From Streptomyces celluloflavus (GTDB lineage Bacteria > Actinomycetota > Actinomycetes > Streptomycetales > Streptomycetaceae), in NCBI GenBank assembly GCA_000720995.1, contig JOEL01000002.1:1-64000 (forward strand): a DNA stretch of 64,000 bases. The letters run 5' to 3'. Below, piece after piece: positions 1 through 64,000 of the stretch (its first letter is position 1; the number at the start of each line of letters is the position of its first letter). A program made the position numbers and the translations under genes. The notes below the pieces were generated by a model. That model saw nothing but the letters and a program-made list of their open reading frames with translations. It did no database searches and had not been told where the DNA came from.

Positions 1-3000
1 ATGCGATGGCGGGTGCCCGTGTCGGATTTTGTGGCGCATTCGCGTCTGTGTGAGCCGTTGGCCGAGATGTTGCCGGTTCGTCTGGCGGGGATTCGGCCGG
101 GTAGGGGTGCGGTGCCGTTCTTCTCCACTGTGCGGGGCGATTGGCTGGACGGCAGTCTCCTCGACGGCGGGTACTGGTACGAGAACGTGCGCCGTACTGT
201 CCGCTTCGCTGACGCGGTGACTGCCCTTGCGGCGTCCGGTTACCGCAGCTTCGTCGAGGTCTCCGCACACCCAGTGCTGCTGACCGCCGTCGAGGAAGTC
301 CTCACCCCCCGCGCCGACCTGCCCGACCCGGTGCTTGTCGACACCCTGCGCCGGGAGGACGGCGGTGCGGCAAGGCTGCTCCGCTCCCTCGCCGAGGCAC
401 ACGTGCACGGCCTGCCCGTCGACTGGACGGCCGCACTGCCCGCCTCCCCGCCGGTCCGCGCCGCCGCCCGGCGCGTCGAACTCCCCACCTACGCCTTCCA
501 GCACCGCCGCTTCTGGCCGCGCCCCAACGGTGCGGGCAGCGCCGCGGGCGCCGCCGAACTCGGCCTGGACCCGCTCGGCCACCCGCTGCTCGGCGCCGCC
601 ACGGCGCCCGCCGACGGCGGTGCCCTGGTGCTCAGCGGCAGCCTCTCCACCCGTACCCACCCCTGGCTCACCGACCACACCGTGCACGGCAGCACCCTCC
701 TGCCCGGCGCCGCCTTCGCCGAGATGGCCTTCGCCGCCGCGGGGCGCGTGGGCAGCCCCCGGGTCGAGGACCTCATGCTGCTGGCCCCGCTGCCGCTGCC
801 CGCCGACGCCGGCCCGGTGCGCGTACAGGCCGTGATCGGCGCTCCCGGCGCCGACGGCAGTCGCGAACTCGGCCTCTACTCCAGGCCCGGTGACGCGGGC
901 GACGACCTGCCGTGGACGCGGAACGCCACCGGCCTGCTCGCCCCCACGGACCCGCACGGACCGCCACAGCCACTGCCCGACGCCGACTTCGCCACCTGGC
1001 CGCCGCCCGGCGCCGAGCCCGTCCCCGTCGCCCCGGAAGCCTTCTACCGCGCCACCGCCGAAGGCGGCTACCACCTCGGCCCGGTATTCGCGGGGCTGCG
1101 TGCCGTGTGGCGGCGCGGCGACGACGTGTTCGCCGAGGTGGCCCTGCCCGACGAGGCCGCTGACGCGGCCCCCGCCTTCGGCGTGCATCCCGCGCTGTTG
1201 GACGCCGCCCAGCAGGCCGGGGTGTTCGCCACCGGCGGCTGGGAATCCGGCGAGACCTGGCTCTCCTTCGGCTGGACCGGGCTTGCCCTGCACGCCGTCG
1301 GCGCCAAGGCGCTGCGGGTGCGGCTGCGGCAGAACGACAACGGTGCCGGTACCGGCGGGCTTCAGCTGACCGCCGCCGACCTCACAGGAGCGCCGGTCCT
1401 GGACATCGAAGCGATCGTGATGCGCCGCGCCGAAGCCGGTGACACCGCAACTGCTGCTGTGGGCCGGGCAGCTGATGCCCTGTTCGCCGTCGAATGGACC
1501 CCGGCCCGCGCCACCGGCCGCCCCGACCGGCTGACCTGGGCCGTCATAGGCACCGGCCCGACCGGCATCGCCGCGCGCGCCACCGCCTACGACACCCTGG
1601 ACACTCTCGCCGCCGCCGTGGCCGCGGGCGCTCCCGCCCCCGACCTGGTCCTTGCCGACGCGTCCGACGGTGCCGCCGCCGTGCTGCCGCTCCTTCAGGA
1701 CTGGCTGACCGCCGCCGACCTGGAGCCCGCCCGCCTCGTCCTCGTCACCCGCGGCGCCCTCGCCGCCGAACCCGGCGAAGACGTCACCGACCTCGCCGGC
1801 GCAGCTGTCTGGGGCCTGGTCCGTTCCGCGCAGTCGGAGAACCCGGACCGCTTCGTACTGGCCGACCTGCCGGCCGACGACACCGACGGCACCGACGACA
1901 CCGACGACGACGCCCTGTCCGCTCTCGCGGCGGCCCTCGCGGCCCCGGAGCCCGAGGCGGAGCTGGCGATACGTCACGGCGTCGCCCGCACCCGCCGCCT
2001 CGTCCGCCCCCGCCCCCTCACCGAACCGGAGCGCGCAGACACCGGCACCACCCCCGGCACCGTCCTCGTCACCGGCGGCACCGGCACCCTGGGCGCCGTC
2101 GTCGCCCGGCACCTCGCCACCACCGGCCGCGCCGCCTCCCTCCAGCTGACCAGCCGCTCAGGACCGTCCGCCACCGGTGTCCCGGCGCTCGCCGCAGACC
2201 TCGCCGCCCGCGGCACGGCCGTCCGCGTCACGAGCTGCGACGCCGCCGATCCCGCCCAACTCGCCGCCCTGCTGGAACGCGAGAGCGCCCTCACCGGCGT
2301 CGTGCACGCCGCGGGCGTACTCGACGACGGCGTGCTCGCCTCCCTCACCCCCGCCCGCATCGAGGGCGTGCTGCGCCCCAAGGCCGACGCCGCACGCCAC
2401 CTCGACCGGCTCACCCGCCACCGGGCACCCGCCCTCGACCTGTTCGTGCTGTTCTCGTCCGCGGCGGCCGTCCTCGGCGCACCCGGCCAGGGCAACTACG
2501 CCGCGGCGAACGCCGTCCTCGACGGCGTCGCGGCCGGCCGCCGTGCGGCCGGGCTGCCCGCCGTCTCCCTCAACTGGGGCCTGTGGGCCGAGGCCAGCGC
2601 CATGACGAAGGAGCTGACCGGCGCCGACCGCGCCCGCTTCGGGAGCACCGGCGTCGGCACGCTCGCCACCGCACAGGGCCTGGCCCTGCTCGACCTGGCA
2701 CTGCGCCGCGACGAGGCACAGCTCGTCCCGGTCCCGCTCGACCTCCCCACGCTGCGGGGCGCCGCCCGCGCCGGAATCAAACTCCCTGCCGTACTGCGCG
2801 CCCTGGCGCCCGCCGTACGTAAGGCACACGACGCCGCGTCGGCAGCCACCGCGAGTGGCGCCGCCGGGGCCGAACTGCGCGCCAGGCTCACCGCCGCGCC
2901 CTCGCCGGCCGAACGCGAGGCGATCCTCCTCGACACGGTCCGCGAACAGGCCGCGGCCGTCCTCGGCCACACCGACCGGGCCGCCGTCCTCACGGATGCC

Positions 3001-4125
3001 ACCTTCCTGGAACAGGGCCTGAACTCCCTGTCCGCCGTCGAGCTGCGCAACCGGATCGCCCAGGTCACCGGCCTTCGCCTGACCGGCCCGCTGGTCTTCG
3101 ACCACCCCACACCGACCGAGCTCGCCGCCCACCTGCGGGAGCGCTTCGAGACGGCGCCGGTGCGAGCGGACACGGCGGAGGGCCACGCGAGCCGCTTCGC
3201 CCTCCCCGCAGGCGCCCCCTCAGCTCCCCTCGACAGCACGGGTCTCGACCCCCTGGCCACCCTCTACCTCCGTGCGCAGGGTGAAGGCCGGGGTGCCGAC
3301 GCCATGCACCTGATCACCGGCCTCGCCGCCTTCCGGCCCACTTTCACCGCACCCACCGACCTGGAGCGCATCCCGCCGCTGACCACCCTCACCCGCCGCC
3401 CCGACGGCCCCGCCCGTCCCGTCCTCATCTGCCTGCCGTCCTTCGGCGCCACCGCCGACGCCCAAGAGTTCGCGCGCCTCGCCCGCGGCTTCCGCGGCCA
3501 ACACCAGGTGCTCGCCGCCGCAGTCCCCGGCTTCGCCCCCGGCGAACCGCTGGCGGCGGACCCCGACGCGCTGCTCGACCTCTACGCCGCGACCGTCCTC
3601 GCCACCGCCGAAACAGCGGCGCCCGGCACACCGTTCGTGCTCGTCGGTTACTCCTCGGGCGGCCTGACCGCGCACGCACTCGCCGCCCGCCTGGCCGGCC
3701 GGGGCCGCGCACCGGCAGCCGTCGTGCTGCTCGACACGTTCATGCCGGAGACCGCGGGCGTCCCCGACGCCCTGCTGGCCGACCTGCCCACCGCCGTCCT
3801 CGCCAACAACCGGGGCAGCCGAGGCGCGGGTGGCGTCGGGGGCGACGACTGGCTGACCGCCCTCGCCCACTATTACGCCTTCGACTGGCGCGACCATCTC
3901 CCGCACGCCACCGACCTGCCCACCCTGCTCGTCCGCCCCGCCGACGGCCCCGAGGGCCCGAACCCGGCGGTCGATGCGCCATGGGGGCACTCGGACGACG
4001 TCACCCCGGTCACCGTGCCGGGCGACCACTTCTCCATGATCGGCGACCACGCCGAGGCCACCGCGCGGGCCGTCGAATCCTGGCTCGCCGCCCACCTCAA
4101 CAACCAGGACAGGAACGATGACTGA
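1..4125 (+). CDS. Type I polyketide synthase, C-terminal part (AT end-DH-KR-ACP-TE), truncated at window start
   Basis: The last extension module and chain-release end of a modular PKS; the gene continues upstream of base 1. Visible domains: the end of an acyltransferase (to about residue 120); a dehydratase (about 190-490) with HTVHGSTLLP (His226) and LLDAAQQ (Asp401), both catalytic residues kept; a ketoreductase (about 680-900) with TGGTGTLG and a B-type LDD motif (VLDDG); an ACP (Ser1009 in GLNSLSAVELRN, with Asn where Asp is usual); and a thioesterase with GYSSGG (Ser1218) and a late PGDHF histidine. The DH/KR set predicts an alkene at the last step before release. At the position of the AT specificity motif it reads FVAH (residues 10-13), neither YASH nor HAFH. 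The stop overlaps the next gene by 8 bp, so the genes are co-transcribed. The product is unknown; the thioesterase could cyclise or hydrolyse. Confidence 0.95.
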   Translation: MRWRVPVSDFVAHSRLCEPLAEMLPVRLAGIRPGRGAVPFFSTVRGDWLDGSLLDGGYWYENVRRTVRFADAVTALAASGYRSFVEVSAHPVLLTAVEEVLTPRADLPDPVLVDTLRREDGGAARLLRSLAEAHVHGLPVDWTAALPASPPVRAAARRVELPTYAFQHRRFWPRPNGAGSAAGAAELGLDPLGHPLLGAATAPADGGALVLSGSLSTRTHPWLTDHTVHGSTLLPGAAFAEMAFAAAGRVGSPRVEDLMLLAPLPLPADAGPVRVQAVIGAPGADGSRELGLYSRPGDAGDDLPWTRNATGLLAPTDPHGPPQPLPDADFATWPPPGAEPVPVAPEAFYRATAEGGYHLGPVFAGLRAVWRRGDDVFAEVALPDEAADAAPAFGVHPALLDAAQQAGVFATGGWESGETWLSFGWTGLALHAVGAKALRVRLRQNDNGAGTGGLQLTAADLTGAPVLDIEAIVMRRAEAGDTATAAVGRAADALFAVEWTPARATGRPDRLTWAVIGTGPTGIAARATAYDTLDTLAAAVAAGAPAPDLVLADASDGAAAVLPLLQDWLTAADLEPARLVLVTRGALAAEPGEDVTDLAGAAVWGLVRSAQSENPDRFVLADLPADDTDGTDDTDDDALSALAAALAAPEPEAELAIRHGVARTRRLVRPRPLTEPERADTGTTPGTVLVTGGTGTLGAVVARHLATTGRAASLQLTSRSGPSATGVPALAADLAARGTAVRVTSCDAADPAQLAALLERESALTGVVHAAGVLDDGVLASLTPARIEGVLRPKADAARHLDRLTRHRAPALDLFVLFSSAAAVLGAPGQGNYAAANAVLDGVAAGRRAAGLPAVSLNWGLWAEASAMTKELTGADRARFGSTGVGTLATAQGLALLDLALRRDEAQLVPVPLDLPTLRGAARAGIKLPAVLRALAPAVRKAHDAASAATASGAAGAELRARLTAAPSPAEREAILLDTVREQAAAVLGHTDRAAVLTDATFLEQGLNSLSAVELRNRIAQVTGLRLTGPLVFDHPTPTELAAHLRERFETAPVRADTAEGHASRFALPAGAPSAPLDSTGLDPLATLYLRAQGEGRGADAMHLITGLAAFRPTFTAPTDLERIPPLTTLTRRPDGPARPVLICLPSFGATADAQEFARLARGFRGQHQVLAAAVPGFAPGEPLAADPDALLDLYAATVLATAETAAPGTPFVLVGYSSGGLTAHALAARLAGRGRAPAAVVLLDTFMPETAGVPDALLADLPTAVLANNRGSRGAGGVGGDDWLTALAHYYAFDWRDHLPHATDLPTLLVRPADGPEGPNPAVDAPWGHSDDVTPVTVPGDHFSMIGDHAEATARAVESWLAAHLNNQDRNDD

Positions 4126-4987
4126 CCCCAAGGAGCACCGGTCCGCGCAGCGGCACCGCCTCGCCCTCGTCGGCGCCGGAGTGATGGGCACCAACATCTC
4201 CGCCCTCGCTCTGGGCCATGGCCTGGACGTCACCCTCGTCGACGTCGACGACGCGATCCTGGCCGCCGCCCGCACCACCATCCGGCAGAAGCTCAAGCAC
4301 GCCCAGCTGATGGGCGTGCTCCCGGCCGACCGCCCCCGCGGCACCCTGCGCACCACCACCTCCCTCGCCGACACCGCCGACGCCACCACGGTCATCGAGG
4401 CCGTCGTCGAGGTCGCCGAGACCAAGCGCAAGGTGCTGACCGAGGTCTCCGGCCTTGTCGCCCCCGGCACCCTGCTGATCTCCAACACCTCCTGCATACC
4501 GGTGGACGAGATGGCGGGCTGGGTCGTCCGCGGCGACGAGCTGGTCGGCGTGCACTTCATGAACCCCTCGTACCTCATCGAGATGGTCGAGGTGATCCGC
4601 GGCACCGCCACGAGCGAGGCCACGATGGACAAGGTCACAGCCGTCCTGACCGCGCTCGGCCGCAAGTTCCTGGTGATCAACGACGCGCCCGGCTTCGTCA
4701 TCAACCGGCTGCTGCACCCGCTGATCAACCGCGCCGCGATGCTCGTGCAGGAGGGCGTCGCATCGGCCGAAACCGTCGACGGCCTGCTCGAAGGCTGCCT
4801 CGGCCACTCCACGGGGCCGCTGCGCACCGCCGACCTGATCGGCATCGACAACCTGGTCGACTCGTTGCGCGTACTGCACGAACGCACCGGCGACCCCGAG
4901 TGCGACCCCTGCGACCTGATGCTGCAAAAGGTCCGTGACGGCCACCACGGCCGCAAGACGGGCCACGGCTTCTACGACTACCGCTGA
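4118..4987 (+). CDS. 3-hydroxyacyl-CoA dehydrogenase family protein of hydroxy/methoxymalonyl-ACP synthesis (FkbK/Asm13-like)
   Basis: A 289-residue NAD-dependent dehydrogenase. The N-terminal Rossmann motif is LVGAGVMGTNIS, and the later SNTSCIPVDEM and GVHFMNP segments are typical of the 3-hydroxybutyryl-CoA dehydrogenase family. In the FK520, ansamitocin and geldanamycin pathways this homologue oxidises the hydroxyl of glyceryl-ACP. The order here (dehydrogenase, ACP, acyl-CoA dehydrogenase, FkbH) is that of asm13-asm16 as I recall it, which supports the role over a fatty-acid role. The ATG lies inside the end of the PKS gene, with AGGA a few bases upstream, so translation is probably coupled. 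A separate primary-metabolism-type paralogue lies at 17184-18041. Confidence 0.88.
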   Translation: MTDPKEHRSAQRHRLALVGAGVMGTNISALALGHGLDVTLVDVDDAILAAARTTIRQKLKHAQLMGVLPADRPRGTLRTTTSLADTADATTVIEAVVEVAETKRKVLTEVSGLVAPGTLLISNTSCIPVDEMAGWVVRGDELVGVHFMNPSYLIEMVEVIRGTATSEATMDKVTAVLTALGRKFLVINDAPGFVINRLLHPLINRAAMLVQEGVASAETVDGLLEGCLGHSTGPLRTADLIGIDNLVDSLRVLHERTGDPECDPCDLMLQKVRDGHHGRKTGHGFYDYR

Positions 4988-5028
4988 CCGGGCCTCGCCC
5001 GATCCCTCACGACACGAAAGAGCTCACC

Positions 5029-5322
5029 ATGACCACCATGAACCCCGGCATCGACGCCGCCGGCGTCGAGAAGCAGCTGATCGCCTTCCTCGCCGAGCGC
5101 ACCGGCGCCGAACCCGCCCCCGAGCAGGACCTGTTCGACGCGGGCCTGGTCTCCTCCATGTTTGCCATGCAGCTGGTGGTGCACCTGGAGGACGAGTACG
5201 ACATCGAGATCGTCGGCCCCGAACTGTCCATGGACAACTTCCGCAGCGTGCGCGCCATGTCCGCCCTGGTACTTCGCCTGCGCGACAGCGAGGGCGAGGG
5301 CGAGAGCGACAGAGAGATATGA
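5029..5322 (+). CDS. Discrete acyl carrier protein for glyceryl-derived extender unit (FkbJ/Asm14-like)
   Basis: A 97-residue free-standing acyl carrier protein. The phosphopantetheine site is the second Ser (about Ser43) of GLVSSMFAMQL; Ser instead of Asp before the attachment serine, with a following Met, is the pattern of the ACPs that carry glyceryl to methoxymalonyl intermediates. The acidic helix LEDEYDIEI follows. It would be loaded by the FkbH-like protein and then carry the intermediate through two oxidations to the PKS acyltransferase. It starts 41 bp after the dehydrogenase gene, with only a weak AAAGAG upstream, and its stop overlaps the next start (ATGA). Confidence 0.9.
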   Translation: MTTMNPGIDAAGVEKQLIAFLAERTGAEPAPEQDLFDAGLVSSMFAMQLVVHLEDEYDIEIVGPELSMDNFRSVRAMSALVLRLRDSEGEGESDREI

Positions 5323-6455
5323 GCAACCCCACCGCGATCGGCTCGACCGTGATCGACACCGCTGAGATCGACGCCCTCATCGGCGACGGGCCCGCCGCCT
5401 GGGACGCCGCGGGCCGTATCCCCGTCGAACTGCTGCGCAAGCTCGGCGCGAGCGGCGTGCTGTGCGCCGAGGTCCCGGCCCGCTTCGGCGGGCCGGGTGC
5501 CGACCCCCTCGCCAATGGCGCGCTCACCGCCCACGTCGGCGCCCTGTGCAGCTCGCTGCGGAGCATCATGACGGTGCAGGGCATCGCCGCCGCCGCGATC
5601 CGCCGCTTCGGCGACCGCGAACAGCGCCGCCGCCTCCTCGCCGATCTGACGAGCGGCCGCCTTGCCGCCGTCGCTTTCAGCGAACCCGGCGCCGGCTCCG
5701 ACCTCAGCGGCATGGCCACCCGTATCCGCCCGGTCGGCGACGGCAGCGGCGACGTCCTGGTCACCGGCGAGAAGATGTGGATCACGGGTGCGGCCTACGC
5801 CGACGTCATCCTGGTGCTCGGCCTGCACGGCGAGGGCCCCGACGGCGCCGCCGTAGTGGTCCCCACCGACGCCCCCGGTGTCACCGTCGAACCCGTCCCC
5901 AACCCGCTCGGCTGCCGCGCCGCCACGCACTGCCGGGTGCTGCTCGACGAGGTCAGGCTCCCCGCGGAGACCGTACTCGGCGGTGGCCGCCAGCCGCTCC
6001 CGCTGCTGTTCACCACCGCTCTCTCCTACGGCCGGATGTCGGTCGCCTGGGGCTGCGTCGGTATCCTGCGTGCCTGCCTTGCGGCCGCCACCGCGGATGC
6101 CCGCTCCCGTGAGCAGGGTGGCGTCCGCAGCGCCGACCACCAGCTGGTGGCCCGGCACATCGCCGAGCTCTACACCTCCGAGCGCATCGCCGCACAGGTC
6201 TGCCGCTATGCGAGTGAGCAGTGGCAGCGCGGCGCCACCGACATGGGCGTGGCCGCGGTCCTCGCCAAGCAGGTCGCCGCCACCCACGCGGCCCGCGGCG
6301 CCGCCGTCGCCGTCCAGGTCCTCGCCTCCCGCGGCTACACCGACGACCACGTGGTGGCCCGCGCCTACCGCGACGCCAAGGCCATGGAGCTGATCGAGGG
6401 CAGCACCGAGATCTCCCAGCTGATCCTTGCCCAGCACGCGCTCGACACGACCTGA
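5319..6455 (+). CDS. Acyl-CoA dehydrogenase family protein of extender-unit synthesis (FkbI/Asm15-like)
   Basis: A 378-residue FAD-dependent acyl-CoA dehydrogenase homologue, normal length for the family. Seen: FSEPGAGSDLSGM and GEKMWITGA, which form the flavin and substrate pocket, and the C-terminal IEGSTEISQLILAQHAL, a conserved acyl-CoA dehydrogenase ending. In the methoxymalonyl-ACP pathway this enzyme acts on the ACP-bound C3 unit in the oxidation towards 2-hydroxymalonyl-ACP. The chosen ATG overlaps the ACP stop (ATGA, 4 bp). Sequence further upstream in this frame is in the ACP gene region and does not look like this family. It belongs to the same operon as its neighbours. Confidence 0.9.
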   Translation: MSNPTAIGSTVIDTAEIDALIGDGPAAWDAAGRIPVELLRKLGASGVLCAEVPARFGGPGADPLANGALTAHVGALCSSLRSIMTVQGIAAAAIRRFGDREQRRRLLADLTSGRLAAVAFSEPGAGSDLSGMATRIRPVGDGSGDVLVTGEKMWITGAAYADVILVLGLHGEGPDGAAVVVPTDAPGVTVEPVPNPLGCRAATHCRVLLDEVRLPAETVLGGGRQPLPLLFTTALSYGRMSVAWGCVGILRACLAAATADARSREQGGVRSADHQLVARHIAELYTSERIAAQVCRYASEQWQRGATDMGVAAVLAKQVAATHAARGAAVAVQVLASRGYTDDHVVARAYRDAKAMELIEGSTEISQLILAQHALDTT

Positions 6456-6522
6456 CGCAGCGTCACGCAACCCCGCAGCATCACGCAGCACCACCACACT
6501 TGCCACCACGAAGGAGCCACCC

Positions 6523-7623
6523 GTGTCCGACGAGCCGACCCTCGTCAAGTGCCTGGTCTGGGACCTGGACAACACCTTGTGGCGGGGCACCCTCCTGGAG
6601 GACCCCGAGGTCGACCTGCCCGAGGAGATCCGCCGAACCATCGTCGAACTCGACGCCCGCGGCATCCTCCAGTCCGTGGCCAGCAAGAACGACCACGACC
6701 ACGCCTGGGAACGCCTGGAAGCCCTCGGCATCGCCGAGTATTTCGTGCTGCCGCAGATCGGCTGGCATGCCAAGTCCCAGTCCGTGAAGGAGATCGCCGG
6801 CCAGCTGAACTTCGCGATGAAGACGATCGCCTTCATCGACGACCAGCCCGCCGAGCGCGCCGAGGTCACCCACCACCACGGCGAGGTGCGCTGCTACGAC
6901 GCCGAGCAGGCCACCGCCCTGACCGGGCTGCCCGAGTTCAGCCCCGCCGCCGTCACCGTCGACGCCGCCCGCCGCCGCTCGATGTACCAGGCGGGCTTCC
7001 GCCGCACCGCCGAGCGTGAGTCCTTCTCCGGCCCGGACGAGGAGTTCCTGCGCTCCCTCGAACTGGTCATGGAGATCGCGCCGGCCGACGAGGAGAACCT
7101 CTCCCGTGTCGAGGAGCTCACCCTCCGTACCAGCCAGATGAATGCCACCGGCGTCCACTACTCCGACGCCGACCTGCGGGCCCTGCTCGCCGACCCGGAG
7201 CATGAGGTCCTTACCGTCACCCTCACCGACCGCTTCGGCCCGCACGGCGCCGTCGGCGTGCTGCTGCTCGGCTACCACGAGCAGTTCTGGCACCTGAAGC
7301 TGCTCGCCACCTCGTGCCGGGTGGTGTCCTTCGGCGCGGGCTCCGTGCTGCTCAACTGGCTGATCAGCGAGGCGGCGAGGGCAGGGGTCCACCTGGCCGC
7401 CGACTTCCGCCGCACCGACCGCAACCGGATGATGGACATCGCCTACCGCTTCGCGGGGTTCACCGACGACAGCTGCGACTGCCTCGCCACCCTCGACGAC
7501 GACAGCGCCGCCGACCGCGCGGGCATCGAGTTCCGCCACCTCGTCGCCGAGCCCCGCCCCGCGCCCACCACCATGCGCGTCGCCGCCACGGCCCTCACAC
7601 CGGCAAGAGGGGCGTCCGCATGA
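6523..7623 (+). CDS. FkbH-like HAD-superfamily glyceryl-ACP synthase
   Basis: A 366-residue FkbH family protein. The HAD motif WDLDNTLW (Asp14 and Asp16) is at the start and FIDDQPAERAEV follows near residue 110; the C-terminal half (from about 200) is the acyltransferase-like part of FkbH proteins. Characterised members dephosphorylate 1,3-bisphosphoglycerate and place D-glycerate on the discrete ACP, the first step to hydroxymalonyl- or methoxymalonyl-ACP. The GTG start is preceded by AAGGAG at 6511-6516; a longer in-frame reading back to 6427 would bypass this site and looks like spacer. The stop overlaps the next PKS gene (ATGA). The O-methyltransferase that usually follows is absent here. 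Confidence 0.92.
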   Translation: MSDEPTLVKCLVWDLDNTLWRGTLLEDPEVDLPEEIRRTIVELDARGILQSVASKNDHDHAWERLEALGIAEYFVLPQIGWHAKSQSVKEIAGQLNFAMKTIAFIDDQPAERAEVTHHHGEVRCYDAEQATALTGLPEFSPAAVTVDAARRRSMYQAGFRRTAERESFSGPDEEFLRSLELVMEIAPADEENLSRVEELTLRTSQMNATGVHYSDADLRALLADPEHEVLTVTLTDRFGPHGAVGVLLLGYHEQFWHLKLLATSCRVVSFGAGSVLLNWLISEAARAGVHLAADFRRTDRNRMMDIAYRFAGFTDDSCDCLATLDDDSAADRAGIEFRHLVAEPRPAPTTMRVAATALTPARGASA

Positions 7624-10600
7624 CCGAGCCCCTGGCCGTCGTCGGCATGGCCTGCCGCTACCCCGGCGGCATCGCATCGCCCGAGGACCTGTGGCAGGCC
7701 CTGACCGAGCGCCGCACCGTCGCGGGCCCCTTCCCCACCAACCGTGGCTGGGACCTCGACGCGCTGCGCAGCGGCGGCCGCTCCGCCGCCGACCGCGGCG
7801 GATTCCTGGACGACGCGGGCGGGTTCGACGCCGAGTTCTTCGGCCTCTCCCCGCGTGAGGCCGAGGCCATGGACCCGCAGCAGCGCCTCGCCCTCGAAAC
7901 CTCCTGGGAAGCCCTGGAACGCGCCGGGCTCGACCCGACCGCCCTCCACGGCTCCCGCACGGGCGTCTTCCTCGGCGCCGAGGCCCGGCCTTACGGTCCG
8001 CGCCTGCACCAGGCCGCCGCCGACCTCGCGGGGCCGCTGTTCACCGGCACCGCCCCGAGCATCATCAGCGGACGTGTCTCCTACGCGCTCGGCCTGCGCG
8101 GACCCGCCCTGACCGTGGACACCTCCGCGTCCAGCTCACTGGTGGCGCTGCACCTGGCGGTCGGTGCGCTGCGCCGCGGTGAGTGTGAACTCGCCCTTGC
8201 GGGCGGTGTGTCCGTGATGACCACGCCCTACTACTACGTGGCCTTCAGCGCGCTGCGCGGCCTTGCCCCGGACGGCCGCTGCAAACCGTTCTCGGCGGAC
8301 GCGGACGGCACCGCTTGGTCCGAAGGCGCCGGCATGCTGGTCGTCGAACGCCTGGAGCGGGCCCGCCGCCTCGGCCACCGGGTGCTCGCCGTGATCCGCG
8401 GCTCCGCCGTCAACTCCGACGGCGCGAGCCAGAGCCTCACCGCCCCCAACGGCGACGCCCAGCGCGACGTCATCCACGCGGCCCTCGCCGACGCGGCCCT
8501 GACGCCCGCCGACATCGACGCCGTCGAGGCACACGGCACGGGGACGCGCCTCGGCGACCGGGTCGAGGCGGGCGCCTTGCTGGCCGCCTACGGCGCGGAC
8601 CACACTGAGCAGCACCCGCTTCTGGTCGGCTCCGTGAAATCCAACCTCGGCCACACCCTGTCCGCTGCGGGCGCCGCGGGCGTCATCAAGACGATCCTCG
8701 CCTTCCGGCACGGCACCCTCCCCGAGTCCCTGCACATCACCGCCCCCACCCCCGCCGTCGACTGGTCGAGCGGTGCCGTCCGGCTCGTCACCGAGCCGAC
8801 CCCCTGGCCCGGGACCGCACACCCGCGGCGCGCGGGCGTCTCGGGCTTCGGCATCGGCGGCACCAACGCCCACCTCGTCCTTGAGGAGCCCCCCGCCGGA
8901 CCGGCCCTTGCCGATCCGGCTCCCGCCCCCGTGCCCACCGGCAGTGTGCTGCGCACCGACCGCGCCGCCACCCCCTGGCTCCTCTCCGCCCGTACCCCCG
9001 CGGCCCTGGCCGCCCAGGCCGACCGCCTGGCCCCACACCTCGACCTCCACCCGGACGTCCCGTACCAGGACGTCGCCCACTCCCTCGCCACCACCCGCGC
9101 CGCCCTCGAACACCGTGCGGTCCTGCTCGGCCCCGACCCGCGCACCGGCCTCGCGGCCCTTGCCGCCGGCCGCCCCGCCGCCGCCGTTCTCACCGGCGAG
9201 GTCCACCCCGAAGGTCCCGGAAAAACGGTGTTCGTCTTCCCGGGGCAGGGCTCGCAGTGGGTGGGTATGGGGCGTGAACTGGCAGAGTGCTCACCGGTGT
9301 TCGCCGCTCGCCTCGCGGAGTGCGCGGCTGCTCTCGCTCCGTACGTGGAGTGGGAGCTGGCCGACGCTCTGGCCGGCCGCCATGGCTTCGAGGCCGCCGA
9401 TGTGGTGCAGCCGGCGCTGTGGGCGGTGATGGTGTCCCTGGCCGCCGTGTGGCAGGCCGCCGGGGTCCGGCCCGATGCCGTGGTCGGGCACTCGCAGGGC
9501 GAGATTGCGGCGGCTGCCGTCGCCGGGATCCTCTCCCTCGACGATGCCGCCAAAGTCGTCGCGCTGCGCAGCAAGACGCTGACGGCCCTGGCGGGGCGCG
9601 GTGGCATGATGGCCGTCGAACAGGCCGCCACCACCGTGCGCGGGTGGATCGCGGCGTACGGCGACCGGCTGGCCATCGCCGCCGTCAATGGGCCGACCGC
9701 CACCGTGATTTCGGGCGAGACACAGGCGCTGCGTGCCCTCGCGGACGAGCACGCCGATACCCGTACCCGGACCCTCCCCGTCGACTACGCCTCGCACAGC
9801 GCCCACGTGGACGAGCTGCGCGAGGAGATCCTGACGGCGCTGGAGGGCATCGCCCCGTGCGAGACGTCGGTTCCGATGATCTCCGCCCTGACCGGCAAAG
9901 ACATCAACGGCCCCGAACTCGACGCCGCCTATTGGTATGCCGGCCTGCGCGAAACGGTGGAGTTCGACGGTGCCGTCCGCGCCCTGGCCGACACCGGCCA
10001 CGGCACCTTCGTCGAAATATCCCCGCACCCGGTCCTCACCACTGCCCTCGCCGCGAGGGCCCGGCTCGCGGTCGGCACCCTGCGCCGCGATGACGGCGGC
10101 CCCGACCGTCTCCTCGCCTCGCTCGCCGAGGCATACGTCCACGGCGCGCCTGTCGACTGGGCCACCGTCATCCCCGTCACCCGCACCGTCGACCTCCCCA
10201 CCTACGCCTTCCAGCGCACCCACTACTGGCTCCTCGACGACCACGCCGCCCCGGCCGTGCCCGCGGCCCCTCTTCCGGAACCCGCCCCTGCTGCCCCCGC
10301 CCGCGCCTTCGACCACCTCGGGCTCCTTGACCTCATCCGCTCCCACGCGGCCGCCGTCCTCGGCCACGCGGATGCCCGCACCGTGCATCCGACGCGCACC
10401 TTCAAGGCGCAGGGTTTCGACTCCGTGACCTCCGTCGAACTCCGTAACCGCCTCACCGCGGCCACCGGCCTCGACCTGCCCCCGACCCTCGTCTACGAGC
10501 ACCCGTCACCCACCGCCCTCGCCCACCACCTCCTGGACGAACTCCGCCCGGCTGACCCCTTGGTGGCGGCCCTCGACACCCTTGAACCGCTGCTCGCCGC

Positions 10601-10745
10601 CGCCTCGGGCCCCGCCGGGGCCCAGGCGCGCACCCGTTTGGCGGCCCTCCTCGGAAAGTCCCGCCCGAACCCCCTCGGCGACACCACCGACGAGGACCTC
10701 TTCGCCCTCATCGACACCGAGCTCGGCCTCGACCGAGACCACTGA
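7620..10745 (+). CDS. Stand-alone PKS module KS(Cys to Ala)-AT-ACP, probable loading module
   Basis: A 1041-residue single-module PKS. It begins directly in the ketosynthase (LAVVGMACRYPGG), with no N-terminal docking helix. The KS nucleophile is gone: VDTSASSSLVALH has Ala170 where VDTACSSSLVALH is canonical, while His305 (EAHGTGT) and His345 (KSNLGH) remain. This predicts decarboxylation without condensation, as in KSQ or KS(Ser) loading domains. The AT has GHSQGE (Ser625) and YASH (723-726), a methylmalonyl signature, so a propionyl starter is inferred. ACP Ser935 lies in GFDSVTSVELRN. The tail TTDEDLFALIDTELG resembles C-terminal docking ends, so it should hand its chain to a PKS outside the window. 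There are no reductive domains. Alternative: a dead extension module. Confidence 0.93.
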   Translation: MTEPLAVVGMACRYPGGIASPEDLWQALTERRTVAGPFPTNRGWDLDALRSGGRSAADRGGFLDDAGGFDAEFFGLSPREAEAMDPQQRLALETSWEALERAGLDPTALHGSRTGVFLGAEARPYGPRLHQAAADLAGPLFTGTAPSIISGRVSYALGLRGPALTVDTSASSSLVALHLAVGALRRGECELALAGGVSVMTTPYYYVAFSALRGLAPDGRCKPFSADADGTAWSEGAGMLVVERLERARRLGHRVLAVIRGSAVNSDGASQSLTAPNGDAQRDVIHAALADAALTPADIDAVEAHGTGTRLGDRVEAGALLAAYGADHTEQHPLLVGSVKSNLGHTLSAAGAAGVIKTILAFRHGTLPESLHITAPTPAVDWSSGAVRLVTEPTPWPGTAHPRRAGVSGFGIGGTNAHLVLEEPPAGPALADPAPAPVPTGSVLRTDRAATPWLLSARTPAALAAQADRLAPHLDLHPDVPYQDVAHSLATTRAALEHRAVLLGPDPRTGLAALAAGRPAAAVLTGEVHPEGPGKTVFVFPGQGSQWVGMGRELAECSPVFAARLAECAAALAPYVEWELADALAGRHGFEAADVVQPALWAVMVSLAAVWQAAGVRPDAVVGHSQGEIAAAAVAGILSLDDAAKVVALRSKTLTALAGRGGMMAVEQAATTVRGWIAAYGDRLAIAAVNGPTATVISGETQALRALADEHADTRTRTLPVDYASHSAHVDELREEILTALEGIAPCETSVPMISALTGKDINGPELDAAYWYAGLRETVEFDGAVRALADTGHGTFVEISPHPVLTTALAARARLAVGTLRRDDGGPDRLLASLAEAYVHGAPVDWATVIPVTRTVDLPTYAFQRTHYWLLDDHAAPAVPAAPLPEPAPAAPARAFDHLGLLDLIRSHAAAVLGHADARTVHPTRTFKAQGFDSVTSVELRNRLTAATGLDLPPTLVYEHPSPTALAHHLLDELRPADPLVAALDTLEPLLAAASGPAGAQARTRLAALLGKSRPNPLGDTTDEDLFALIDTELGLDRDH

Positions 10746-10759
10746 ACGGAGCACCCGCG

Positions 10760-11545
10760 ATGCCCGACGCGATCGACGACAGCCTCTGGCTCCGCCGCTA
10801 CCGCCAGACCGACGCGGTCCCCGCCGCCCGCCTGGTCTGCTTCCCGCACGCGGGCGGCACCGCCCCCTTCTACCGGCCCGTGGCCTTCGCCCTGCGCACC
10901 GCCGACCGTGTCGACGTCCTCGCCGTCCAATACCCGGGCCGCCAGGACCGCCGCCGCGAGGACCCTGTCACCGACCTGCGGGAACTCGCCGCCCGCAGCG
11001 CCGAAGTCCTTGCCCGCCAGCAGCCGGACCTCCCCTTCGTCCTCTTCGGCCACAGCATGGGTGCCTGCGTCGCCTTCGAGGTGGCCCGCCGTTTGGAGGC
11101 CGAGGGGCGCCCGCCCGCCCGGCTCTTCGTCTCCGGCCGCCGCGGCCCCGCCGTCGTCCAGGATGCGGCCGCCGCCGTGCACGGCCTGGACGACGACGCG
11201 ATCATCGCCGAGATCCGCCGCCTCAACGGCTCGGCCTCCATGGTCCTCGACGACCCCGACCTGATGGCCGCCGCCCTGCCATCGCTCCGTGCCGACTACC
11301 GCGCCATCGAGACGTACCGCGCCGGCCCGACCGATGCCGTCTCCTGCCCGATCACCGTCCTGACCGGTGACCGCGACCCCAAGACCACCGTGGCCGAGGC
11401 CGAGGAATGGCGCGCTCACACCACCGGCGCCTTCGACCTGCACGTCTTTCCCGGCGGCCACTTCTACCTCACCGATCAGATGCCGGCCGTCCTCGACATT
11501 CTCGACCGCCATCTCACCACTGTGACGGCCACTGCGCCCGCGTGA
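10760..11545 (+). CDS. Type II (editing) thioesterase of the PKS cluster
   Basis: A 261-residue alpha/beta-hydrolase of the type II thioesterase family. Seen: CFPHAGGTAPFYRP near the N-terminus (oxyanion region), the nucleophile elbow GHSMGA near residue 95, a late Asp in GDRDPK and the His in GGHFYL. Such enzymes remove aberrant acyl groups, including those made by premature decarboxylation, from PKS carrier proteins, which fits a cluster whose loading module is expected to decarboxylate. The ATG is 14 bp after the PKS stop with GGAG (10747-10750) upstream, so it is the last gene of the operon. A strong hairpin follows. Confidence 0.93.
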   Translation: MPDAIDDSLWLRRYRQTDAVPAARLVCFPHAGGTAPFYRPVAFALRTADRVDVLAVQYPGRQDRRREDPVTDLRELAARSAEVLARQQPDLPFVLFGHSMGACVAFEVARRLEAEGRPPARLFVSGRRGPAVVQDAAAAVHGLDDDAIIAEIRRLNGSASMVLDDPDLMAAALPSLRADYRAIETYRAGPTDAVSCPITVLTGDRDPKTTVAEAEEWRAHTTGAFDLHVFPGGHFYLTDQMPAVLDILDRHLTTVTATAPA

Positions 11546-11552
11546 AACGAAG

Positions 11553-11588
11553 GGGCCGGGCCCGGCACACTCACACCGGACCCGGCCC
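11553..11588. terminator. Hairpin terminator between convergent genes
   Basis: A 13-bp stem with one mismatch, 11553-11565 pairing with 11576-11588 around a 10-base loop, just after the thioesterase stop and before the stop of the convergent membrane-protein gene. There is no U-tract, as is usual in Streptomyces. It likely ends the PKS operon and may work both ways. Confidence 0.75.
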
Positions 11589-11606
11589 GCACGCGCTGAC
11601 CTTCGT

Positions 11607-12029
11607 TCAGCGGAACAGCTGGCGCACCCGCCGCCCGTAGATGATCGACATCACGCGGAGCAGGACGAGCCCGCAGGCGCCCTGCTCAATCTTCATCCAC
11701 ATCGGGATCGAGTCCGGCAGCGCGAGAAACACGACGATTACCGGCACCATGATCGTCACCGCGATCCGGAGCCGCAGCAGCCCCTTGGGGCTGCCCTTCG
11801 CCGCGGAGGAAGCGAAGCCGTACATCAGCAGCGAAGTGAAGGCGACGATAATGCCGCGGACCCAGACGGTGGGTGTCACCAGATCGTGATTGTCCTGCAG
11901 CATCACCGTCGCGCCGACGGTTGCCAGGCTGAGGACGATATAGATCAGAACGAGCATTTTCACGTTCCGAAACACGGACTTGCGCTCAAGCTGCGAGCCG
12001 GCTTCGGAAGTCGAGTTGGTGTTCTGCAA
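11607..12029 (-). CDS. Small membrane protein of unknown function
   Basis: A 140-residue protein with four predicted membrane segments (for example LVLIYIVLSLATVGATVML, and another rich in Val/Ile near PVIVVFLALP) and a basic C-terminus (YGRRVRQLFR). The start is TTG at 12027-12029, chosen because AAAAGGAG lies at ideal distance upstream and no better ATG or GTG exists. Similar proteins are common in streptomycetes, but I know of no function. It faces the PKS operon tail-to-tail, so it probably lies outside that cluster. Its upstream region holds two short palindromes (12235-12271). Confidence 0.75.
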   Translation of the reverse strand: MQNTNSTSEAGSQLERKSVFRNVKMLVLIYIVLSLATVGATVMLQDNHDLVTPTVWVRGIIVAFTSLLMYGFASSAAKGSPKGLLRLRIAVTIMVPVIVVFLALPDSIPMWMKIEQGACGLVLLRVMSIIYGRRVRQLFR

Positions 12030-12576
12030 GGTGACTCCTTTTATGTATCGGTGGGGGATTTCGCTATGGAGGGCGCCCCCGATCTCAGAGGGCTTCGGTG
12101 TCCCAAGTCGGAAGCAGGGGTGCGGAGTTGCTGCTTATATGCAGGCGGCAATTATTCCCAGCTCCCGTACCCCGGTCAAGCGGAGGCGCCCTTTCTCGGG
12201 GGATCCAAGGGTTATCTTTGAATCATTCCCGGAGACCCCTCAGGGGTTCCCGCCGAAACCCCTGTCAGGGGGCAGCTCTTACGTGTGGGTAGCCCGCGGT
12301 ATACGCCGGGAATGCCGTGTCGAGACGTGGACCGATATGTGCGCGGGCGGAATCCCGATCGGTGCTTTATGCCCTGCCACCGCTGGTCGTCGAGGAGTTG
12401 GCGGCGGCTCCTGTCGCGCGACGGAAAGCATGTGCGAAATGGGGCGGTGCGAGGAGACGTTCAACTCCCTCGACAACTACATGTGGAGGGTGCAATGCGC
12501 ATGGGGCCTGGCCGGGCCTCACCGAGCATCTTCTCTTGTGCAGCGAGGTGCGGCGCGTCGGTGGATTTTGCGAAGT
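12030..12576. other. Gene-free 547-bp region with two tandem palindromes
   Basis: No convincing gene in either strand; the readings present lack normal codon bias, and the region is somewhat poorer in GC than its surroundings. It holds ACCCCTCAGGGGT (12235-12247) and CCCCTGTCAGGGG (12259-12271), two 13-base palindromes whose centres are 24 bp apart. They lie upstream of the 12029 gene and downstream of the SDR gene, so they may be operator sites or part of a terminator. Confidence 0.5.
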
Positions 12577-13320
12577 TCAGGCGCCGGTCCGCACCAGTTC
12601 GAACTTCGGGAAGGACACCGGGTCCGGGGCACGGCCCGCCTGAAGCACGTACGCACGCCCCGCCTCCTCGCCCGCCGCGATCTCGGCAACCGACGCCGCG
12701 ATCTCGGCGGGCTGCGCCACGGCGAAGCCCTCGCCGACGAGGTAGTCAACGGTCTCCGCCGGCAGGAGCGACGTACGGACGAACCCCGGGCAGATCGCGT
12801 TGATCCGCACCCCCTTCTCCTGCCACGTCGGCGCCAGCGAGCGGACCAGTCCGATCACTCCGTGCTTGGTCGCCGCGTACACCGGGTCGAAGGTCACCGC
12901 CGAGGCCCCGGCCATACTGGAGGTCACCACCAGCGAGCCCCCGCCGTGCGCGGCCAGCGCCGGCAGCGCCGCATGCAGCCCGAACATCACGCCGTGCAGG
13001 TTCACCGCCAGCACCCGGTGCTGCCGCTCCGTGTCGTAGTCGTCCTCCGCGAACCCGCCGCCGTCGCCGACCCCGGCGTTCAGGTGCACCAGGTCCAGCC
13101 CGCCGTAGGTCTCCACGGCGGTGGCGATCAGCGCCAGGTTGTCCGCCTCCCGCGTGGTGTCGGTACGGACGAACAGCCCGCCGACTTCCTTGGCGACGGC
13201 CTCGCCGCCCGCCTTGTCGATATCCGCCACGACCACGTGCGCCCCGAGCCCGCCGAAGTGCCGCGCCACCGCCGCGCCGATCCCGCTCGCCGCACCCGTG
13301 ACTACCACGACCTGTGCCAT
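12577..13320 (-). CDS. SDR-family NAD(P)-dependent oxidoreductase
   Basis: A 247-residue classical short-chain dehydrogenase. Seen: cofactor motif TGAASGIG at residues 8-15, an Asp in VVADID that favours NAD(H), LNAGVG (NNAG-type), the catalytic serine in TSSMAG, YAATKHG (Tyr and Lys) and the CPGFV segment after it. Length and motif spacing are normal. The ATG at 13318-13320 has GAGG upstream (GAGGGACAG); a longer reading upstream is in a non-homologous frame of the next gene. The substrate cannot be told; a Ser-rich mid region gives no clue. The VC0807-family gene lies 50 bp upstream on the same strand, so they could form an operon. Confidence 0.9.
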   Translation of the reverse strand: MAQVVVVTGAASGIGAAVARHFGGLGAHVVVADIDKAGGEAVAKEVGGLFVRTDTTREADNLALIATAVETYGGLDLVHLNAGVGDGGGFAEDDYDTERQHRVLAVNLHGVMFGLHAALPALAAHGGGSLVVTSSMAGASAVTFDPVYAATKHGVIGLVRSLAPTWQEKGVRINAICPGFVRTSLLPAETVDYLVGEGFAVAQPAEIAASVAEIAAGEEAGRAYVLQAGRAPDPVSFPKFELVRTGA

Positions 13321-13370
13321 GTCCTCTGTCCCTCCGCGATCTTGAAATTCTGAGCGACCTGATGGTCTGG

Positions 13371-14033
13371 TCAGGACGCCGTGGCCGACTCGTTGCGGAT
13401 GGCGGCCACCCTGTCCGGCTTCCGCCCATAGCGCCGGCTGAAGGTCTCCAACACCACGAACAGCACCACGTACTGGAGCGTGGTCACCACCATCACCGAG
13501 TCGACGGGCAGCGTGTACGCGAGCACCACCCGCACCACCGAGTCCAGCAGCAGACCGATGCCCCAGACCACCGTCAGCCGTCGCATCAGGTGGCGGAAGG
13601 ACGGCGAGTTCTGCCACTGGCCTGCCACCTGCGCGCGCCTCTCCCCCCTCGCCACCGATGACACGATCCGGTAGATGATCGGCCGACCGCGCAGCGTGGC
13701 CAGGAACGCCAGCCCGACGACCCCCGTCATCCAGCCGTCCTTGGCGAACATGAACCGCGGGCTCCCCGAGATCGCCGACAGCGCCGCGCCCAGGGCCACC
13801 ATGGCGAGCACCAGGATGCCGAGCGCCCCGATGCGTCGCTCCCGCACCACCGTCAGCAACGCTTCCAGCACCGGCGGAACAGCACTCGCCAGCACTGCCC
13901 ACCACAGACCGACCCCAGCCGCTCGCAGGCCGTAGAACACGGCCAGCGGCGCGGCGACGTTCAACCCCAGGCTCTGCAGCAGCGGCCCGTTCGACGATCT
14001 CGCGTGCTCGTTCACGATGCCCATCCCGGTCAT
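13371..14033 (-). CDS. VC0807-family integral membrane protein
   Basis: A 220-residue protein with about five or six membrane segments (GLWWAVLASAVPPVLEALLT and VVTTLQYVVLFVVLETFSRR are clear) and the RPIIYRIVSS...FRHLMRRLTVVWG region of the VC0807 family (intracellular-septation-like). Function unknown. Two ATGs compete: 14033, with GGGGG ahead of it, and 14024, about 10 bases after GAAGGG; the second would shorten the protein by three residues. It is probably transcribed with the SDR gene just downstream. Confidence 0.8.
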   Translation of the reverse strand: MTGMGIVNEHARSSNGPLLQSLGLNVAAPLAVFYGLRAAGVGLWWAVLASAVPPVLEALLTVVRERRIGALGILVLAMVALGAALSAISGSPRFMFAKDGWMTGVVGLAFLATLRGRPIIYRIVSSVARGERRAQVAGQWQNSPSFRHLMRRLTVVWGIGLLLDSVVRVVLAYTLPVDSVMVVTTLQYVVLFVVLETFSRRYGRKPDRVAAIRNESATAS

Positions 14034-14508
14034 GCCCTTCCCCCCCGTCCGCGTCCGTCCTTGATGTCTTCGAGGCTACGGAGCTGCGGTATCGCGAACA
14101 CTGGGCTCAGCTCCCGAGGAGGGGTGGGGCTAGACCCACCCCCCGTGCGGGGCCTGGGCGCATGTCGCCGGCCCTCCGGCCCTGCCACGATGGGTGAACT
14201 CGTTCCGCACGCGGCCGGGTTCGGTCGGGAAGCAGACCGCACGCTCGGCCGATGCCCGGTCGATCCCGGCGCAGTACGCGTTCCGGGGCAGCGCCACAGC
14301 TATCCTCGTGCCTGTCCGCGACAGGCCGGTGACAAAGCTGATCCCGGGGCAGTCGCTGACCGGCGCTCCGCGGCGCGGCCCGCTGCGCCGGTCGACTGCT
14401 CCCGAAGAGCCGGGGGCGGCGGTGCCATGCGGGCCCTCAACGGACGGCCACCACCCCGCCTCTCATCGCGAACCCCGCTACGGGGCCCGTAACAGAAAGG
14501 GTCCGCCA
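14034..14508. other. 475-bp divergent intergenic region with a long imperfect inverted repeat
   Basis: It lies between the VC0807 gene and the sensor kinase, so both promoters must be here. At 14346-14403 a long stem can form: 14346-14355 with 14393-14403 and 14359-14366 with 14385-14392, with a 3-base bulge. The kinase frame stays open back to 14194, but that extension has no recognisable domain, and AAAGGG before the 14509 GTG argues for the shorter start. Confidence 0.5.
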
Positions 14509-15822
14509 GTGACCACGACCGCCGGAGGCGTCGTCGGCACCGCCCTGCGCAGCCTCGGGCAGCGCCACCGCGAACTCGGGTACTGCTGGGTGGTCGGCTG
14601 GTGCAGCCCTGCGGCCTTCGCGATGCTGCTCGTCGGCCTCCTGGCCCAACTTGTCGCGAACGGCAACGCCGAGCACGGCTGGGTGCGCGCGGTGCGCAAG
14701 CTGACCGACACCTACCGCAAGCTCCCCGAGCGCTGGGGCGGCAGCGTCATCCCCAGCCCCCGTCTCCGGGACCGCCCGCTCCGCGAGGACCCGGCCAACC
14801 GCCGCGACCTGTTCTTCCTCGCACTGGAGCCACTGGTGGCCCTGGTGGTGCTGTTCGCCCCCAATATGATGGCTTGGTACGGCCTGTTCGGCCTGTTCGC
14901 CCCGGGCATCGCCGCGTTCTTCGGCAGCCACCACGGCATGTTCTACGGTGCGGTGTTCAACTCGCCGGTCGCGGCGCTGCCCGGCGGCCTCGCCCTCTAC
15001 TACGCCGCGCTGCGGCTGGCCGGCCCGGCCTCCCGACTGCACGCCCACCGGTGGCTGCCCCGGCTGCTCGCCCCGGCTCCGTCCGTCGCCGCCGAGATGG
15101 AGCGCCGCCGGCTGGCCGAGCGGGTCGAGGAGCTGACCGAGACCCGCACCACGACCGTGGACAGCCGCGAGGCGGAACTGCGCCGCATCGAACGTGACCT
15201 GCACGACGGTGCGCAGGCCCGGCTGGTGGCGATAGGTCTCGCCCTCGGCACGGTCGACGCGCTGCTGGAGACGGACGTGGAGCGGGCGCGCGAGATGGTG
15301 CGGCAGGCGCGGGACAGCTCGGCGCGCGCGCTGACGGAGCTGCGCGACCTGGTGCGCGGCATCCGCCCGCCGGTGCTGGCCGAGCGCGGGCTGGTCGACG
15401 CGCTGCGCGCGCTCGCCCTGGACGCCCCGCTACAGGCCGAGGTCGACGCCGAAGGGCTGACGAGCCGTCCGGACGGGCCGATCGAGACAGCGCTGTACTT
15501 CGCCGTCGCCGAGCTGCTGACCAATGCCGCCCGGCACGGGGATGCGGCGCACGCCCGCGTCGAACTGAGCCACGCAGACGGAGTGCTGCGCTGCACGGTG
15601 TGGGACGACGGGCGCGGGGGCGCTCATGAGGAGGCGGGACCCGAGCTCGGGCCGGGTGGCAGCGGGCTGCGCGGGATCCGTCGCCGCCTGTCGGCCTTCG
15701 ACGGTAATGTGGACATCGAGAGTCCGGCCGGAGGCCCGACCCTGGTGATGATGGAGCTGCCTTGCGTGTTGTCCTCGCGGAAGACCTCTTCCTCCTCCGA
15801 GAGGGGCTCTGCAACCTCTTGA
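14509..15822 (+). CDS. Sensor histidine kinase (NarL/DesK-type, HisKA_3)
   Basis: A 437-residue membrane sensor kinase. The N-terminal 190 residues hold about four membrane helices (SPAAFAMLLVGLLAQLV, LVALVVLFAPNMMAWYGLFG and others). A coiled-coil linker then leads to the dimerisation box RRIERDLHDGAQARL with the phospho-acceptor His, and to an ATPase domain with VAELLTNAARHG (N-box) and SGLRGIRRRL (G-box). It autophosphorylates and passes phosphate to the response regulator whose gene overlaps its 3' end by 61 bp. The signal is unknown. The GTG start is preceded by AAAGGG. Confidence 0.9.
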   Translation: MTTTAGGVVGTALRSLGQRHRELGYCWVVGWCSPAAFAMLLVGLLAQLVANGNAEHGWVRAVRKLTDTYRKLPERWGGSVIPSPRLRDRPLREDPANRRDLFFLALEPLVALVVLFAPNMMAWYGLFGLFAPGIAAFFGSHHGMFYGAVFNSPVAALPGGLALYYAALRLAGPASRLHAHRWLPRLLAPAPSVAAEMERRRLAERVEELTETRTTTVDSREAELRRIERDLHDGAQARLVAIGLALGTVDALLETDVERAREMVRQARDSSARALTELRDLVRGIRPPVLAERGLVDALRALALDAPLQAEVDAEGLTSRPDGPIETALYFAVAELLTNAARHGDAAHARVELSHADGVLRCTVWDDGRGGAHEEAGPELGPGGSGLRGIRRRLSAFDGNVDIESPAGGPTLVMMELPCVLSSRKTSSSSERGSATS

Positions 15823-16418
15823 CGGCGCACGGTTTCACCGTCGTCGCCGCTGTGGCCAGCGGGCCGGAACTGCGGCGGGCGCTGGCCGAGGAGGAACTGG
15901 ACGTCGCCGTGGTGGACGTACGGCTTCCTCCCACTTTCACCGACGAGGGCATGCAGGCGGCGCTGGAGGCCCGGCGCGAGCGGCCGGGGCTGCCCGTGCT
16001 GGTGCTCTCACAGCATGTCGAACAACTGTACGCACGTGAGCTGTTGGGCGATGGCGCAGGGGGGATCGGATACCTGCTCAAAGACCGGGTGCTCGGCGCC
16101 GAGGAGTTCGTGGAATCCGTACGACGGGTGGCGGGCGGCGGCACCGCGATGGACCCGGAGGTCGTGACCAAACTGCTGGGCGGCCGTCGCCGCGACGACC
16201 CGCTCGCCATGCTCACGCCGCGCGAACGAGAGGTGTTGGCCCTGATGGCCGAGGGTTGCTCCAACGCCGCCATCGCCGCACGGCTGTTCGTCAGCGAAAG
16301 CGCCGTCGGCAAGCACTCGGCCAGCATCTTCAGCAAGCTCGGCATCAGCGTCTCCGACGACACCAACCGCCGGGTGCTGGCGGTGCTGGCATACCTGAAC
16401 GGGTCCGTCCACCCCTGA
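15762..16418 (+). CDS. LuxR/NarL-family response regulator
   Basis: A 218-residue regulator: receiver domain with acidic Glu7/Asp8, phospho-acceptor Asp52 (VVDVRLPP) and Lys in GYLLKD, then a LuxR-type helix-turn-helix (LTPREREVLALMAEGCSN and AVGKHSASIFSKLG). In the recognition helix it has GKH where most family members have KTH or KRH. The start is TTG at 15762, inside the kinase gene, with GGAG upstream; the large overlap means translational coupling with its partner kinase. Targets are unknown. Confidence 0.9.
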   Translation: MRVVLAEDLFLLREGLCNLLTAHGFTVVAAVASGPELRRALAEEELDVAVVDVRLPPTFTDEGMQAALEARRERPGLPVLVLSQHVEQLYARELLGDGAGGIGYLLKDRVLGAEEFVESVRRVAGGGTAMDPEVVTKLLGGRRRDDPLAMLTPREREVLALMAEGCSNAAIAARLFVSESAVGKHSASIFSKLGISVSDDTNRRVLAVLAYLNGSVHP

Positions 16419-16678
16419 TCCACACACCAGAGCTCCGCCGCCCGGCGATTGACGTGTAGTGATGCAGCGCCAGGACGGCTTGAACGAGCACTGCTTCGCT
16501 CGATAGGCCACCGCGCAGCCCGACGACCCTGTCCGCGTACGCCCTTCACCCGTGGAGAGCAATCATCGGGCAAGTCGCATCCGGACCGTACGAAGCCGCC
16601 GAGCGGTGGTTGACCTGACGACCGAGCACCAGTCGACAACGCCTTGTCGGCGATGTGCCCCGAGAGCTCGTCACACGA
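16419..16678. other. 260-bp region without an intact gene
   Basis: Between the response regulator and the transposase remnant. No reading here is longer than a short fragment with plausible codon use, and I could not assign the fragments to a family. Given the neighbouring remnant it may be further decayed mobile DNA. Confidence 0.35.
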
Positions 16679-16852
16679 TCAGGAGCGTGATTTCTTGAGG
16701 CGTCTCCCGCAGATGGGGCTGCGGGCGAGGGAGCCGAAGGCGTGGTGGAGTTCGGTGCGGGGTTCCCATCGGGTGGCGAGGAGTGGGAAGCGGTGGAGCG
16801 GGGCGAAGGCCTGCTCGACGACGTAGCGGAGCCGATGCTCGGCGCCAGAACG
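16679..16852 (-). pseudogene. 3' remnant of an IS5-type transposase gene
   Basis: Read on the minus strand, an open segment of about 57 codons ends at the stop 16679-16681. It contains HRLRYVVEQAFAPLHRF, then LLATRWEPRTELHHAFGSLA and a basic end (RRLKKSRS). This is the C-terminal end of IS5/DDE-type transposases common in Streptomyces (R-Y-V-V-E-Q followed by L-H-x-F and R-W-E-x-R). An in-frame stop (16853-16855) lies just upstream, so only the last part survives and it is not functional. No flanking terminal repeats were recognised. It indicates past insertion activity near the PKS-proximal edge. Confidence 0.7.
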
Positions 16853-17111
16853 TCAGCGGGGTGTCAGGCAGCAGGGGCAGGGTTTTTGTGGGGTCGCCGG
16901 GGTGCGGTCGATCCGCTGCCGTGATCCGAGGGTGGGACAGGGAAGCCGGGTATGGGTGTGATCAGCAATGACAGGTCAGGGACTGGCCCAACAGCTGGAG
17001 GCGCCGCCGTGCTGGGTTACATCCCTCGTGCGAGCCAACCCTGGATTGGTGCGGCTGCGTGGGCGAGGGGCCGGCGGAGGGTGTGAGTCGCGCGAGCGTA
17101 GTGCCGCAATC

Positions 17112-17148
17112 GGCGCTGCTTCAAGTGAACTCCCCCTGAAGCAGCGCC
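17112..17148 (-). terminator. Terminator of the 3-hydroxybutyryl-CoA dehydrogenase gene
   Basis: A perfect 12-bp inverted repeat (17112-17123 with 17137-17148, GGCGCTGCTTCA and its complement) with a 13-base loop, 36 bp after the stop of the minus-strand gene. Confidence 0.75.
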
Positions 17149-17183
17149 ACTTGGCGGCGCCACCATACGTACGTGGTTGCGCC

Positions 17184-18041
17184 CTAGTACGAGTAGAACC
17201 CCGACCCGCTCTTCCGCCCCAGCCGCCCCGCGTCCACCATCCGCTGGAGCAGCGGGGGAGCGGCGTAGAGGGGCTCCTTGTACTCCTCGTACATCGAGGC
17301 GGCGACCGAGGCCACGGTGTCCAGGCCGATCAGGTCGGAGAGCTTGAGCGGGCCCATCGGGTGGGCGCAGCCCAGTTCCATGCCGTTGTCGATGTCCTCC
17401 CGGCTGGCCATCCCGGACTCGAACATCCGGATCGCGGAGAGCAGGTACGGGATGAGCAGGGCGTTCACGACGAAGCCCGAGCGGTCCTGGGCGTGGATCG
17501 CGTGCTTGCCCAGGACGTCCTGCACCAGCGCCTCGGCGCGCTTGACGGTGTCCTCGCCGGTGGTCAGGGCGGGGATCAGCTCGACGAGCTTCTGCACCGG
17601 TGCCGGGTTGAAGAAGTGGATGCCGATGACCTGGTCGGGACGGGAGGTCGCGACCGCCAGCTTCACCAGCGGGATCGACGAGGTGTTGGACGCCAGGATC
17701 GCGTCCGGCCGGGTCACCACCTGGTCGAGGACCTGGAAGATCTCGGTCTTGACCTGCTCGCTCTCCACCACGGCCTCGATGACGAGGTCGCGGTCGGCGA
17801 ACTCCCCGAGGTCGGTGGTGAAGCTGAGCCGGCCGAGTGTCGCATCGCGCTCCGCGGCAGTGATCTTGCCGCGCTCGGCGGCCTTGCCGAGGGAGTTGGT
17901 CAAACGGGTGCGCCCCAGCTCCAGGGCCTCGCCGGTGGTCTCCGCGACCATGACGTTCAGCCCGGCGCGGGCGCACACCTCGGCGATGCCTGCGCCCATC
18001 TGGCCACAGCCGACCACTCCGACGCGTTCGATGTCCGTCAC
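17184..18041 (-). CDS. 3-hydroxybutyryl-CoA dehydrogenase
   Basis: A 285-residue NAD(P)-dependent enzyme that interconverts acetoacetyl-CoA and 3-hydroxybutyryl-CoA in short-chain fatty acid or butanoate metabolism. Seen: VGVVGCGQMGAGIAEVCARA (Rossmann motif), IEAVVESE, SNTSSIPL, IGIHFFNPAPVQKLVE with the catalytic His, and GRKSGSGFYSY at the C-terminus, all characteristic of the Hbd/FadB2 family. The GTG start at 18041 follows AAAGG; about 60 further in-frame residues upstream are not family-like. It stands alone between a terminator and the divergent GHL10 gene, unlike the pathway-specific paralogue at 4118-4987. Confidence 0.93.
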   Translation of the reverse strand: MTDIERVGVVGCGQMGAGIAEVCARAGLNVMVAETTGEALELGRTRLTNSLGKAAERGKITAAERDATLGRLSFTTDLGEFADRDLVIEAVVESEQVKTEIFQVLDQVVTRPDAILASNTSSIPLVKLAVATSRPDQVIGIHFFNPAPVQKLVELIPALTTGEDTVKRAEALVQDVLGKHAIHAQDRSGFVVNALLIPYLLSAIRMFESGMASREDIDNGMELGCAHPMGPLKLSDLIGLDTVASVAASMYEEYKEPLYAAPPLLQRMVDAGRLGRKSGSGFYSY

Positions 18042-18183
18042 CTCGTGCCTTTCGCTGATCTTCAGGACCGGCGGTCGGCCGTAAGGGTGCGGCGTCCGCC
18101 TCGCTCCCGACGTTACCCGGCACGGTCCTGTGCACCGGGGGCCGGGGCGGGCATGCTGAGCCGATAGGACGCGCCAGGACGGG

Positions 18184-19491
18184 ATGAACCGGACAAGCTG
18201 GGGGCTTTCCATGCGAGGGATCACACGAAGAGGGTTCGCGGCGACGGCGCTGGGCGCGGCCTCGGCACTGCTCGCCGCGGGCGAGGCGGTGGCCGCCGCG
18301 GGTGAGGCGGCGGCCGAGGGGAGGGCCCCGGCCGGTCAGGGGGGCCGGCCGCGCCGCGACGTCCGCGGTATGTGGCTGGCGACGGTCGCCAATCTGGACT
18401 GGCCCTCCCGGCCGGGCCTGCCGCCCGCCGCGCAGCAGGCCGAGCTGCTGGCCCGCTTCGACGCCGCCGTCGCGCACCGGCTGAACGCGGTGTTCTTCCA
18501 GGTGCGGCCCACCGCGGACGCCCTGTGGCCCTCCCGCTACGAACCGTGGGCGGAGTGCCTGACCGGGCAGCAGGGCCGCGACCCGGGCTGGGACCCGCTG
18601 GGTTTCGCGGTCCGCGAGGCGCACCGGCGCGGGCTGGAGCTGCACGCCTGGTGCAATCCGTACCGCGTGGCCAACCACACCGATCCGGGCCGGCTGGTGC
18701 CCGGCCACCCGGCGCGGCGGCACCCCGGCTGGGCGCTGCCGTACGGCGGGAAGCTCTACTACAACCCGGGGCTGCCGGAGGTCCGCCGCTTCGTACAGGA
18801 CGCGATGCTGGACGCGGTACGCCGCTACGCCGTCGACGGGATCCACTTCGACGACTACTTCTATCCGTATCCGGTCGCGGGCCAGACCTTCGACGACGAC
18901 GCGGCGTACGCGGCGCACGGCGCGGGCTTCCCGGACCGCGCCGACTGGCGGCGGAACAACATCGACCGGCTGATCCGGGAGATGTCGCACCGGACCGCCG
19001 AGGCCGGGCGGCGGGCGGGGCGCCGGGTGCGGTTCGGCGTCAGCCCGTTCGCCGTCTGGCGCAATCACACGACCGACCCGGCGGGCTCCGCGACCCGGGC
19101 GGGGGTGCAGACCTACGACGACCTGTACGCCGACACCCGGCGGTGGGTGCGCGAGGGCTGGATCGACTACATCGTGCCGCAGGTGTACTGGAACATCGGC
19201 TTCCCGGCCGCCGACTACGCCGAGCTGGTGCCCTGGTGGTCGCGGACCGTGGCCGGCACCGGTGTGGACCTCTACATCGGCGAGGCCCTGTACAAGGCGG
19301 GCGATCCGGCGCAGCCGGCCGCCTGGCAGGACCCGGCCGAACTCTCCCGCCACCTCACCTTCGCCCACGGCTACCCGCAGGTCGGCGGCCATGTCTACTT
19401 CGCCGCGACGGATGTGGCCGAGGACCGGGTGGGCGCGCTGGCGCGGGTCGTCAGCGACCACTACGGCGGCCCGGCGCGGCCGTCGGTGTGA
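18184..19491 (+). CDS. Tat-exported glycoside hydrolase-like protein (GHL10/YngK type)
   Basis: A 435-residue secreted protein. The N-terminus has a twin-arginine signal (TRRGFAAT followed by an Ala/Leu-rich stretch). The body, from RDVRGMWLATVANLDWPS, is the GHL10 (formerly DUF187) TIM-barrel family: AVFFQVRPTADALW, LELHAWCNPYRV, DGIHFDDYFYPYP, VRFGVSPFAVW and IDYIVPQVYWN. Relatives are proposed to act on cell-wall or other surface glycans, but the substrate is not known here. The ATG at 18184 is used; a second ATG at 18211 (MRGITRRGF) has GGGGG upstream and would also leave a complete signal. It is convergent with the DUF1918 gene across a terminator. Confidence 0.9.
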   Translation: MNRTSWGLSMRGITRRGFAATALGAASALLAAGEAVAAAGEAAAEGRAPAGQGGRPRRDVRGMWLATVANLDWPSRPGLPPAAQQAELLARFDAAVAHRLNAVFFQVRPTADALWPSRYEPWAECLTGQQGRDPGWDPLGFAVREAHRRGLELHAWCNPYRVANHTDPGRLVPGHPARRHPGWALPYGGKLYYNPGLPEVRRFVQDAMLDAVRRYAVDGIHFDDYFYPYPVAGQTFDDDAAYAAHGAGFPDRADWRRNNIDRLIREMSHRTAEAGRRAGRRVRFGVSPFAVWRNHTTDPAGSATRAGVQTYDDLYADTRRWVREGWIDYIVPQVYWNIGFPAADYAELVPWWSRTVAGTGVDLYIGEALYKAGDPAQPAAWQDPAELSRHLTFAHGYPQVGGHVYFAATDVAEDRVGALARVVSDHYGGPARPSV

Positions 19492-19518
19492 GACCGGGGC
19501 CCGAGGGCAGGCCGGTGC

Positions 19519-19565
19519 GTCCCCGCGCCCGCCGACGGCGGGTGGTGACCGCCGGCGGCGGGGAC
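19519..19565. terminator. Bidirectional terminator between convergent genes
   Basis: Outer arms GTCCCCGC (19519-19526) and GCGGGGAC (19558-19565) enclose a second hairpin CCCGCC-GAC-GGCGGG (19528-19542). It sits exactly between the stops of the GHL10 and DUF1918 genes. Confidence 0.6.
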
Positions 19566-19569
19566 CGGG

Positions 19570-19779
19570 TCAGCGGGTGGGGTGGACGTCGGCCGCCGTC
19601 TTGTGCTGGACGACCGAATCGGGGCCGGGCGACATGATCGCCTCATGGCCGTCCTCGGCGCGGATGCGGTACGGCGGAGTGCCGTTCGTCCCCAGCACCT
19701 CGATGATCTCGACGACGTGGTCGTGCTGCCCGACGATCCTGCCGTGCACCACCAGATGGTCGCCTGTGCTCGCTTTCAT
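19570..19779 (-). CDS. DUF1918 domain protein
   Basis: A 69-residue protein that is almost entirely a DUF1918 domain: KASTGDHLVVHGRIVGQHD, then a Gly/Thr/Pro turn and YRIRAEDGHEAIMSPGPDS. Small SH3-like beta barrels of this type are widespread in actinobacteria and have no established function. The ATG at 19777-19779 has GGAAGGA at good spacing. It is monocistronic, convergent with the GHL10 gene. The 258 bp upstream (19780-20037) contain no gene; a TAAAAT hexamer on the minus strand could be its -10. Confidence 0.88.
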   Translation of the reverse strand: MKASTGDHLVVHGRIVGQHDHVVEIIEVLGTNGTPPYRIRAEDGHEAIMSPGPDSVVQHKTAADVHPTR

Positions 19780-20037
19780 CAGGGGTGTCCTTCCGCCTCT
19801 GGCGGCCGTACGACCGGGGGCCGACGAAGTGACGGCCGAGCTGGTTGAACGGCCAAGGGTTTACGGACCTGGGGCGGCCCGGACGGCGGTACCTGCCGTC
19901 GCGGCAATTTTACGTCCGAGCGGGCCTGTTGCCCCGGGCACACATCCCGGGCCCCGCCCGCCCGGTCCGTCCCATTCCCGTTCCTCACCCGGTCCGGACG
20001 GCTCCGTCCGCCCCCGCGCCGTTCCCCGCGCGTGCCG

Positions 20038-21072
20038 TCAGCCGCGCGTCCGCTGGGTGACCGCGATGCACACCAGCACCGCGAGCGCCGCCGCCGCGGC
20101 GGTCGGCGGCAGGTGCTCGCCGAGCAGCAGCACGGCCCACACCATTGTCAACAGCGGCTGGGCGAGCTGTATTTGACTCGCCTTGGCGACACCGATGTCG
20201 GCCATCCCGCGGTACCAGACGACCATGCCCAGGAATTGCGAGCCGATCGCCAGCCAGAGCAGCCCGCCGACCGCGTGCGCCGTCAGGTGCAGCGGTTCGG
20301 TGGCCAGCGCGGCCACCGAGCCCACCACCGAGATCGGCAGCGCGAGCACCAGCGCCCAGCCGATCACCTGCCAGCCCGGCATCTCGCGGGCGAGCCGGCC
20401 GCCCTCGGTGTAGCCCGCCGCGCACACCAGCAGCGCCGCGAACAGGTAGAGGTCCCCGGTGCTCGGCGCCCCGCCGCTCTGCTGCACCGCGAAGCCGATG
20501 ACGACGGCGGCACCGGCCAGCGAGGCGAACCAGAAGGTACGGGAGGGCCGCGTCCCGGTCCGCAGGGCGCCGAAGGCGGCGGTGGTCAGCGGCAGCAGCC
20601 CGACCACGACCGCCGCGTGCGAGGTGGTGGAGGTCCGCAGCGCGAGGGTGGTCAGCAGCGGGAAGCCGAGGACGACGCCGCCCGCGACGACCGCGAGCCC
20701 CGCCCAGTGGCGCCGTTCGGGTGGCCGGACCCGGCACACGGTGAGCGCGCCGCCCGCGATCGCGGCCGCCAGCACGAGGCGCAGCATCACCGCCGTCCAC
20801 GGACCCATGCCCTCCAGCGCCCAGGCGGTGGTGGGAAAGGTGAGCGAGAAGGCCGCGACGCCGAGCGCGGCGAATGCGGTGCCGCGAGAGGTGGACGCGG
20901 AGTGGGCGGCTCCGGCCGGGCCGTCCGCCGGGGCGTGGTCGGCGGTGCCCGCCGGACCGGTGTCCGGGCCGTCCCCGACGGTGCGCCCCGGTGGTCCGCT
21001 GGCCGTCCCGCTCGCCGGTCCGCCGCTCACTGCTATCGCCGTCGGGGTGATAGCGCTATCGTTATCTCTCAT
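20038..21072 (-). CDS. EamA-family (DMT) transporter
   Basis: About 344 residues with ten predicted membrane helices in two EamA repeats (AALGVAAFSLTFPTTAWALE opens the first; GLLWLAIGSQFLGMVVWYRG and IQLAQPLLTMVWAVLLLGEH belong to the second). Such proteins export or take up small metabolites. The gene is divergent from a MocR regulator, a common pairing in which the regulator controls the exporter. ATG 21072 shares bases with the regulator's ATG and has TACGCT five bases upstream, fitting a leaderless transcript. A GTG at 21030 is the alternative, and would remove a poorly conserved low-complexity N-terminus only in part. Confidence 0.88.
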   Translation of the reverse strand: MRDNDSAITPTAIAVSGGPASGTASGPPGRTVGDGPDTGPAGTADHAPADGPAGAAHSASTSRGTAFAALGVAAFSLTFPTTAWALEGMGPWTAVMLRLVLAAAIAGGALTVCRVRPPERRHWAGLAVVAGGVVLGFPLLTTLALRTSTTSHAAVVVGLLPLTTAAFGALRTGTRPSRTFWFASLAGAAVVIGFAVQQSGGAPSTGDLYLFAALLVCAAGYTEGGRLAREMPGWQVIGWALVLALPISVVGSVAALATEPLHLTAHAVGGLLWLAIGSQFLGMVVWYRGMADIGVAKASQIQLAQPLLTMVWAVLLLGEHLPPTAAAAALAVLVCIAVTQRTRG

Positions 21073-21083
21073 GCATGAGCGTA
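21032..21083. promoter_or_regulatory. Overlapping divergent promoters and GATAGC/GCTATC operator repeats (MocR/EamA)
   Basis: GCTATC at 21032-21037, the perfect palindrome GATAGCGCTATC at 21049-21060 and a further GTTATC (21061-21066) form a cluster of half-sites immediately at the two start codons. TATCGT (21057-21062) lies 8 bases before the plus ATG, and TACGCT (minus strand, 21083-21078) lies 5 bases before the minus ATG; both resemble leaderless -10 boxes. Probable binding site of the MocR protein. Confidence 0.55.
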
Positions 21084-22567
21084 GCAGTGGGGCGGGATTG
21101 GCCGCCATCCTCCGTGCCGACCTGAACCGCTACTCTCCTGGTGAGAAGCTGCCATCGAGTCGCGCCCTCGTTGAACGGCACCGGGTGAGCCCGGTGACCG
21201 TCTCCCGGGCGCTGGCCGAGCTGGTCGCCGAGGGCCTGGTCGTCACCCGGCCCGGCGCCGGGGCCTTCCGGGCCGCGCCGCGCACCGGGCCCCCGCGGCC
21301 GGTCGACACGTCCTGGCAGGAGATCGCCCTGAGCGCCGAACCGGCCGGCGACCAGGTGCCGCGCAGTGTGGACGCGTCGGGGGTGCTGGCCACACTCGCC
21401 GCACCGGCCCCCGGCGTCATCGAGCTCAACGGCGGCTATCTGCACCCCACTCTCCAGCCCGAACGCGCCCTCGCCGCCGCGCTCGCACGGGCCGGCCGGC
21501 GGCCCGGCGCCTGGGGACGGCCCCCGGTCGAAGGCGTGCCCGAACTGCGGGCCTGGTTCGCCCGGGAGATCGGCGGGCCGGGCGGGACGCTCGCCGCCAG
21601 TGACGTCCTGGTCACCGCCGGCGGGCAGAGCGCGCTGACCGCCGCGCTGCGCGCACTGGCCCCGCCCGGCGCGCCGGTGCTGGTCGAATCGCCGACCTAC
21701 CCGGGCATGCTCGCCGCCGCCCGCGCCTCCGGGCTGCGGCCGGTACCCGTACCGATGGACGCCGACGGTGTACGCACCGATCTGCTCGCCGATGCCTTCC
21801 GGGCCAGCGGCGCGCGGCTGTTCATCTGCCAGCCGCTCTTCCAGAACCCGACGGGCACCCTCCTCGCCGGGGAGCAGCGGCGCGAGGTGCTGCGGGTGGC
21901 CCGCGCGGCCGGGGCGTTCGTACTGGAGGACGACTTCGCCCGGCGGCTGGTCCACGACGACACGCCCGCGCTCCCGCCGACCCTGAGCGCGGACGACCCG
22001 GACGGCACGGTCGTCCATGTCTGCTCGCTCACCAAGGCCGCCTCGCCCAGCCTGCGGGTGGGCGCCCTGGCCGCCCGTGGGCCGGTCCTCGACCGGCTGC
22101 GCGCCATCCAGGTCGTGGACGGCTTCTTTGTGTCGAAGCCCCTCCAGGAAACCGCCCTGGAGCTCGTCGGATCGCCCGCCTGGATCCGTCATCTGCGCCT
22201 GATCGCAAGGGAGTTGACGGACCGCAGGGAAGCGATGGTCGCGGCGCTGCACCAGTGGCTGCCCGCGTTCACCGCACCCGGCCCGGGGGCGGTGCCCGGC
22301 CGGGCGGCGGGCGGCGCGCTGTACGTCCCGCAGGGCGGCTTTCACCTCTGGCTGCGGCTGCCGGACGGTACGGACGAGGCGGCACTGACCGGTGCGGCGC
22401 TGCACGCGGGCGTCGCGGTCGCGGCCGGCCGCCCCTACTTCCCCGCCGAGCCGCCGGCCCCGCACCTGCGGCTGAGCTTCGCCTCCGCGGCCGGCACCGC
22501 CGAACTCGTGGAGGGCGTCCGCCGGCTCCGCACCGCCTGCGACGAACTGCGCATCGCCGCGGGGTGA
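21071..22567 (+). CDS. MocR-family transcriptional regulator (GntR HTH plus aminotransferase-like domain)
   Basis: A 498-residue fusion. The N-terminus is a GntR winged helix (LNRYSPGEKLPSSRALVERH and SRALAELVAEGLVVTRPGAG). A class I aminotransferase fold follows from about residue 110, with SPTYPG, QPLFQNPTGT, LEDDFARRL and the PLP-binding lysine in SLTKAASPSLRVG. MocR proteins sense PLP or amino-compound ligands and control a neighbouring gene; here that is probably the divergent EamA transporter. Its ATG (21071-21073) overlaps the transporter's ATG, so there is no room for a normal leader. In this frame, sequence before 21071 is antisense to the transporter. Confidence 0.93.
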   Translation: MHERSSGAGLAAILRADLNRYSPGEKLPSSRALVERHRVSPVTVSRALAELVAEGLVVTRPGAGAFRAAPRTGPPRPVDTSWQEIALSAEPAGDQVPRSVDASGVLATLAAPAPGVIELNGGYLHPTLQPERALAAALARAGRRPGAWGRPPVEGVPELRAWFAREIGGPGGTLAASDVLVTAGGQSALTAALRALAPPGAPVLVESPTYPGMLAAARASGLRPVPVPMDADGVRTDLLADAFRASGARLFICQPLFQNPTGTLLAGEQRREVLRVARAAGAFVLEDDFARRLVHDDTPALPPTLSADDPDGTVVHVCSLTKAASPSLRVGALAARGPVLDRLRAIQVVDGFFVSKPLQETALELVGSPAWIRHLRLIARELTDRREAMVAALHQWLPAFTAPGPGAVPGRAAGGALYVPQGGFHLWLRLPDGTDEAALTGAALHAGVAVAAGRPYFPAEPPAPHLRLSFASAAGTAELVEGVRRLRTACDELRIAAG

Positions 22568-22691
22568 TCCGGCCGTGCGGACCCCATGCGCGGGCGGCAG
22601 GGCCCGCGGCGGCCCGGGTGCGGCGGTACGGGCCCGGCCCGTCTTCGGCAATCGGTTCGACGCCGGCCCGCGCGTCTGCGAACCTCCCGGC

Positions 22692-23159
22692 ATGAACGCA
22701 CACGCCCTCGATGGCTACGAGATCTCCACCGACCGGGCCCGCCTGGACGCGGACCTGGTCCACCACTGGCTGTCCACGGACGCCTACTGGGCCCTGGGCC
22801 GCCCCCGGGAGCAGTACGACCGAGCGGTCGCGGGTTCGCTCAACTTCGGTCTGTACGAGGCGGGTTCGGGGCGCCAGGCCGGGTACGCCCGGGTGGTCAC
22901 CGACCAGGCCACCTTCGCCTGGCTCTGCGATGTCTACATCGGCCGGGACGACCGCGGCAAGGGACTGGGCACCGCCCTGGTCGAGGCCGTCGCCGAGCAC
23001 CTCACCCCCTGCGGCCTGGCCCGCATCACCCTCGCGACCAAGGACGCACACGGCGTCTACGAGAAGATCGGCTTCCGCGCCCTGGCGGCCCCCGACCAGT
23101 GGATGACCCTGGGGCTGATCGATCCCGGCCCGATGGACCCCGGGCCGTGCGGCAGCTGA
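22692..23159 (+). CDS. GNAT-family N-acetyltransferase
   Basis: A 155-residue acetyltransferase. It starts with YEISTDRARLD and HHWLSTDAYWALGRP, conserved in a family of Streptomyces GNAT proteins. The acetyl-CoA loop is RDDRGKGLGTALVEAV, and KDAHGVYEKIGFRAL gives the usual end of the fold. The substrate is unknown. The ATG at 22692 is chosen because family similarity begins there; the 117 bp of open frame before it is Gly/Arg-rich and unlike protein. It follows the MocR gene by 124 bp and may have its own promoter. Confidence 0.88.
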   Translation: MNAHALDGYEISTDRARLDADLVHHWLSTDAYWALGRPREQYDRAVAGSLNFGLYEAGSGRQAGYARVVTDQATFAWLCDVYIGRDDRGKGLGTALVEAVAEHLTPCGLARITLATKDAHGVYEKIGFRALAAPDQWMTLGLIDPGPMDPGPCGS

Positions 23160-23447
23160 CCGGCGGGGCGCGGGCGGGGGCAGGGGTGGGCACGCCCGTC
23201 GACCGGCGGGCGGACGCCCGCCCACCGCTGCCGGACTTCCGCCCGTAGGGGGACCGGCCGGACCCCACCCCCGGAAGGCCCAGCAGGTACCCGGAAAGCC
23301 CAGCCGGGCCCGTCCGCCGTACGAGGCGCGCGTAACCGTGTGACCTGCGGGGAGAACCACCGCGCGGGGCGCCCGGCCAGTCGGTTGGCCCAAGGCGCGG
23401 CGTACCACCGAGGTGCGCGCGAGGAGGCCGGGCGCTTCGCTCGGGGT

Positions 23448-24059
23448 ATGTCCCTGCGCCGCACCCTTCGCCACGCCTCCCGATGCGCCTCCGTGACCGG
23501 CGCCCCGGCGGCGGCCCGCGCGTTGCGGGGCGCCGGTGCCGCGGTGAGCGCCGGTGACCGTGGTGCGGATGCCTCGGGTGAGGCGCATTCGGTGACCGTC
23601 CGGCCCGATCCGGTGGCGCCCGGTGGAAGCTTCGCCGTCTTCGACGGTGGCAGCGGCCCCGGCGAGGCCGTCTTCGGCGGCGCAGAAATCCCGAAGCCGG
23701 CGCCGTCCCCGCTGCGGAACCAGACCGGCGGCACCGGCACCGTGCCGGAGTCCACCGGATCCGGCGCGTACACCGTCACCCTCCTCTGCGGCGGCGGCAA
23801 GGGAGCCGGACAGCAGAGGAAGATCGCCGGGACCTTGACGGCCGCCGGCGAGCCCGGCAGGGCGGGCACGGCCCACCGGACGGGCCGGGCCGGCGGCCGG
23901 GACGGCGCGGCGGTTCCCCGCGATGGTTCGGAGACCGGTCTCGGCGGCGGTTCCGGCGCGAGCACGGCCGTCACGGTGCTCGGCGGCGCGCGGCCGGCCG
24001 GCACCGCCGGCCGGGGAGCCGTGCGCTGCCACCGGCGTATCCGCAACGGCCGGGGCTGA
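23448..24059 (+). pseudogene. Degenerate cell-surface protein gene
   Basis: A 203-codon reading with the plan of a Streptomyces secreted and anchored protein whose key parts have lost function. The N-terminus (MSLRRTLRH) looks like a signal peptide start, but the core is not hydrophobic (Arg and Gly instead of Leu/Ala). The middle (VTVRPDPVAPGGSFAVFDGG, and GAYTVTLLCGGG) matches Ig-like adhesin domains of such proteins. Near the end GGGSGASTAVTVLGGA should lead into a membrane anchor but runs into Arg/Pro/Gly, ending RRIRNGRG. No good ribosome site is seen at 23448. I read it as a decaying gene still open in frame. The 288 bp before it hold no gene. Confidence 0.5.
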
Positions 24060-24064
24060 CACCG

Positions 24065-24439
24065 ATGAGCACCGGTGTCAGCCCCGTCCGCCTGTGGCGC
24101 GCGGTCGCCATCGGACTGGCAACCGCCCTGCTGGTGACGGGCGTTGTCGTCTACGCCGCCGCCCGGCTGATGCCCCGGGAGGCCACCGGCGTGGTCGACG
24201 GCGGCACACACACCATTCCGCGCGCCGAGATCGCCCGCACCGTCAGCGGTCAGCTCAGCCTGCCGCTGCGCAACGGGCCAGACCGGGTGCGCTGCGCCGG
24301 CGATCTGCGGCCCGTGCCGTACACCGTGGTGCGCTGCACGGCGCACTTTCCCACCGGCCTGGAGCGCCAGCTGACCGTCGAGGTCATCCATGTCCGGCAC
24401 AACAAGGTCACCTACCGGCGGCTGACCGAGCGCCGCTGA
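24065..24439 (+). CDS. Membrane-anchored DUF4333-like protein
   Basis: A 124-residue protein with one membrane helix (VAIGLATALLVTGVVVYAAA) near the N-terminus and an external domain with two cysteines (VRCAGDLRPV and VRCTAHFPTG) and a beta-rich end (LTVEVIHVRHNKVTYRRL). This is the layout of DUF4333 proteins, small anchored domains of unknown function in actinobacteria. It begins 5 bp after the degenerate surface-protein gene, so the two were probably an operon; it appears intact itself. It is convergent with the next gene only 4 bp away. Confidence 0.75.
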   Translation: MSTGVSPVRLWRAVAIGLATALLVTGVVVYAAARLMPREATGVVDGGTHTIPRAEIARTVSGQLSLPLRNGPDRVRCAGDLRPVPYTVVRCTAHFPTGLERQLTVEVIHVRHNKVTYRRLTERR

Positions 24440-24443
24440 GCGG

Positions 24444-25178
24444 TCAGCCGGCCTGCAGCCACACCCGCAACGGCCCGATGGGCAGGCACCCCTCGTCCAC
24501 CGCCGCCGTCAGGTCGTCGCCGGATTCGTACCCGACGACCGGCAGCCCCGGCCACCGCTCGGCGACGGCGGCGAGCACACCGGCCCAGGCGGCACGCGCC
24601 GCGCCGTCCGCCGCGAACACGTTGGAGAGCCCCACCACGGACTCGCTCCGGCTGGCGACCGCCCCCGCGACGACCGTGTCACCGTTCCGGCCGCGCAGGA
24701 AGAACGTCTCCTCGTCGGCGAGCAGTTCACTCCGGAACGGCCCATTTCCGTCCGCGCCCCACGCCGCGGCCCAGCCGGCCAGTGCGTCGGCGTCCCGTAC
24801 GACATCCCAGCGGACGCCGTCCACCGGGGCCGGAGCCGCGAGGGTGGCCGGCCGGTAGATCCACTCCGCCTCGAACAGCACCTCGAAGCCCGCGCCGGTC
24901 AGGTCCAGGCAGGCGAAGCTGTCCTTGACCGAGCAGCCGGGCGAGGCGGTGTCGATCCGGGCCAGCAGGTCCGCGCCCGCGGTGTGCGGGGTCAGCGTGA
25001 CGGCATCGGGATAGAGCGGCGGCGTGCGGTGCGCACTGGCCCACATCCCCTCCACGAAGGCGCCCGGCGTGCCGTGTGCCCGGCAGACCGCCTCGCACCA
25101 ACTCGCGTTGTTGCGGGCAGCGGTACGCACCCACCGGTCACGTTCCGCGGCGTCCGGCGGCAGCAGTGATTCGATCAT
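24444..25178 (-). CDS. GNAT-like acetyltransferase domain protein
   Basis: A 244-residue protein resembling the two-domain GNAT-like proteins of streptomycetes. The N-terminal part has ARNNASWCEAVCRAHG and HRTPPLYPDAVTLTP; the C-terminal part has FFLRGRNGDTVVAGAVASRS, SVVGLSNVFA and a final VVGYESGDDL segment that fits the last strands of the fold. A clear acetyl-CoA R/Q-x-x-G-x-G/A loop is not visible, so activity is uncertain. The ATG at 25178 is used; a longer frame to 25283 is possible but is low-complexity. Convergent with the DUF4333-like gene. Confidence 0.75.
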   Translation of the reverse strand: MIESLLPPDAAERDRWVRTAARNNASWCEAVCRAHGTPGAFVEGMWASAHRTPPLYPDAVTLTPHTAGADLLARIDTASPGCSVKDSFACLDLTGAGFEVLFEAEWIYRPATLAAPAPVDGVRWDVVRDADALAGWAAAWGADGNGPFRSELLADEETFFLRGRNGDTVVAGAVASRSESVVGLSNVFAADGAARAAWAGVLAAVAERWPGLPVVGYESGDDLTAAVDEGCLPIGPLRVWLQAG

Positions 25179-25585
25179 GCGGTGATGGTGCCAGGGCGGA
25201 GCGGACTTCTCCACGGGATTTTCCGGCCCCGCCCCGGGCGGGCGGGGCATGGACTCGGACGGCCATGGCCGAAGCGCCGGCACACACGCACCCGGCGGAA
25301 CGCACGCCGCAGCCGCGCCTCGTCAGCGAGCGGTGCGTACGCGAAGGCCGCCATGGGGCACGGACCGGGGCGCGGGCTGCCGATCGCGCGGCCGGGTTCC
25401 TCGGCGGCGGTGCGGTGGTTCGCGTGGAGGCGCAGGTGGTGGCCGGGCTCGGTGCAGCCCGTCGCCCGGTACCGGCACAGCGTCCTGGCGTCGTTCCGCG
25501 TCCAGATGTCTTCGAGGAGAGGGGCGGAGACCGGAGGCTCGGCGGGCAGGGCGTCGTCGTACGCGGTGTCGAGGAAGGAGAGCAC
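25175..25585 (-). CDS. Hypothetical protein, doubtful
   Basis: An open reading of 136 codons from GTG 25585 to a stop that overlaps the start of the GNAT-like gene (4 bp), suggestive of coupling. The first 60 residues read like protein (SFLDTAYDDALPAEPPVSAP, then LLEDIWTRNDARTLCRYRAT), while the rest becomes Arg/Pro-rich and loses character, so it may be a frame-shifted remnant. No family recognised. The bases 25586-25776 hold nothing I can support. Confidence 0.3.
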   Translation of the reverse strand: MLSFLDTAYDDALPAEPPVSAPLLEDIWTRNDARTLCRYRATGCTEPGHHLRLHANHRTAAEEPGRAIGSPRPGPCPMAAFAYAPLADEARLRRAFRRVRVCRRFGHGRPSPCPARPGRGRKIPWRSPLRPGTITA

Positions 25586-25776
25586 CCGGCAGCGCGGCCG
25601 GGAGAGCTCGTCGGCAGGTGGGTACGCGCGGACGCGTCAGCTCAGGATCGTGACCTCAACCGGCCGACGCCCGGCGTCGTATGGCGCCGGGGGAGAGGGC
25701 GAGCCCGGCGGTTCGCCTCGCCCCGGCTCCGGTGCGGAAGTACTGGCCGCCCGGTGGTGCCACGGACCCGGTGGCC

Positions 25777-25998
25777 CTAGAGGATGGTCAACTTGGGGTA
25801 CGGGCTCGTGATCCGTTCCTGCAGCGAGCCGAAGTCGACGAGCACCGCGATTCCGTCCTCGACCGCGGTGACCCGGCCGAGACCGTGCACGTCATGGGTG
25901 ACCCGGTCGCCCACCGCGAACACCTTGAGAGGCGGCGCGGCGGCGGTTTTGAAGGGGCTGGTGGGCAGGGGGCGCTTGATCATGGCTGGCTTTGTCAT
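25777..25998 (-). CDS. Small CarD/Tudor-like hypothetical protein
   Basis: A 73-residue protein. After a basic Pro-rich start (KRPLPTSPFKT), the core VFAVGDRVTHDVHGLGRVTA, then VLVDFGS and YPKLTIL, form a beta-barrel motif like the RNA-polymerase-interacting part of CarD and the KOW/Tudor-like ends of UvrD-type proteins (G-D-R-V-x-H-x-x-x-G-x-G-x-V). Conserved among streptomycetes as I recall, with no proven role. The ATG at 25998 is the only plausible start and the ribosome site is weak. Confidence 0.75.
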   Translation of the reverse strand: MTKPAMIKRPLPTSPFKTAAAPPLKVFAVGDRVTHDVHGLGRVTAVEDGIAVLVDFGSLQERITSPYPKLTIL

Positions 25999-26127
25999 CG
26001 CCTCCAGTATGCGCTCGACCGGGCCTCTTCACGGCCTGTTCACCTGGTGTACCTGGGACCGGTGGGGTGTCGCCGGGGCTGCCGCGCCCGCCTCGGGCCG
26101 CTCCGGGAGGTGCCGCGAAGACCGCTG

Positions 26128-26463
26128 TCAGCGGGAAAGGACGAGGTCGGCGCGGTCGCAGATGAGGGCCGCCACGGCCGCGGGATCGTCCGGCGTGATG
26201 AAGGGCCGGACGAATTTTCCGAGATCGAGGACGAGCGCGGTGTCCTTGCCGGCCCGCCCCGGGTCCAGGCTCGCCCAGTAACGGGGGTTCGCGGTCCCCC
26301 ACAGGCGCGCTTGTCCGTTGGCCGGCCCCATCGTCACCTGCCGGATCGCGCGGATCGAGCGGTACGGGACGGTCTTGGTCCCCCACGGGAAGTAGTAGCC
26401 GCGAATCCGCACGGCGTCGGGGGTGCACTCGATCCACCGGTCCCGATAGCTGCTGCTGCTCAT
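26128..26463 (-). CDS. Hypothetical protein with PH-like fold
   Basis: A 111-residue protein without signal peptide. Sequence YRDRWIECTPDAVRIRGYYF, VPYRSIRAIRQVTMG and a run of short strands suggest a bacterial PH-like barrel; many Streptomyces genomes carry a homologue of unknown role. The ATG at 26461-26463 follows GAGGGAG at good distance; the frame is open up to 26637 but that part is Arg-rich and unlikely. It is transcribed away from the 26864 operon. Confidence 0.7.
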   Translation of the reverse strand: MSSSSYRDRWIECTPDAVRIRGYYFPWGTKTVPYRSIRAIRQVTMGPANGQARLWGTANPRYWASLDPGRAGKDTALVLDLGKFVRPFITPDDPAAVAALICDRADLVLSR

Positions 26464-26863
26464 GTGCTCGGCTCCCTCGTCCGGACGGTGCGTGGTGGTC
26501 GTGCCCGTCGAAGTCTCGCACCGGCGCCGTGCACGTCGACAGGCGCCCTCCACGGCAGCGACGGACGCCGTCCGCGCGCGGCGGCGGTACACGCCTCGCA
26601 GCGCTCGGCCGGGAGGTCCCTCCGCCTCACCGGTCACATGCGTCCGTCGTGATCCGGAGGAGCGGTGACCGGCGGAGCGGTGACCGGCGCGGCGCGGCCG
26701 AGGTGCCGCTTCGGCGCGTGCGGCCGACGGCCCCCACCCCCTACCCGTAGTACTTCGGAGCTACGCGGAAGGTGTGCTCCCCGGAGTGACGCCGACCACG
26801 GGCGGCGGTTCATAGCTTCGGTACCGGAAGCACGACCCACCCCGGTACGGAAGGACCTCCGCG
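26464..26863. other. 400-bp divergent intergenic region
   Basis: Between the PH-like gene (minus) and the hydrolase operon (plus). No gene is supported. TAGCTT at 26815-26820, followed by the short palindrome CGGTACCG (26819-26826), may belong to the promoter of the hydrolase-acyltransferase operon. Confidence 0.4.
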
Positions 26864-27916
26864 ATGGTGTCCCGACCGCGCAGCAGCCGCCTGCGCAGAA
26901 GTCCGCTGCGCGGCGACGGCCCGCCCGGCGGCCGTTCCACCGACGGCCGTTCACCCGGCGGTCGTTCGCGCCGGGGGCGTGGGTGGCGTGCCGTGCTCGC
27001 GGCGCTCGTCGTCGCCTCGGTGGCGGTGCCGGTGTCGGGCGCGGCGGGTCCCGGAGCGGTGCCGGCGCCGGAACCGGCCGCCCTCGCCCCGCTGGGGGCG
27101 GCGACGCCCGCGGCCCTCACCGGGCGGTACGCCGCGGTGCGGGACGGTATCCGGGCGGCCGGGCGGGCGGCGGCCGCGCACGGTGACCGGGGGCGGGCCG
27201 CCGCGCTGCGCGCCATGGCGGACCCGCACCGGCACTTCCTGTCCTTCGACGGCCGGGACGGCGGCCGCACCGCCGAGGTCTTCGGCGACCTGTCCCGGGC
27301 CGGGCGGATCGCCGTACTGGTCCCCGGCTCGGACACCAGCCTCGACCGCTACGCCCGTTTCCGCTCCGGCGCGACGGCGCTCCAGCGGGAGCTGGGGGCC
27401 GGCTCCGCCGTCGTCGCCTGGCTCGGATACCGGACGCCGGACACCGTCAGCCCCGTGGTCCTCACCCCCGACCGCGCGCGGGAAGCCGCCCCCCAACTCC
27501 GTGCGTTCGTCGGGCAACTGGGGGTGCTGCGGCCCGCCGCCCGGGTCGCGCTCCTGTGCCACTCCTACGGTTCCGTGGTCTGCGGTCAGGCCGCGGCCGG
27601 GCTGCGGGTCGCCGACATCGTCCTGTACGGCAGCCCCGGCACCGGCGCCGAGAGCGCCGCCGCCCTGCGCACCCCGGCCACCGTCTGGGCCGGCCGCGCC
27701 GCCGGCGACTGGGTCGCCCACGTGCCCCACACCCGGCTGCCGCTGCCCTTCACCACCCTCGGCCTGGGCCCCGACCCGCTCTCACCGGAGTTCGGTGCCC
27801 GCCGCTTCGCCGCGGGCACCGGTGGCCACAGCGACTACCTCACGCCCCACTCCCCGTCCCTGGAGAACCTCGCCCGGATCGTCCTGGGCCGTACCCCTGC
27901 CAAGGAGCCCCGATGA
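26864..27916 (+). CDS. Secreted or anchored alpha/beta hydrolase (DUF1023 type)
   Basis: A 350-residue protein. A basic N-terminus (RRGRGWR) leads to the hydrophobic AVLAALVVASVAVPVSGAAG, a signal peptide or anchor. The rest is an alpha/beta hydrolase of the DUF1023 family: GRIAVLVPGSDTSLDRYARF, VVAWLGYRTPD, nucleophile elbow CHSYGS (Cys in place of the first Gly, as in this family), DIVLYGSPG and a late His in GGHSDYLT. Substrate unknown. AAGGAC precedes the ATG. The next gene starts within its stop codon (ATGA), so the two are an operon. Confidence 0.88.
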   Translation: MVSRPRSSRLRRSPLRGDGPPGGRSTDGRSPGGRSRRGRGWRAVLAALVVASVAVPVSGAAGPGAVPAPEPAALAPLGAATPAALTGRYAAVRDGIRAAGRAAAAHGDRGRAAALRAMADPHRHFLSFDGRDGGRTAEVFGDLSRAGRIAVLVPGSDTSLDRYARFRSGATALQRELGAGSAVVAWLGYRTPDTVSPVVLTPDRAREAAPQLRAFVGQLGVLRPAARVALLCHSYGSVVCGQAAAGLRVADIVLYGSPGTGAESAAALRTPATVWAGRAAGDWVAHVPHTRLPLPFTTLGLGPDPLSPEFGARRFAAGTGGHSDYLTPHSPSLENLARIVLGRTPAKEPR

Positions 27917-29100
27917 TCACGTCAAGCCGCCTGCGCGGCCTCGTCCGGCGCATCGACACCGCCACGCCACCCGACCGCGACCGCGCCGTCGACGCCCTGC
28001 GCGCCCTGGCCATCGGGGGCGTGGTGCTCGGCCACTGGCTGGTGACCGCCCTGGTCGCCGACAGCGGCACCCTGCACACCGCCAGCCCGCTCCAGCACCT
28101 GGCCCAACTCACGCCCGTCTCCTGGCTGTTGCAGACCCTGGCGGTCTTCTTCCTGGTCGGCGGCAAGGTGGCCGCCGACAGCTACGCCGCGGCCCGCACC
28201 CGGGGCACCACCTACGGGCAGTGGTTCGGCGCCCGGATGGCGCGCCTGTGCCGGCCGGTGGCCGCCGTCCTGGTGGTGTGGACCGTGGCGGCGGGCGCGA
28301 TGCTCGCCGCCGGCACCGGCCTGGAGACCCTGCACACCCTGCTCAAGCTGGTGCTGTCCCCGCTGTGGTTCCTGCTGGTCTTCGCCGGTCTGACGGCGGC
28401 GACCCCGCTGGTGGCCCGGCTGCACCCGCTGTGGCCGCTCGCCGTGGTGCTCCACGTCGACCTGGTCCGCTTCGCCCTGGGCGGGCCCGGATGGCTGGGC
28501 TGGATCAATGTGGCGGCGGGCTGGCTGGTCCCGTACTGCCTGGGCACGGCCTGGGCCCGCGGCGCGCTGCGCGGCCGCGGCACCGCGGTGGTGCTGCTGG
28601 CCGGGGGAGCGGCCGCGACCGCCGCACTGGTGCTCTGCGCGGGCTATCCGGCCGCCATGGTCGGGGTGCCCGGCGCCGCCGTCTCCAACCTCAACCCGCC
28701 GACCCTGGCCGCCGTCACCTTCGGTCTCGCCCAGTGCGGCGCCGCCCTCCTGCTGCTGGGTCCGCTGCGGCGCCTCCTGGCCCGGCCCGGGGCGTGGGCG
28801 GCGGTGGCGCTGGTGAATCTCTCCGCGATGACCATTTTCCTGTGGCATCAGAGCGCGATGATGGCGGTCACCGCGACGGGATTGCTGGCGGGCGGGCCGC
28901 TGCCCGGTCTGCACACCGTGCCCGACAGCCCCGCCTGGATCCTCGCCCGCCTCGCCTGGCTGCCCGTGTTCGCGGCGGCGCTGCTGGTGTGCTGGGCCGC
29001 GTTCCGCACGTACGAGCAGGGACGGCGGGAACGGCGCGGCGGCACCCGGGTCGTATGTGAGCACCGACCCGGCCGGAGGACGGTGACGCACCGTGCCTAG
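27913..29100 (+). CDS. Acyltransferase-3 family membrane protein
   Basis: A 395-residue integral membrane protein with about ten helices. The N-terminal motif RDRAVDALRALAIGGVVLGH has the Arg and His of the acyltransferase-3 family, whose members acylate sugars, peptidoglycan or antibiotics at the membrane. The end (TYEQGRRERRGGT) is cytoplasmic and basic. It overlaps the hydrolase stop by 4 bp, and its own stop codon is part of the -10-like TAGGGT of the following kinase gene. Pairing with a hydrolase suggests a surface-modification role, which is inference. Confidence 0.88.
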   Translation: MITSSRLRGLVRRIDTATPPDRDRAVDALRALAIGGVVLGHWLVTALVADSGTLHTASPLQHLAQLTPVSWLLQTLAVFFLVGGKVAADSYAAARTRGTTYGQWFGARMARLCRPVAAVLVVWTVAAGAMLAAGTGLETLHTLLKLVLSPLWFLLVFAGLTAATPLVARLHPLWPLAVVLHVDLVRFALGGPGWLGWINVAAGWLVPYCLGTAWARGALRGRGTAVVLLAGGAAATAALVLCAGYPAAMVGVPGAAVSNLNPPTLAAVTFGLAQCGAALLLLGPLRRLLARPGAWAAVALVNLSAMTIFLWHQSAMMAVTATGLLAGGPLPGLHTVPDSPAWILARLAWLPVFAAALLVCWAAFRTYEQGRRERRGGTRVVCEHRPGRRTVTHRA

Positions 29101-29110
29101 GGTGGGCGCC

Positions 29111-30451
29111 GTGGATCTTGTGGCCAAGGGGGACCGGGAGCGCCTGACGGCGTTCCTGAGGAAGGCGCCGCGCACCGTACGCGAAGGGCTGCGGAAGGCG
29201 CCGCGCGCCGTGCGCGGCGACCTGTGGACGGTGGCGCGCGACCCGCTGCCGAGCGTGGGCCTGCTGGGCTGGCTGCCGCATGTCCATGTGATGCTCTTCG
29301 TGGCGATCATGGGCCTGCTCAACGCGAACCAGTCCCGGCAGGTACTCGGGGAGGCGTCGGCGCTCTGGACGCTGATCGCCGTGCTCCAGCCGGCGGCCGC
29401 GCTGCTCGCGCTGTCCCGCCCGGTGCCGGCCTGGTGGCTGTCGACGATCGGGCTGTCCGCGACCGCGGCGGCCGCGGAGACCGGAGCCGACCGCGACACG
29501 CTGTGGCCCTGGAGCGTCGCGGGAATCGCCCTGCACACCCTCGTGCTGCTCCTCCTCGCGCTGCGGGTCCGCCCCCGGGTCGCGGTCGAGGCGCTGGGGC
29601 TCACCGTCCTCGCGGGGCTGCTCAACACCTCCCTGGCGTCCCAGAACCACAACCAGGTCCTGACGCGGGGCGCCGTGATCTTCGCGACCGCCGTGGTGGT
29701 CGGCACCGCGCTGCGCGGCCGCCGGGTGGCCCGTACCCGGCTGGTCCGGCAGGAGGAGCTCACCGCCGAGGAGCGGTCCCGACGCACGCTGCTGGAGGAG
29801 CGCAACCGGATCGCCCGCGAACTGCACGACGTGGTCGCCCACCACATGTCGGTGATCTCCATCCAGGCGCAGGTCGCCCCGCACCTGGTCGACGCCCCGA
29901 CCGCGGAGCTGACGGAGAACCTCGCGGGCATCCGCGAGAGCGCCGTCGAGGCGCTGACCGAACTGCGGCGGGTCCTGGGCGTACTGCGCTCGGAGGACGC
30001 CGGGGCGGAGGGGGTACGGCACGCTCCGCAGCCCACCCTCGACCGGCTGGACGAGGTGGTCGCCAAGGTGCGCGGCGCCGGGCTCACGGTCACCACGGAG
30101 ACCACCGGCGCGCCGCGCCCGCTCTCGCCGGGCGTCGAACTGTCGGCGTTCCGCATCGTCCAGGAGGCGCTCAGCAACGTGCTGCGGCACGCGCCAGGGG
30201 CGGCGGTGCGGGTGGCGATCGGATACCGGCCGGACGGTCTCACCCTGCGGATCGCCAACACCGCGCCGCGGGAGCCCGTACCGCTCCCGTCGGACACCGG
30301 CCACGGGCTGCTGGGCATGCGCGAACGCACCGCCATGCTCGGCGGCGAACTGGCCACCGGCCGCACCCCCGACGGCGGCTGGGAAGTGACCGCGATCCTT
30401 CCCGCCACCGCCCCGAAGCCGCCCGCCGACCCTGTTGAGGCCCGTCCATGA
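29111..30451 (+). CDS. Sensor histidine kinase (DesK/NarL type)
   Basis: About 446 residues. Roughly five membrane helices (VMLFVAIMGLLNANQ, GIALHTLVLLLLAL and others) precede the dimerisation box ERNRIARELHDVVAHHMSV with the phospho-acceptor His and an HATPase domain (IVQEALSNVLRHA; HGLLGMRERTAML). GTG 29111 is chosen because TAGGGT stands exactly 7 bases before it, the pattern of a leaderless Streptomyces transcript. GTG 29093, overlapping the acyltransferase stop, is the alternative and adds six residues. Its response regulator follows with an ATGA overlap. Confidence 0.9.
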   Translation: MDLVAKGDRERLTAFLRKAPRTVREGLRKAPRAVRGDLWTVARDPLPSVGLLGWLPHVHVMLFVAIMGLLNANQSRQVLGEASALWTLIAVLQPAAALLALSRPVPAWWLSTIGLSATAAAAETGADRDTLWPWSVAGIALHTLVLLLLALRVRPRVAVEALGLTVLAGLLNTSLASQNHNQVLTRGAVIFATAVVVGTALRGRRVARTRLVRQEELTAEERSRRTLLEERNRIARELHDVVAHHMSVISIQAQVAPHLVDAPTAELTENLAGIRESAVEALTELRRVLGVLRSEDAGAEGVRHAPQPTLDRLDEVVAKVRGAGLTVTTETTGAPRPLSPGVELSAFRIVQEALSNVLRHAPGAAVRVAIGYRPDGLTLRIANTAPREPVPLPSDTGHGLLGMRERTAMLGGELATGRTPDGGWEVTAILPATAPKPPADPVEARP

Positions 30452-31119
30452 CGACCATCCGCGTGCTGATCGCCGACGACCAGATGATGGTCCGCCAGGG
30501 CTTCACGGTGCTGCTGAACGCCGAACCCGGCATCGAGGTCGTCGGCCAGGCCGTGGACGGTCTAGACGCCGTCGCCAAGGTCGCCGAACTCGCCCCGGAC
30601 GTCGTCCTGATGGACATCCGGATGCCCGCCCTCGGCGGCATCGAGGCGACCCGCCGGATCACCGGACCGGCCGGCGCCACCGTCAAGGTGCTCGTGCTGA
30701 CCACCTTCGACCTCGACGAGTACGTGTACGAGGCGCTGCGCGCGGGCGCGTCCGGATTCCTGCTGAAGGACGCGTCGGCCGCCGAACTCGCCCAGGCGGT
30801 ACGGGTGGTGGCGGCCGGCGACGCCCTGCTCGCCCCGAACATCACCAAGCGCCTGATCGCCGAGTTCTCCCGGATGACCGGCGCCCCGCGCACCCCCCTC
30901 AAGGACCGCGTCGGCGATCTGACGGAACGCGAGACCGAGGTTCTGTCGCTGATCGCGCAGGGCCTGTCGAACGCGGAGATCGCCGAACGTCTGGTGGTGG
31001 CGGAACAGACCGTCAAGACCCATGTGAGCCGGATCCTGGTCAAACTGGGTCTGCGCGACCGCACCCAGGCCGCGGTCTTCGCCTACGAGACGGGACTGGT
31101 GCGTCCGGCCGGATACTGA
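30448..31119 (+). CDS. NarL/DesR-family response regulator
   Basis: A 223-residue regulator, partner of the preceding kinase. The receiver has Asp10/Asp11, phospho-acceptor Asp56 (LMDIRMP) and Lys in GFLLKDAS; the LuxR-type HTH is LTERETEVLSLIAQGLSNAE with TVKTHVSRILVKLGLRDR. Complete and of normal length. ATG overlaps the kinase stop (ATGA). It is the last gene of the operon; 228 bp follow before the convergent LysR-type gene, with no obvious terminator. Confidence 0.93.
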   Translation: MTTIRVLIADDQMMVRQGFTVLLNAEPGIEVVGQAVDGLDAVAKVAELAPDVVLMDIRMPALGGIEATRRITGPAGATVKVLVLTTFDLDEYVYEALRAGASGFLLKDASAAELAQAVRVVAAGDALLAPNITKRLIAEFSRMTGAPRTPLKDRVGDLTERETEVLSLIAQGLSNAEIAERLVVAEQTVKTHVSRILVKLGLRDRTQAAVFAYETGLVRPAGY

Positions 31120-31346
31120 CCGCCGCGGGGGAGCGGGGCGCCGCAGCGGCGACGGGGAGCGGTGACCGGCCGTCGCCTTCGCCCGCGGGGTGGCCCGCCG
31201 ACGCTCATCGCGCCTTTTCGGTGGTGGTACGGGCGCGACTCCGGGGCCCCGGCCCGGGACACGGGCCGCCACAGAGGGCTCGCACCCGGAGAACGAGCAC
31301 ACCACCGCCGATCACGGGGCTCCCCGCACCGTGCGCGACGCCGGGG

Positions 31347-32117
31347 TCAGGACCGGCGGCGGGGCTTGCCGCGCTTGCCGCCCTTGGGGCTGCCGGAACC
31401 GCCCCGTGGGTTCTTGCCGGCCGCGGGCTTCCGCCCGGCCGTGGGCTTGCGCTGCCCACCGCGGGTGTCGGGGCGCTTGCGCTGCGTCTCCTGCGCCGGG
31501 GCGGCGGCGCGCCCCCGTGAACTGTTGACCGTCCGCCCCCGGACGATCCCGATGAAGTCCTCCACCATGTCGGTGGTCTCCTCCTCCGGCCACGACAGTG
31601 CGACACGTGACTGAGGGGCGTCCGTGACCGGCCGGTAGGTGAGGTCCTTGCGGTGGTGCAGGCGGGCGAGCGACTGCGGGACGACAAGGAGCCCCACGCC
31701 CGCCGCCACCAGTTCGATGGCGTCCGCCGTCGTGGCGGGGCGCTCGTTCGCGGGCCGCCCCGGCGGGCGCTCCCAGTCGAGGGTGTCGTCGAGGGGATGC
31801 AGCACGATCTCGTCGGCCAGGTCCTCGGCGGACACCTCGTCGACCGCCGCCACGAGGTGGTCCTTGGGGACCACGACCACCGTCGTCTCGGCGTAGAGGG
31901 GGATCGCGCTGAGGTCCGTCCGGCCGGTCGGCAGCCGTACGAAACCCGCGTCGGCGCCGCGGTCGCCCAGCACGCCGGGCGCTTCGGCGGCGGTCACCGG
32001 GATGAGGATCAGCGGGATGCCGGGCAACCGCTCGTTCCAGATACGCACCCATTTGGTCGGGGTCACGCCCGGGACGTAGGCGAGCCGGAACGACGGGGGT
32101 GCTTCTGAGCCTGTCAC
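31347..32117 (-). CDS. LysR substrate-binding-domain protein without DNA-binding domain
   Basis: A 256-residue protein that is only the effector-binding half of a LysR regulator: FRLAYVPGVTPTKWVRIWNE, DAGFVRLPTGRTDLSAIPLY, ETTVVVVPKDH and AIELVAAGVGLLVVPQSLA. The N-terminal helix-turn-helix is missing. The last 55 residues are Lys/Arg/Gly/Pro-rich (GKNPRGGSGSPKGGKRGK), a disordered basic tail that could bind nucleic acid. The GTG start lies 6 bases after TAGCCT, so it is probably leaderless. Divergent from the DUF5997 gene 58 bp away, an arrangement I recall as conserved in Streptomyces; the two may form a sensing pair. Confidence 0.85.
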   Translation of the reverse strand: MTGSEAPPSFRLAYVPGVTPTKWVRIWNERLPGIPLILIPVTAAEAPGVLGDRGADAGFVRLPTGRTDLSAIPLYAETTVVVVPKDHLVAAVDEVSAEDLADEIVLHPLDDTLDWERPPGRPANERPATTADAIELVAAGVGLLVVPQSLARLHHRKDLTYRPVTDAPQSRVALSWPEEETTDMVEDFIGIVRGRTVNSSRGRAAAPAQETQRKRPDTRGGQRKPTAGRKPAAGKNPRGGSGSPKGGKRGKPRRRS

Positions 32118-32175
32118 CGTGCCAGGCTACCGGTCGTGTTCGAAGGTGTCGGACACGCTCGGTACCCTTGGCACC
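32118..32175. promoter_or_regulatory. Two divergent leaderless promoters with palindrome GTGTCGGACAC
   Basis: A 58-bp region. Plus: TACCCT (32163-32168), then 7 bases, then ATG 32176. Minus: TAGCCT (32129-32124), then 6 bases, then GTG 32117. The 11-bp palindrome GTGTCGGACAC (32146-32156) lies in the -35/spacer zone of both and occurs again, unchanged, at 33504-33514. Confidence 0.65.
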
Positions 32176-32571
32176 ATGACGTCGCACCAGAACACCCAGA
32201 CAATGAAGCCCGCGACCGCGGCGAAGAAACTGGGTGTGTACCTTGAGGCCACCCCCGCCGAGTTCCAGGAAGGCGTCGTCTCGCGCGGCGAGCTGAACGC
32301 ATTGCAGGCCGATCCCCCCGAGTGGCTGCGTGAGCTGCGGCGCAACGGTCCGCACCCCCGCCCGGTGGTCGCGGCGAAGCTGGGTGTCTCCATCTCGGGC
32401 CTCGCGCGCGGCGGGATCACCGAAGCCCTCACCACGGAGCAGATCGAGGCGCTCAAGAAGGACCTCCCCGAGTGGCTGCAGAAGGAACGCGCCACCCAGG
32501 CCGAGGTCCGGAAAGAGACGGTACGCATCAAGGAGAAGAACGCGGAGCGTGACGACCAGTCGCGTTCCTGA
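32176..32571 (+). CDS. DUF5997 family protein
   Basis: A 131-residue, fully soluble, charged protein: KPATAAKKLGVYLEATPAEF, the segment VSRGELNALQADPPEWLREL, and PHPRPVVAAKLGVSISGLARG, whose helix-turn-helix-like look suggests DNA binding. The C-terminus is a Lys/Glu helix. This matches DUF5997, which in streptomycetes neighbours the LysR-substrate-domain gene. One hypothesis is that the DNA-binding and ligand-binding parts of a regulator are split over the two genes. Leaderless start (TACCCT-N7-ATG). Confidence 0.85.
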   Translation: MTSHQNTQTMKPATAAKKLGVYLEATPAEFQEGVVSRGELNALQADPPEWLRELRRNGPHPRPVVAAKLGVSISGLARGGITEALTTEQIEALKKDLPEWLQKERATQAEVRKETVRIKEKNAERDDQSRS

Positions 32572-32734
32572 CCGGGCACGGGCGACCGGGCCGCGGCACG
32601 GCAGGACCGTACGCGGCAGGCCCGTAAGGCAGGTCACCGGTCGGCCGCCGGGCGCTTCCCTCTGAACGGCGCGCCTCGTACGAGGACGAGACAGGCCGGA
32701 GTGAGTGGCCGAGGCAGGCGTCCGAGCAGGTGGT

Positions 32735-33496
32735 TCACGCCTGCCCGTGCAGCTTGCCGATATGGGTGAGCACTTCGTCCACGTGCGGACGCACCCGGGC
32801 CTTCAGCTCATCGCTCCAGGTCTCGTCCGCGTAGTGGCAGTTGAGGTACAGGTACCTGGCGTGTTCCAAGACGGGACGGTGTTCCGGGGAGAGGCGCGCG
32901 AGGGCCCAGTCCGCGGCGGCGTCCTTGGGTCTGATCTCGCCGGTGGCGAGGGTGGTCCAGACGCGGGCGAGAGTCAGCAGGACGTTGCGGGTGTCGTCGG
33001 TCAGCTCGTCGAGGAGTTCCGGGATGCCCGCGACGCTCGCCCGGACGAGGTCGGCGTGCGGCACGGGGTCGAGGAGCTCGGCGGGAGGCGGTCCGGTGAG
33101 GGGGTGGTCGCCTGCCAGGACCATCGTGAGCACCAGAGCAAGATCCGGCATCGCGCCGGGCCGCGGGGGGCCACTCGCCCGGAGTTCGTCGCGCAGCCAC
33201 TCGCCGTAGAGGAAATCCCCGGTCGGCGGGGTCCGCCAGGGGCGGACCTCGGACTGCACGACGACGGTGAGTTCGACCGGCCGGACCGCGGCGGTGAGGC
33301 CGGAGATCTCCAGCAGGCCCCGAAGGAGCGCCCGCCGCTCCCGGTCGTCCAGGCTCCGCCGGGTGACGGCCAGGATGTCCAGGTCGCTGGCCGGAGCGAG
33401 GCCCCCGAGCACGGCGGAACCGTGGAGGTAGGTGCCGAGAAGCTCCGGCGCCAAGACGTCACGGACGAGTCCAACGGTCTGCTCAAGCTGATCCAT
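32735..33496 (-). CDS. AadA-like aminoglycoside nucleotidyltransferase
   Basis: A 253-residue nucleotidyltransferase of the ANT(3'')/AadA type. The N-terminal fold has LGTYLHGSAVLGGLAPASDL followed by DILAVTRRSL, the G-S-x10-D-x-D pattern that binds metal and nucleotide; the helical DUF4111-type domain follows (LLTLARVWTTLATGEIRPKD). It may adenylylate aminoglycosides or act on another small molecule; resistance is inferred only from family. ATG 33496 starts just where similarity begins; GTGs at 33499, 33514 and 33517 are possible. The upstream side carries GTGTCGGACAC. Confidence 0.85.
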   Translation of the reverse strand: MDQLEQTVGLVRDVLAPELLGTYLHGSAVLGGLAPASDLDILAVTRRSLDDRERRALLRGLLEISGLTAAVRPVELTVVVQSEVRPWRTPPTGDFLYGEWLRDELRASGPPRPGAMPDLALVLTMVLAGDHPLTGPPPAELLDPVPHADLVRASVAGIPELLDELTDDTRNVLLTLARVWTTLATGEIRPKDAAADWALARLSPEHRPVLEHARYLYLNCHYADETWSDELKARVRPHVDEVLTHIGKLHGQA

Positions 33497-33503
33497 CACG
33501 CCA

Positions 33504-33514
33504 GTGTCGGACAC
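33504..33514. promoter_or_regulatory. Palindrome GTGTCGGACAC, second copy
   Basis: Identical over 11 bp to the site at 32146-32156. It lies 8 bp upstream of the AadA-like start at 33496 and would sit in its promoter or leader. It could be a binding site of a regulator shared with the LysR-domain/DUF5997 pair. Confidence 0.45.
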
Positions 33515-33765
33515 CACGCGCTCACCGGAAAGCGACTATCTGCCGCGCCGGGCCGACCCGGCAGGCCCCGACCTCTGCCGACAGTCCTCCGGGCGGCGCC
33601 ACCGGCATCCGGTGGTGGACCCCACTGACGCCAGTGATGTGACTGACGTCCTGATGGCAGACGGCAACCCGCACAGCACCGATCCCTCACGGGCCGAGAT
33701 CCGCATCCGTACCGGATTTCCGCTGCGCCCGTTCCCGCGGCCCGCACAGCGCTAGCGTGGGGCCC

Positions 33766-34290
33766 ATGATCGTATGGCTCAACGGCACCCACGGCGCGGG
33801 CAAGACGACGACCGGTGCACTCGTGCAGCGGCTGATCCCGGATTCACGGGTGTTCGACGCCGAGAAGGTCGGCGAGACCCTCATGGACATCACCCCGGGG
33901 CTGCCCGCCACGGACAACTTCCAGCACTGGCCGCCGTGGCGGCCGCTCGTCGTCGAGACCGCCCGCCGGGTACTCGACTACACCGGTGGCACGCTGGTGA
34001 TGCCCATGACCGTCCTTGTCGAGGAGTACTGGCGCGAGATCAGCGCGGGCCTCGCCCACCATGCCATCCCGGTACGGCACTTCGTCCTCCACGCCGACCA
34101 GGACACCCTCCGCGGGCGCATCGCGGGCGACACTGTTCTCGGCCCCAACTCCCCGTTCCGTCTCCAATACCTCGATCCCTACGCCGAGGCGGCCCGCACG
34201 TGGCTGCACGCCGAGGCCGAGGTCGTCGATACCACGCACCTCACGCCCGCCCAGGCCGCCGTGCAGATCGCAGCGGCCGTCAAGGGGTGA
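33766..34290 (+). CDS. P-loop kinase-like ATP-binding protein
   Basis: A 174-residue P-loop protein. The Walker A motif is at the very start (LNGTHGAGKTTTGALV), with a lid region (HFVLHADQDTLRGRIAGD) typical of chloramphenicol-phosphotransferase-like or shikimate-kinase-like small kinases. The substrate is unknown. ATG 33766 stands 7 bases after TAGCGT (33753-33758), a leaderless pattern; GTG 33757 would add three residues but lacks a ribosome site. It faces the GAPDH gene. Confidence 0.85.
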   Translation: MIVWLNGTHGAGKTTTGALVQRLIPDSRVFDAEKVGETLMDITPGLPATDNFQHWPPWRPLVVETARRVLDYTGGTLVMPMTVLVEEYWREISAGLAHHAIPVRHFVLHADQDTLRGRIAGDTVLGPNSPFRLQYLDPYAEAARTWLHAEAEVVDTTHLTPAQAAVQIAAAVKG

Positions 34291-34375
34291 GGTCCGCATG
34301 AAGCGCCACCCCGCCGCGGACGTCGCCCGCGCATTCACCGTGTCCGGCCAACCAGTGCGCTTCACAGGAGGCGCT

Positions 34376-34406
34376 GGGCGGCACGGCCCCCGCAGGAGGG
34401 CCGCCC
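34376..34406. terminator. Hairpin between convergent kinase-like and GAPDH genes
   Basis: GGGCGGC (34376-34382) pairs with GCCGCCC (34400-34406); inner GGCCC/GGGCC pairing is an alternative. It is 11 bp from the GAPDH stop and may terminate both genes. Confidence 0.45.
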
Positions 34407-34416
34407 CGGTTTCCGG

Positions 34417-35415
34417 TCAGCTGGTGGCGAGGAGTCCGAGCGTATCGATCACGCGGTTCGAGAAGCCCCACTCGTTGTCGTACCAGGCGACCACCTTGAC
34501 GTGGCGGCCGTCGACGCGGGTGAGGGCCGAGTCGAAGATCGACGAGGCCGGGTTGCCCGTGATGTCGGACGACACGAGCGGGTCGTCCGAGTATTCGAGG
34601 ATGCCGGCGAGCGGCCCCTGCGCCGCGGCGCGGTACGCCGCCAGCACGTCCTCGCGCGTCACCTCGCGGGCGACGGTCGTGTTGAGTTCGACGATCGAGC
34701 CCACCGGAACCGGTACGCGGATCGAATCGCCCGACAGCTTGCCGTCGAGGTTCGGCAGCACGAGGCCGATCGCCTTGGCGGCGCCCGTGGTGGTCGGCAC
34801 GATGTTGACAGCGGCGGCGCGGGCGCGGCGCGCGTCGCGGTGCGGACCGTCCTGCAGGTTCTGCTCCTGCGTGTAGGCGTGCACCGTCGTCATGAAGCCG
34901 TGCTCGATGCCGGCGAGATCGTCGAGTACCGCGGCCAGCGGCGCGAGCGCGTTGGTCGTGCACGAGGCGTTCGAGACGATCGTGTGCACCGCCGGGTCGT
35001 ACGCGCCGGTGTTGACGCCGAACGCGAGCGTGACATCGGCGCCGTCCGCCGGCGCGCTGATGAGAACCCTCTTCGCGCCCGCGTCGAGATGGGCGCGGGC
35101 GGCGGTGGCCGACGTGAAGCGGCCGGTCGCCTCCAGCACGATGTCGACGCCGAGCTCGGCCCAGGGCAGCTGCGCCGGTTCACGCTCGGCGAGCACGGTG
35201 ATGCGACGGCCGTCGACGACGAGGGCGTCCCCGTCGGCATGCACCGGGCGGCCGAGCCGGCCCGCCGTCGTGTCGTAGGCGAGCAGCCGCGCGAGGGTGG
35301 CTGGCTCCGTGAGGTCGTTGACGGCGACGACATCGAGGTCGCTGTCGCGTTCGAGCAGCGCGCGCAGCACATTGCGCCCGATGCGGCCGAATCCGTTGAT
35401 GGCGATGCGAGTCAT
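34417..35415 (-). CDS. gap: Type I glyceraldehyde-3-phosphate dehydrogenase
   Basis: A 332-residue GAPDH: NAD-binding INGFGRIGRN, the catalytic cysteine in SNASCTTNALAP, MTTVHAYTQEQNLQDGPHRD, RVPVPVGSIVELN and AWYDNEWGFSNRV at the C-terminus, all standard. It converts glyceraldehyde 3-phosphate to 1,3-bisphosphoglycerate. Because 1,3-bisphosphoglycerate is the donor for FkbH enzymes there is a metabolic link to the PKS cassette, but nothing ties the genes physically. AAGGGA precedes the ATG. A GlxA-type regulator lies 107 bp upstream on the same strand. It may be an additional, non-main gap copy. Confidence 0.95.
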   Translation of the reverse strand: MTRIAINGFGRIGRNVLRALLERDSDLDVVAVNDLTEPATLARLLAYDTTAGRLGRPVHADGDALVVDGRRITVLAEREPAQLPWAELGVDIVLEATGRFTSATAARAHLDAGAKRVLISAPADGADVTLAFGVNTGAYDPAVHTIVSNASCTTNALAPLAAVLDDLAGIEHGFMTTVHAYTQEQNLQDGPHRDARRARAAAVNIVPTTTGAAKAIGLVLPNLDGKLSGDSIRVPVPVGSIVELNTTVAREVTREDVLAAYRAAAQGPLAGILEYSDDPLVSSDITGNPASSIFDSALTRVDGRHVKVVAWYDNEWGFSNRVIDTLGLLATS

Positions 35416-35522
35416 GAGTGGTGTCCCTTCGGGTTCGCCATCAGGTTCGCGTGCGGCGTCCGCCGGTGACAGCGGCGTGATCGCCACGGTCCGAAAGGAT
35501 CGCGCCACGTGGTGGTGGCGGG

Positions 35523-36479
35523 CTACTCGCCCTGGGCGAAGGTGCGCCGGTACTCGCTCGGCGTGGTGCCGAGGATGTGGTGGAAGTGCAGCCGCAGATT
35601 CGTACCGGTGCCGAGACCGACGTCGGCGGCGATCTGCTCGACGCTCCGCTGTGAACGTTCGAGCAGTTCGCGGGCCACGTCGATGCGGGCACGCATGACC
35701 CACTGCATCGGCGTGTACCCCGTGTCCTCGACGAAGCGCCGCGAGAGCGTGCGCGGCGAGACCGCCGCATGCCGGGCGAGCGCTTCCAGGGTGAGGACCT
35801 CGCCGAGCCGGTGCAGCGCCCACTCCCGGGTGGCGGCGAACCGCTCGCCGAGCGGCTCGGGCACGCTGCGCGGTACGTACTGCGCCTGACCGCCGCTGCG
35901 GTAGGGGGCCGCCACCAGGCGCCGGGCCGCGTGGTTCGCCGCGGCCACCCCGAGATCGCCGCGCAGAATGTGCAGGCACAGGTCGATGCCCGAGGCGGCG
36001 CCGGCCGACGTCAGCACGCTGCCCTCGTCGACGAACAGAACGTTCTCGTCGACCTGGATGAGCGGATGCTTCGCGGCGAGTGCCCGTGTGTAATGCCAGT
36101 GCGTGGTGGCGCGCTTGCCGTCGAGCAGGCCCGTGGCGGCGAGCGCGAAGGCGCCCGTCGAGATGGCGGCGAGCCGCGCGCCCCGGTCGTGGGCGCCGAT
36201 CAGCGCGTCGACGACGGCCAGCGGCGGGTCGTCGCGGTCCGGGAACCGGTAGCCGGGGACGAAGACGATATCGGCCCACTCAAGGGCCTGGAGGCCGTGG
36301 CCGACGTGGTACGACAGCCCGTCGCCGCCGGTCACGAGGCCGGATTCCGCGCCGCACACCCGCACCTCGTACGGCATGCTCGCGCGGGTCGTGAACACCT
36401 GCGCGGGAATGCCGACATCGAGAGGCTTCGCACCTTCGAGCACGAGGACGGCGACGTGATGCGGGGAGGGGGCGGGCAC
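35523..36479 (-). CDS. GlxA-family transcriptional regulator (DJ-1/PfpI plus AraC HTH)
   Basis: A 318-residue regulator. The N-terminal class I glutamine-amidotransferase-like (DJ-1/PfpI) domain shows VAVLVLEGAKPLDVGIPAQV and the segment RLAAISTGAFALAATGLLDG; Thr replaces the usual Cys in the ISTGAF elbow, so it is likely a ligand sensor and not an enzyme. The C-terminal AraC domain has SPRTLSRRFVEDTGYTPMQW and a second HTH. The GTG start lies 6 bases after TACCCT (36491-36486, minus strand), so leaderless. It may regulate the gap gene downstream. Confidence 0.92.
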   Translation of the reverse strand: MPAPSPHHVAVLVLEGAKPLDVGIPAQVFTTRASMPYEVRVCGAESGLVTGGDGLSYHVGHGLQALEWADIVFVPGYRFPDRDDPPLAVVDALIGAHDRGARLAAISTGAFALAATGLLDGKRATTHWHYTRALAAKHPLIQVDENVLFVDEGSVLTSAGAASGIDLCLHILRGDLGVAAANHAARRLVAAPYRSGGQAQYVPRSVPEPLGERFAATREWALHRLGEVLTLEALARHAAVSPRTLSRRFVEDTGYTPMQWVMRARIDVARELLERSQRSVEQIAADVGLGTGTNLRLHFHHILGTTPSEYRRTFAQGE

Positions 36480-36580
36480 GGGAAGAGGGTACGCGGGGGC
36501 GCACCGGCCTGGTTCCGGCAGCCGGGCGGGTCCGCTCTCGTCACCTGCGGGCCGGCTCAACCGCTCACGGGCCACCTCAA

Positions 36581-36619
36581 GGGGGCTGCCGCCGTCGGGC
36601 CGCGACGGCGGCAGCCCCC
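36581..36619 (-). terminator. Strong hairpin terminator
   Basis: A perfect 17-bp stem, 36581-36597 with 36603-36619, and a 5-base loop (GGCCG), 8 bp after the stop of the secreted-protein gene on the minus strand. Confidence 0.9.
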
Positions 36620-36626
36620 GCAGGTT

Positions 36627-37229
36627 TCAGCCCTTGCGGGGGGAGAAACTGCCGCCGGCGCCGTCGTTGGCCGTGCAGTCCATGTCGCGGTAGCGATCGA
36701 CGAAGGTGCCGACGAGGCCGGTGAACGCGTCGTAGGTCTGGTCCAGGGGCAGGTCTTCACTCACCCTGAACCGCAGCTGCACGTGGACGGACTCGCGGGG
36801 CTTCAGCGTCTTCGGGCCGGGGATGGTGCCGCCGGCGTTTCCGCCGGCCTGGCGCAGCGTCTTCCAGGCGCTCTGCGAGGTGTCCCAGTACTGCAGATCG
36901 CCGTACGGGCTCAGGTCGCGCTCACCCTCGTTGTAGACATAACTGCCCAGCTTGGCGCTGAGTGCGAACGACTTCAGCTCCTTCGCCGAGGCGTTGGTGA
37001 GCGTGGCGGTGTAGGTCGTCCAGTGAGTGCCGAGGGCGATCGACTTGGGTATGCCGAACGAGCGGCCCACGAAGGTGTTGTTGTGGTACTGCCCGTAGGC
37101 GGTGTCGAGGTCGTAGCACGTCGGGATGTCCGCGGCGGGGGCCGCCTGGGAGGCGGGCGCGGCGGCCACCGCCAGGGGGAGCAGGGCGGCCGTCGCGGCC
37201 GAGACCGACAGGGCGCGGCGCAGTTTCAT
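36627..37229 (-). CDS. Secreted protein of unknown function, paralogue of the LAXTG protein upstream
   Basis: A 200-residue exported protein: Sec signal MKLRRALSVSAATAALLPLA ending at AAPASQA or near, then a mature domain with IALGTHWTTYTATLTNASAK, LSPYGDLQYWDTSQSAWKTL and VHVQLRFRVSEDLPLDQTYD, a beta-sandwich seen again in the 37340-38464 protein. Two cysteines (CYDLD and DMDCTAN) could form a disulfide. No anchor, so free in the medium or wall-associated. AAAGAG lies upstream of the ATG. It ends at a strong terminator. Confidence 0.85.
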   Translation of the reverse strand: MKLRRALSVSAATAALLPLAVAAAPASQAAPAADIPTCYDLDTAYGQYHNNTFVGRSFGIPKSIALGTHWTTYTATLTNASAKELKSFALSAKLGSYVYNEGERDLSPYGDLQYWDTSQSAWKTLRQAGGNAGGTIPGPKTLKPRESVHVQLRFRVSEDLPLDQTYDAFTGLVGTFVDRYRDMDCTANDGAGGSFSPRKG

Positions 37230-37339
37230 GAAGATCTCTTTCCCGGTTCTTCGGACCCTTGGAGCCTTTGCTTCCCGTGTCATCGAGTTCTCAGGCCGCG
37301 GGTCCTTGGGTGAGCAGGTTCTCGGAGAAGTGGTGGGGC

Positions 37340-38464
37340 TTACGCGGTGACGTCCGTGGCGCCCGGACCGGCCACGCCCTTGCGACGGCGCACGCCGATG
37401 ACCGCACCCGCGCCGACCGCCATCGCGGCTCCGCCGGCGAGCGCGATGGCCGGGAGCGCGGACGGGGAGCCGGTCGCGGCGAGGTGGGCGCCGCCCTGCG
37501 GGCTGAGTCCACCGGTGGAATCGGAACCACCGGTACCGCCGCCGGCCGCGGCACTCCGGCCGGGCTCGGCCGTGGAGCCCGGTTTGCCCGGCTCACCCGG
37601 CTTGCCGGTCGAGGGCTGCGTGGGCTTCGCGCCCGCGGGGAGGATGGTGAAGTCGTACCAGGCTTCCTTGGCCGAACCACAGGAACCGTCGGGGTTGCGG
37701 TAGTCGCCGGCGGCGAGGGCGTACCCGGCGCCGGGCTTGGCGTCCTTGACCACGCGGGTGCGCAGCTGGAGCGTGAGGGTGCTGCGCGGACCGACGGCGA
37801 AGGAGCCGAACAGGTCGTCGGGCTCCGCGTCGTGGAAGGTCTTCCACTTCCCGGTCTTGGCGTCGCGGTACTCGGTCTCCAGCTCCCAGTACGGCCGGTC
37901 GACATCTTCGGCGGAGGACACGAGCAGGAAGGGCTGGACCTCCGCCAGGGTCTTGCCGGTGGTGTTGGTGAGCGTCATGGAGAAGGGGGCCCAGGCGCCG
38001 CCCGCGGCCAGCTGGCGCGGCAGCCCCTGGACGGCCGCGCGCAACTGGTCGGACTCGAACGCGCAGGACTGACCCGCACCATCGGAATCACCGGCGTCCT
38101 TGCCTCCGCCGGTGGCACCACCCGCGCGGGTGGTCCCCTCAGTGGTCCCGGTGGCTTTCGGCGGCTTCCCCGGGGCGGGCCGGGCGGCCCCGTCGCGGTC
38201 CTGGGGTGCCGGGCCGCCGGCAGCGGTATCGCCCGGGGGCCGTGGCTCGTCCGGATTGACCGTTCCGCCGCCGCTCGTCGCGGAGTCCGACGGCCGGTCC
38301 GCCGGTGTTGTCGCAGCATCGGCGGAGCCGGGAGCGGCGGGCGTACGGGGACCGGCCTCGGACACCGGCCCCGTCGCGAACGCGGCGGCGGGTGCGGCCA
38401 GTACGGCGGCGGGCGCTATCACGGCGGCCGTTGCGGCGGCCGTCAGGGCGCGGCGAATCTTCAT
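37340..38464 (-). CDS. Cell-wall-anchored protein with LAXTG sortase signal
   Basis: A 374-residue surface protein. Signal peptide MKIRRALTAAATAAVIAPAA; a low-complexity Pro/Gly/Thr region (35-130); a beta-sandwich domain like that of the next gene (FSMTLTNTTGKTLAEVQPFL, then WKTFHDAEPDDLFGSFAVGP); a Gly/Pro/Ser linker; and a C-terminal sorting signal HLAATG followed by a hydrophobic segment and VRRRKG. LAXTG is the substrate motif of class E sortases of Streptomyces, so the protein should be linked to the wall. Function unknown, perhaps surface display in aerial growth. The 110 bp to the next gene hold no clear terminator, so co-transcription is likely. Confidence 0.88.
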   Translation of the reverse strand: MKIRRALTAAATAAVIAPAAVLAAPAAAFATGPVSEAGPRTPAAPGSADAATTPADRPSDSATSGGGTVNPDEPRPPGDTAAGGPAPQDRDGAARPAPGKPPKATGTTEGTTRAGGATGGGKDAGDSDGAGQSCAFESDQLRAAVQGLPRQLAAGGAWAPFSMTLTNTTGKTLAEVQPFLLVSSAEDVDRPYWELETEYRDAKTGKWKTFHDAEPDDLFGSFAVGPRSTLTLQLRTRVVKDAKPGAGYALAAGDYRNPDGSCGSAKEAWYDFTILPAGAKPTQPSTGKPGEPGKPGSTAEPGRSAAAGGGTGGSDSTGGLSPQGGAHLAATGSPSALPAIALAGGAAMAVGAGAVIGVRRRKGVAGPGATDVTA

Positions 38465-38817
38465 CCGGCAGACCTCTCAGATCCCAAGTGCCGTCTGAAC
38501 GGCGCAGGTTGACGTTCGTCGTGTTCAGGTCGTGCATGACGCATGGTGTGCGTGAGTGCGCATGCAGGGATGCGTACAGGCGCACACCTGCGCCGGTTGT
38601 GCGACCGCTCGCACTGCGAAAAGGTTGCATGCTCAAGTCACCGAAGTGGCGCATGGGGTGGGAGGTGTCCAGGGATTTCCGTGCGGGTCCGTCTTCGGAG
38701 ATCGCCGAGTGGTGGACCGGAACGCTACGGGCCGCGGCGGTCGCGAGATCCGCTAACCGGTGCGCTCGTCCGCCGGCGGGGAATCTCGGCCACGCCAAGG
38801 CGAGGAAAGCGGGATCA
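38465..38817. other. Divergent intergenic region with repeated GCATG/GCGCA elements
   Basis: Upstream of both the LAXTG-protein gene and argC. No gene supported. Between about 38546 and 38665 the bases GCAT recur closely (GTGCATGACGCATGG, GCGCATGCAGGGATGCG, GTTGCATGCTC, GGCGCATGGGG), a dense set of short inverted and direct repeats. One of these (TTGCATGC) resembles half an ARG box. Confidence 0.4.
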
Positions 38818-39898
<1,081 letters not shown>

Positions 39899-39980
39899 GC
39901 GGCGGACCCGCGCGGGGGCGGCAACGGGTGACGGGCGTGCCCGCCAGGGGCGCGGCCGGAGAAACGACGGAGGAGATGCA

Positions 39981-41135
39981 GTGAGCGTCACGGCAGCACA
40001 GGGATTCACGGCGGCGGGGATCGCCGCCGGGATCAAGGAGAACGGGAACCCGGACCTCGCCCTCGTGGTGAACAACGGACCGCGACTGGCCGCCGCCGGT
40101 GTCTTCACCGCCAACCGCGTCAAGGCCGCGCCGGTCGTCTGGTCCGAGCAGGTCCTCAAGGGCGGCCGGGTCTCCGCGGTGGTCCTCAACTCCGGTGGCG
40201 CCAACGCCTGTACGGGCCCGCTGGGCTTCCAGGACACCCACGCCACCGCGGAGAAGGCGGCCGAGGTGCTGGCGGGGCACAACGCGGGCGAGGTGGCGGT
40301 CGCGTCCACCGGTCTGATCGGGCTGCGCCTTCCGATGGACAAGCTGCTGCCGGGCATCGCGCAGGCCGCGGCCGAACTCTCCGGACACGGCGGTGAGAAG
40401 GCCGCCATCGCCATCAAGACCACCGACAGCGTGCACAAGACGGCCGTGGCCGGCCAGGACGGCTGGACGGTCGGCGGTATGGCCAAGGGCGCGGGCATGC
40501 TCGCACCGGGTCTGGCCACCATGCTCGTCGTGCTCACCACCGACGCCGATCTGCCCGCCGCGGACCTCGACACGGCGCTGCGCGCGGCCACCCGGACCAC
40601 CTTCGACCGGGTCGACTCCGACGGCTGCATGTCGACCAACGACACCGTGCTGCTGCTCGCCTCCGGCGCCTCCGGCGTCGTACCGGACGGCGCGGCGTTC
40701 GCCGAGGCGGTGCGCGCGGTCTGCGCCGACCTCGCCCGGCAGCTGATCGGGGACGCCGAGGGCGCCAGCAAGGACATCCGGATCGAGGTCATCGGCGCCG
40801 CGAGCGAGGACGACGCCGTCGAGGTGGGCCGCTCCATCGCCCGCAACAACCTCCTCAAGTGCGCCCTCCACGGCGAGGACCCCAACTGGGGGCGCGTCCT
40901 GTCGGCCATCGGCACCACCTCCGCCGTCTTCGACCCCGGCCAGCTGAACGTCGCGATCAACGACGTCTGGGTCTGCAAGAACGGCTCGGTGGGCGAGGAC
41001 CGCGAGCTGGTCGACATGCGCTACCGGGAGGTGCGGATCACCGCCGACCTCTCCGCCGGCACCGAGTCCGCGGTCATCTGGAGCAACGACCTCACCGCCG
41101 ACTACGTCCACGAGAACAGCGCGTACTCGTCATGA
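39981..41135 (+). CDS. argJ: Bifunctional ornithine acetyltransferase / N-acetylglutamate synthase
   Basis: A 384-residue ArgJ. It is made as a proprotein and cuts itself before the Thr of [20 protein letters not shown], giving the alpha and beta chains; that motif is intact. Also visible: [25 protein letters not shown] and [14 protein letters not shown]. It recycles the acetyl group from acetylornithine to glutamate and so closes the acetyl cycle. GTG start with GGAGG (39970-39975 region) upstream. Stop overlaps argB start (ATGA). Confidence 0.97.
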
Positions 41136-42076
41136 GCGACGCCGTCCCCCGGACCGGGGTACCCCCGCGCAAGCACACCGCGCTCCCCAAGGCCCGCACT
41201 CTCATCGAGGCGCTGCCCTGGCTGACCCGGCACCACGGCAAGACCGTCGTCATCAAGTTCGGCGGCAACGCCATGGTCGACGAGGAGCTCAAGCGCGCCT
41301 TCGCGCAGGACGTGGTCTTCCTGCGGCACGCCGGGCTGCATCCGGTCGTCGTGCACGGCGGCGGCCCGCAGATCAGCGCGCAGCTGGACCGGCTCGGCCT
41401 GGAGTCGGAGTTCCGGGCGGGACTGCGGGTCACCACGCCCGAGGCGATGGACGTCGTCCGGATGGTGCTGGCCGGGCAGGTGCAGCGCGAGCTGGTCGGG
41501 CTGCTCAACGAGCACGGACCGCTCGCCGTCGGCATGACGGGCGAGGACGCCCAGCTGATGACCGCGACCAAGCACTACGCCGCGATCGACGGCGAGCGGG
41601 TGGACATCGGCCGGGTCGGCGAGATCACCGAGATCGACACCGGTGCCGTCCAGGCCCTCCTGGACGACGGCCGGATCCCGGTCATCTCGTCCATCGCCCG
41701 CAGCGGCGACGACGGCGACGGCACCGGCGTCTTCAACGTCAACGCCGACACCGCCGCGGCCGCGCTGGCCGCCGCGCTGGGCGCCGAGACGCTGATGGTG
41801 CTCACGGACGTCGAGGGGCTGTACGAGGACTGGCCGCACAGCGACGAGGTCATCTCCCGGCTGACCGCCACCGAACTGGAGAAGCTGCTGCCCGAACTGG
41901 CCAGCGGCATGGTCCCCAAGATGCGGGGCTGCCTGCACGCCGTCCGCAACGGTGTGCACACCGCCCGGGTCATCGACGGGCGGGTCCAGCACGCGATTCT
42001 GCTGGAGATCTTCACGGACGAGGGAATCGGCACGATGGTCGTGCCGGACGCCGACACGATCGAGGGGACGCGATGA
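41132..42076 (+). CDS. argB: Acetylglutamate kinase
   Basis: A 314-residue amino-acid kinase. Seen: [64 protein letters not shown] and [13 protein letters not shown], covering the acetylglutamate and ATP sites. It phosphorylates N-acetylglutamate, usually the arginine-inhibited step; the N-terminal helix ([20 protein letters not shown]) of arginine-sensitive hexameric forms is present, so feedback inhibition is likely. The ATG overlaps the argJ stop; the frame is open further upstream only as antisense or shadow of argJ. Confidence 0.97.
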
Positions 42077-43290
42077 GCGGCCAGGTGGACAACGCGGGCC
42101 TGACCCGGCGCTGGCAGGGCGCCATGATGGACAACTTCGGCACCCCTCGCATCCCGCTGGTCCGCGGCGCGGGCGCCCGGGTGTGGGACGCCGACGGCAA
42201 GGAGTACCTCGACTTCCTCGGCGGGATCGCGGTCAACGCGCTCGGCCACGCGCATCCCGCGGTGGTCGGCGCCGTCGCCGGGCAGGTGGCCACGCTCGGG
42301 CACGTCTCCAACTTCTTCGTCGCCGAGCCCACCGTGACGCTGGCCGAACGCCTCCTCGCGCTGACCGGCCGCCCCGGCCGGGTCTACTTCTCCAACTCCG
42401 GCGCCGAGGCCAACGAGGCCGCCTTCAAGATCGGCCGGCTGACCGGGCGCCCGCACATGGTCGCCGCCGTCGGCGGCTTCCACGGCCGGACCATGGGCGC
42501 CCTCGCGCTGACCGGCCAGCCCGCGAAGCAGGCCCCGTTCGCGCCGCTGCCGGGCGACGTCAGCTACGTCCCGTACGGCGACGCCGACGCCCTGCGCGCG
42601 GCCGTCACCACCGACACCGCCTTCGTCATCCTGGAGCCCGTACAGGGCGAGAACGGTGTGGTCGTACCGCCGCCCGGCTACCTCAGGGCCGCCCGTGAGA
42701 TCACCGCCGCCACCGGCACCCTGCTCGTTCTCGACGAGATCCAGACCGGTATCGGCCGGACCGGGAACTGGCTGGAGTCCCAGGCGCAGGGCGTCGAGGC
42801 CGACATCATCACCCTCGCCAAGGGCCTGGGCGGCGGCCTGCCGATCGGCGCGACGCTCGCCTTCGGCCCGGCCGCCCAGTTGCTCACCCCCGGCTCGCAC
42901 GGCTCGACGTTCAGCGGCAACCCGGTCGTCTGCGCCGGCGCCCTCGCCGTCCTGGACACCATCGCGGCGGACGGCCTCCTCGACCACGTCAAGCGGATCG
43001 GCGAGCGGTTGCGCGCCGGGACCGAGGCGCTCGGTCACCCGCTGGTCAACCGGGTCCGCGGGGCGGGGCTCCTCCTGGGTATCGTTCTGACCGAGCCCCT
43101 CGCGCCCCAGGTGCAGCAGGCGGCTCAGGACGCGGGCCTCCTGGTGAACGCGGTCGCGCCGGACGTCATCCGGCTCGCCCCGCCGCTGATCGTCTCGGAC
43201 GACGAAGCGGATACGTTTCTCCAAAAGTTCCCCGCCGTCCTCGACACGGCTCGCCAAGGGGCCGACGGGGAACAACGATCCGGAGACTGA
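42073..43290 (+). CDS. argD: Acetylornithine aminotransferase
   Basis: A 405-residue class III PLP aminotransferase. Seen: [65 protein letters not shown] and the PLP lysine in [14 protein letters not shown]. It converts N-acetylglutamate semialdehyde to N2-acetylornithine and, in many bacteria, also serves lysine synthesis. Overlaps argB by 4 bp (ATGA). argR follows after 8 bp. Confidence 0.97.
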
Positions 43291-43298
43291 CGACAACG

Positions 43299-43841
43299 AT
43301 GACCGAGGCGCAGGACAACGAGACGCTGCACGGCGGCCAGGCCGTACCGCAGACCCGCACCGCCCGCCACCGCCGGATCGTGGACATCCTCAACCGGCAG
43401 GCGGTCCGCTCACAGAGTCAGCTCGCCAAGCTGCTCGCCGACGACGGGCTCTCCGTCACCCAGGCGACGCTCTCCCGGGACCTGGACGAGCTGGGCGCGG
43501 TGAAGATCCGCAACACCGGGGGCGAGCTGATCTACGCGGTGCCCAGCGAGGGCGGCGACCGTACGCCACGGGCACCGCTGGGGGAGTCGGCCAAGGAGGA
43601 GCGGATGCGCCGGCTCTCCGGCGAACTGCTCATCTCGGCCGAGGCCAGCGCCAATCTCGTCGTCCTGCGCACCCCGCCGGGCGCCGCCCAGTTCCTGGCC
43701 TCGGCCATCGACCAGGCCGAACTGCACGACATCCTCGGCACCATCGCGGGCGATGACACGCTGATGCTCATCAGCCGCGACCCGGCGGGCGGCCAGGCGC
43801 TGGCCGACCATCTGCTGCGGCTGGCGCAGAAGGCGCACTGA
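43299..43841 (+). CDS. argR: Arginine repressor
   Basis: A 180-residue ArgR. The N-terminal winged helix ([20 protein letters not shown], then [20 protein letters not shown]) binds ARG boxes; the C-terminal domain (APLG, then [20 protein letters not shown] and [16 protein letters not shown]) binds arginine and forms the hexamer. An extra 15 or so N-terminal residues precede the HTH. Being the last gene of argCJBDR it should repress its own synthesis as well as argC and probably argG. Only a distant GGAG is seen before the ATG, so it relies on coupling to argD. Confidence 0.97.
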
Positions 43842-43851
43842 GACCGGGTGG

Positions 43852-43887
43852 CGGGGCGCCGGGCGAGCACACCCGGGACCGGCCCCG
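43852..43887. terminator. Hairpin at the end of the arg operon
   Basis: CGGGGC/GCCCCG and CCGGG/CCCGG pairs (43852-43863 with 43872-43887, with a small bulge) follow the argR stop and precede the convergent actin-like gene. Confidence 0.5.
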
Positions 43888-43900
43888 CCGCGCCGCCCGC

Positions 43901-44713
43901 TCAGCCCCGCCGGTCCGCGAACGCCGGGTGCCGGCCGGCCGACAGCAGCGCGGTGGCGGCGCCCCGCACCGCCGCGGTGTGCGGTGCGGGCACCGGCCGC
44001 ACCGGCGCGCGCAGCAGCCGGGCCAGCTCGTAGCCGAGCTCCGGCCGGATCGCGCCGCCACCGGTCAGCAGCAGCCCCCGCGCCAGCGCGTCCACGGCCC
44101 GCACCCCCGTGGCGGCGTCCGCGCGCAGCAGTTCCAGCACCATCCCCACCACCGTCCGTACGAACGCGTCGGTGGTGAGCGCACCGTCGAGATCGAGCGT
44201 GCCCCGGTCGGCGCGCCGGGCGTGCCGTACCGTGCCGTCGGCCAGCAGCGCCACCTCCGTCAGCTGCGCCCCGATGTCGGCCACCAGCAGCGGTTCGGCC
44301 GGGTCGGCCCCGGCCCCCAGGGCGGCCGCCCGGACGCTGTCGATGGTCAGCACCCGGTGCGGGCGGAGTATCTCCAGCGCGCGCAGCGCACCGGCCCGCT
44401 GGTCATCACCGGTCAGCACCGGTGTGGTCAGCACGACCAGCGGCCGCCGGGCGACGTACGGCAGGCAGCGGCCGAGCAGCCGCTCCAGCATCCGGGCCGA
44501 GCCCGCCACATCGACGACGCTGCCGCGCCGCACCGGATAGGCGCCGGCGCCCGGGAACGTCACGGTGGGGACGTCGCAGACCATGCCGCGGCCGGGCAGC
44601 CAGGCACGGGTGCGGGCGCTGCCCATGTCGAGCGCGATCCCGGGAGACCAGCGCCGCGCCCGCCACCGGCCGGGCCGCTCGCCGGCGGTGAGGTCCGGCC
44701 ACGGGGCGGTCAC
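43901..44713 (-). CDS. Short MreB/Mbl-like actin-fold protein
   Basis: A 270-residue protein of the MreB/Hsp70 fold: GIALDMGSARTRAWLPGRGM (phosphate 1), LLVADIGAQLTEVALLADG (phosphate 2) and a C-terminal LLLTGGGAIRPELGYELARL (adenosine motif). It is 70-80 residues shorter than MreB, and no GTAN-like early segment is seen. Streptomyces use Mre proteins for spore-wall synthesis, so that is a possible role. GTG start overlapping the zinc-finger gene stop (GTGA, 4 bp): the two are translated together. Confidence 0.82.
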   Translation of the reverse strand: MTAPWPDLTAGERPGRWRARRWSPGIALDMGSARTRAWLPGRGMVCDVPTVTFPGAGAYPVRRGSVVDVAGSARMLERLLGRCLPYVARRPLVVLTTPVLTGDDQRAGALRALEILRPHRVLTIDSVRAAALGAGADPAEPLLVADIGAQLTEVALLADGTVRHARRADRGTLDLDGALTTDAFVRTVVGMVLELLRADAATGVRAVDALARGLLLTGGGAIRPELGYELARLLRAPVRPVPAPHTAAVRGAATALLSAGRHPAFADRRG

Positions 44714-45081
44714 CGTTCCGCCTCCCGCGCCTGATGGCAGCGCACGCAGTAGCGGGCCTGCGGCACGATCTCCAGCCGGTCGAGGGGGATCGGCCGGGCG
44801 CAGCGGTGGCAGTTGCCGTACCGGCCCCGGTCCATCCGCTCCAGCGCCGCCTCCACATCGGCCAGCACCATACGGGCGGTCGCCGCCAGCCGGAGGTGCA
44901 CCTCCTGCTGGCCCGCGGACCGCTGCTCGCGGAGCCGTACGGCCCGTGCGGGTGACGGCTCCCCGAACTCCCGCAGCTGTTCGATCCGGAACCGGCGCTG
45001 CTCCTCCAGGTTCTCGCGCAGCGCGTCCAGTTCGTTGGGGGCAAGGCCGGCCATGCCGGTGTCGATGAGCTGGTGATGCAC
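44710..45081 (-). CDS. DksA/TraR-type zinc-finger protein 1
   Basis: A 123-residue protein: an N-terminal helical hairpin (LDALRENLEEQRRFRIEQLR) and a C4 zinc finger with CHRC and CVRC around PIPLDRLEIVPQARY. In proteobacteria such proteins insert into the RNA polymerase channel; the loop Asp-x-x-Asp of true DksA is not clear here. Start GTG 45079-45081, with GGAGG 10 bases upstream. It is a paralogue of the 45218-45544 product and probably in one operon with it, and its stop is joined to the actin-like gene. Confidence 0.88.
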   Translation of the reverse strand: MHHQLIDTGMAGLAPNELDALRENLEEQRRFRIEQLREFGEPSPARAVRLREQRSAGQQEVHLRLAATARMVLADVEAALERMDRGRYGNCHRCARPIPLDRLEIVPQARYCVRCHQAREAER

Positions 45082-45106
45082 GACTTCACGTCCTCCGGAG
45101 AAACAC

Positions 45107-45149
45107 GGGAGAGGGGAGTGGGGAGAGGGGAGCGGGGGTGGGGAAGGGG
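45107..45149 (+). repeat. G-rich tract with quadruplex potential
   Basis: Seven runs of three to five G on the plus strand, separated by one to four bases (AGA, AGT, AGC), between two minus-strand zinc-finger genes. On the transcribed RNA of those genes the tract is C-rich, so any quadruplex would be in the DNA plus strand. Confidence 0.5.
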
Positions 45150-45217
45150 AACCGGAGACAGCCGTCGGGCCCGGCCGTGCGGTGGCCGGGCCCGACGGGG
45201 AGCGAAACGCCGGTCCG

Positions 45218-45544
45218 TCAGACGGCGCGCTCCTGGCAGCCGACGCAGCAGCGCGCGTACGGCAGGATTTCCAGCCGCTCCACCGGGATCGCCTTGGCGC
45301 ACCCCTGGCAGTCCCCGTAGGTACCGGTCGCCAGCCGGGAGAGCGCGGCCTCGATCTCGGTCAGCACCCGCCGGATCGCGTTCGTCTGCACCGAGAGCAG
45401 CGCGTCGGACCCGGGCGGCGCGCTCTCCTCGATCGCGGTGAGCTGCGCGAGCCGCGAATTGCGCTCATGCGCGAGGCGCTGATGAGCCTCGTGCGCGGCG
45501 AGCCGCTGCGGACGGGATGCGGCGGGGGCGACTTCTGGCGACAT
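45218..45544 (-). CDS. DksA/TraR-type zinc-finger protein 2
   Basis: A 108-residue paralogue of the downstream gene: helical AHEAHQRLAHERNSRLAQL, VLTEIEAALSRLATGTYGDC, then CQGC and CVGC zinc ligands around AIPVERLEILPYARCC. The presence of two such proteins in tandem beside an actin-like protein is unusual. ATG 45542-45544 with AAAGGA upstream at long spacing. 136 bp with the G-rich tract separate it from the next gene, which could be an attenuation or promoter region. Confidence 0.88.
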   Translation of the reverse strand: MSPEVAPAASRPQRLAAHEAHQRLAHERNSRLAQLTAIEESAPPGSDALLSVQTNAIRRVLTEIEAALSRLATGTYGDCQGCAKAIPVERLEILPYARCCVGCQERAV

Positions 45545-45981
45545 GGCGGACGGGTTCCTTTCGGTGCGCCCCGAAGGGCGCCGCGGTGCGGAGAAGGGTG
45601 CATACGACGGCGAACCGACGGGCCGGGCGGGCACATCGGGCCGTGGGGGTGGGCGCGCGGTGGCAGACAGCGCCGGTCCGCGGGCTCGGGCGGGTTGCGC
45701 CGGCGGCGGCCTGGGGCCGGGCGGCGGACGAGGTATCAGCGCTCCATGGCACCCACCATGGCCCGAACCGGATGCAGTGGCCATGGGGTCCAGCACCCAT
45801 TTCGGGGGGCGCCGGGGCTGTAACCGCCCGGCGGTATGGCGTCCGCACCCGATCGACCAGGCCGCCCCGCTGCGGCAGGCTGGACCCGTGGCGAACGGCG
45901 CCACCGCCCGGGAACGGGTGCCGCCGGGCCCCGGCAGGCCGCGCGGGCGGCCGGGGTGGGAGAGTGACCAACGAGGAGGAA
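45545..45981. other. 437-bp divergent intergenic region
   Basis: Between the second zinc-finger gene (minus) and the sensor kinase (plus). I find no gene. CCATGGCC (45756-45763) and GGCCATGG (45779-45786) form an inverted repeat with a 15-base spacer that may be an operator for either direction. Confidence 0.4.
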
Positions 45982-46944
45982 ATGCGCACTGTGTCTTTGT
46001 TCTGGCGGATATTCGGGCTGAACGCCGTGGTGTTCGGCGCGGCCACCGCGCTGCTGCTGTGGGCCCCGATCACCGTCTCCGTCCCGGTCGTCCTGACCGA
46101 GGCCGTCGTCCTGGTCGGCGGGCTCGTCATCATGCTCGTCGCCAATGCCGCGCTGCTGCGCATCGGCCTGGCCCCACTGGACCGGCTCACCCAGCGCATG
46201 ACCACCGTCGATCTGCTGCGGCCCGGCCAGCGGCTGCCGGTCGACGGGCACGGCGGCGTCGCCGAGCTGCTGCGCACCTTCAACGAGATGCTCGACCGGC
46301 TGGAGGCCGAACGCGCCACCAGCAGCGCCCGCGCGCTCTCCGCCCAGGAGGCCGAACGCCGCCGGATCGCCCAGGAACTCCACGACGAGGTGGGCCAGAG
46401 CATGACCGCGGTACTGCTCGAACTGAAACGGGCCGCCGACCGGGCGCCGGAGGCGCTGCGTACGGACCTCCAGCACGCCCAGGAGACCACCCGGGAGAGC
46501 CTGGACGAGGTCCGCCGGATCGCCCGCCGGCTGCGCCCCGGCGTCCTGGACGATCTCGGCCTGGTCAGCGCCCTGACCGCGCTCACCACCGACTACGGCA
46601 CGCACACGGGGCTGTCCGTGTACCGCCGTTTCGACCCCGACCTGCCCCCGCTGGAACCGGCGGCGGAACTGGTGCTCTACCGCGTCGCCCAGGAGAGCCT
46701 GACCAACGCCGCCCGGCACGCCGACGCCCGGCGCATCGACCTGACCCTGCGGCACACCGCCGCCGCCGTGGTGCTGGACGTCACCGACGACGGCAGCGGG
46801 ATGGGCCGTGCCAGTGAGGGCGCCGGTATCCGCGGGATGCGCGAGCGCGCGCTGCTCATCGACGCGGACCTGGACATCGGCCCCGGCCCGGCCGGCGGTG
46901 CCCGCGTACGCCTGACCGTGCCTCTTCCCCGGGATGCCGCATGA
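45982..46944 (+). CDS. Sensor histidine kinase with HAMP domain
   Basis: A 320-residue kinase: two N-terminal membrane helices (FGAATALLLWAPITVSVPVV and AVVLVGGLVIMLVANAALL) with almost no external loop, a HAMP-like linker (LDRLTQRMTTVDLLRPGQRL), then the dimerisation box RRRIAQELHDEVGQSMTAVL and HATPase motifs (AQESLTNAARHAD, IRGMRERALL). The short loop suggests sensing inside the membrane or through a partner. The start could be ATG 45982 (GAGGAGGA close upstream), GTG 45964 or GTG 45991. Its regulator gene follows with an ATGA overlap. Confidence 0.9.
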   Translation: MRTVSLFWRIFGLNAVVFGAATALLLWAPITVSVPVVLTEAVVLVGGLVIMLVANAALLRIGLAPLDRLTQRMTTVDLLRPGQRLPVDGHGGVAELLRTFNEMLDRLEAERATSSARALSAQEAERRRIAQELHDEVGQSMTAVLLELKRAADRAPEALRTDLQHAQETTRESLDEVRRIARRLRPGVLDDLGLVSALTALTTDYGTHTGLSVYRRFDPDLPPLEPAAELVLYRVAQESLTNAARHADARRIDLTLRHTAAAVVLDVTDDGSGMGRASEGAGIRGMRERALLIDADLDIGPGPAGGARVRLTVPLPRDAA

Positions 46945-47744
46945 CGACACCGCCCATGAACCCGACGCCCGTGAACCCGCCGCGTACGCACCCCCCGGAG
47001 GGGCCGGCGCCCCACACGGCCGGCTCCGCCGCGAGCGCGCCGCACCCGAGCACGCCGCAGCCGGCGGGAGCGCCTCCCGAGGGGCCGCAGAAGTTCCACC
47101 CGACCCGGATCCTGCTCGCCGACGACCACGCGCTGGTCCGGCGCGGCGTCCGGCTGATCCTGGACGGCGAACCCGACCTCCAGGTCGTCGCCGAGGCCGG
47201 GGACGGCGCCGAGGCGCTCGCCCTGGCCCGCACCAGCAGCCCGGACCTGGCCATTCTGGACGTGGCGATGCCCCGAATGACCGGCCTCCAGGCGGCCCGC
47301 GAACTCTCCGCGCTCCATCCGGGGCTGCGCATCCTGATGCTGACGATGTACGACAACGAGCAGTACTTCTTCGAGGCGCTGAAGGCGGGCGCCTCCGGTT
47401 ATGTGCTGAAGTCGGTCGCCGACCGGGATCTGGTCGAGGCGTGCCGCTCCGCGATGCGCGGCGAACCCTTCCTCTACCCGGGCGCGGTCACCGCGCTGAT
47501 CCGCAACTACCTCGACCGGGTGCGGCACGGCGAGGACGTGCCGGAGAAGGTGCTCACCGCGCGCGAGGAGGAGGTCCTCAAGCTGATCGCCGAGGGCCAC
47601 TCGTCCAAGGAGATCGCGGAAACGCTGGTCATCAGCGTCAAGACGGTCGAACGCCACCGCGCGAACATGCTGCACAAGCTCGGCATGCGGGACCGGCTGG
47701 AACTCACCCGCTACGCGATCCGGGTCGGGCTGATCGAGCCGTAG
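46941..47744 (+). CDS. NarL-family response regulator
   Basis: A 267-residue regulator, longer than usual because of about 50 Pro/Ala-rich residues at the N-terminus. The receiver follows (RILLADDHALVRRGVRLILD, phospho-acceptor in LDVAMPRMTG, Lys in GYVLKSV), then a LuxR HTH (LTAREEEVLKLIAEGHSSKE; TVERHRANMLHKLGMRDR). The long tail may be real since it is coupled to the kinase stop (ATGA), though internal starts cannot be excluded. Confidence 0.92.
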   Translation: MTTPPMNPTPVNPPRTHPPEGPAPHTAGSAASAPHPSTPQPAGAPPEGPQKFHPTRILLADDHALVRRGVRLILDGEPDLQVVAEAGDGAEALALARTSSPDLAILDVAMPRMTGLQAARELSALHPGLRILMLTMYDNEQYFFEALKAGASGYVLKSVADRDLVEACRSAMRGEPFLYPGAVTALIRNYLDRVRHGEDVPEKVLTAREEEVLKLIAEGHSSKEIAETLVISVKTVERHRANMLHKLGMRDRLELTRYAIRVGLIEP

Positions 47745-47843
47745 GGGCGGCGCGGGCGGGCGTACCGGCGGGGCGGGGAGCGCAGGGGGCACCAGGGAGA
47801 ACCTGGGAAGACCAGGGGAAACGCGATGGGGGAGGGAAGGGCC

Positions 47844-48389
47844 ATGGCCGCCAGGACCATGCGCCGACGGCCCCCTGCCCCGCGCCGGCCGGCCCCGCGC
47901 CGGGCGACCGCGCTCCGCCCGCACCCGCACCGCTCCGCCGCGCTCCGCCCGGCCCAGGCGCTGCGTGTCCTCTTCGCCGTCGCCTTCCTCCTCCTCGGCG
48001 GTCTGCTCCCACCCGCCGCCACGGCCGCTACCGCAGCCACCGCCACCACCGTCACGGCGGCCGCCCCGGCCGCGGCCGCCGCCCCCGCCACGGCGTCCGA
48101 CGCCGGCCCGCCTCACGCCTCCGCGCCGCCTCCGGCCACCCGTCCGTACGCCCGCCCATGTGCCCACCCGAACGCCCACCCCTGGGCCGCCGCCCCGCGC
48201 CTGGCCGCCCGTGCGGCCGGTGACCACCCGCATCCGGTCCATCCTCCGGTGCCCGGTGTGCTCCCGTCGCACGGCTGCGGGCCCCGGCTGCGGGCGGGTC
48301 TCCCGACGCCGCAGCTCCGGGCCACCGCCGACCGTCTCCGGTACGCCGGGCGGTGCCTGGACCGCGCCCCGCCCCGCCGCCACAGGTAA
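47844..48389 (+). CDS. Putative secreted Pro/Ala-rich protein
   Basis: About 181 residues. A strongly basic N-terminus (RRRPPAPRRPAPRR) leads to LFAVAFLLLGGLLPPAATAA, a probable signal peptide with a cleavage site near ATA; the mature part is low-complexity Ala/Pro/His with four Cys and no known domain. ATG 47844 is preceded by GGGAAGGG; ATG 47826 is an alternative. Codon bias at third positions is kept, which supports a gene, but it could be a non-conserved reading. Confidence 0.5.
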   Translation: MAARTMRRRPPAPRRPAPRRATALRPHPHRSAALRPAQALRVLFAVAFLLLGGLLPPAATAATAATATTVTAAAPAAAAAPATASDAGPPHASAPPPATRPYARPCAHPNAHPWAAAPRLAARAAGDHPHPVHPPVPGVLPSHGCGPRLRAGLPTPQLRATADRLRYAGRCLDRAPPRRHR

Positions 48390-48461
48390 CCGACGCCACC
48401 CGTCGTTCTTTCCCGCCGCGTCCGGCGACTCCCGGCCGCGGTGTGCCTGTTGGAGGCATTG

Positions 48462-50873
48462 ATGACCCGCGCCACAAGGGTGCGGGCGCTGCTCGCGCTC
48501 GCCGTTCTCGCCCTGTCCGTCTATCTCGCCGTGACCCAGCCCGTGCGGCTCGGTCTCGATCTGCGCGGCGGTACGCAGATCGTCCTGGAGACCCGTGATT
48601 CCCCCACCGCCAAGGCCGACCGGGACGCCACCGACCGCACGTTGGAGGTCCTGCGCCGCCGTGTCGACGCCCTCGGCGTCTCCGAACCGAACATCGCCCG
48701 CTCCGGGGAACGGCGGATCGTCGTCGAGCTCCCCGGCGTCCAGGACCCGAAAGAAGCCGCCCAGGTCCTCGGCCGTACCGCCCAGCTGACGGTCCACCCC
48801 GTCCTCGGCGCCGCACCGGCCCCACAGCAGGACACCGAGGACCGGGAGAAGCCCCAGGGCGACGGGAAGCAGGCCCCCGAGGCCCCCGGCAAGTCCGCGG
48901 ACCCCACGTCCCACAAGACCCTCCCGGACGCGTCCGGCACGCCGCTCCGCCTCGGGCCGCCCGCGCTGACCGGCGCCGAGGTCGACAGGGCCGAGGCGCA
49001 GTTCGACGCCGAGTCCGGCACCGGCTGGTTCGTCGGTCTCGATCTGCGGGGCCCGGGGGAGCGGTCCTGGGCCGAGCTGACCGGCAAGGCGGCCTGCGCC
49101 CCGTCCGGTGATCATGCCCGCCGCGCAGCCATCGTCCTGGACGAGAAGATCATCTCCGCGCCGCAGGTCGACACCTCGGTCGCCTGCGGCACCGGCATCA
49201 CCGGCGGCTCCACCCGGATCACCGGCGGCTTCGGCCAGGAGGAGGCGCGCGAGCTGGCGCTGCTGGTGAACGGCGGTGCGCTGCCCGTCCCGGTCGAGCT
49301 GGTCGAACAGCGGACGGTCGGCCCGACGCTGGGCGCCGCGGCCATCGCCTCCAGCGCCCAGGCCGCGGCCATCGGCATCGCGCTGACCGCCGTCTTCATC
49401 ACCGTCGTCTACCGCCTCCTGGGCGCCCTCGCCGCCCTCGCGCTGGCCTGCTACGCGCTCATCTCGTACGCGGCCCTGCTGGCCCTCGGCGCCACCCTCA
49501 CCCTCCCCGGCCTGGCCGGTTTCGTCCTCGCCATCGGTATGGCGGTGGACGCCAATGTGCTGGTCTTCGAACGCGCCCGGGAGGAGTACGCGGCGGGCGG
49601 CGCCCGCCGTGGCGGAACCGGCCGGCCCAGAAGCCTGCGGACCGCGCTGACCGCCGGCTTCCGCAACGCCTTCAGCGCCATCGCCGACTCCAACGTCACC
49701 ACCCTGCTCGCCGCCGGGCTGCTGTTCTTCTTCGCCTCCGGGCCGGTCCGCGGCTTCGGCGTCACGCTCTCCATCGGCGTGCTCGCCTCCATGGTCAGCG
49801 CCCTGGTCATCACCCGGGTACTGGCCGAATTCGCCGTCTCCCGGCGGTCCGTGGAGCGCCGCCCGCGCCTGACCGGACTCGCCGACGAGGGGCGCGTACG
49901 CACCTGGCTCACCCGCCGCGACCCCGATCTGATGCGGCACCGGCGCCGCTGGCTGGCCCTGTCCGCCGTCGTGCTGGCCGTCGCCGCCTCCGGCATCGCC
50001 GTCCGCGGTCTCGACTTCGGCGTGGAGTTCACCGGCGGCCGGCTGATCGAGTACTCCACCACCGCACCGGTGGACGCCGACCGGGCCCGTACGGCGCTGG
50101 GCGACGCCGGCTTCCCGCGGGCGGTGGTCAACACCTCGGGCGACGGCGAGCTGACCGTACGCACCGAGGAACTCTCGGCCGCCGAGGAGACCCGGGTGGG
50201 CGAGGTGGTCGGGAAGCTGGGCGGCGGCGCGGAGAAGGTGCGCGACGAGCTGATCGGGCCCAGCCTCGGCGACGAACTGCGGCGCAACGCGCTGATCGCG
50301 CTCGGGGTGGCGCTCCTCGCGCAGATGGCGTATCTGGCCGCCCGTTTCCGGTGGACCTTCGGCGTCGCCGCGGTCGCCGGTATGGCGCACGACGTACTGA
50401 TCCTCGTCGGGGTCTTCGCCTGGCTCGGCAAACCGGTCGACGGGGTGTTCCTCGCCGCCCTGCTGACCGTCATCGGCTACTCCGTCAACGACTCCGTCGT
50501 GGTCTTCGACCGGGTCCGCGAGCTGTGGGCGGCGGCCCGCCGTACGCCGTTCGAGCGCATCGCCAACACCGCGCTGCTGCAGACCGTGCCGCGCACCGTC
50601 AACACCGGGATCGGCGCGGTCTTCATCCTGGCGGCGCTCGCCGCGCTGGGCGGCGACTCGCTGACCGACTTCGCGCTGGCGCTGCTCCTGGGCATCGGCG
50701 TCGGCACCTGCTCCTCGATGTTCACCGCGACGCCGCTGGCCATCGAGCTGGAGGCGCGCAGCAGCGCCCCGCCGCCGCGGCCCGTCGCCCGGCGCTCCGG
50801 CGGCCGTCCGGCGGCTCGTGGCGGGCGGCGCCGGGGGAGCCGGGAGCCCGGCGACAACGGCGCCCGGGTCTGA
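48462..50873 (+). CDS. secDF: Fused SecD-SecF protein translocase subunit
   Basis: An 803-residue fusion with 12 expected membrane helices. SecD part: GLDLRGGTQIVLETRD, the P1 periplasmic region with RRVDALGVSEPNI, and GFVLAIGMAVDANVLVFERA. SecF part: GVEFTGGRLIEYS and GYSVNDSVVVFDRVRELW. SecDF uses the proton gradient to help export. In Streptomyces the housekeeping secD and secF are separate genes, so this is probably a second, accessory copy. ATG 48462 has GGAGG 6 bases upstream; GTG 48441 is less likely. Ends before a bidirectional terminator. Confidence 0.95.
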   Translation: MTRATRVRALLALAVLALSVYLAVTQPVRLGLDLRGGTQIVLETRDSPTAKADRDATDRTLEVLRRRVDALGVSEPNIARSGERRIVVELPGVQDPKEAAQVLGRTAQLTVHPVLGAAPAPQQDTEDREKPQGDGKQAPEAPGKSADPTSHKTLPDASGTPLRLGPPALTGAEVDRAEAQFDAESGTGWFVGLDLRGPGERSWAELTGKAACAPSGDHARRAAIVLDEKIISAPQVDTSVACGTGITGGSTRITGGFGQEEARELALLVNGGALPVPVELVEQRTVGPTLGAAAIASSAQAAAIGIALTAVFITVVYRLLGALAALALACYALISYAALLALGATLTLPGLAGFVLAIGMAVDANVLVFERAREEYAAGGARRGGTGRPRSLRTALTAGFRNAFSAIADSNVTTLLAAGLLFFFASGPVRGFGVTLSIGVLASMVSALVITRVLAEFAVSRRSVERRPRLTGLADEGRVRTWLTRRDPDLMRHRRRWLALSAVVLAVAASGIAVRGLDFGVEFTGGRLIEYSTTAPVDADRARTALGDAGFPRAVVNTSGDGELTVRTEELSAAEETRVGEVVGKLGGGAEKVRDELIGPSLGDELRRNALIALGVALLAQMAYLAARFRWTFGVAAVAGMAHDVLILVGVFAWLGKPVDGVFLAALLTVIGYSVNDSVVVFDRVRELWAAARRTPFERIANTALLQTVPRTVNTGIGAVFILAALAALGGDSLTDFALALLLGIGVGTCSSMFTATPLAIELEARSSAPPPRPVARRSGGRPAARGGRRRGSREPGDNGARV

Positions 50874-50891
50874 CCCGCCGCAAGACAGCGA

Positions 50892-50935
50892 AAAGCCCGC
50901 TGACCGGGAGATTTCTCTCCCGGTCAGCGGGCTTT
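50892..50935. terminator. Very strong bidirectional terminator
   Basis: A perfect 19-bp stem (50892-50910 with 50917-50935), 6-base loop ATTTCT, flanked by AAA/TTT. It ends both secDF (plus) and the tRNA (minus), whose 3' end is 10 bp away. Confidence 0.95.
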
Positions 50936-50944
50936 CGTGCACCG

Positions 50945-51018
<74 letters not shown>

Positions 51019-51073
51019 GTGCCCGTACCGGCCGGAAAGTTCGCCGGAAGCGCTTCCGTGCTTCGATGAGGGG

Positions 51074-51451
51074 ATGGGTGAAATATCCAAGAATGACGGG
51101 GTTCGGGTGCGCCGGGTGTACGACCCGCCGGAGCCCGCCGACGGCGCCCGGGTCCTGGTCGACCGGCTCTGGCCGCGCGGGCTGGCCAAGGCCGACGCGC
51201 GCCTCACCGCCTGGTGCAAGGACGCGGCCCCGTCGACGGAGCTGCGCCGCTGGTACGCCCACCGCCCCGAGCGCTTCGCGGAGTTCGCCGAGCGCTACCG
51301 CGCCGAGCTGGACCGGGACGCGGCGCAGCCCGTCCTGGGGCAGCTGCGCGACCTGGCGGCGAGCGGCCCGCTGACGCTGCTGACGGCGACCAAGGATGTG
51401 GCGTACAGCCATGTCCCCGTCCTGCTGGGTGTCCTGCGCGAGATGTCCTGA
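51074..51451 (+). CDS. DUF488 family protein
   Basis: A 125-residue DUF488 protein: RVYDPPEPADGARVLVDRLW, PRGLAKADARLTAWCKDAAP and the end TLLTATKDVAYSHVPVLLGV. The conserved R-L-W-P-R-G motif is intact. No biochemical function is established. ATG 51074 follows GAGGGG; the coding frame continues upstream only through shadow sequence. Its stop is 141 bp before argG, and the argG promoter lies between. Confidence 0.9.
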   Translation: MGEISKNDGVRVRRVYDPPEPADGARVLVDRLWPRGLAKADARLTAWCKDAAPSTELRRWYAHRPERFAEFAERYRAELDRDAAQPVLGQLRDLAASGPLTLLTATKDVAYSHVPVLLGVLREMS

Positions 51452-51527
51452 GCCCCGGGCGTCTTGAGTGCCCGGTGCCCCGAATGGCGCTGGCGACGCG
51501 CCGCTGACCTGCGCTTTCGTCAAGGCG

Positions 51528-51586
51528 TTGACGAATCATACGGTGGGCTGCATACTTATACCCATCAGCGTATGCACCGTAAGGAG
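51528..51586 (+). promoter_or_regulatory. argG promoter, ARG-box-like inverted repeat and ribosome-binding site
   Basis: TTGACG (51528-51533), 17 bases, CATACT (51551-51556). The inverted repeat TGCATAC (51549-51555) / GTATGCA (51570-51576) covers the -10 and start region, where bound ArgR would block transcription. AAGGAG at 51581-51586 serves GTG 51593. Confidence 0.75.
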
Positions 51587-51592
51587 AAACCC

Positions 51593-52786
51593 GTGACCGA
51601 GCGCGTCGTACTCGCCTACTCGGGCGGCCTGGACACCTCTGTCTGTATCGGCTGGATTGCCGAGGAGACGGGCGCCGAGGTCATCGCCGTTGCCGTGGAT
51701 GTCGGCCAGGGCGGCGAGGACCTGGATGTCATCCGCAAGCGCGCGCTCGCCTGCGGCGCCGTCGAGGCGGAGGTCGCGGACGCCAAGGACGAGTTCGCCG
51801 ACGAGTACTGCCTCCCGGCGATCAAGGCCAACGCCCTTTACATGGACCGCTATCCGCTGGTCTCCGCGCTCTCGCGGCCGACCATCGTCAAGCACCTGGT
51901 GGCCGCCGCCAAGAAGCACGGCGCCACCACCGTCGCCCACGGCTGCACCGGCAAGGGCAACGACCAGGTCCGCTTCGAGGCCGGTATCTCCTCCCTGGCC
52001 CCCGACCTGAAGTGCATCGCCCCGGTCCGGGACTACGCGATGACCCGCGACAAGGCCATCGCCTTCTGCGAGGCGAAGAACCTCCCGATCGCGACCACCA
52101 AGAAGTCGCCGTACTCCATCGACCAGAACGTCTTCGGGCGGGCCGTGGAGACCGGCTTCCTGGAGGACATCTGGAACGCCCCGATCGAGGACGTGTACGA
52201 GTACACGGAGAACCCGGCCGCCGTGCGGGAGGCCGACGAGGTCGTCATCTCCTTCAAGGAGGGCGTCCCGGTCGCCATCGACGGCAAGCCCGTCACCGTG
52301 CTCCAGGCCATCCAGCAGCTCAACGAGCGGGCCGGCGGCCAGGGCGTCGGCCGGATCGACATGGTCGAGGACCGGCTCGTCGGCATCAAGTCCCGTGAGG
52401 TGTACGAGGCGCCCGGCGCGATCGCGCTGATCACCGCCCACCAGGAGCTGGAGAACGTCACCGTCGAGCGCGAACTGGCCCGCTACAAGCGGCAGGTGGA
52501 GCAGCGCTGGGGCGAGCTGGTCTACGACGGCCTGTGGTTCTCGCCGCTCAAGCGGGCCCTGGACGGCTTCATCAACGAGGCCAACCAGCACGTCACCGGC
52601 GACATCCGGATGACCCTGCACGGCGGCCGGGCGGTCGTCACCGGCCGGAAGTCCGACGAGTCGCTCTACGACTTCAGCCTGGCGACGTACGACACCGGCG
52701 ACACCTTCGACCAGTCGATGTCCAAGGGCTTCATCGAGCTCTTCGGCCTGTCGAGCAAGATCGCGGCCAAGCGCGACCTGGGCTGA
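51593..52786 (+). CDS. argG: Argininosuccinate synthase
   Basis: A 397-residue ArgG, which joins citrulline and aspartate with ATP. Seen: [20 protein letters not shown] (PP-loop), [47 protein letters not shown] and [20 protein letters not shown], all family signatures, full length. The GTG start is set by AAGGAG. It lies directly before argH. In S. coelicolor argG is, to my knowledge, far from argH, so this adjacency differs from the model strain. Confidence 0.97.
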
Positions 52787-52813
52787 GCCCGGTCCACCGG
52801 CCACGCGTACCCA

Positions 52814-52846
52814 GCCGCCTCCCCGCCCTCGGCGCGGGGAGGCGGC
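52814..52846. terminator. Hairpin between argG and argH
   Basis: A perfect 13-bp GC-rich stem (52814-52826 with 52834-52846) and 7-base loop in the 88-bp spacer. Without a U-tract it may be a partial terminator or an RNA-stability element that lowers argH relative to argG. Confidence 0.6.
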
Positions 52847-52865
52847 GGCACATCCACAGTCTTGA

Positions 52866-54317
<1,452 letters not shown>

Positions 54318-54330
54318 CCGCGGAGTGCGC

Positions 54331-54369
54331 GACGGCGGCCCTCACCCGAGTGGTGGGGGCCGCCGTCGT
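54331..54369. terminator. argH terminator
   Basis: A 12-bp perfect stem (54331-54342 with 54358-54369) that can be extended inward by CACC/GGTG, 14 bp after the argH stop. Confidence 0.8.
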
Positions 54370-54432
54370 CCGGGCGGCGGGGCCGCCGTCGGCCGCGGGG
54401 GAGGGGCCGCGGAGCACGGCCCCTCGGATATC

Positions 54433-54471
54433 GATGAGACATCTGTGTCTCATCCGGCTAATCTGCGTCTC
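54433..54471 (+). promoter_or_regulatory. TetR operator and leaderless promoter
   Basis: A 22-bp perfect palindrome GATGAGACA-TCTG-TGTCTCATC (54433-54454) directly upstream of TAATCT (54459-54464), which is followed by 7 bases and ATG 54472. The regulator should bind here and shut its own operon; a further half-site TCTCAT reaches the start codon. Confidence 0.85.
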
Positions 54472-55023
54472 ATGGCTGTGGATCGTGAACAAGTACTGAA
54501 AGAAGCCGCCGCGCTGCTCACCCGCCGGGCGACGACGTCGATGGACGAGATCGCCCGCGCCGCCGGTATCAGCCGGGCCACCCTGCACCGGCACTTCGCG
54601 GGGCGGGACGCCCTGATAAGGGCGCTGGAGGAACGCGGGATCGAGCAACTGGCGCAGGCGATGGACGCGGCCCGCCTGGAGGACGGGGACGCCGCCACCG
54701 CGCTGCGCCGGCTGGTCACCGAGGCCGAGCCGGTCGCCGGCATGCTGGCGTTCCTCTTCACCGAGAACCAGCTCTTCGAGGGCGAGGCGGTCAACGCCGG
54801 CTGGGCCCGGCTGGACGGCAGGATCAACGCGCTCTTCCGCCGCGGCCAGGAAGAGGGCGACTTCCGGATCGATCTCAGCGCAGCCTGGCTCACCGAGGCG
54901 CTCTACGGGCTCATCGGCGCCGGATCCTGGGCCGTGCACGAGGGCCGGGTCGCCCGCAACGACCTCAACCACTCCATCGTCGAGCTGCTGCTCGGGGGCA
55001 TCCGGCGGAGCATGGAGAAATGA
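54472..55023 (+). CDS. TetR-family transcriptional regulator
   Basis: A 183-residue TetR. The HTH lies at about residues 20-45 (TSMDEIARAAGISRATLHRH, then FAGRDALIRAL). The C-terminal ligand-binding region (LVTEAEPVAGMLAFLFTENQ; WLTEALYGLIGAGSWAVHEG) is of unknown specificity. Transcription starts at or close to the ATG (leaderless), right after a perfect palindromic operator, so it is probably self-repressing. The MFS pump gene overlaps its stop (ATGA), hence a regulator/efflux operon induced by the pump substrate. Confidence 0.93.
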   Translation: MAVDREQVLKEAAALLTRRATTSMDEIARAAGISRATLHRHFAGRDALIRALEERGIEQLAQAMDAARLEDGDAATALRRLVTEAEPVAGMLAFLFTENQLFEGEAVNAGWARLDGRINALFRRGQEEGDFRIDLSAAWLTEALYGLIGAGSWAVHEGRVARNDLNHSIVELLLGGIRRSMEK

Positions 55024-56615
55024 CCGGGACCACTCCGAGCGCACCGGCCGGTTCGGCGACGGTGGACGACGAGCCGCGCCCGGGGCGTTGGCTCGCCCTC
55101 GCCGTCCTCGTCCTCGCCGTGCTGCTGGTCGGCGTCGACGCCACGGTCCTCGGCCTCGCCACCCCCTTCCTCAGCGAGGACCTGCGCCCCTCCGGGACGC
55201 AGCTGCTGTGGATCGGCGACATCTACTCCTTCGTCATCGCCGGCCTGCTGGTCTCGATGGGCAGTCTCGGCGACCGGATCGGCCGGAAGAAACTGCTGCT
55301 GATCGGGTCCGTCGCGTTCGGCGGGATGTCGGTGCTGGCCGCGTACGCCACCAGCGCCGAGATGATGATCCTCGCCCGCGCCCTGCTCGGCGTGGCCGGT
55401 GCGACGCTGATGCCGTCCACCCTCGCCCTGATCCGCAACCTCTTCCACGACCCCCGGGAACGCAGTCTCGCCATCGGCATCTGGGGCGCGATGGCCTCGG
55501 CCGGCACCGCCGTCGGCCCGGTGCTCGGCGGCTTCCTGCTGGGCCACTTCTGGTGGGGCTCGGTCTTCCTGATCAACCTGCCGGTGATGGCGCTGCTGGT
55601 CGTCGTCGGCGCCAAGGTGATCCCGGAGTCCCGCAACCCCGATCCCGGCCCCTGGGACCTGCCGAGCGTGGGGCTCTCCCTGGTCGGCATCATCGGCGTC
55701 GTCTACGCCATCAAGGAAGCGGCGGTGCACGGCTTCCGCTGGCCCGTCCTGCTGGCCGCCGTCATCGGCGTGCTCGCGCTGGTCGTCTTCGTCCGCCGCC
55801 AGTACACCCTCGACTCGCCGCTGCTGAACATGAAGCTCTTCCACCACCGGGGCTTCTCCGGGGCGGTGCTGGCCGACCTGCTGACCATCCTGGGCCTGTC
55901 GGGGCTGGTCTTCTTCCTCTCCCAGTTCCTCCAGATGGTGCAGCTGCGCTCGCCGCTGAACGCCGGGCTCACCGAACTCCCGGCCGCGGTCGGCGCGATC
56001 GGCGCGGGCCTGGCCGCCGGATACGTCGCCCGCCGGCTCTCCGTACGGATCGTGGTGGCCGGCGGCCTCGCGGTCGTCGGGCTCGCGCTCGCCGGCTGCA
56101 TCGGCCTGCACGCCGACACCAGCACCGTCGAGTTGGGCGCCATCCTCTTCGTCGTCGGTGTCGGCGGCGGCTTCGCGTTCACCGTCACCGCCGATGTGAT
56201 CCTCTCCAGCGTGCCCAAGGACGAGGCGGGCGCCGCCTCCGCGGTCTCCGAGACGGCCTACGAACTGGGCGCCGCGCTCGGCATCGCCCTGCTCGGCACG
56301 ATCGTCACCGGCATCTACCGCGGCTTCGCGGCGCCGCCCGGGGTGCCCGCGGGCGCCGCCGACGCCGCCCGTGAATCGCTCGGCGGCGCCGTCGACACGG
56401 CCGCCACCCTCCCCACGGAGCAGGGCGCCGCACTTCTGAAGACCGCTCAGGACTCCTTCGTCAGCGGTCTGGACGTGGCGGCCGGGGTGGGCGCGGCGGT
56501 GCTGCTGGCCGCCGCGGCGGCCGCGTGGTTCCTGCTGCGCGGCCAGGAGCTGGGGCACAGCCCCGTGACGTCCGGCGCCACGTCCGCGTCCGGCGGCCCG
56601 GCCGAACACCCGTAA
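55020..56615 (+). CDS. MFS efflux transporter, DHA2 (EmrB/QacA) type
   Basis: A 531-residue transporter with 14 predicted helices. Motifs: VLLVGVDATVLGLATPFLSE (helix 1, with an Asp characteristic of drug:H+ antiporters), MGSLGDRIGRKKLLLIGSVA (loop 2-3) and ALGVAGATLMPSTLALIRN-like helix 5 motif with GIWGAMASAGTAVGPVLGG (motif C). It exports small hydrophobic or cationic compounds. Translated from the TetR stop, so co-expressed. A long C-terminal tail (about 20 residues, Ser/Pro/Gly) is cytoplasmic. Confidence 0.94.
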   Translation: MTGTTPSAPAGSATVDDEPRPGRWLALAVLVLAVLLVGVDATVLGLATPFLSEDLRPSGTQLLWIGDIYSFVIAGLLVSMGSLGDRIGRKKLLLIGSVAFGGMSVLAAYATSAEMMILARALLGVAGATLMPSTLALIRNLFHDPRERSLAIGIWGAMASAGTAVGPVLGGFLLGHFWWGSVFLINLPVMALLVVVGAKVIPESRNPDPGPWDLPSVGLSLVGIIGVVYAIKEAAVHGFRWPVLLAAVIGVLALVVFVRRQYTLDSPLLNMKLFHHRGFSGAVLADLLTILGLSGLVFFLSQFLQMVQLRSPLNAGLTELPAAVGAIGAGLAAGYVARRLSVRIVVAGGLAVVGLALAGCIGLHADTSTVELGAILFVVGVGGGFAFTVTADVILSSVPKDEAGAASAVSETAYELGAALGIALLGTIVTGIYRGFAAPPGVPAGAADAARESLGGAVDTAATLPTEQGAALLKTAQDSFVSGLDVAAGVGAAVLLAAAAAAWFLLRGQELGHSPVTSGATSASGGPAEHP

Positions 56616-56691
56616 CAGGGCGGCCCGTCGGGCGCACGCACGGTCGGCCCGACGCGCGAACGAGGGACAGTCACGGCCCGGAACGCCGGCT

Positions 56692-56750
56692 CGGGCGTGT
56701 CCGGTGGATCACTGCGGCGCGCACCCGCGATGATCCACGGGACACGCCCG
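56692..56750. terminator. Terminator of the TetR/MFS operon
   Basis: A 20-bp stem with one mismatch (56692-56711 with 56731-56750), nested inside a further 9-bp repeat GGGACAGTC (56664-56672) / GACTGTCCC (56756-56764). Confidence 0.8.
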
Positions 56751-56871
56751 GGGGCGACTGTCCCACGCCCGTTCACGCCCGGTACGCGCCCTGGTGGCCG
56801 GACGGCCCACGCGGCACGCTTGACTCTCCCGTCGTCCCCCCTCGGTCGGCCCCGCTCAGGAGAGTGACGCA

Positions 56872-58845
56872 GTGCGCGACATCGGAAGACGCTCCTTCTT
56901 CACCGCAGCGGGGGCCCTGGCCACCGCGAGTGCCATCGGCAGCGACGCCTACGCCACCGGCCACGCCCGTGACGCGGCGAGCGCCGACGAGTACGTGGAC
57001 GTCCAACTCCTCAACATCACCGACCTGCACGGCTATCTCCAGGCCGCGCCCGCCGCCAACTCCGTCATCCGGGGCGCGCACGGCAAGACCTACACCGTGG
57101 GCGGCGTCGCCTATATGGCCGCCCACCTGGAGCGCCTGAGAGCCGGCCGTCGCAACTCCCTCTTCTTCGCGCCCGGCGACCTGTTCTCGGGCTGGGAGTT
57201 CGACGCGGCCTCCTTCGCCGACGAGCCCACCATCGAAGTGCTCAACACCATGGGCCTGGACTTCGCCTCGGCCGGCAACCACGAGTTCGACAAGTCCGCG
57301 CGGTTCCTCACCTCGCATATGCAAAAGGGCGACGCCTACCCGGTGACCGGCCGGGACGGCTCCTTCCGGGACTCCACCGGCCGGCGCTTCCGCGGCGCCG
57401 ACTTCCCTTACTACAGCGCCAACATGGTGTGGGACGACGAACGCGGCGGGACCGTCCTGCCGCCGTACAACGTCGAGTACGTGGACGCCGGCCGCGGCCG
57501 CCGGCTGCCGATCGGCTTCATCCACCTCACCGCCCTCGGCACCGAGAACTTCCCCGGCTCCTACCAGCCCGGTCTGCGCACCCTGGACGAGATCGCCACC
57601 GCCAACCGCTGCGCCGCCGAACTCAAGGCCCGGGGCGTCAACGCGATCGTGCTGAGCATGCACGACGGCGCCGTCGCCGGCGGCGACTTCGAGAGCGGCA
57701 GCAACCCCTCGGGCCCCGCCTACGAGCTGGCGCTGCGGGTCTCACCGGACATCGACGCGATCGTCACCGGCCACTGGCACACCGCGTTCACCATGATGGT
57801 GCCGGACCCGGACGGGGTGCCGCGCCCGTTCGTCGAGGCCGGCTGCTACGGCCAGCTGATCAACGAGATCAACCTGCGGCTCGACCCCGACACCGGAGCG
57901 GTGGTCCGGGCCCTGACCACCTCCACCAACCACCCCAACACCCGGGACGTGACCCCCGACCGGGAGGTGCGGGCGATCACCGACTACTGGGCGGGCTACG
58001 GCGCCCGGCGCGCCGCCACCCCGATCGGCCGGCAGTCCGGTTCCTTCACCCGGCGCCGCAACGCCCTGGGGGAGAGCACCATGGGCAACCTCGTGGCGGA
58101 CTGGGCCCTGTGGGCGGGCAGACAGCCGCACGGCCCGATGGACGATCCGGGCGGCTACCGCAACATCCCCGCGGAACTGGCCGTCATCGCCGTCGCGCCG
58201 CGCGTCGGCCAGGCCATCATCGGCGGGGACCTGGTCCGTGACGAGGCGTCGGACGGCACGGTCACCTTCGGCCAGGCGTGGCATGCCGTCGGCTTCGGCG
58301 ACCCGATCATGACGGTCACCGTCACCGGCGCGCAGATCCACGACGCGCTGGAGGAGCAGTGGGCACCGGTCGCCGGCGGTCTGCTGGGCTTCGCGCCGCT
58401 GGCCGTCTCCGGCAACGTCCACTACACCTTCGACGCGGCGGGGCCGGTCGGCCGGCGCGTCAACCCCGATGCGGTGTTCGTCAACGGCACCGCACTCGAC
58501 CCGCGCCGCCGGTACCGCCTCGCCGCGCCCTCGTACACCCTCATCAACCAGGACGGCTACAGCGCCTTCGGCGGCTTCACCGAGCCGGTGCGGCACACCC
58601 GGGACTTCGAGAGTTTCGTCGAGTTCGTGCGCGGACGGCGGGAGCTGGCCCCCGCGCCGCTGAACCGGGTCTCGGCCGTGAACACCAAGCTGCCGGGTGC
58701 CCGGATCGGCACCGTCCCCGGATGGCATCAGCAGTCGAAGGCCGCCGCCGACGCAGTCCCCCGTCCCGAGGCGGCGCTGCGTTCGGCATCGGCCGCGGGC
58801 CTGCGGGGCCTGCGCGCCGCCGGCGGCTTCCGGGTGCCCTGCTGA
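56872..58845 (+). CDS. Tat-exported metallophosphoesterase / 5'-nucleotidase family protein
   Basis: A 657-residue exported phosphoesterase. Tat signal GRRSFFTAAGALATASAIG. Catalytic domain: LLNITDLHGYL, FFAPGDLFSG, SAGNHEFDKSARF, LSMHDGA and VTGHWHTAFT, the five metal-binding motifs of calcineurin-like enzymes. The 5'-nucleotidase C-terminal domain (about 390-560) includes the segment NALGESTMGNLVADWALWAG and YTLINQDGYSAFGGF. It likely scavenges phosphate or nucleosides outside the cell. GTG start with AGGAGAG upstream. A low-complexity tail follows residue 620. Confidence 0.92.
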   Translation: MRDIGRRSFFTAAGALATASAIGSDAYATGHARDAASADEYVDVQLLNITDLHGYLQAAPAANSVIRGAHGKTYTVGGVAYMAAHLERLRAGRRNSLFFAPGDLFSGWEFDAASFADEPTIEVLNTMGLDFASAGNHEFDKSARFLTSHMQKGDAYPVTGRDGSFRDSTGRRFRGADFPYYSANMVWDDERGGTVLPPYNVEYVDAGRGRRLPIGFIHLTALGTENFPGSYQPGLRTLDEIATANRCAAELKARGVNAIVLSMHDGAVAGGDFESGSNPSGPAYELALRVSPDIDAIVTGHWHTAFTMMVPDPDGVPRPFVEAGCYGQLINEINLRLDPDTGAVVRALTTSTNHPNTRDVTPDREVRAITDYWAGYGARRAATPIGRQSGSFTRRRNALGESTMGNLVADWALWAGRQPHGPMDDPGGYRNIPAELAVIAVAPRVGQAIIGGDLVRDEASDGTVTFGQAWHAVGFGDPIMTVTVTGAQIHDALEEQWAPVAGGLLGFAPLAVSGNVHYTFDAAGPVGRRVNPDAVFVNGTALDPRRRYRLAAPSYTLINQDGYSAFGGFTEPVRHTRDFESFVEFVRGRRELAPAPLNRVSAVNTKLPGARIGTVPGWHQQSKAAADAVPRPEAALRSASAAGLRGLRAAGGFRVPC

Positions 58846-58891
58846 GACCCGCCCGCCCCGGCCGGTCCTGACCAGCCGCTCCGCGCAACGC

Positions 58892-58922
58892 AAGGGGCCC
58901 CGTCCGACGGACGGGGCCCCTT
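58892..58922. terminator. Bidirectional terminator between convergent genes
   Basis: A perfect 14-bp stem (58892-58905 with 58909-58922), 3-base loop GAC, flanked by AA/TT, between the phosphoesterase and PlsC genes. Confidence 0.9.
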
Positions 58923-58936
58923 GGCATGCGGTCGGG

Positions 58937-59605
58937 TCAGGCGGCCCTGGCCTTGGTGGCGTAGATGTCGACGTACTCCTGGCCGGACAGCTCCATGACG
59001 TCGCTCATCACCTCGTCGGTGACGGCCCGCAGGACATAGCGGTCGCGGTCCATGCCCTCGTAGCGGGAGAAGTCCAGCGGCTCGCCGAAACGCACCGTCA
59101 CCGGGGCGATGTGCGGCCGGCCCTTGCCGCCGGGCTGCACCTTGTCGGTGCCGACCATCGCGAACGGCACGACGGGCGCGCCGGTCATCAGGGTGAGCCG
59201 GGCGACGCCGGTACGGCCGCGGTAGAGGCGGCCGTCGGGGGAGCGGGTGCCCTCCGGGTAGATGCCGAAAACGCCGCCCTCGTCCAGGACGCGGCGGCCG
59301 GTCATCAGCGCCGCGGCACCGCCCCGGCCGCCGTCGCGGTCCACCGGGATCATGCCGGAGCTGGTGAAGAACCAGGCCATCAGGCGGCCCTTGACGCCCT
59401 TTCCGGTGACGTACTCGTCCTTGCCGATGAAGTACACCGGGCGCTTGACCAGCAGGCTCAGGAACAGCGAGTCGATGAACGTGACGTGGTTGCCGGCCAG
59501 GATCACCGGTCCGCTGCCCGGAATGCGCTCCATGCCCTCGACCTTCGGGCGGAACAGGACACGCATGACCAATCCGAGAATCGCCTTCAGCAGAATGCGG
59601 GACAA
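58937..59605 (-). CDS. plsC: 1-acyl-sn-glycerol-3-phosphate acyltransferase (PlsC family)
   Basis: A 222-residue acyltransferase of phospholipid synthesis. Motif I NHVTFID (H-x4-D), motif III FGIYPEGTRSPDG, motif IV VVPFAMVGTDKV; a single N-terminal hydrophobic helix (LLKAILGLVMRVLF) holds it to the membrane. The start is TTG 59605, six bases after GGAGG; no ATG or GTG in this frame has a comparable site, and the open frame further upstream is antisense to intergenic DNA. Streptomyces carry several such paralogues. Confidence 0.92.
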   Translation of the reverse strand: MSRILLKAILGLVMRVLFRPKVEGMERIPGSGPVILAGNHVTFIDSLFLSLLVKRPVYFIGKDEYVTGKGVKGRLMAWFFTSSGMIPVDRDGGRGGAAALMTGRRVLDEGGVFGIYPEGTRSPDGRLYRGRTGVARLTLMTGAPVVPFAMVGTDKVQPGGKGRPHIAPVTVRFGEPLDFSRYEGMDRDRYVLRAVTDEVMSDVMELSGQEYVDIYATKARAA

Positions 59606-59811
59606 CGGGTCCTCCGGGTGGTGACTGGTCGACGGCAGGGAACAGGGAACGCGGGGCGGTGCAGCCCAGGACGATACTCGCGAGTCACCTCCACTCGCAC
59701 ACCGGGTGCACGGGACCGATACGCAGAGTTGACGCGTGTTGGCCCCATGTTCCCCCGGGCGTCGCCGGGTGTCTCCCCGACGGGGCCCGCCCGTGCTTAC
59801 GATCGGCCCGT

Positions 59812-59837
59812 CCGCACCTGTCGATTGACAGGTGCGG
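59812..59837 (+). promoter_or_regulatory. Inverted repeat around TTGACA upstream of the glycerophosphodiesterase
   Basis: CCGCACCTGTC (59812-59822) and GACAGGTGCGG (59827-59837), an 11-bp perfect inverted repeat with a 4-base spacer that contains the -35-like TTGACA (59825-59830), 47 bp before the start codon. A weak CGGATG (59848-59853) is 17 bases downstream. A probable regulator site, for which phosphate control is one guess. Confidence 0.55.
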
Positions 59838-59884
59838 GACATCCGGACGGATGCGGACGGACCATCGGAGCGAGGAGCGTGGGC

Positions 59885-61021
59885 ATGCAGAAGCGGGAGC
59901 AGCCGGGACGGCGGACGGTGCTGGGGGCCGCGGCCCTCGGCGCGGGAGCGGCGGTACTGGGCGGTGCCGGGCAGGCGAGCGCCCGCGAACGCGGCGGCGC
60001 CGGCCACGGGCTGCCGGTCCCGCTGATCATCGGCCACCGCGGTGCCAGCGGCTACCGGCCCGAGCACACGTTCGGCTCCTACCAACTCGCCCTCGACATG
60101 GGCGCGGACGTCATCGAGCAGGACCTCGTGCCCACCAAGGACGGCCATCTCCTGTGCCGTCACGAGAACGACATCACCGCCACCACCGATGTCTCCGCGC
60201 ACCCGGAATTCGCGGACCGCAAGACCACCAAGACCATCGACGGGCAGCAGCTCACCGGCTGGTTCACCGAGGACTTCACGCTCGCCGAGATCAAGACGCT
60301 GCGCGCGAAGGAGCGGATACCGGGCAACCGGCAGCACAACACCCTCTACGACGGCCGGTGGGAGGTGCCCACCTTCGACGAGGTCCTCCGATGGGCCGAC
60401 CGGGAGGGCCGCAAGCGGGGCCGCCCGGTCTGGCTGCACATCGAGACCAAGCACCCCACCTACTTCCGCAAGCTGGGACTGGGCCTGGAGGAGCGGATCG
60501 CCAAGGCGCTGCGCGCGTACGGCCGGCACCGGAAGAACTCGCCCAACTTCCTCCAGTCGTTCGAGCCCGGCAGCATCCAGCGGCTGGGCCGGCTGGTCGA
60601 CTGCCCCAAGGTCGTGCTGCTCTCCACCCTCACCAGCCGGCCCTGGGACTTCGTCGAGGCCGGTGACCCGCGCACGGTCGCCGATCTGGTCACGCCCCGG
60701 GGCCTGCGGTGGATCGCCGGATTCGCCGAGGGCATCGGCCCGGACCTGACCGTGATCATCCCGCGGGACAAGGACAACAAGCTCGGCAAGCCCACCCGGG
60801 TCGTCAAGGACGCGCACGCCGCCGGGCTCGTGCTCCACCCGTACACGGTCCGCAACGAGAACACCTTCCTGCCGGCCGACCACCGCCGCGGCACCGACCC
60901 GAACGCCTACGGCGACGCGTTCGGTGTCTTCCGGGCGTATCTCGCCACCGGGATCGACGGCCTGTTCTCCGACAACCCCGACACGGCGCTGCTGGCCGCC
61001 GCGGAGTTCCGCAAGCGCTGA
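59885..61021 (+). CDS. Tat-exported glycerophosphodiester phosphodiesterase
   Basis: A 378-residue secreted enzyme that releases glycerol 3-phosphate from deacylated phospholipids. Tat signal GRRTVLGAAALGAGAAVLGG. Catalytic motifs: IIGHRGASGYRPEHT (His, Arg, Glu), VIEQDLVPTKDGHLLCRHEN, LHIETKHPTYF and GIDGLFSDNPDTAL at the end, as in the GlpQ family; full length. ATG 59885 is set by GAGGAG 7 bases upstream (GTG 59879 is too close). The homologue in this place in S. coelicolor is glpQ1 as I recall, which is phosphate-controlled. Confidence 0.94.
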   Translation: MQKREQPGRRTVLGAAALGAGAAVLGGAGQASARERGGAGHGLPVPLIIGHRGASGYRPEHTFGSYQLALDMGADVIEQDLVPTKDGHLLCRHENDITATTDVSAHPEFADRKTTKTIDGQQLTGWFTEDFTLAEIKTLRAKERIPGNRQHNTLYDGRWEVPTFDEVLRWADREGRKRGRPVWLHIETKHPTYFRKLGLGLEERIAKALRAYGRHRKNSPNFLQSFEPGSIQRLGRLVDCPKVVLLSTLTSRPWDFVEAGDPRTVADLVTPRGLRWIAGFAEGIGPDLTVIIPRDKDNKLGKPTRVVKDAHAAGLVLHPYTVRNENTFLPADHRRGTDPNAYGDAFGVFRAYLATGIDGLFSDNPDTALLAAAEFRKR

Positions 61022-61026
61022 CGGAC

Positions 61027-61057
61027 CGGGGCGGGCGGTTCGGGGCCGCCCGCCCCG
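61027..61057 (+). terminator. Glycerophosphodiesterase terminator
   Basis: A perfect 12-bp stem (61027-61038 with 61046-61057) and 7-base loop, 6 bp after the stop codon. The following 287 bp (to 61344) hold no gene that I can support. Confidence 0.85.
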
Positions 61058-61344
61058 CCGGAATCTCATCTGAGTTGGGAATGTCACAGAGGAGCTTGGG
61101 GCCGGTCTGTTCCTGTTGTCCGTAATGCCTGCGCAGAATGCTCGCGGCCGAGGTTGCCGCCGCGGAAATCCGGGGACTCCGGAAGGAGCAGTGTCAGCCA
61201 GGCCAGGACGGCGGCGTGCCGCGCACGGCGCCGCCGGTCAGGGCAGAAACACTCCGGGCGTTCCCCGGCTCTTCGGGGGTGTCCCGGAGAACGGAACCCT
61301 CAGCGCGCCCGGATCCGCGACCCGAATAGGGGAGGCATACGCGC

Positions 61345-61848
61345 ATGGGCACCAGCGTGACCATCTCTGCGGCTACCGACCAGGACGCCGAGCAGATCCT
61401 CAAACTCCAGTACCTCTGTTATCAGCCGGAGGCCGCGCGGTACGACGACTACGGCATCGAGCCGCTCACCCAGAGCCTGGCCGCCCTCCGGGCCGAACTG
61501 GGCGGCGGCTGTGTGCTGGTCGCCCGGCTCGGCGCGGAGGTGGTCGGATCGGTGCGCGGCACGGTCGACGCGACAGGCACCGCGAAAATAGCCAAACTCA
61601 TCGTGCACCCGCGGCTGCAACGGCACGGCCTCGGCGGCCGGCTGCTCGCCGCGGTCGAGCAGCGGCTCGCCGCCGAGCGGTCCGCCAAGCGCTACCGCCT
61701 GCTGACCGGGCAGCGCAGCGAGGGCGATCTGCGGCTGTACCGCAGCCACGGCTACGCACCGGTCGGCACCGAACAGCCCACCCGCAGACTCGGCCTGACC
61801 ACACTGGAGAAGCCGGTGGCAGCCGAGGCGTACGCCGCCGGAGCCTGA
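61345..61848 (+). CDS. GNAT-family N-acetyltransferase
   Basis: A 167-residue GNAT protein: TISAATDQDAEQILKLQYLC at the N-terminus, EVVGSVRGTVDATGTAKIAK, then LIVHPRLQRHGLGGRLLAAV with the acetyl-CoA loop, and LYRSHGYAPVGTEQP before the end. Typical length, substrate unknown. ATG start with GGGGAGG upstream. Convergent with the two membrane-protein genes across a strong hairpin. Confidence 0.9.
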   Translation: MGTSVTISAATDQDAEQILKLQYLCYQPEAARYDDYGIEPLTQSLAALRAELGGGCVLVARLGAEVVGSVRGTVDATGTAKIAKLIVHPRLQRHGLGGRLLAAVEQRLAAERSAKRYRLLTGQRSEGDLRLYRSHGYAPVGTEQPTRRLGLTTLEKPVAAEAYAAGA

Positions 61849-61857
61849 CGGCACCGT

Positions 61858-61892
61858 GGTGCCGGGCCCGTGGCACTCGGGGGCCCGGCACC
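61858..61892. terminator. Bidirectional terminator between convergent genes
   Basis: A perfect 12-bp stem GGTGCCGGGCCC (61858-61869) with GGGCCCGGCACC (61881-61892), 11-base loop, between the GNAT gene and the minus-strand membrane-protein gene. Confidence 0.85.
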
Positions 61893-61903
61893 GCCGGCCG
61901 GCG

Positions 61904-62350
61904 TCACGCCCGCCGGGACCGGCGCAGCCAGATCAGCCCGGTGACGGGCAGGATGACCGGGATGAAGAGGTAGCCCATCCCGTAGTCCGACCAGACGGTG
62001 GCGTCGGGGAAGGCGGCGGGGTCCACGAGCGTCCAGGTGCCGATGCCCAGCACCCCGAGCAGCTCCAGCGCGCAGCAGCCGAGCGCGGCCCGGCGGGCGC
62101 CCTCACCGCCGCGCACCAGCGAGAAGGTGATGAAGCCGTAGACGACCGCGGAGAGCGCCGAGAGGCTGTAGGCCAGCGGGGCCCGGTCGAACTGGGCGAT
62201 CAGCTGGTAGAGGGAGCGGGACGCGGCGGCGACGGTGAAGACGCCGTAGAGGGTGACCAGCAGCCGTCCCGGGCCGGTGCCCAGGGAACGCTTCGCCGGG
62301 TCGGCGCCCGCGGTGCCGTCGGTCGTGGTGTCCGTCGTGGTCTCAGGCAC
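61904..62350 (-). CDS. Small four-helix membrane protein A
   Basis: A 148-residue membrane protein: a polar Thr/Asp-rich start (PETTTDTTTDGTAGADP), then helices such as LLVTLYGVFTVAAASRSLYQ, SLSALSAVVYGFITFSLV, ALELLGVLGIGTWTLV and MGYLFIPVILPVTGLIWLRR. Function unknown; conserved upstream of metN in Streptomyces as far as I recall. GTG 62350 with GGAGG at good spacing; it overlaps the preceding gene by 8 bp, so translation is coupled. Possibly a subunit of a two-component membrane complex with protein B. Confidence 0.85.
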   Translation of the reverse strand: MPETTTDTTTDGTAGADPAKRSLGTGPGRLLVTLYGVFTVAAASRSLYQLIAQFDRAPLAYSLSALSAVVYGFITFSLVRGGEGARRAALGCCALELLGVLGIGTWTLVDPAAFPDATVWSDYGMGYLFIPVILPVTGLIWLRRSRRA

Positions 62351-62711
62351 TGCCGCCTCCCCAGATGTCGAACAGTCGCACTTCCAGCACCGCCAGCACC
62401 ACGGCACCCGCCGCGACGGTGGCCGAACCCCACCGGGTGCGCTCCGAGAGCGACAGGAAACCGGTCGCGGGAACGCAGGCGGCCGCCCCGAGCAGATACG
62501 ACACGAAGATCGCGGTGCCCTTGTCCGGCGACTGCCCGCGCGCCAACTGCACGATGCCGATGACCAGTTGGACGACGGCGAGCAGGGACACCACGGCCAT
62601 GCCGATGAAGTGCCAGTCCTTGGTCGGCTGGTCGCGGTACGCGGCGAAACCGCACCAGGCGGCCAGCGCGAGAGCGGTCACGCCGACCACGAGCGTCAGC
62701 GCGTCGATCAC
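62343..62711 (-). CDS. Small four-helix membrane protein B
   Basis: A 122-residue membrane protein: MIDALTLVVGVTALALAAWC, MAVVSLLAVVQLVIGIVQLA, FVSYLLGAAACVPATGFLSL and SATVAAGAVVLAVLEVRLFD are its helices. The GTG at 62711 has GGAGG five to six bases upstream and begins right at the first helix. First gene of a two-gene operon with protein A, divergent from the metN leader. No function is known. Confidence 0.85.
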   Translation of the reverse strand: MIDALTLVVGVTALALAAWCGFAAYRDQPTKDWHFIGMAVVSLLAVVQLVIGIVQLARGQSPDKGTAIFVSYLLGAAACVPATGFLSLSERTRWGSATVAAGAVVLAVLEVRLFDIWGGGSA

Positions 62712-63036
62712 CGGGACCTCCGCGCGACGCGGCGGCACACCGTGGGGTTGTGGGGCATGAGGCGACTCTAAACGGCCCGCGCACGGCGCCCGCGTCCGGC
62801 CCCGCCGAGGCGTCCGCCGCCCCCGTCGGCCGTGGCGTTGACCACAGCGGGGCGGGCGGGCCACCCGCCCGCCCTACCGCGCCCGGCCACCCGGTCCGCG
62901 ACATCCGCGCAGGCCAGCGACCGGATCCGGCCGGACCGGCGGCGCGGACCGGGCCGCTGTCCAAGGGCCGGGCGGGCCTGTCCGTCATACGGACGGGCTT
63001 GTTCGGCGCTCACCCCCGTCTGGTTTACTTGCCGAC

Positions 63037-63123
63037 ATGACCACGACGAGCAGCCGCACCCTTGCGACCGAGGCGACCACGACGCCCGGTGCTCGTTGCA
63101 TGTGTCGAATGTGTGACCGCTGA
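63037..63123 (+). CDS. 28-residue Cys/Met-rich leader peptide upstream of metN
   Basis: A small reading frame ATG 63037 to TGA 63121-63123: MTTTSSRTLATEATTTPGAR followed by CMCRMCDR. Three Cys and two Met codons sit within six codons of each other just before the stop, far above chance in this genome. TTTACT (63024-63029) lies 7 bases before the ATG and there is no ribosome site, so it is probably leaderless. The layout resembles the Cys-rich leaderless leader peptides known from actinobacteria that stall ribosomes when cysteine is short; here the controlled operon would be methionine uptake. It is followed by 205 bases that can form alternative hairpins. Confidence 0.75.
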   Translation: MTTTSSRTLATEATTTPGARCMCRMCDR

Positions 63124-63328
63124 GGGCCCCCGCCTGAGCCTCGCGCCCCGAAGCGAGACCCATCGCCCCATGCCGTATGTCCGTCCGCCATGACAGACCC
63201 GGTAGCCCCGCGTCACCGGAACCCGAAGCCGGGCCCTTCGCCCTCCGGGTTCCCCCCTGCCGCACTCGCAAGAATGCCCCGTGCCCGGTGGGCGAGCCAC
63301 CGAGCACTCGACAGTGACGGAATTCCCT
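63124..63328 (+). promoter_or_regulatory. metN leader RNA with possible attenuator hairpins
   Basis: Untranslated stretch between leader peptide and metN. GGAACCCG (63218-63225) pairs with CGGGTTCC (63246-63253). CTCGC occurs at 63140 and 63265 and GCGAG at 63153 and 63292, so these can pair in mutually exclusive ways, as in an attenuator. No SAM-riboswitch core was recognised. Confidence 0.45.
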
Positions 63329-64000
63329 GTGATCACCACAACGGGCCTGACCAAGGTCTACCGCTCAGGAGACCGCGAAGTCACCGCCCTGGACGGCGTC
63401 GATCTGCACGTCCGCGAGGGCGAGGTGTACGGCGTCATCGGCCAGAGCGGCGCCGGTAAATCCACCCTCATCCGCTGCCTCAACCTCCTGGAGCGCCCCA
63501 CCTCCGGCACGGTCACCGTCGCCGGCCAGGACCTGACCGCGCTCGCCGGACGCGGGAAGCGCGCGAACGCCGGGCTCCGCGCCGCCCGCAGCCATATCGG
63601 CATGGTCTTCCAGCACTTCAACCTGCTGTCCTCGCGGACCGTCCAGGACAATGTCGAGCTGCCCCTGGAGATCCTCAAGGTCGACCGCCGCGAGCGCGCC
63701 CGCAAGGCCCGGGAACTGCTGGACCTGGTCGGCCTCGCCGACAAGGCCACGGCGTACCCCGCCCAGCTCTCCGGCGGCCAGAAGCAGCGGGTCGGCATCG
63801 CCCGCGCGCTGGCCGGCGACCCCAAGGTGCTCCTCTCCGACGAGGCCACCAGCGCCCTGGACCCGGAGACCACCCGCTCGATCCTCCAGCTGCTGCGCGA
63901 CCTCAACCGCCAGCTGGGCCTGACCGTCGTACTCATCACGCACGAGATGGACGTCGTCAAGACGATCTGCGACTCGGCCGCGCTGATGAAGGGCGGGCGC
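63329..64000 (+). CDS. metN: Methionine ABC transporter ATP-binding protein, 3' end outside window
   Basis: The first 224 residues of the ATPase of the D/L-methionine importer MetNIQ. Seen: Walker [17 protein letters not shown]-loop [13 protein letters not shown], signature [17 protein letters not shown], Walker [16 protein letters not shown] and H-loop [14 protein letters not shown]. The gene is cut at base 64000, before the C-terminal ACT-like domain that senses methionine. GTG 63329 fits the family start ([20 protein letters not shown]); GTG 63314 is in frame too. Downstream metI and metQ are expected outside the window. Confidence 0.93.

Follow-up and report, generated by a model that had tools for sequence, protein, structure and literature searches.

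A conserved Cys/Met-rich leader peptide gene ahead of metN in Streptomyces, probably a supply gauge for a methionine importer

Described leaders and the metN locus of Streptomyces celluloflavus

The closest described system is metL (SLIV_29928) of S. lividans TK24 (Front Microbiol 2021), a leader peptide gene encoding MSTTSDRTPATEATTTPGARCMCRRMCAF ahead of metNIQ. It was leaderless by RNA-seq and, in the available portions of the paper, was read as a methionine-dependent attenuator, with several methionines and threonines named and the termination step described as unclear (PMC8079986). Polycysteine leaderless short ORFs with cysteine-dependent attenuation were reported from M. smegmatis (Canestrari 2020, as summarized in parts of PMC9031893 and PMC13236596). 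Cys leaders were predicted before cys and cbs operons of mycobacteria and relatives in a study whose available text states that the regions upstream of methionine operons showed no conserved RNA structure (Seliverstov 2005, PMC1262725). Among the open-licence papers searched, none was found that describes a leader combining Met codons with Cys codons.

The window analyzed is a 64,000-nt stretch of S. celluloflavus DNA (contig JOEL01000002.1); features below are on its plus strand. The leader ORF (63037..63123) has 28 codons, from ATG at 63037 to TGA at 63121-63123, and its product, MTTTSSRTLATEATTTPGARCMCRMCDR*, was identified as a metL homologue from the translation and the genus alignment. 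After an interval of 205 nt, metN starts with GTG at 63329 and runs beyond the end of the window (63329..64000), being followed by a transport permease gene (PF00528). Its domains were ABC_tran (PF00005) and NIL (PF09383) in Pfam, and its best NCBIfam match was TIGR02314, at 385 bits, under the model cut-off of 499.7. The leader peptide matched no NCBIfam or Pfam family. Searches for paralogous leaders in the same genome returned weak matches alone (E ≥0.098 in one search, ≥5.2 in another), 4 of which were inspected and none found convincing.

Proposed sensing codons were TGC-ATG-TGT-CGA-ATG-TGT (63097..63114), specifying Cys21 Met22 Cys23 Arg24 Met25 Cys26 and chosen from codon counts over 118 loci. 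Across 119 leaders (sequences that are related and not independent), Cys made up 22.6% and Met 15.5% of the last 12 codons, against a baseline of 0.75% and 1.2% in the 17 long frames of the window. Codons of the pathway amino acids were thus enriched near the leader stop, as is characteristic of leaderless amino-acid attenuators.

The locus is like metL in having a homologous peptide before metNIQ, and the S. lividans peptide fits the genus consensus; a homologue was located directly before metN in 96 of 101 genomes. It is unlike the published account in scope and reading, since that account, in the text available, is a one-species annotation with a methionine-dependent interpretation (PMC8079986). 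The present analysis adds conservation across the genus and the presence of Cys, along with relatives in a few further families, the rare pair CGA-ATG, the RNA block after the stop and the C-rich spacer. The leader itself is therefore already on record in one species; what is new is its wide conservation and its double Cys/Met content.

The mycobacterial polycysteine frames are, in the parts of the sources available, similarly short and located upstream of sulfur genes, and they are leaderless with regulatory codons, as is proposed for the metN leader. They differ in having contiguous Cys codons before cysteine genes, whereas in the metN leader Cys, Met and Arg are intermixed ahead of a gene for methionine import, and the stop is followed by a conserved hairpin block. 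Consensus Cys residues are separated by Met and Arg, with CC in a few divergent leaders. The Cys leaders predicted in 2005 share short frames, Cys codons near the stop, no terminator and a suggested role of Rho, and are unlike the present one in genes and genera, as far as the available text extends (PMC1262725). Streptomyces-metK (RF03063) and Streptomyces-metH (RF03076) RNAs are also leaders of methionine-cycle genes and both occur in this genome (L110 and L111); in contrast to them, the metN leader scored below every Rfam gathering score. Kinship with these RNAs was considered and rejected, as no resemblance was seen by eye. In the available part of the S. lividans paper, RF03063 and RF03076 are given the other way round (PMC8079986).

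Conservation of the leader frame and of its codons

DNA search of 101 genomes of the same genus detected the leader locus in 96, the exceptions being G008, G022, G044, G050 (a match at a contig edge) and G079; one of the two copies in G002 was left out of the locus set. At one locus per genome, the leader ATG was at the homologous place in 96/96. The commonest form was MTTTSSRTLATEATxTPGARCMCRMCAF, with the C-terminal consensus RCMCRMC. For wider comparison, a 119-locus set was formed from these 96 and 23 divergent family members, the latter chosen as weak matches from 30 loci, with 7 excluded (L158 and L162, cut by contig ends, and L173-L177, weak matches without a leader). When 293 genomes of the order were searched with a covariance model, the leader was detected in 269, spread over the window's genus and three further genera of its family. 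A pattern scan of named species gave at least 80 records, all Streptomyces among the matches listed; these records and the S. lividans homologue are the basis for equating the genus with Streptomyces. When 11 same-genus genomes without the leader were tested for metN, 9 had no match at 1e-80; in one of the remaining two the match was partial, and in the other it was weaker and lay in a 671-aa frame.

The -10-like hexamer TTTACT (63024..63029) ends 7 nt before the leader ATG in the window, the spacing expected of a leaderless start, and lies 6 or 7 nt 5′ of the ATG in 114 of the 119 related loci; the mapped start site is known from S. lividans (available part of PMC8079986). Upstream of the start site is an operator-like palindrome, TGTCCGTCATACGGACG (62979..62995, strand not assigned), an exact match to a degenerate pattern. 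Of the 119 loci, 111 had GTCC-N6-8-GGAC at a distance of 25-110 nt upstream of the ATG; in a control stretch the count was 4 of 53. Because of this palindrome, a transcription regulator may act on the locus as well.

Several measures suggested that the leader frame is under coding selection, although the loci are related and the counts are not independent trials. In-frame spacing between anchors took nine values, all multiples of three (114/114 measurable among 119 loci), while spacing after the stop was spread over all residues modulo three (33/52/23; 108 loci). Five variable codons had a G+C of 0.30, 0.54 and 0.81 at their first, second and third positions (88 loci with 28 codons), and the stop was held in place through a switch from TGA to TAG-A. 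Within the last 12 codons, Cys and Met occurred together in 118/119 loci, with at least one Cys in 119/119 and at least two in 113/119, and the stop came 3-4 codons past the last Met in 118/118. These results confirmed the proposal in the earlier note of a Cys/Met-rich 28-codon frame ahead of metN, as judged from sequence comparison: it is real, conserved and apparently coding-selected. Long in-frame insertions before CGA-ATG, up to 10 codons over the usual 28, were observed in L107, L155, L157, L164 and L108; that of L164 repeats CGC-CGA-ATG-TGC.

Single codons drifted at the end of the frame. Directly before CGA, TGT was found 88 times, TGC 6 times and another codon 24 times (Cys in 94 of 118); two codons before CGA, ATG was found in 85/118 and a non-Met codon in 33/118; following CGA-ATG, Cys was found in 88/118 and Arg in 29/118. 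The pair CGA-ATG (63106..63111) was itself in frame near the leader end in 118 of 119 loci. CGA is rare, with 15 of 751 Arg codons in the 17 long ORFs of the window, as is TGT (8 of 67 Cys codons), and the retention of both rare codons means that the sequence matters beyond the amino acid. In most bacteria, CGA is decoded by an inosine tRNA (PMC3711424, available part). Given this nucleotide-level constraint on CGA and TGT, and on the GGGCCCC block and hairpin described below, some of the conservation concerns something other than the amino acids. It has one component at the codon level and one at the RNA level, and within the genus these are not fully separable.

RNA features down to metN and leaders in other families

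Minimum-energy folding and alignment predicted a three-way junction over most of the frame, with a fold z of -2.44 and 1 of 200 shuffles equally good. Its helix P1 would be formed by ACGACGAGC (63043..63051) and GCTCGTTGC (63091..63099, overlapping the first Cys codon), the small hairpin P2 by CGC...GCG (63055..63066), and the hairpin P3 by ACCGaGGCG...CGCCCGGT (63067..63090), whose loop holds the variable codons 14-15. In structure alignment R1 (49 of 96 loci), 93.7% of P1 cells were paired, with little variation, and P3 showed one double change (G-C to A-U). The covariation score of the named structure beat 500/500 column shuffles. A control slid by -3 scored higher (0.055 vs 0.042), most pairs hardly varied and the junction was not seen in f19, one of the other families; P1 was likewise not seen by eye in the f19 loci. 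The junction stands as a prediction.

Immediately 3′ of the stop is a GGGCCCC block (63124..63130), nearly invariant in the 38 sequences selected for alignment A2 from 116 loci matching an anchor pattern. It is followed by hairpin P4, CTCGC-GCCCCGAA-GCGAG (63140..63157), in which 97.3% of cells were paired and a double change from U-A to C-G was seen in 3 of 37 sequences. The anchor pattern of this block was matched by 113 of the 119 family loci; in the other 6, among them those of genera g4 and g5, the hairpin block was missing or altered. A candidate pseudoknot joining GGGC to the P4 loop by 4 pairs, 3 of which never vary while 100% of their cells are able to pair, was set aside, as nearly no variation gives no evidence either way. 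Further down is a variable C-rich spacer (63158..63303), a candidate Rho-loading stretch by C/G skew: C exceeded G in 85/85 measurable loci (metN was placed in 86 of 96), with a mean skew of 0.23, as compared with 0.02 upstream (55/96 above 0). The motif GCACTCGACAGTGACGGAA (63304..63322), which includes the metN ribosome site, is common in the genus and was not seen in the f19 loci inspected. No terminator-like site was present in 62900-63420, and a classical trp-type attenuator, which has an intrinsic terminator with a U-tract, is not claimed. Rfam searches yielded no family at gathering score, with one sub-threshold match per search (E 0.72 and 2.4).

Regions upstream of metN were also scored outside the window's family by taking the best short frame within 480 nt and asking whether Cys and Met together made up at least 4 of its last 14 residues. 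Such a frame was found in 18 of 79 loci (77 genomes), a proportion that is no frequency, as the regions were a non-random choice favouring f19 (108 genomes outside the genus had metN matches). The 18 comprised 15 of 35 loci in f19, 2 of 2 in f3 and 1 of 1 in f30, with 0 of 41 elsewhere; since the f19 loci are related, far fewer independent events than 15 are represented. With three loci of the window's own family included (82 of 83 regions, L371 being too short), the count was 20/82, as compared with 0/82 on the reverse strand and 9/1640 in block shuffles. Most metN genes examined are without such a leader, as far as a composition test can see, because 61 of the 79 other-family regions had fewer than four Cys plus Met, including 41/41 outside f3, f19 and f30.

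Several of these leaders are differently built and also hold Cys, e.g. CPCRCRMC and MMCGMPMCRMCSC. A -10-like hexamer was found 6-7 nt before the start in L299, L300 and L327 by pattern and in L334, L336 and L347 by eye. Of the 79 other-family loci, 15 contained CGAATG, as compared with 4 on the reverse strand and 8.0 in shuffles. When a stop in the same frame 3-7 codons later was also required, 10 loci remained, as compared with 0 on the reverse strand and 0.6 in shuffles; one of these 10 is probably a chance occurrence, as another stop in that frame lies just 5′ of it. Three f19 genomes have TGTCGAATGTG, the stop and the GGGCCCC block with hairpin in common with the genus, the first half of the frame being apparently unrelated by eye. 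Core model R2, built from these three and genus sequences, which therefore match by construction, was run on 394 genomes of the class. Its 42 matches below E 1e-10 came from 39 of the 40 genus genomes and from the three f19 genomes, each lying just upstream of the metN match of its own genome. The single genus member without an R2 match had no metN match either. Another 25 matches away from metN were weak (E 5.9e-4 to 0.045, under stricter filters) and were taken as chance.

In f19 loci and in one genome of the window's family (L321, L323, L334, L336, L340, L342, L345, L347, L348, L359 and L298), a second short frame was noticed by eye in the interval from leader to metN. Its end resembles LRRLSHLPFPPGTR or LLSHAPYPPGTC, the stop being preceded by a PG motif, often extended to PPG, and the two examples tested had no NCBIfam or Pfam match.

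Proposed mechanism and alternatives

The tiny Cys/Met-rich peptide gene is probably a supply gauge for the methionine importer, and we read the leader, with modest confidence, as a ribosome-mediated attenuator of metNIQ. The metNIQ mRNA would start at the A of the leader ATG, as published for the S. lividans homologue. A ribosome on the leader would slow or stop at Cys-Met-Cys-Arg(CGA)-Met-Cys when charged Cys-tRNA or Met-tRNA is short, and its presence on these codons, or its departure at the stop, would set the behaviour of the GGGCCCC block, the hairpin and the C-rich spacer. MetNIQ expression would then be higher under scarcity of sulfur amino acids. Our preferred read-out, a guess, is Rho-dependent early termination; the C-rich spacer fits Rho loading and proves nothing. 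Reading of CGA by an inosine tRNA, which probably applies in Streptomyces too, is probably slow, and the codon might, again as a guess, be a slow spot between Cys and Met. Besides the evidence on frame and codons, the attenuator reading draws on the leaderless annotation of metL, on the hexamers and Cys/Met-rich frames of other families, on the position of the strong R2 matches next to metN and on the finding that most genomes tested that have no leader also gave no metN match. Points against it are the missing terminator-like site, the lack of a direct sign of Rho, a modelled Shine-Dalgarno accessibility that did not follow ribosome position, the retained rare codons, the drift of single codons, the low Cys plus Met scores of most other-family metN regions and the hairpin block missing or altered in 6 of 119 loci.

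Across the relatives, loss of the codons with the surroundings kept was not the pattern found, since the frame and the joint presence of Cys and Met are kept and other-family leaders are Cys/Met-rich too. The suggestion in the earlier note that one peptide senses both amino acids stood in part. It agrees with the frame kept in 114/114, with Cys and Met together in 118/119 and with the leaders in 18 of 79 other-family loci, and it was weakened by the drift of single codons and by the part of the conservation that lies at the RNA level (CGA, TGT, GGGCCCC and the hairpin).

A sensor of methionine alone, as the authors on S. lividans named metL in the available text (PMC8079986), with the Cys codons as passengers of a conserved RNA, is unlikely, though every Cys position varies, often by one base to Arg, where CGA-ATG stays in frame, and the gene downstream belongs to a methionine importer and carries a NIL domain. 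Passenger codons do not agree with a Cys in the last 12 codons of every leader and a second one in nearly all, nor with the recurrence of Cys in the differently built leaders of other families. We hold it less probable still that the locus is a structured cis-acting RNA, riboswitch-like or protein-binding, with a secondary reading frame. Near-invariant nucleotides, rare codons included, the predicted junction with its fold z and covariation score, and the GGGCCCC-hairpin block shared with three f19 genomes point that way. They are countered by the preservation of frame in every measurable length variant, by the junction-bearing 5′ half that differs in f19 though the peptide end is alike, by the higher score of the slid control and by the absence of any Rfam family at gathering score.

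Little credence is given to translational attenuation in which the Cys/Met codon stretch (TGTCGAaTGYGCG) pairs with the metN ribosome site (CGYGCAcTCGACA). The consensus duplex had -21.0 kcal/mol, equalled in 17/2000 site shuffles and 118/2000 leader shuffles, and the mean z over 117 loci was -1.37, where two control segments gave -0.77 and -0.19. When the whole leader was folded, 0.19 of the site's pairing was with the codon stretch and 0.007 with mid-frame; placing a ribosome in the model on the first Cys or on the stop freed the site motif slightly (from 0.31 to 0.40), and the mycobacterial precedent is translational according to the available text of PMC13236596. This pairing is suggestive in the genus. 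It was dropped as the main reading because the site motif was not seen in f19, where TGTCGAATG is kept, and because accessibility of the metN Shine-Dalgarno sequence was independent of ribosome position in the model: openness was 0.48 with the ribosome at the first Cys, 0.46 at the stop and 0.45 with none (59 loci, every second eligible locus). One-sided changes in several loci, e.g. L011, L016, L017 and L021, also speak against it. Least probable, and very unlikely, is a peptide that acts by nascent-chain arrest, or else a small Cys-rich protein with a function of its own, e.g. metal binding. The conserved C-terminal RCMCRMC would suit such a product; the end nevertheless varies in sequence with its composition kept and tolerates extra codons, the frame closes at a near-constant distance after the last Met, and Pfam and NCBIfam gave no match.

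The attenuator reading extends, as a tentative proposal, to a class of leaderless leaders gauging both sulfur amino acids, with a slow CGA between Cys and Met codons. In three or four actinomycete families the class may recur ahead of metN, with codon content and the CGA-ATG-stop layout kept and much of the RNA around them replaced. If this is true, a single short peptide would integrate Cys and Met supply, i.e. act as a two-input attenuator, and sulfur amino-acid control in Streptomyces would be testable by simple codon swaps. The CGA-ATG pair and the GGGCCCC-hairpin block would offer a handle on the read-out of leaderless attenuators that have no terminator.
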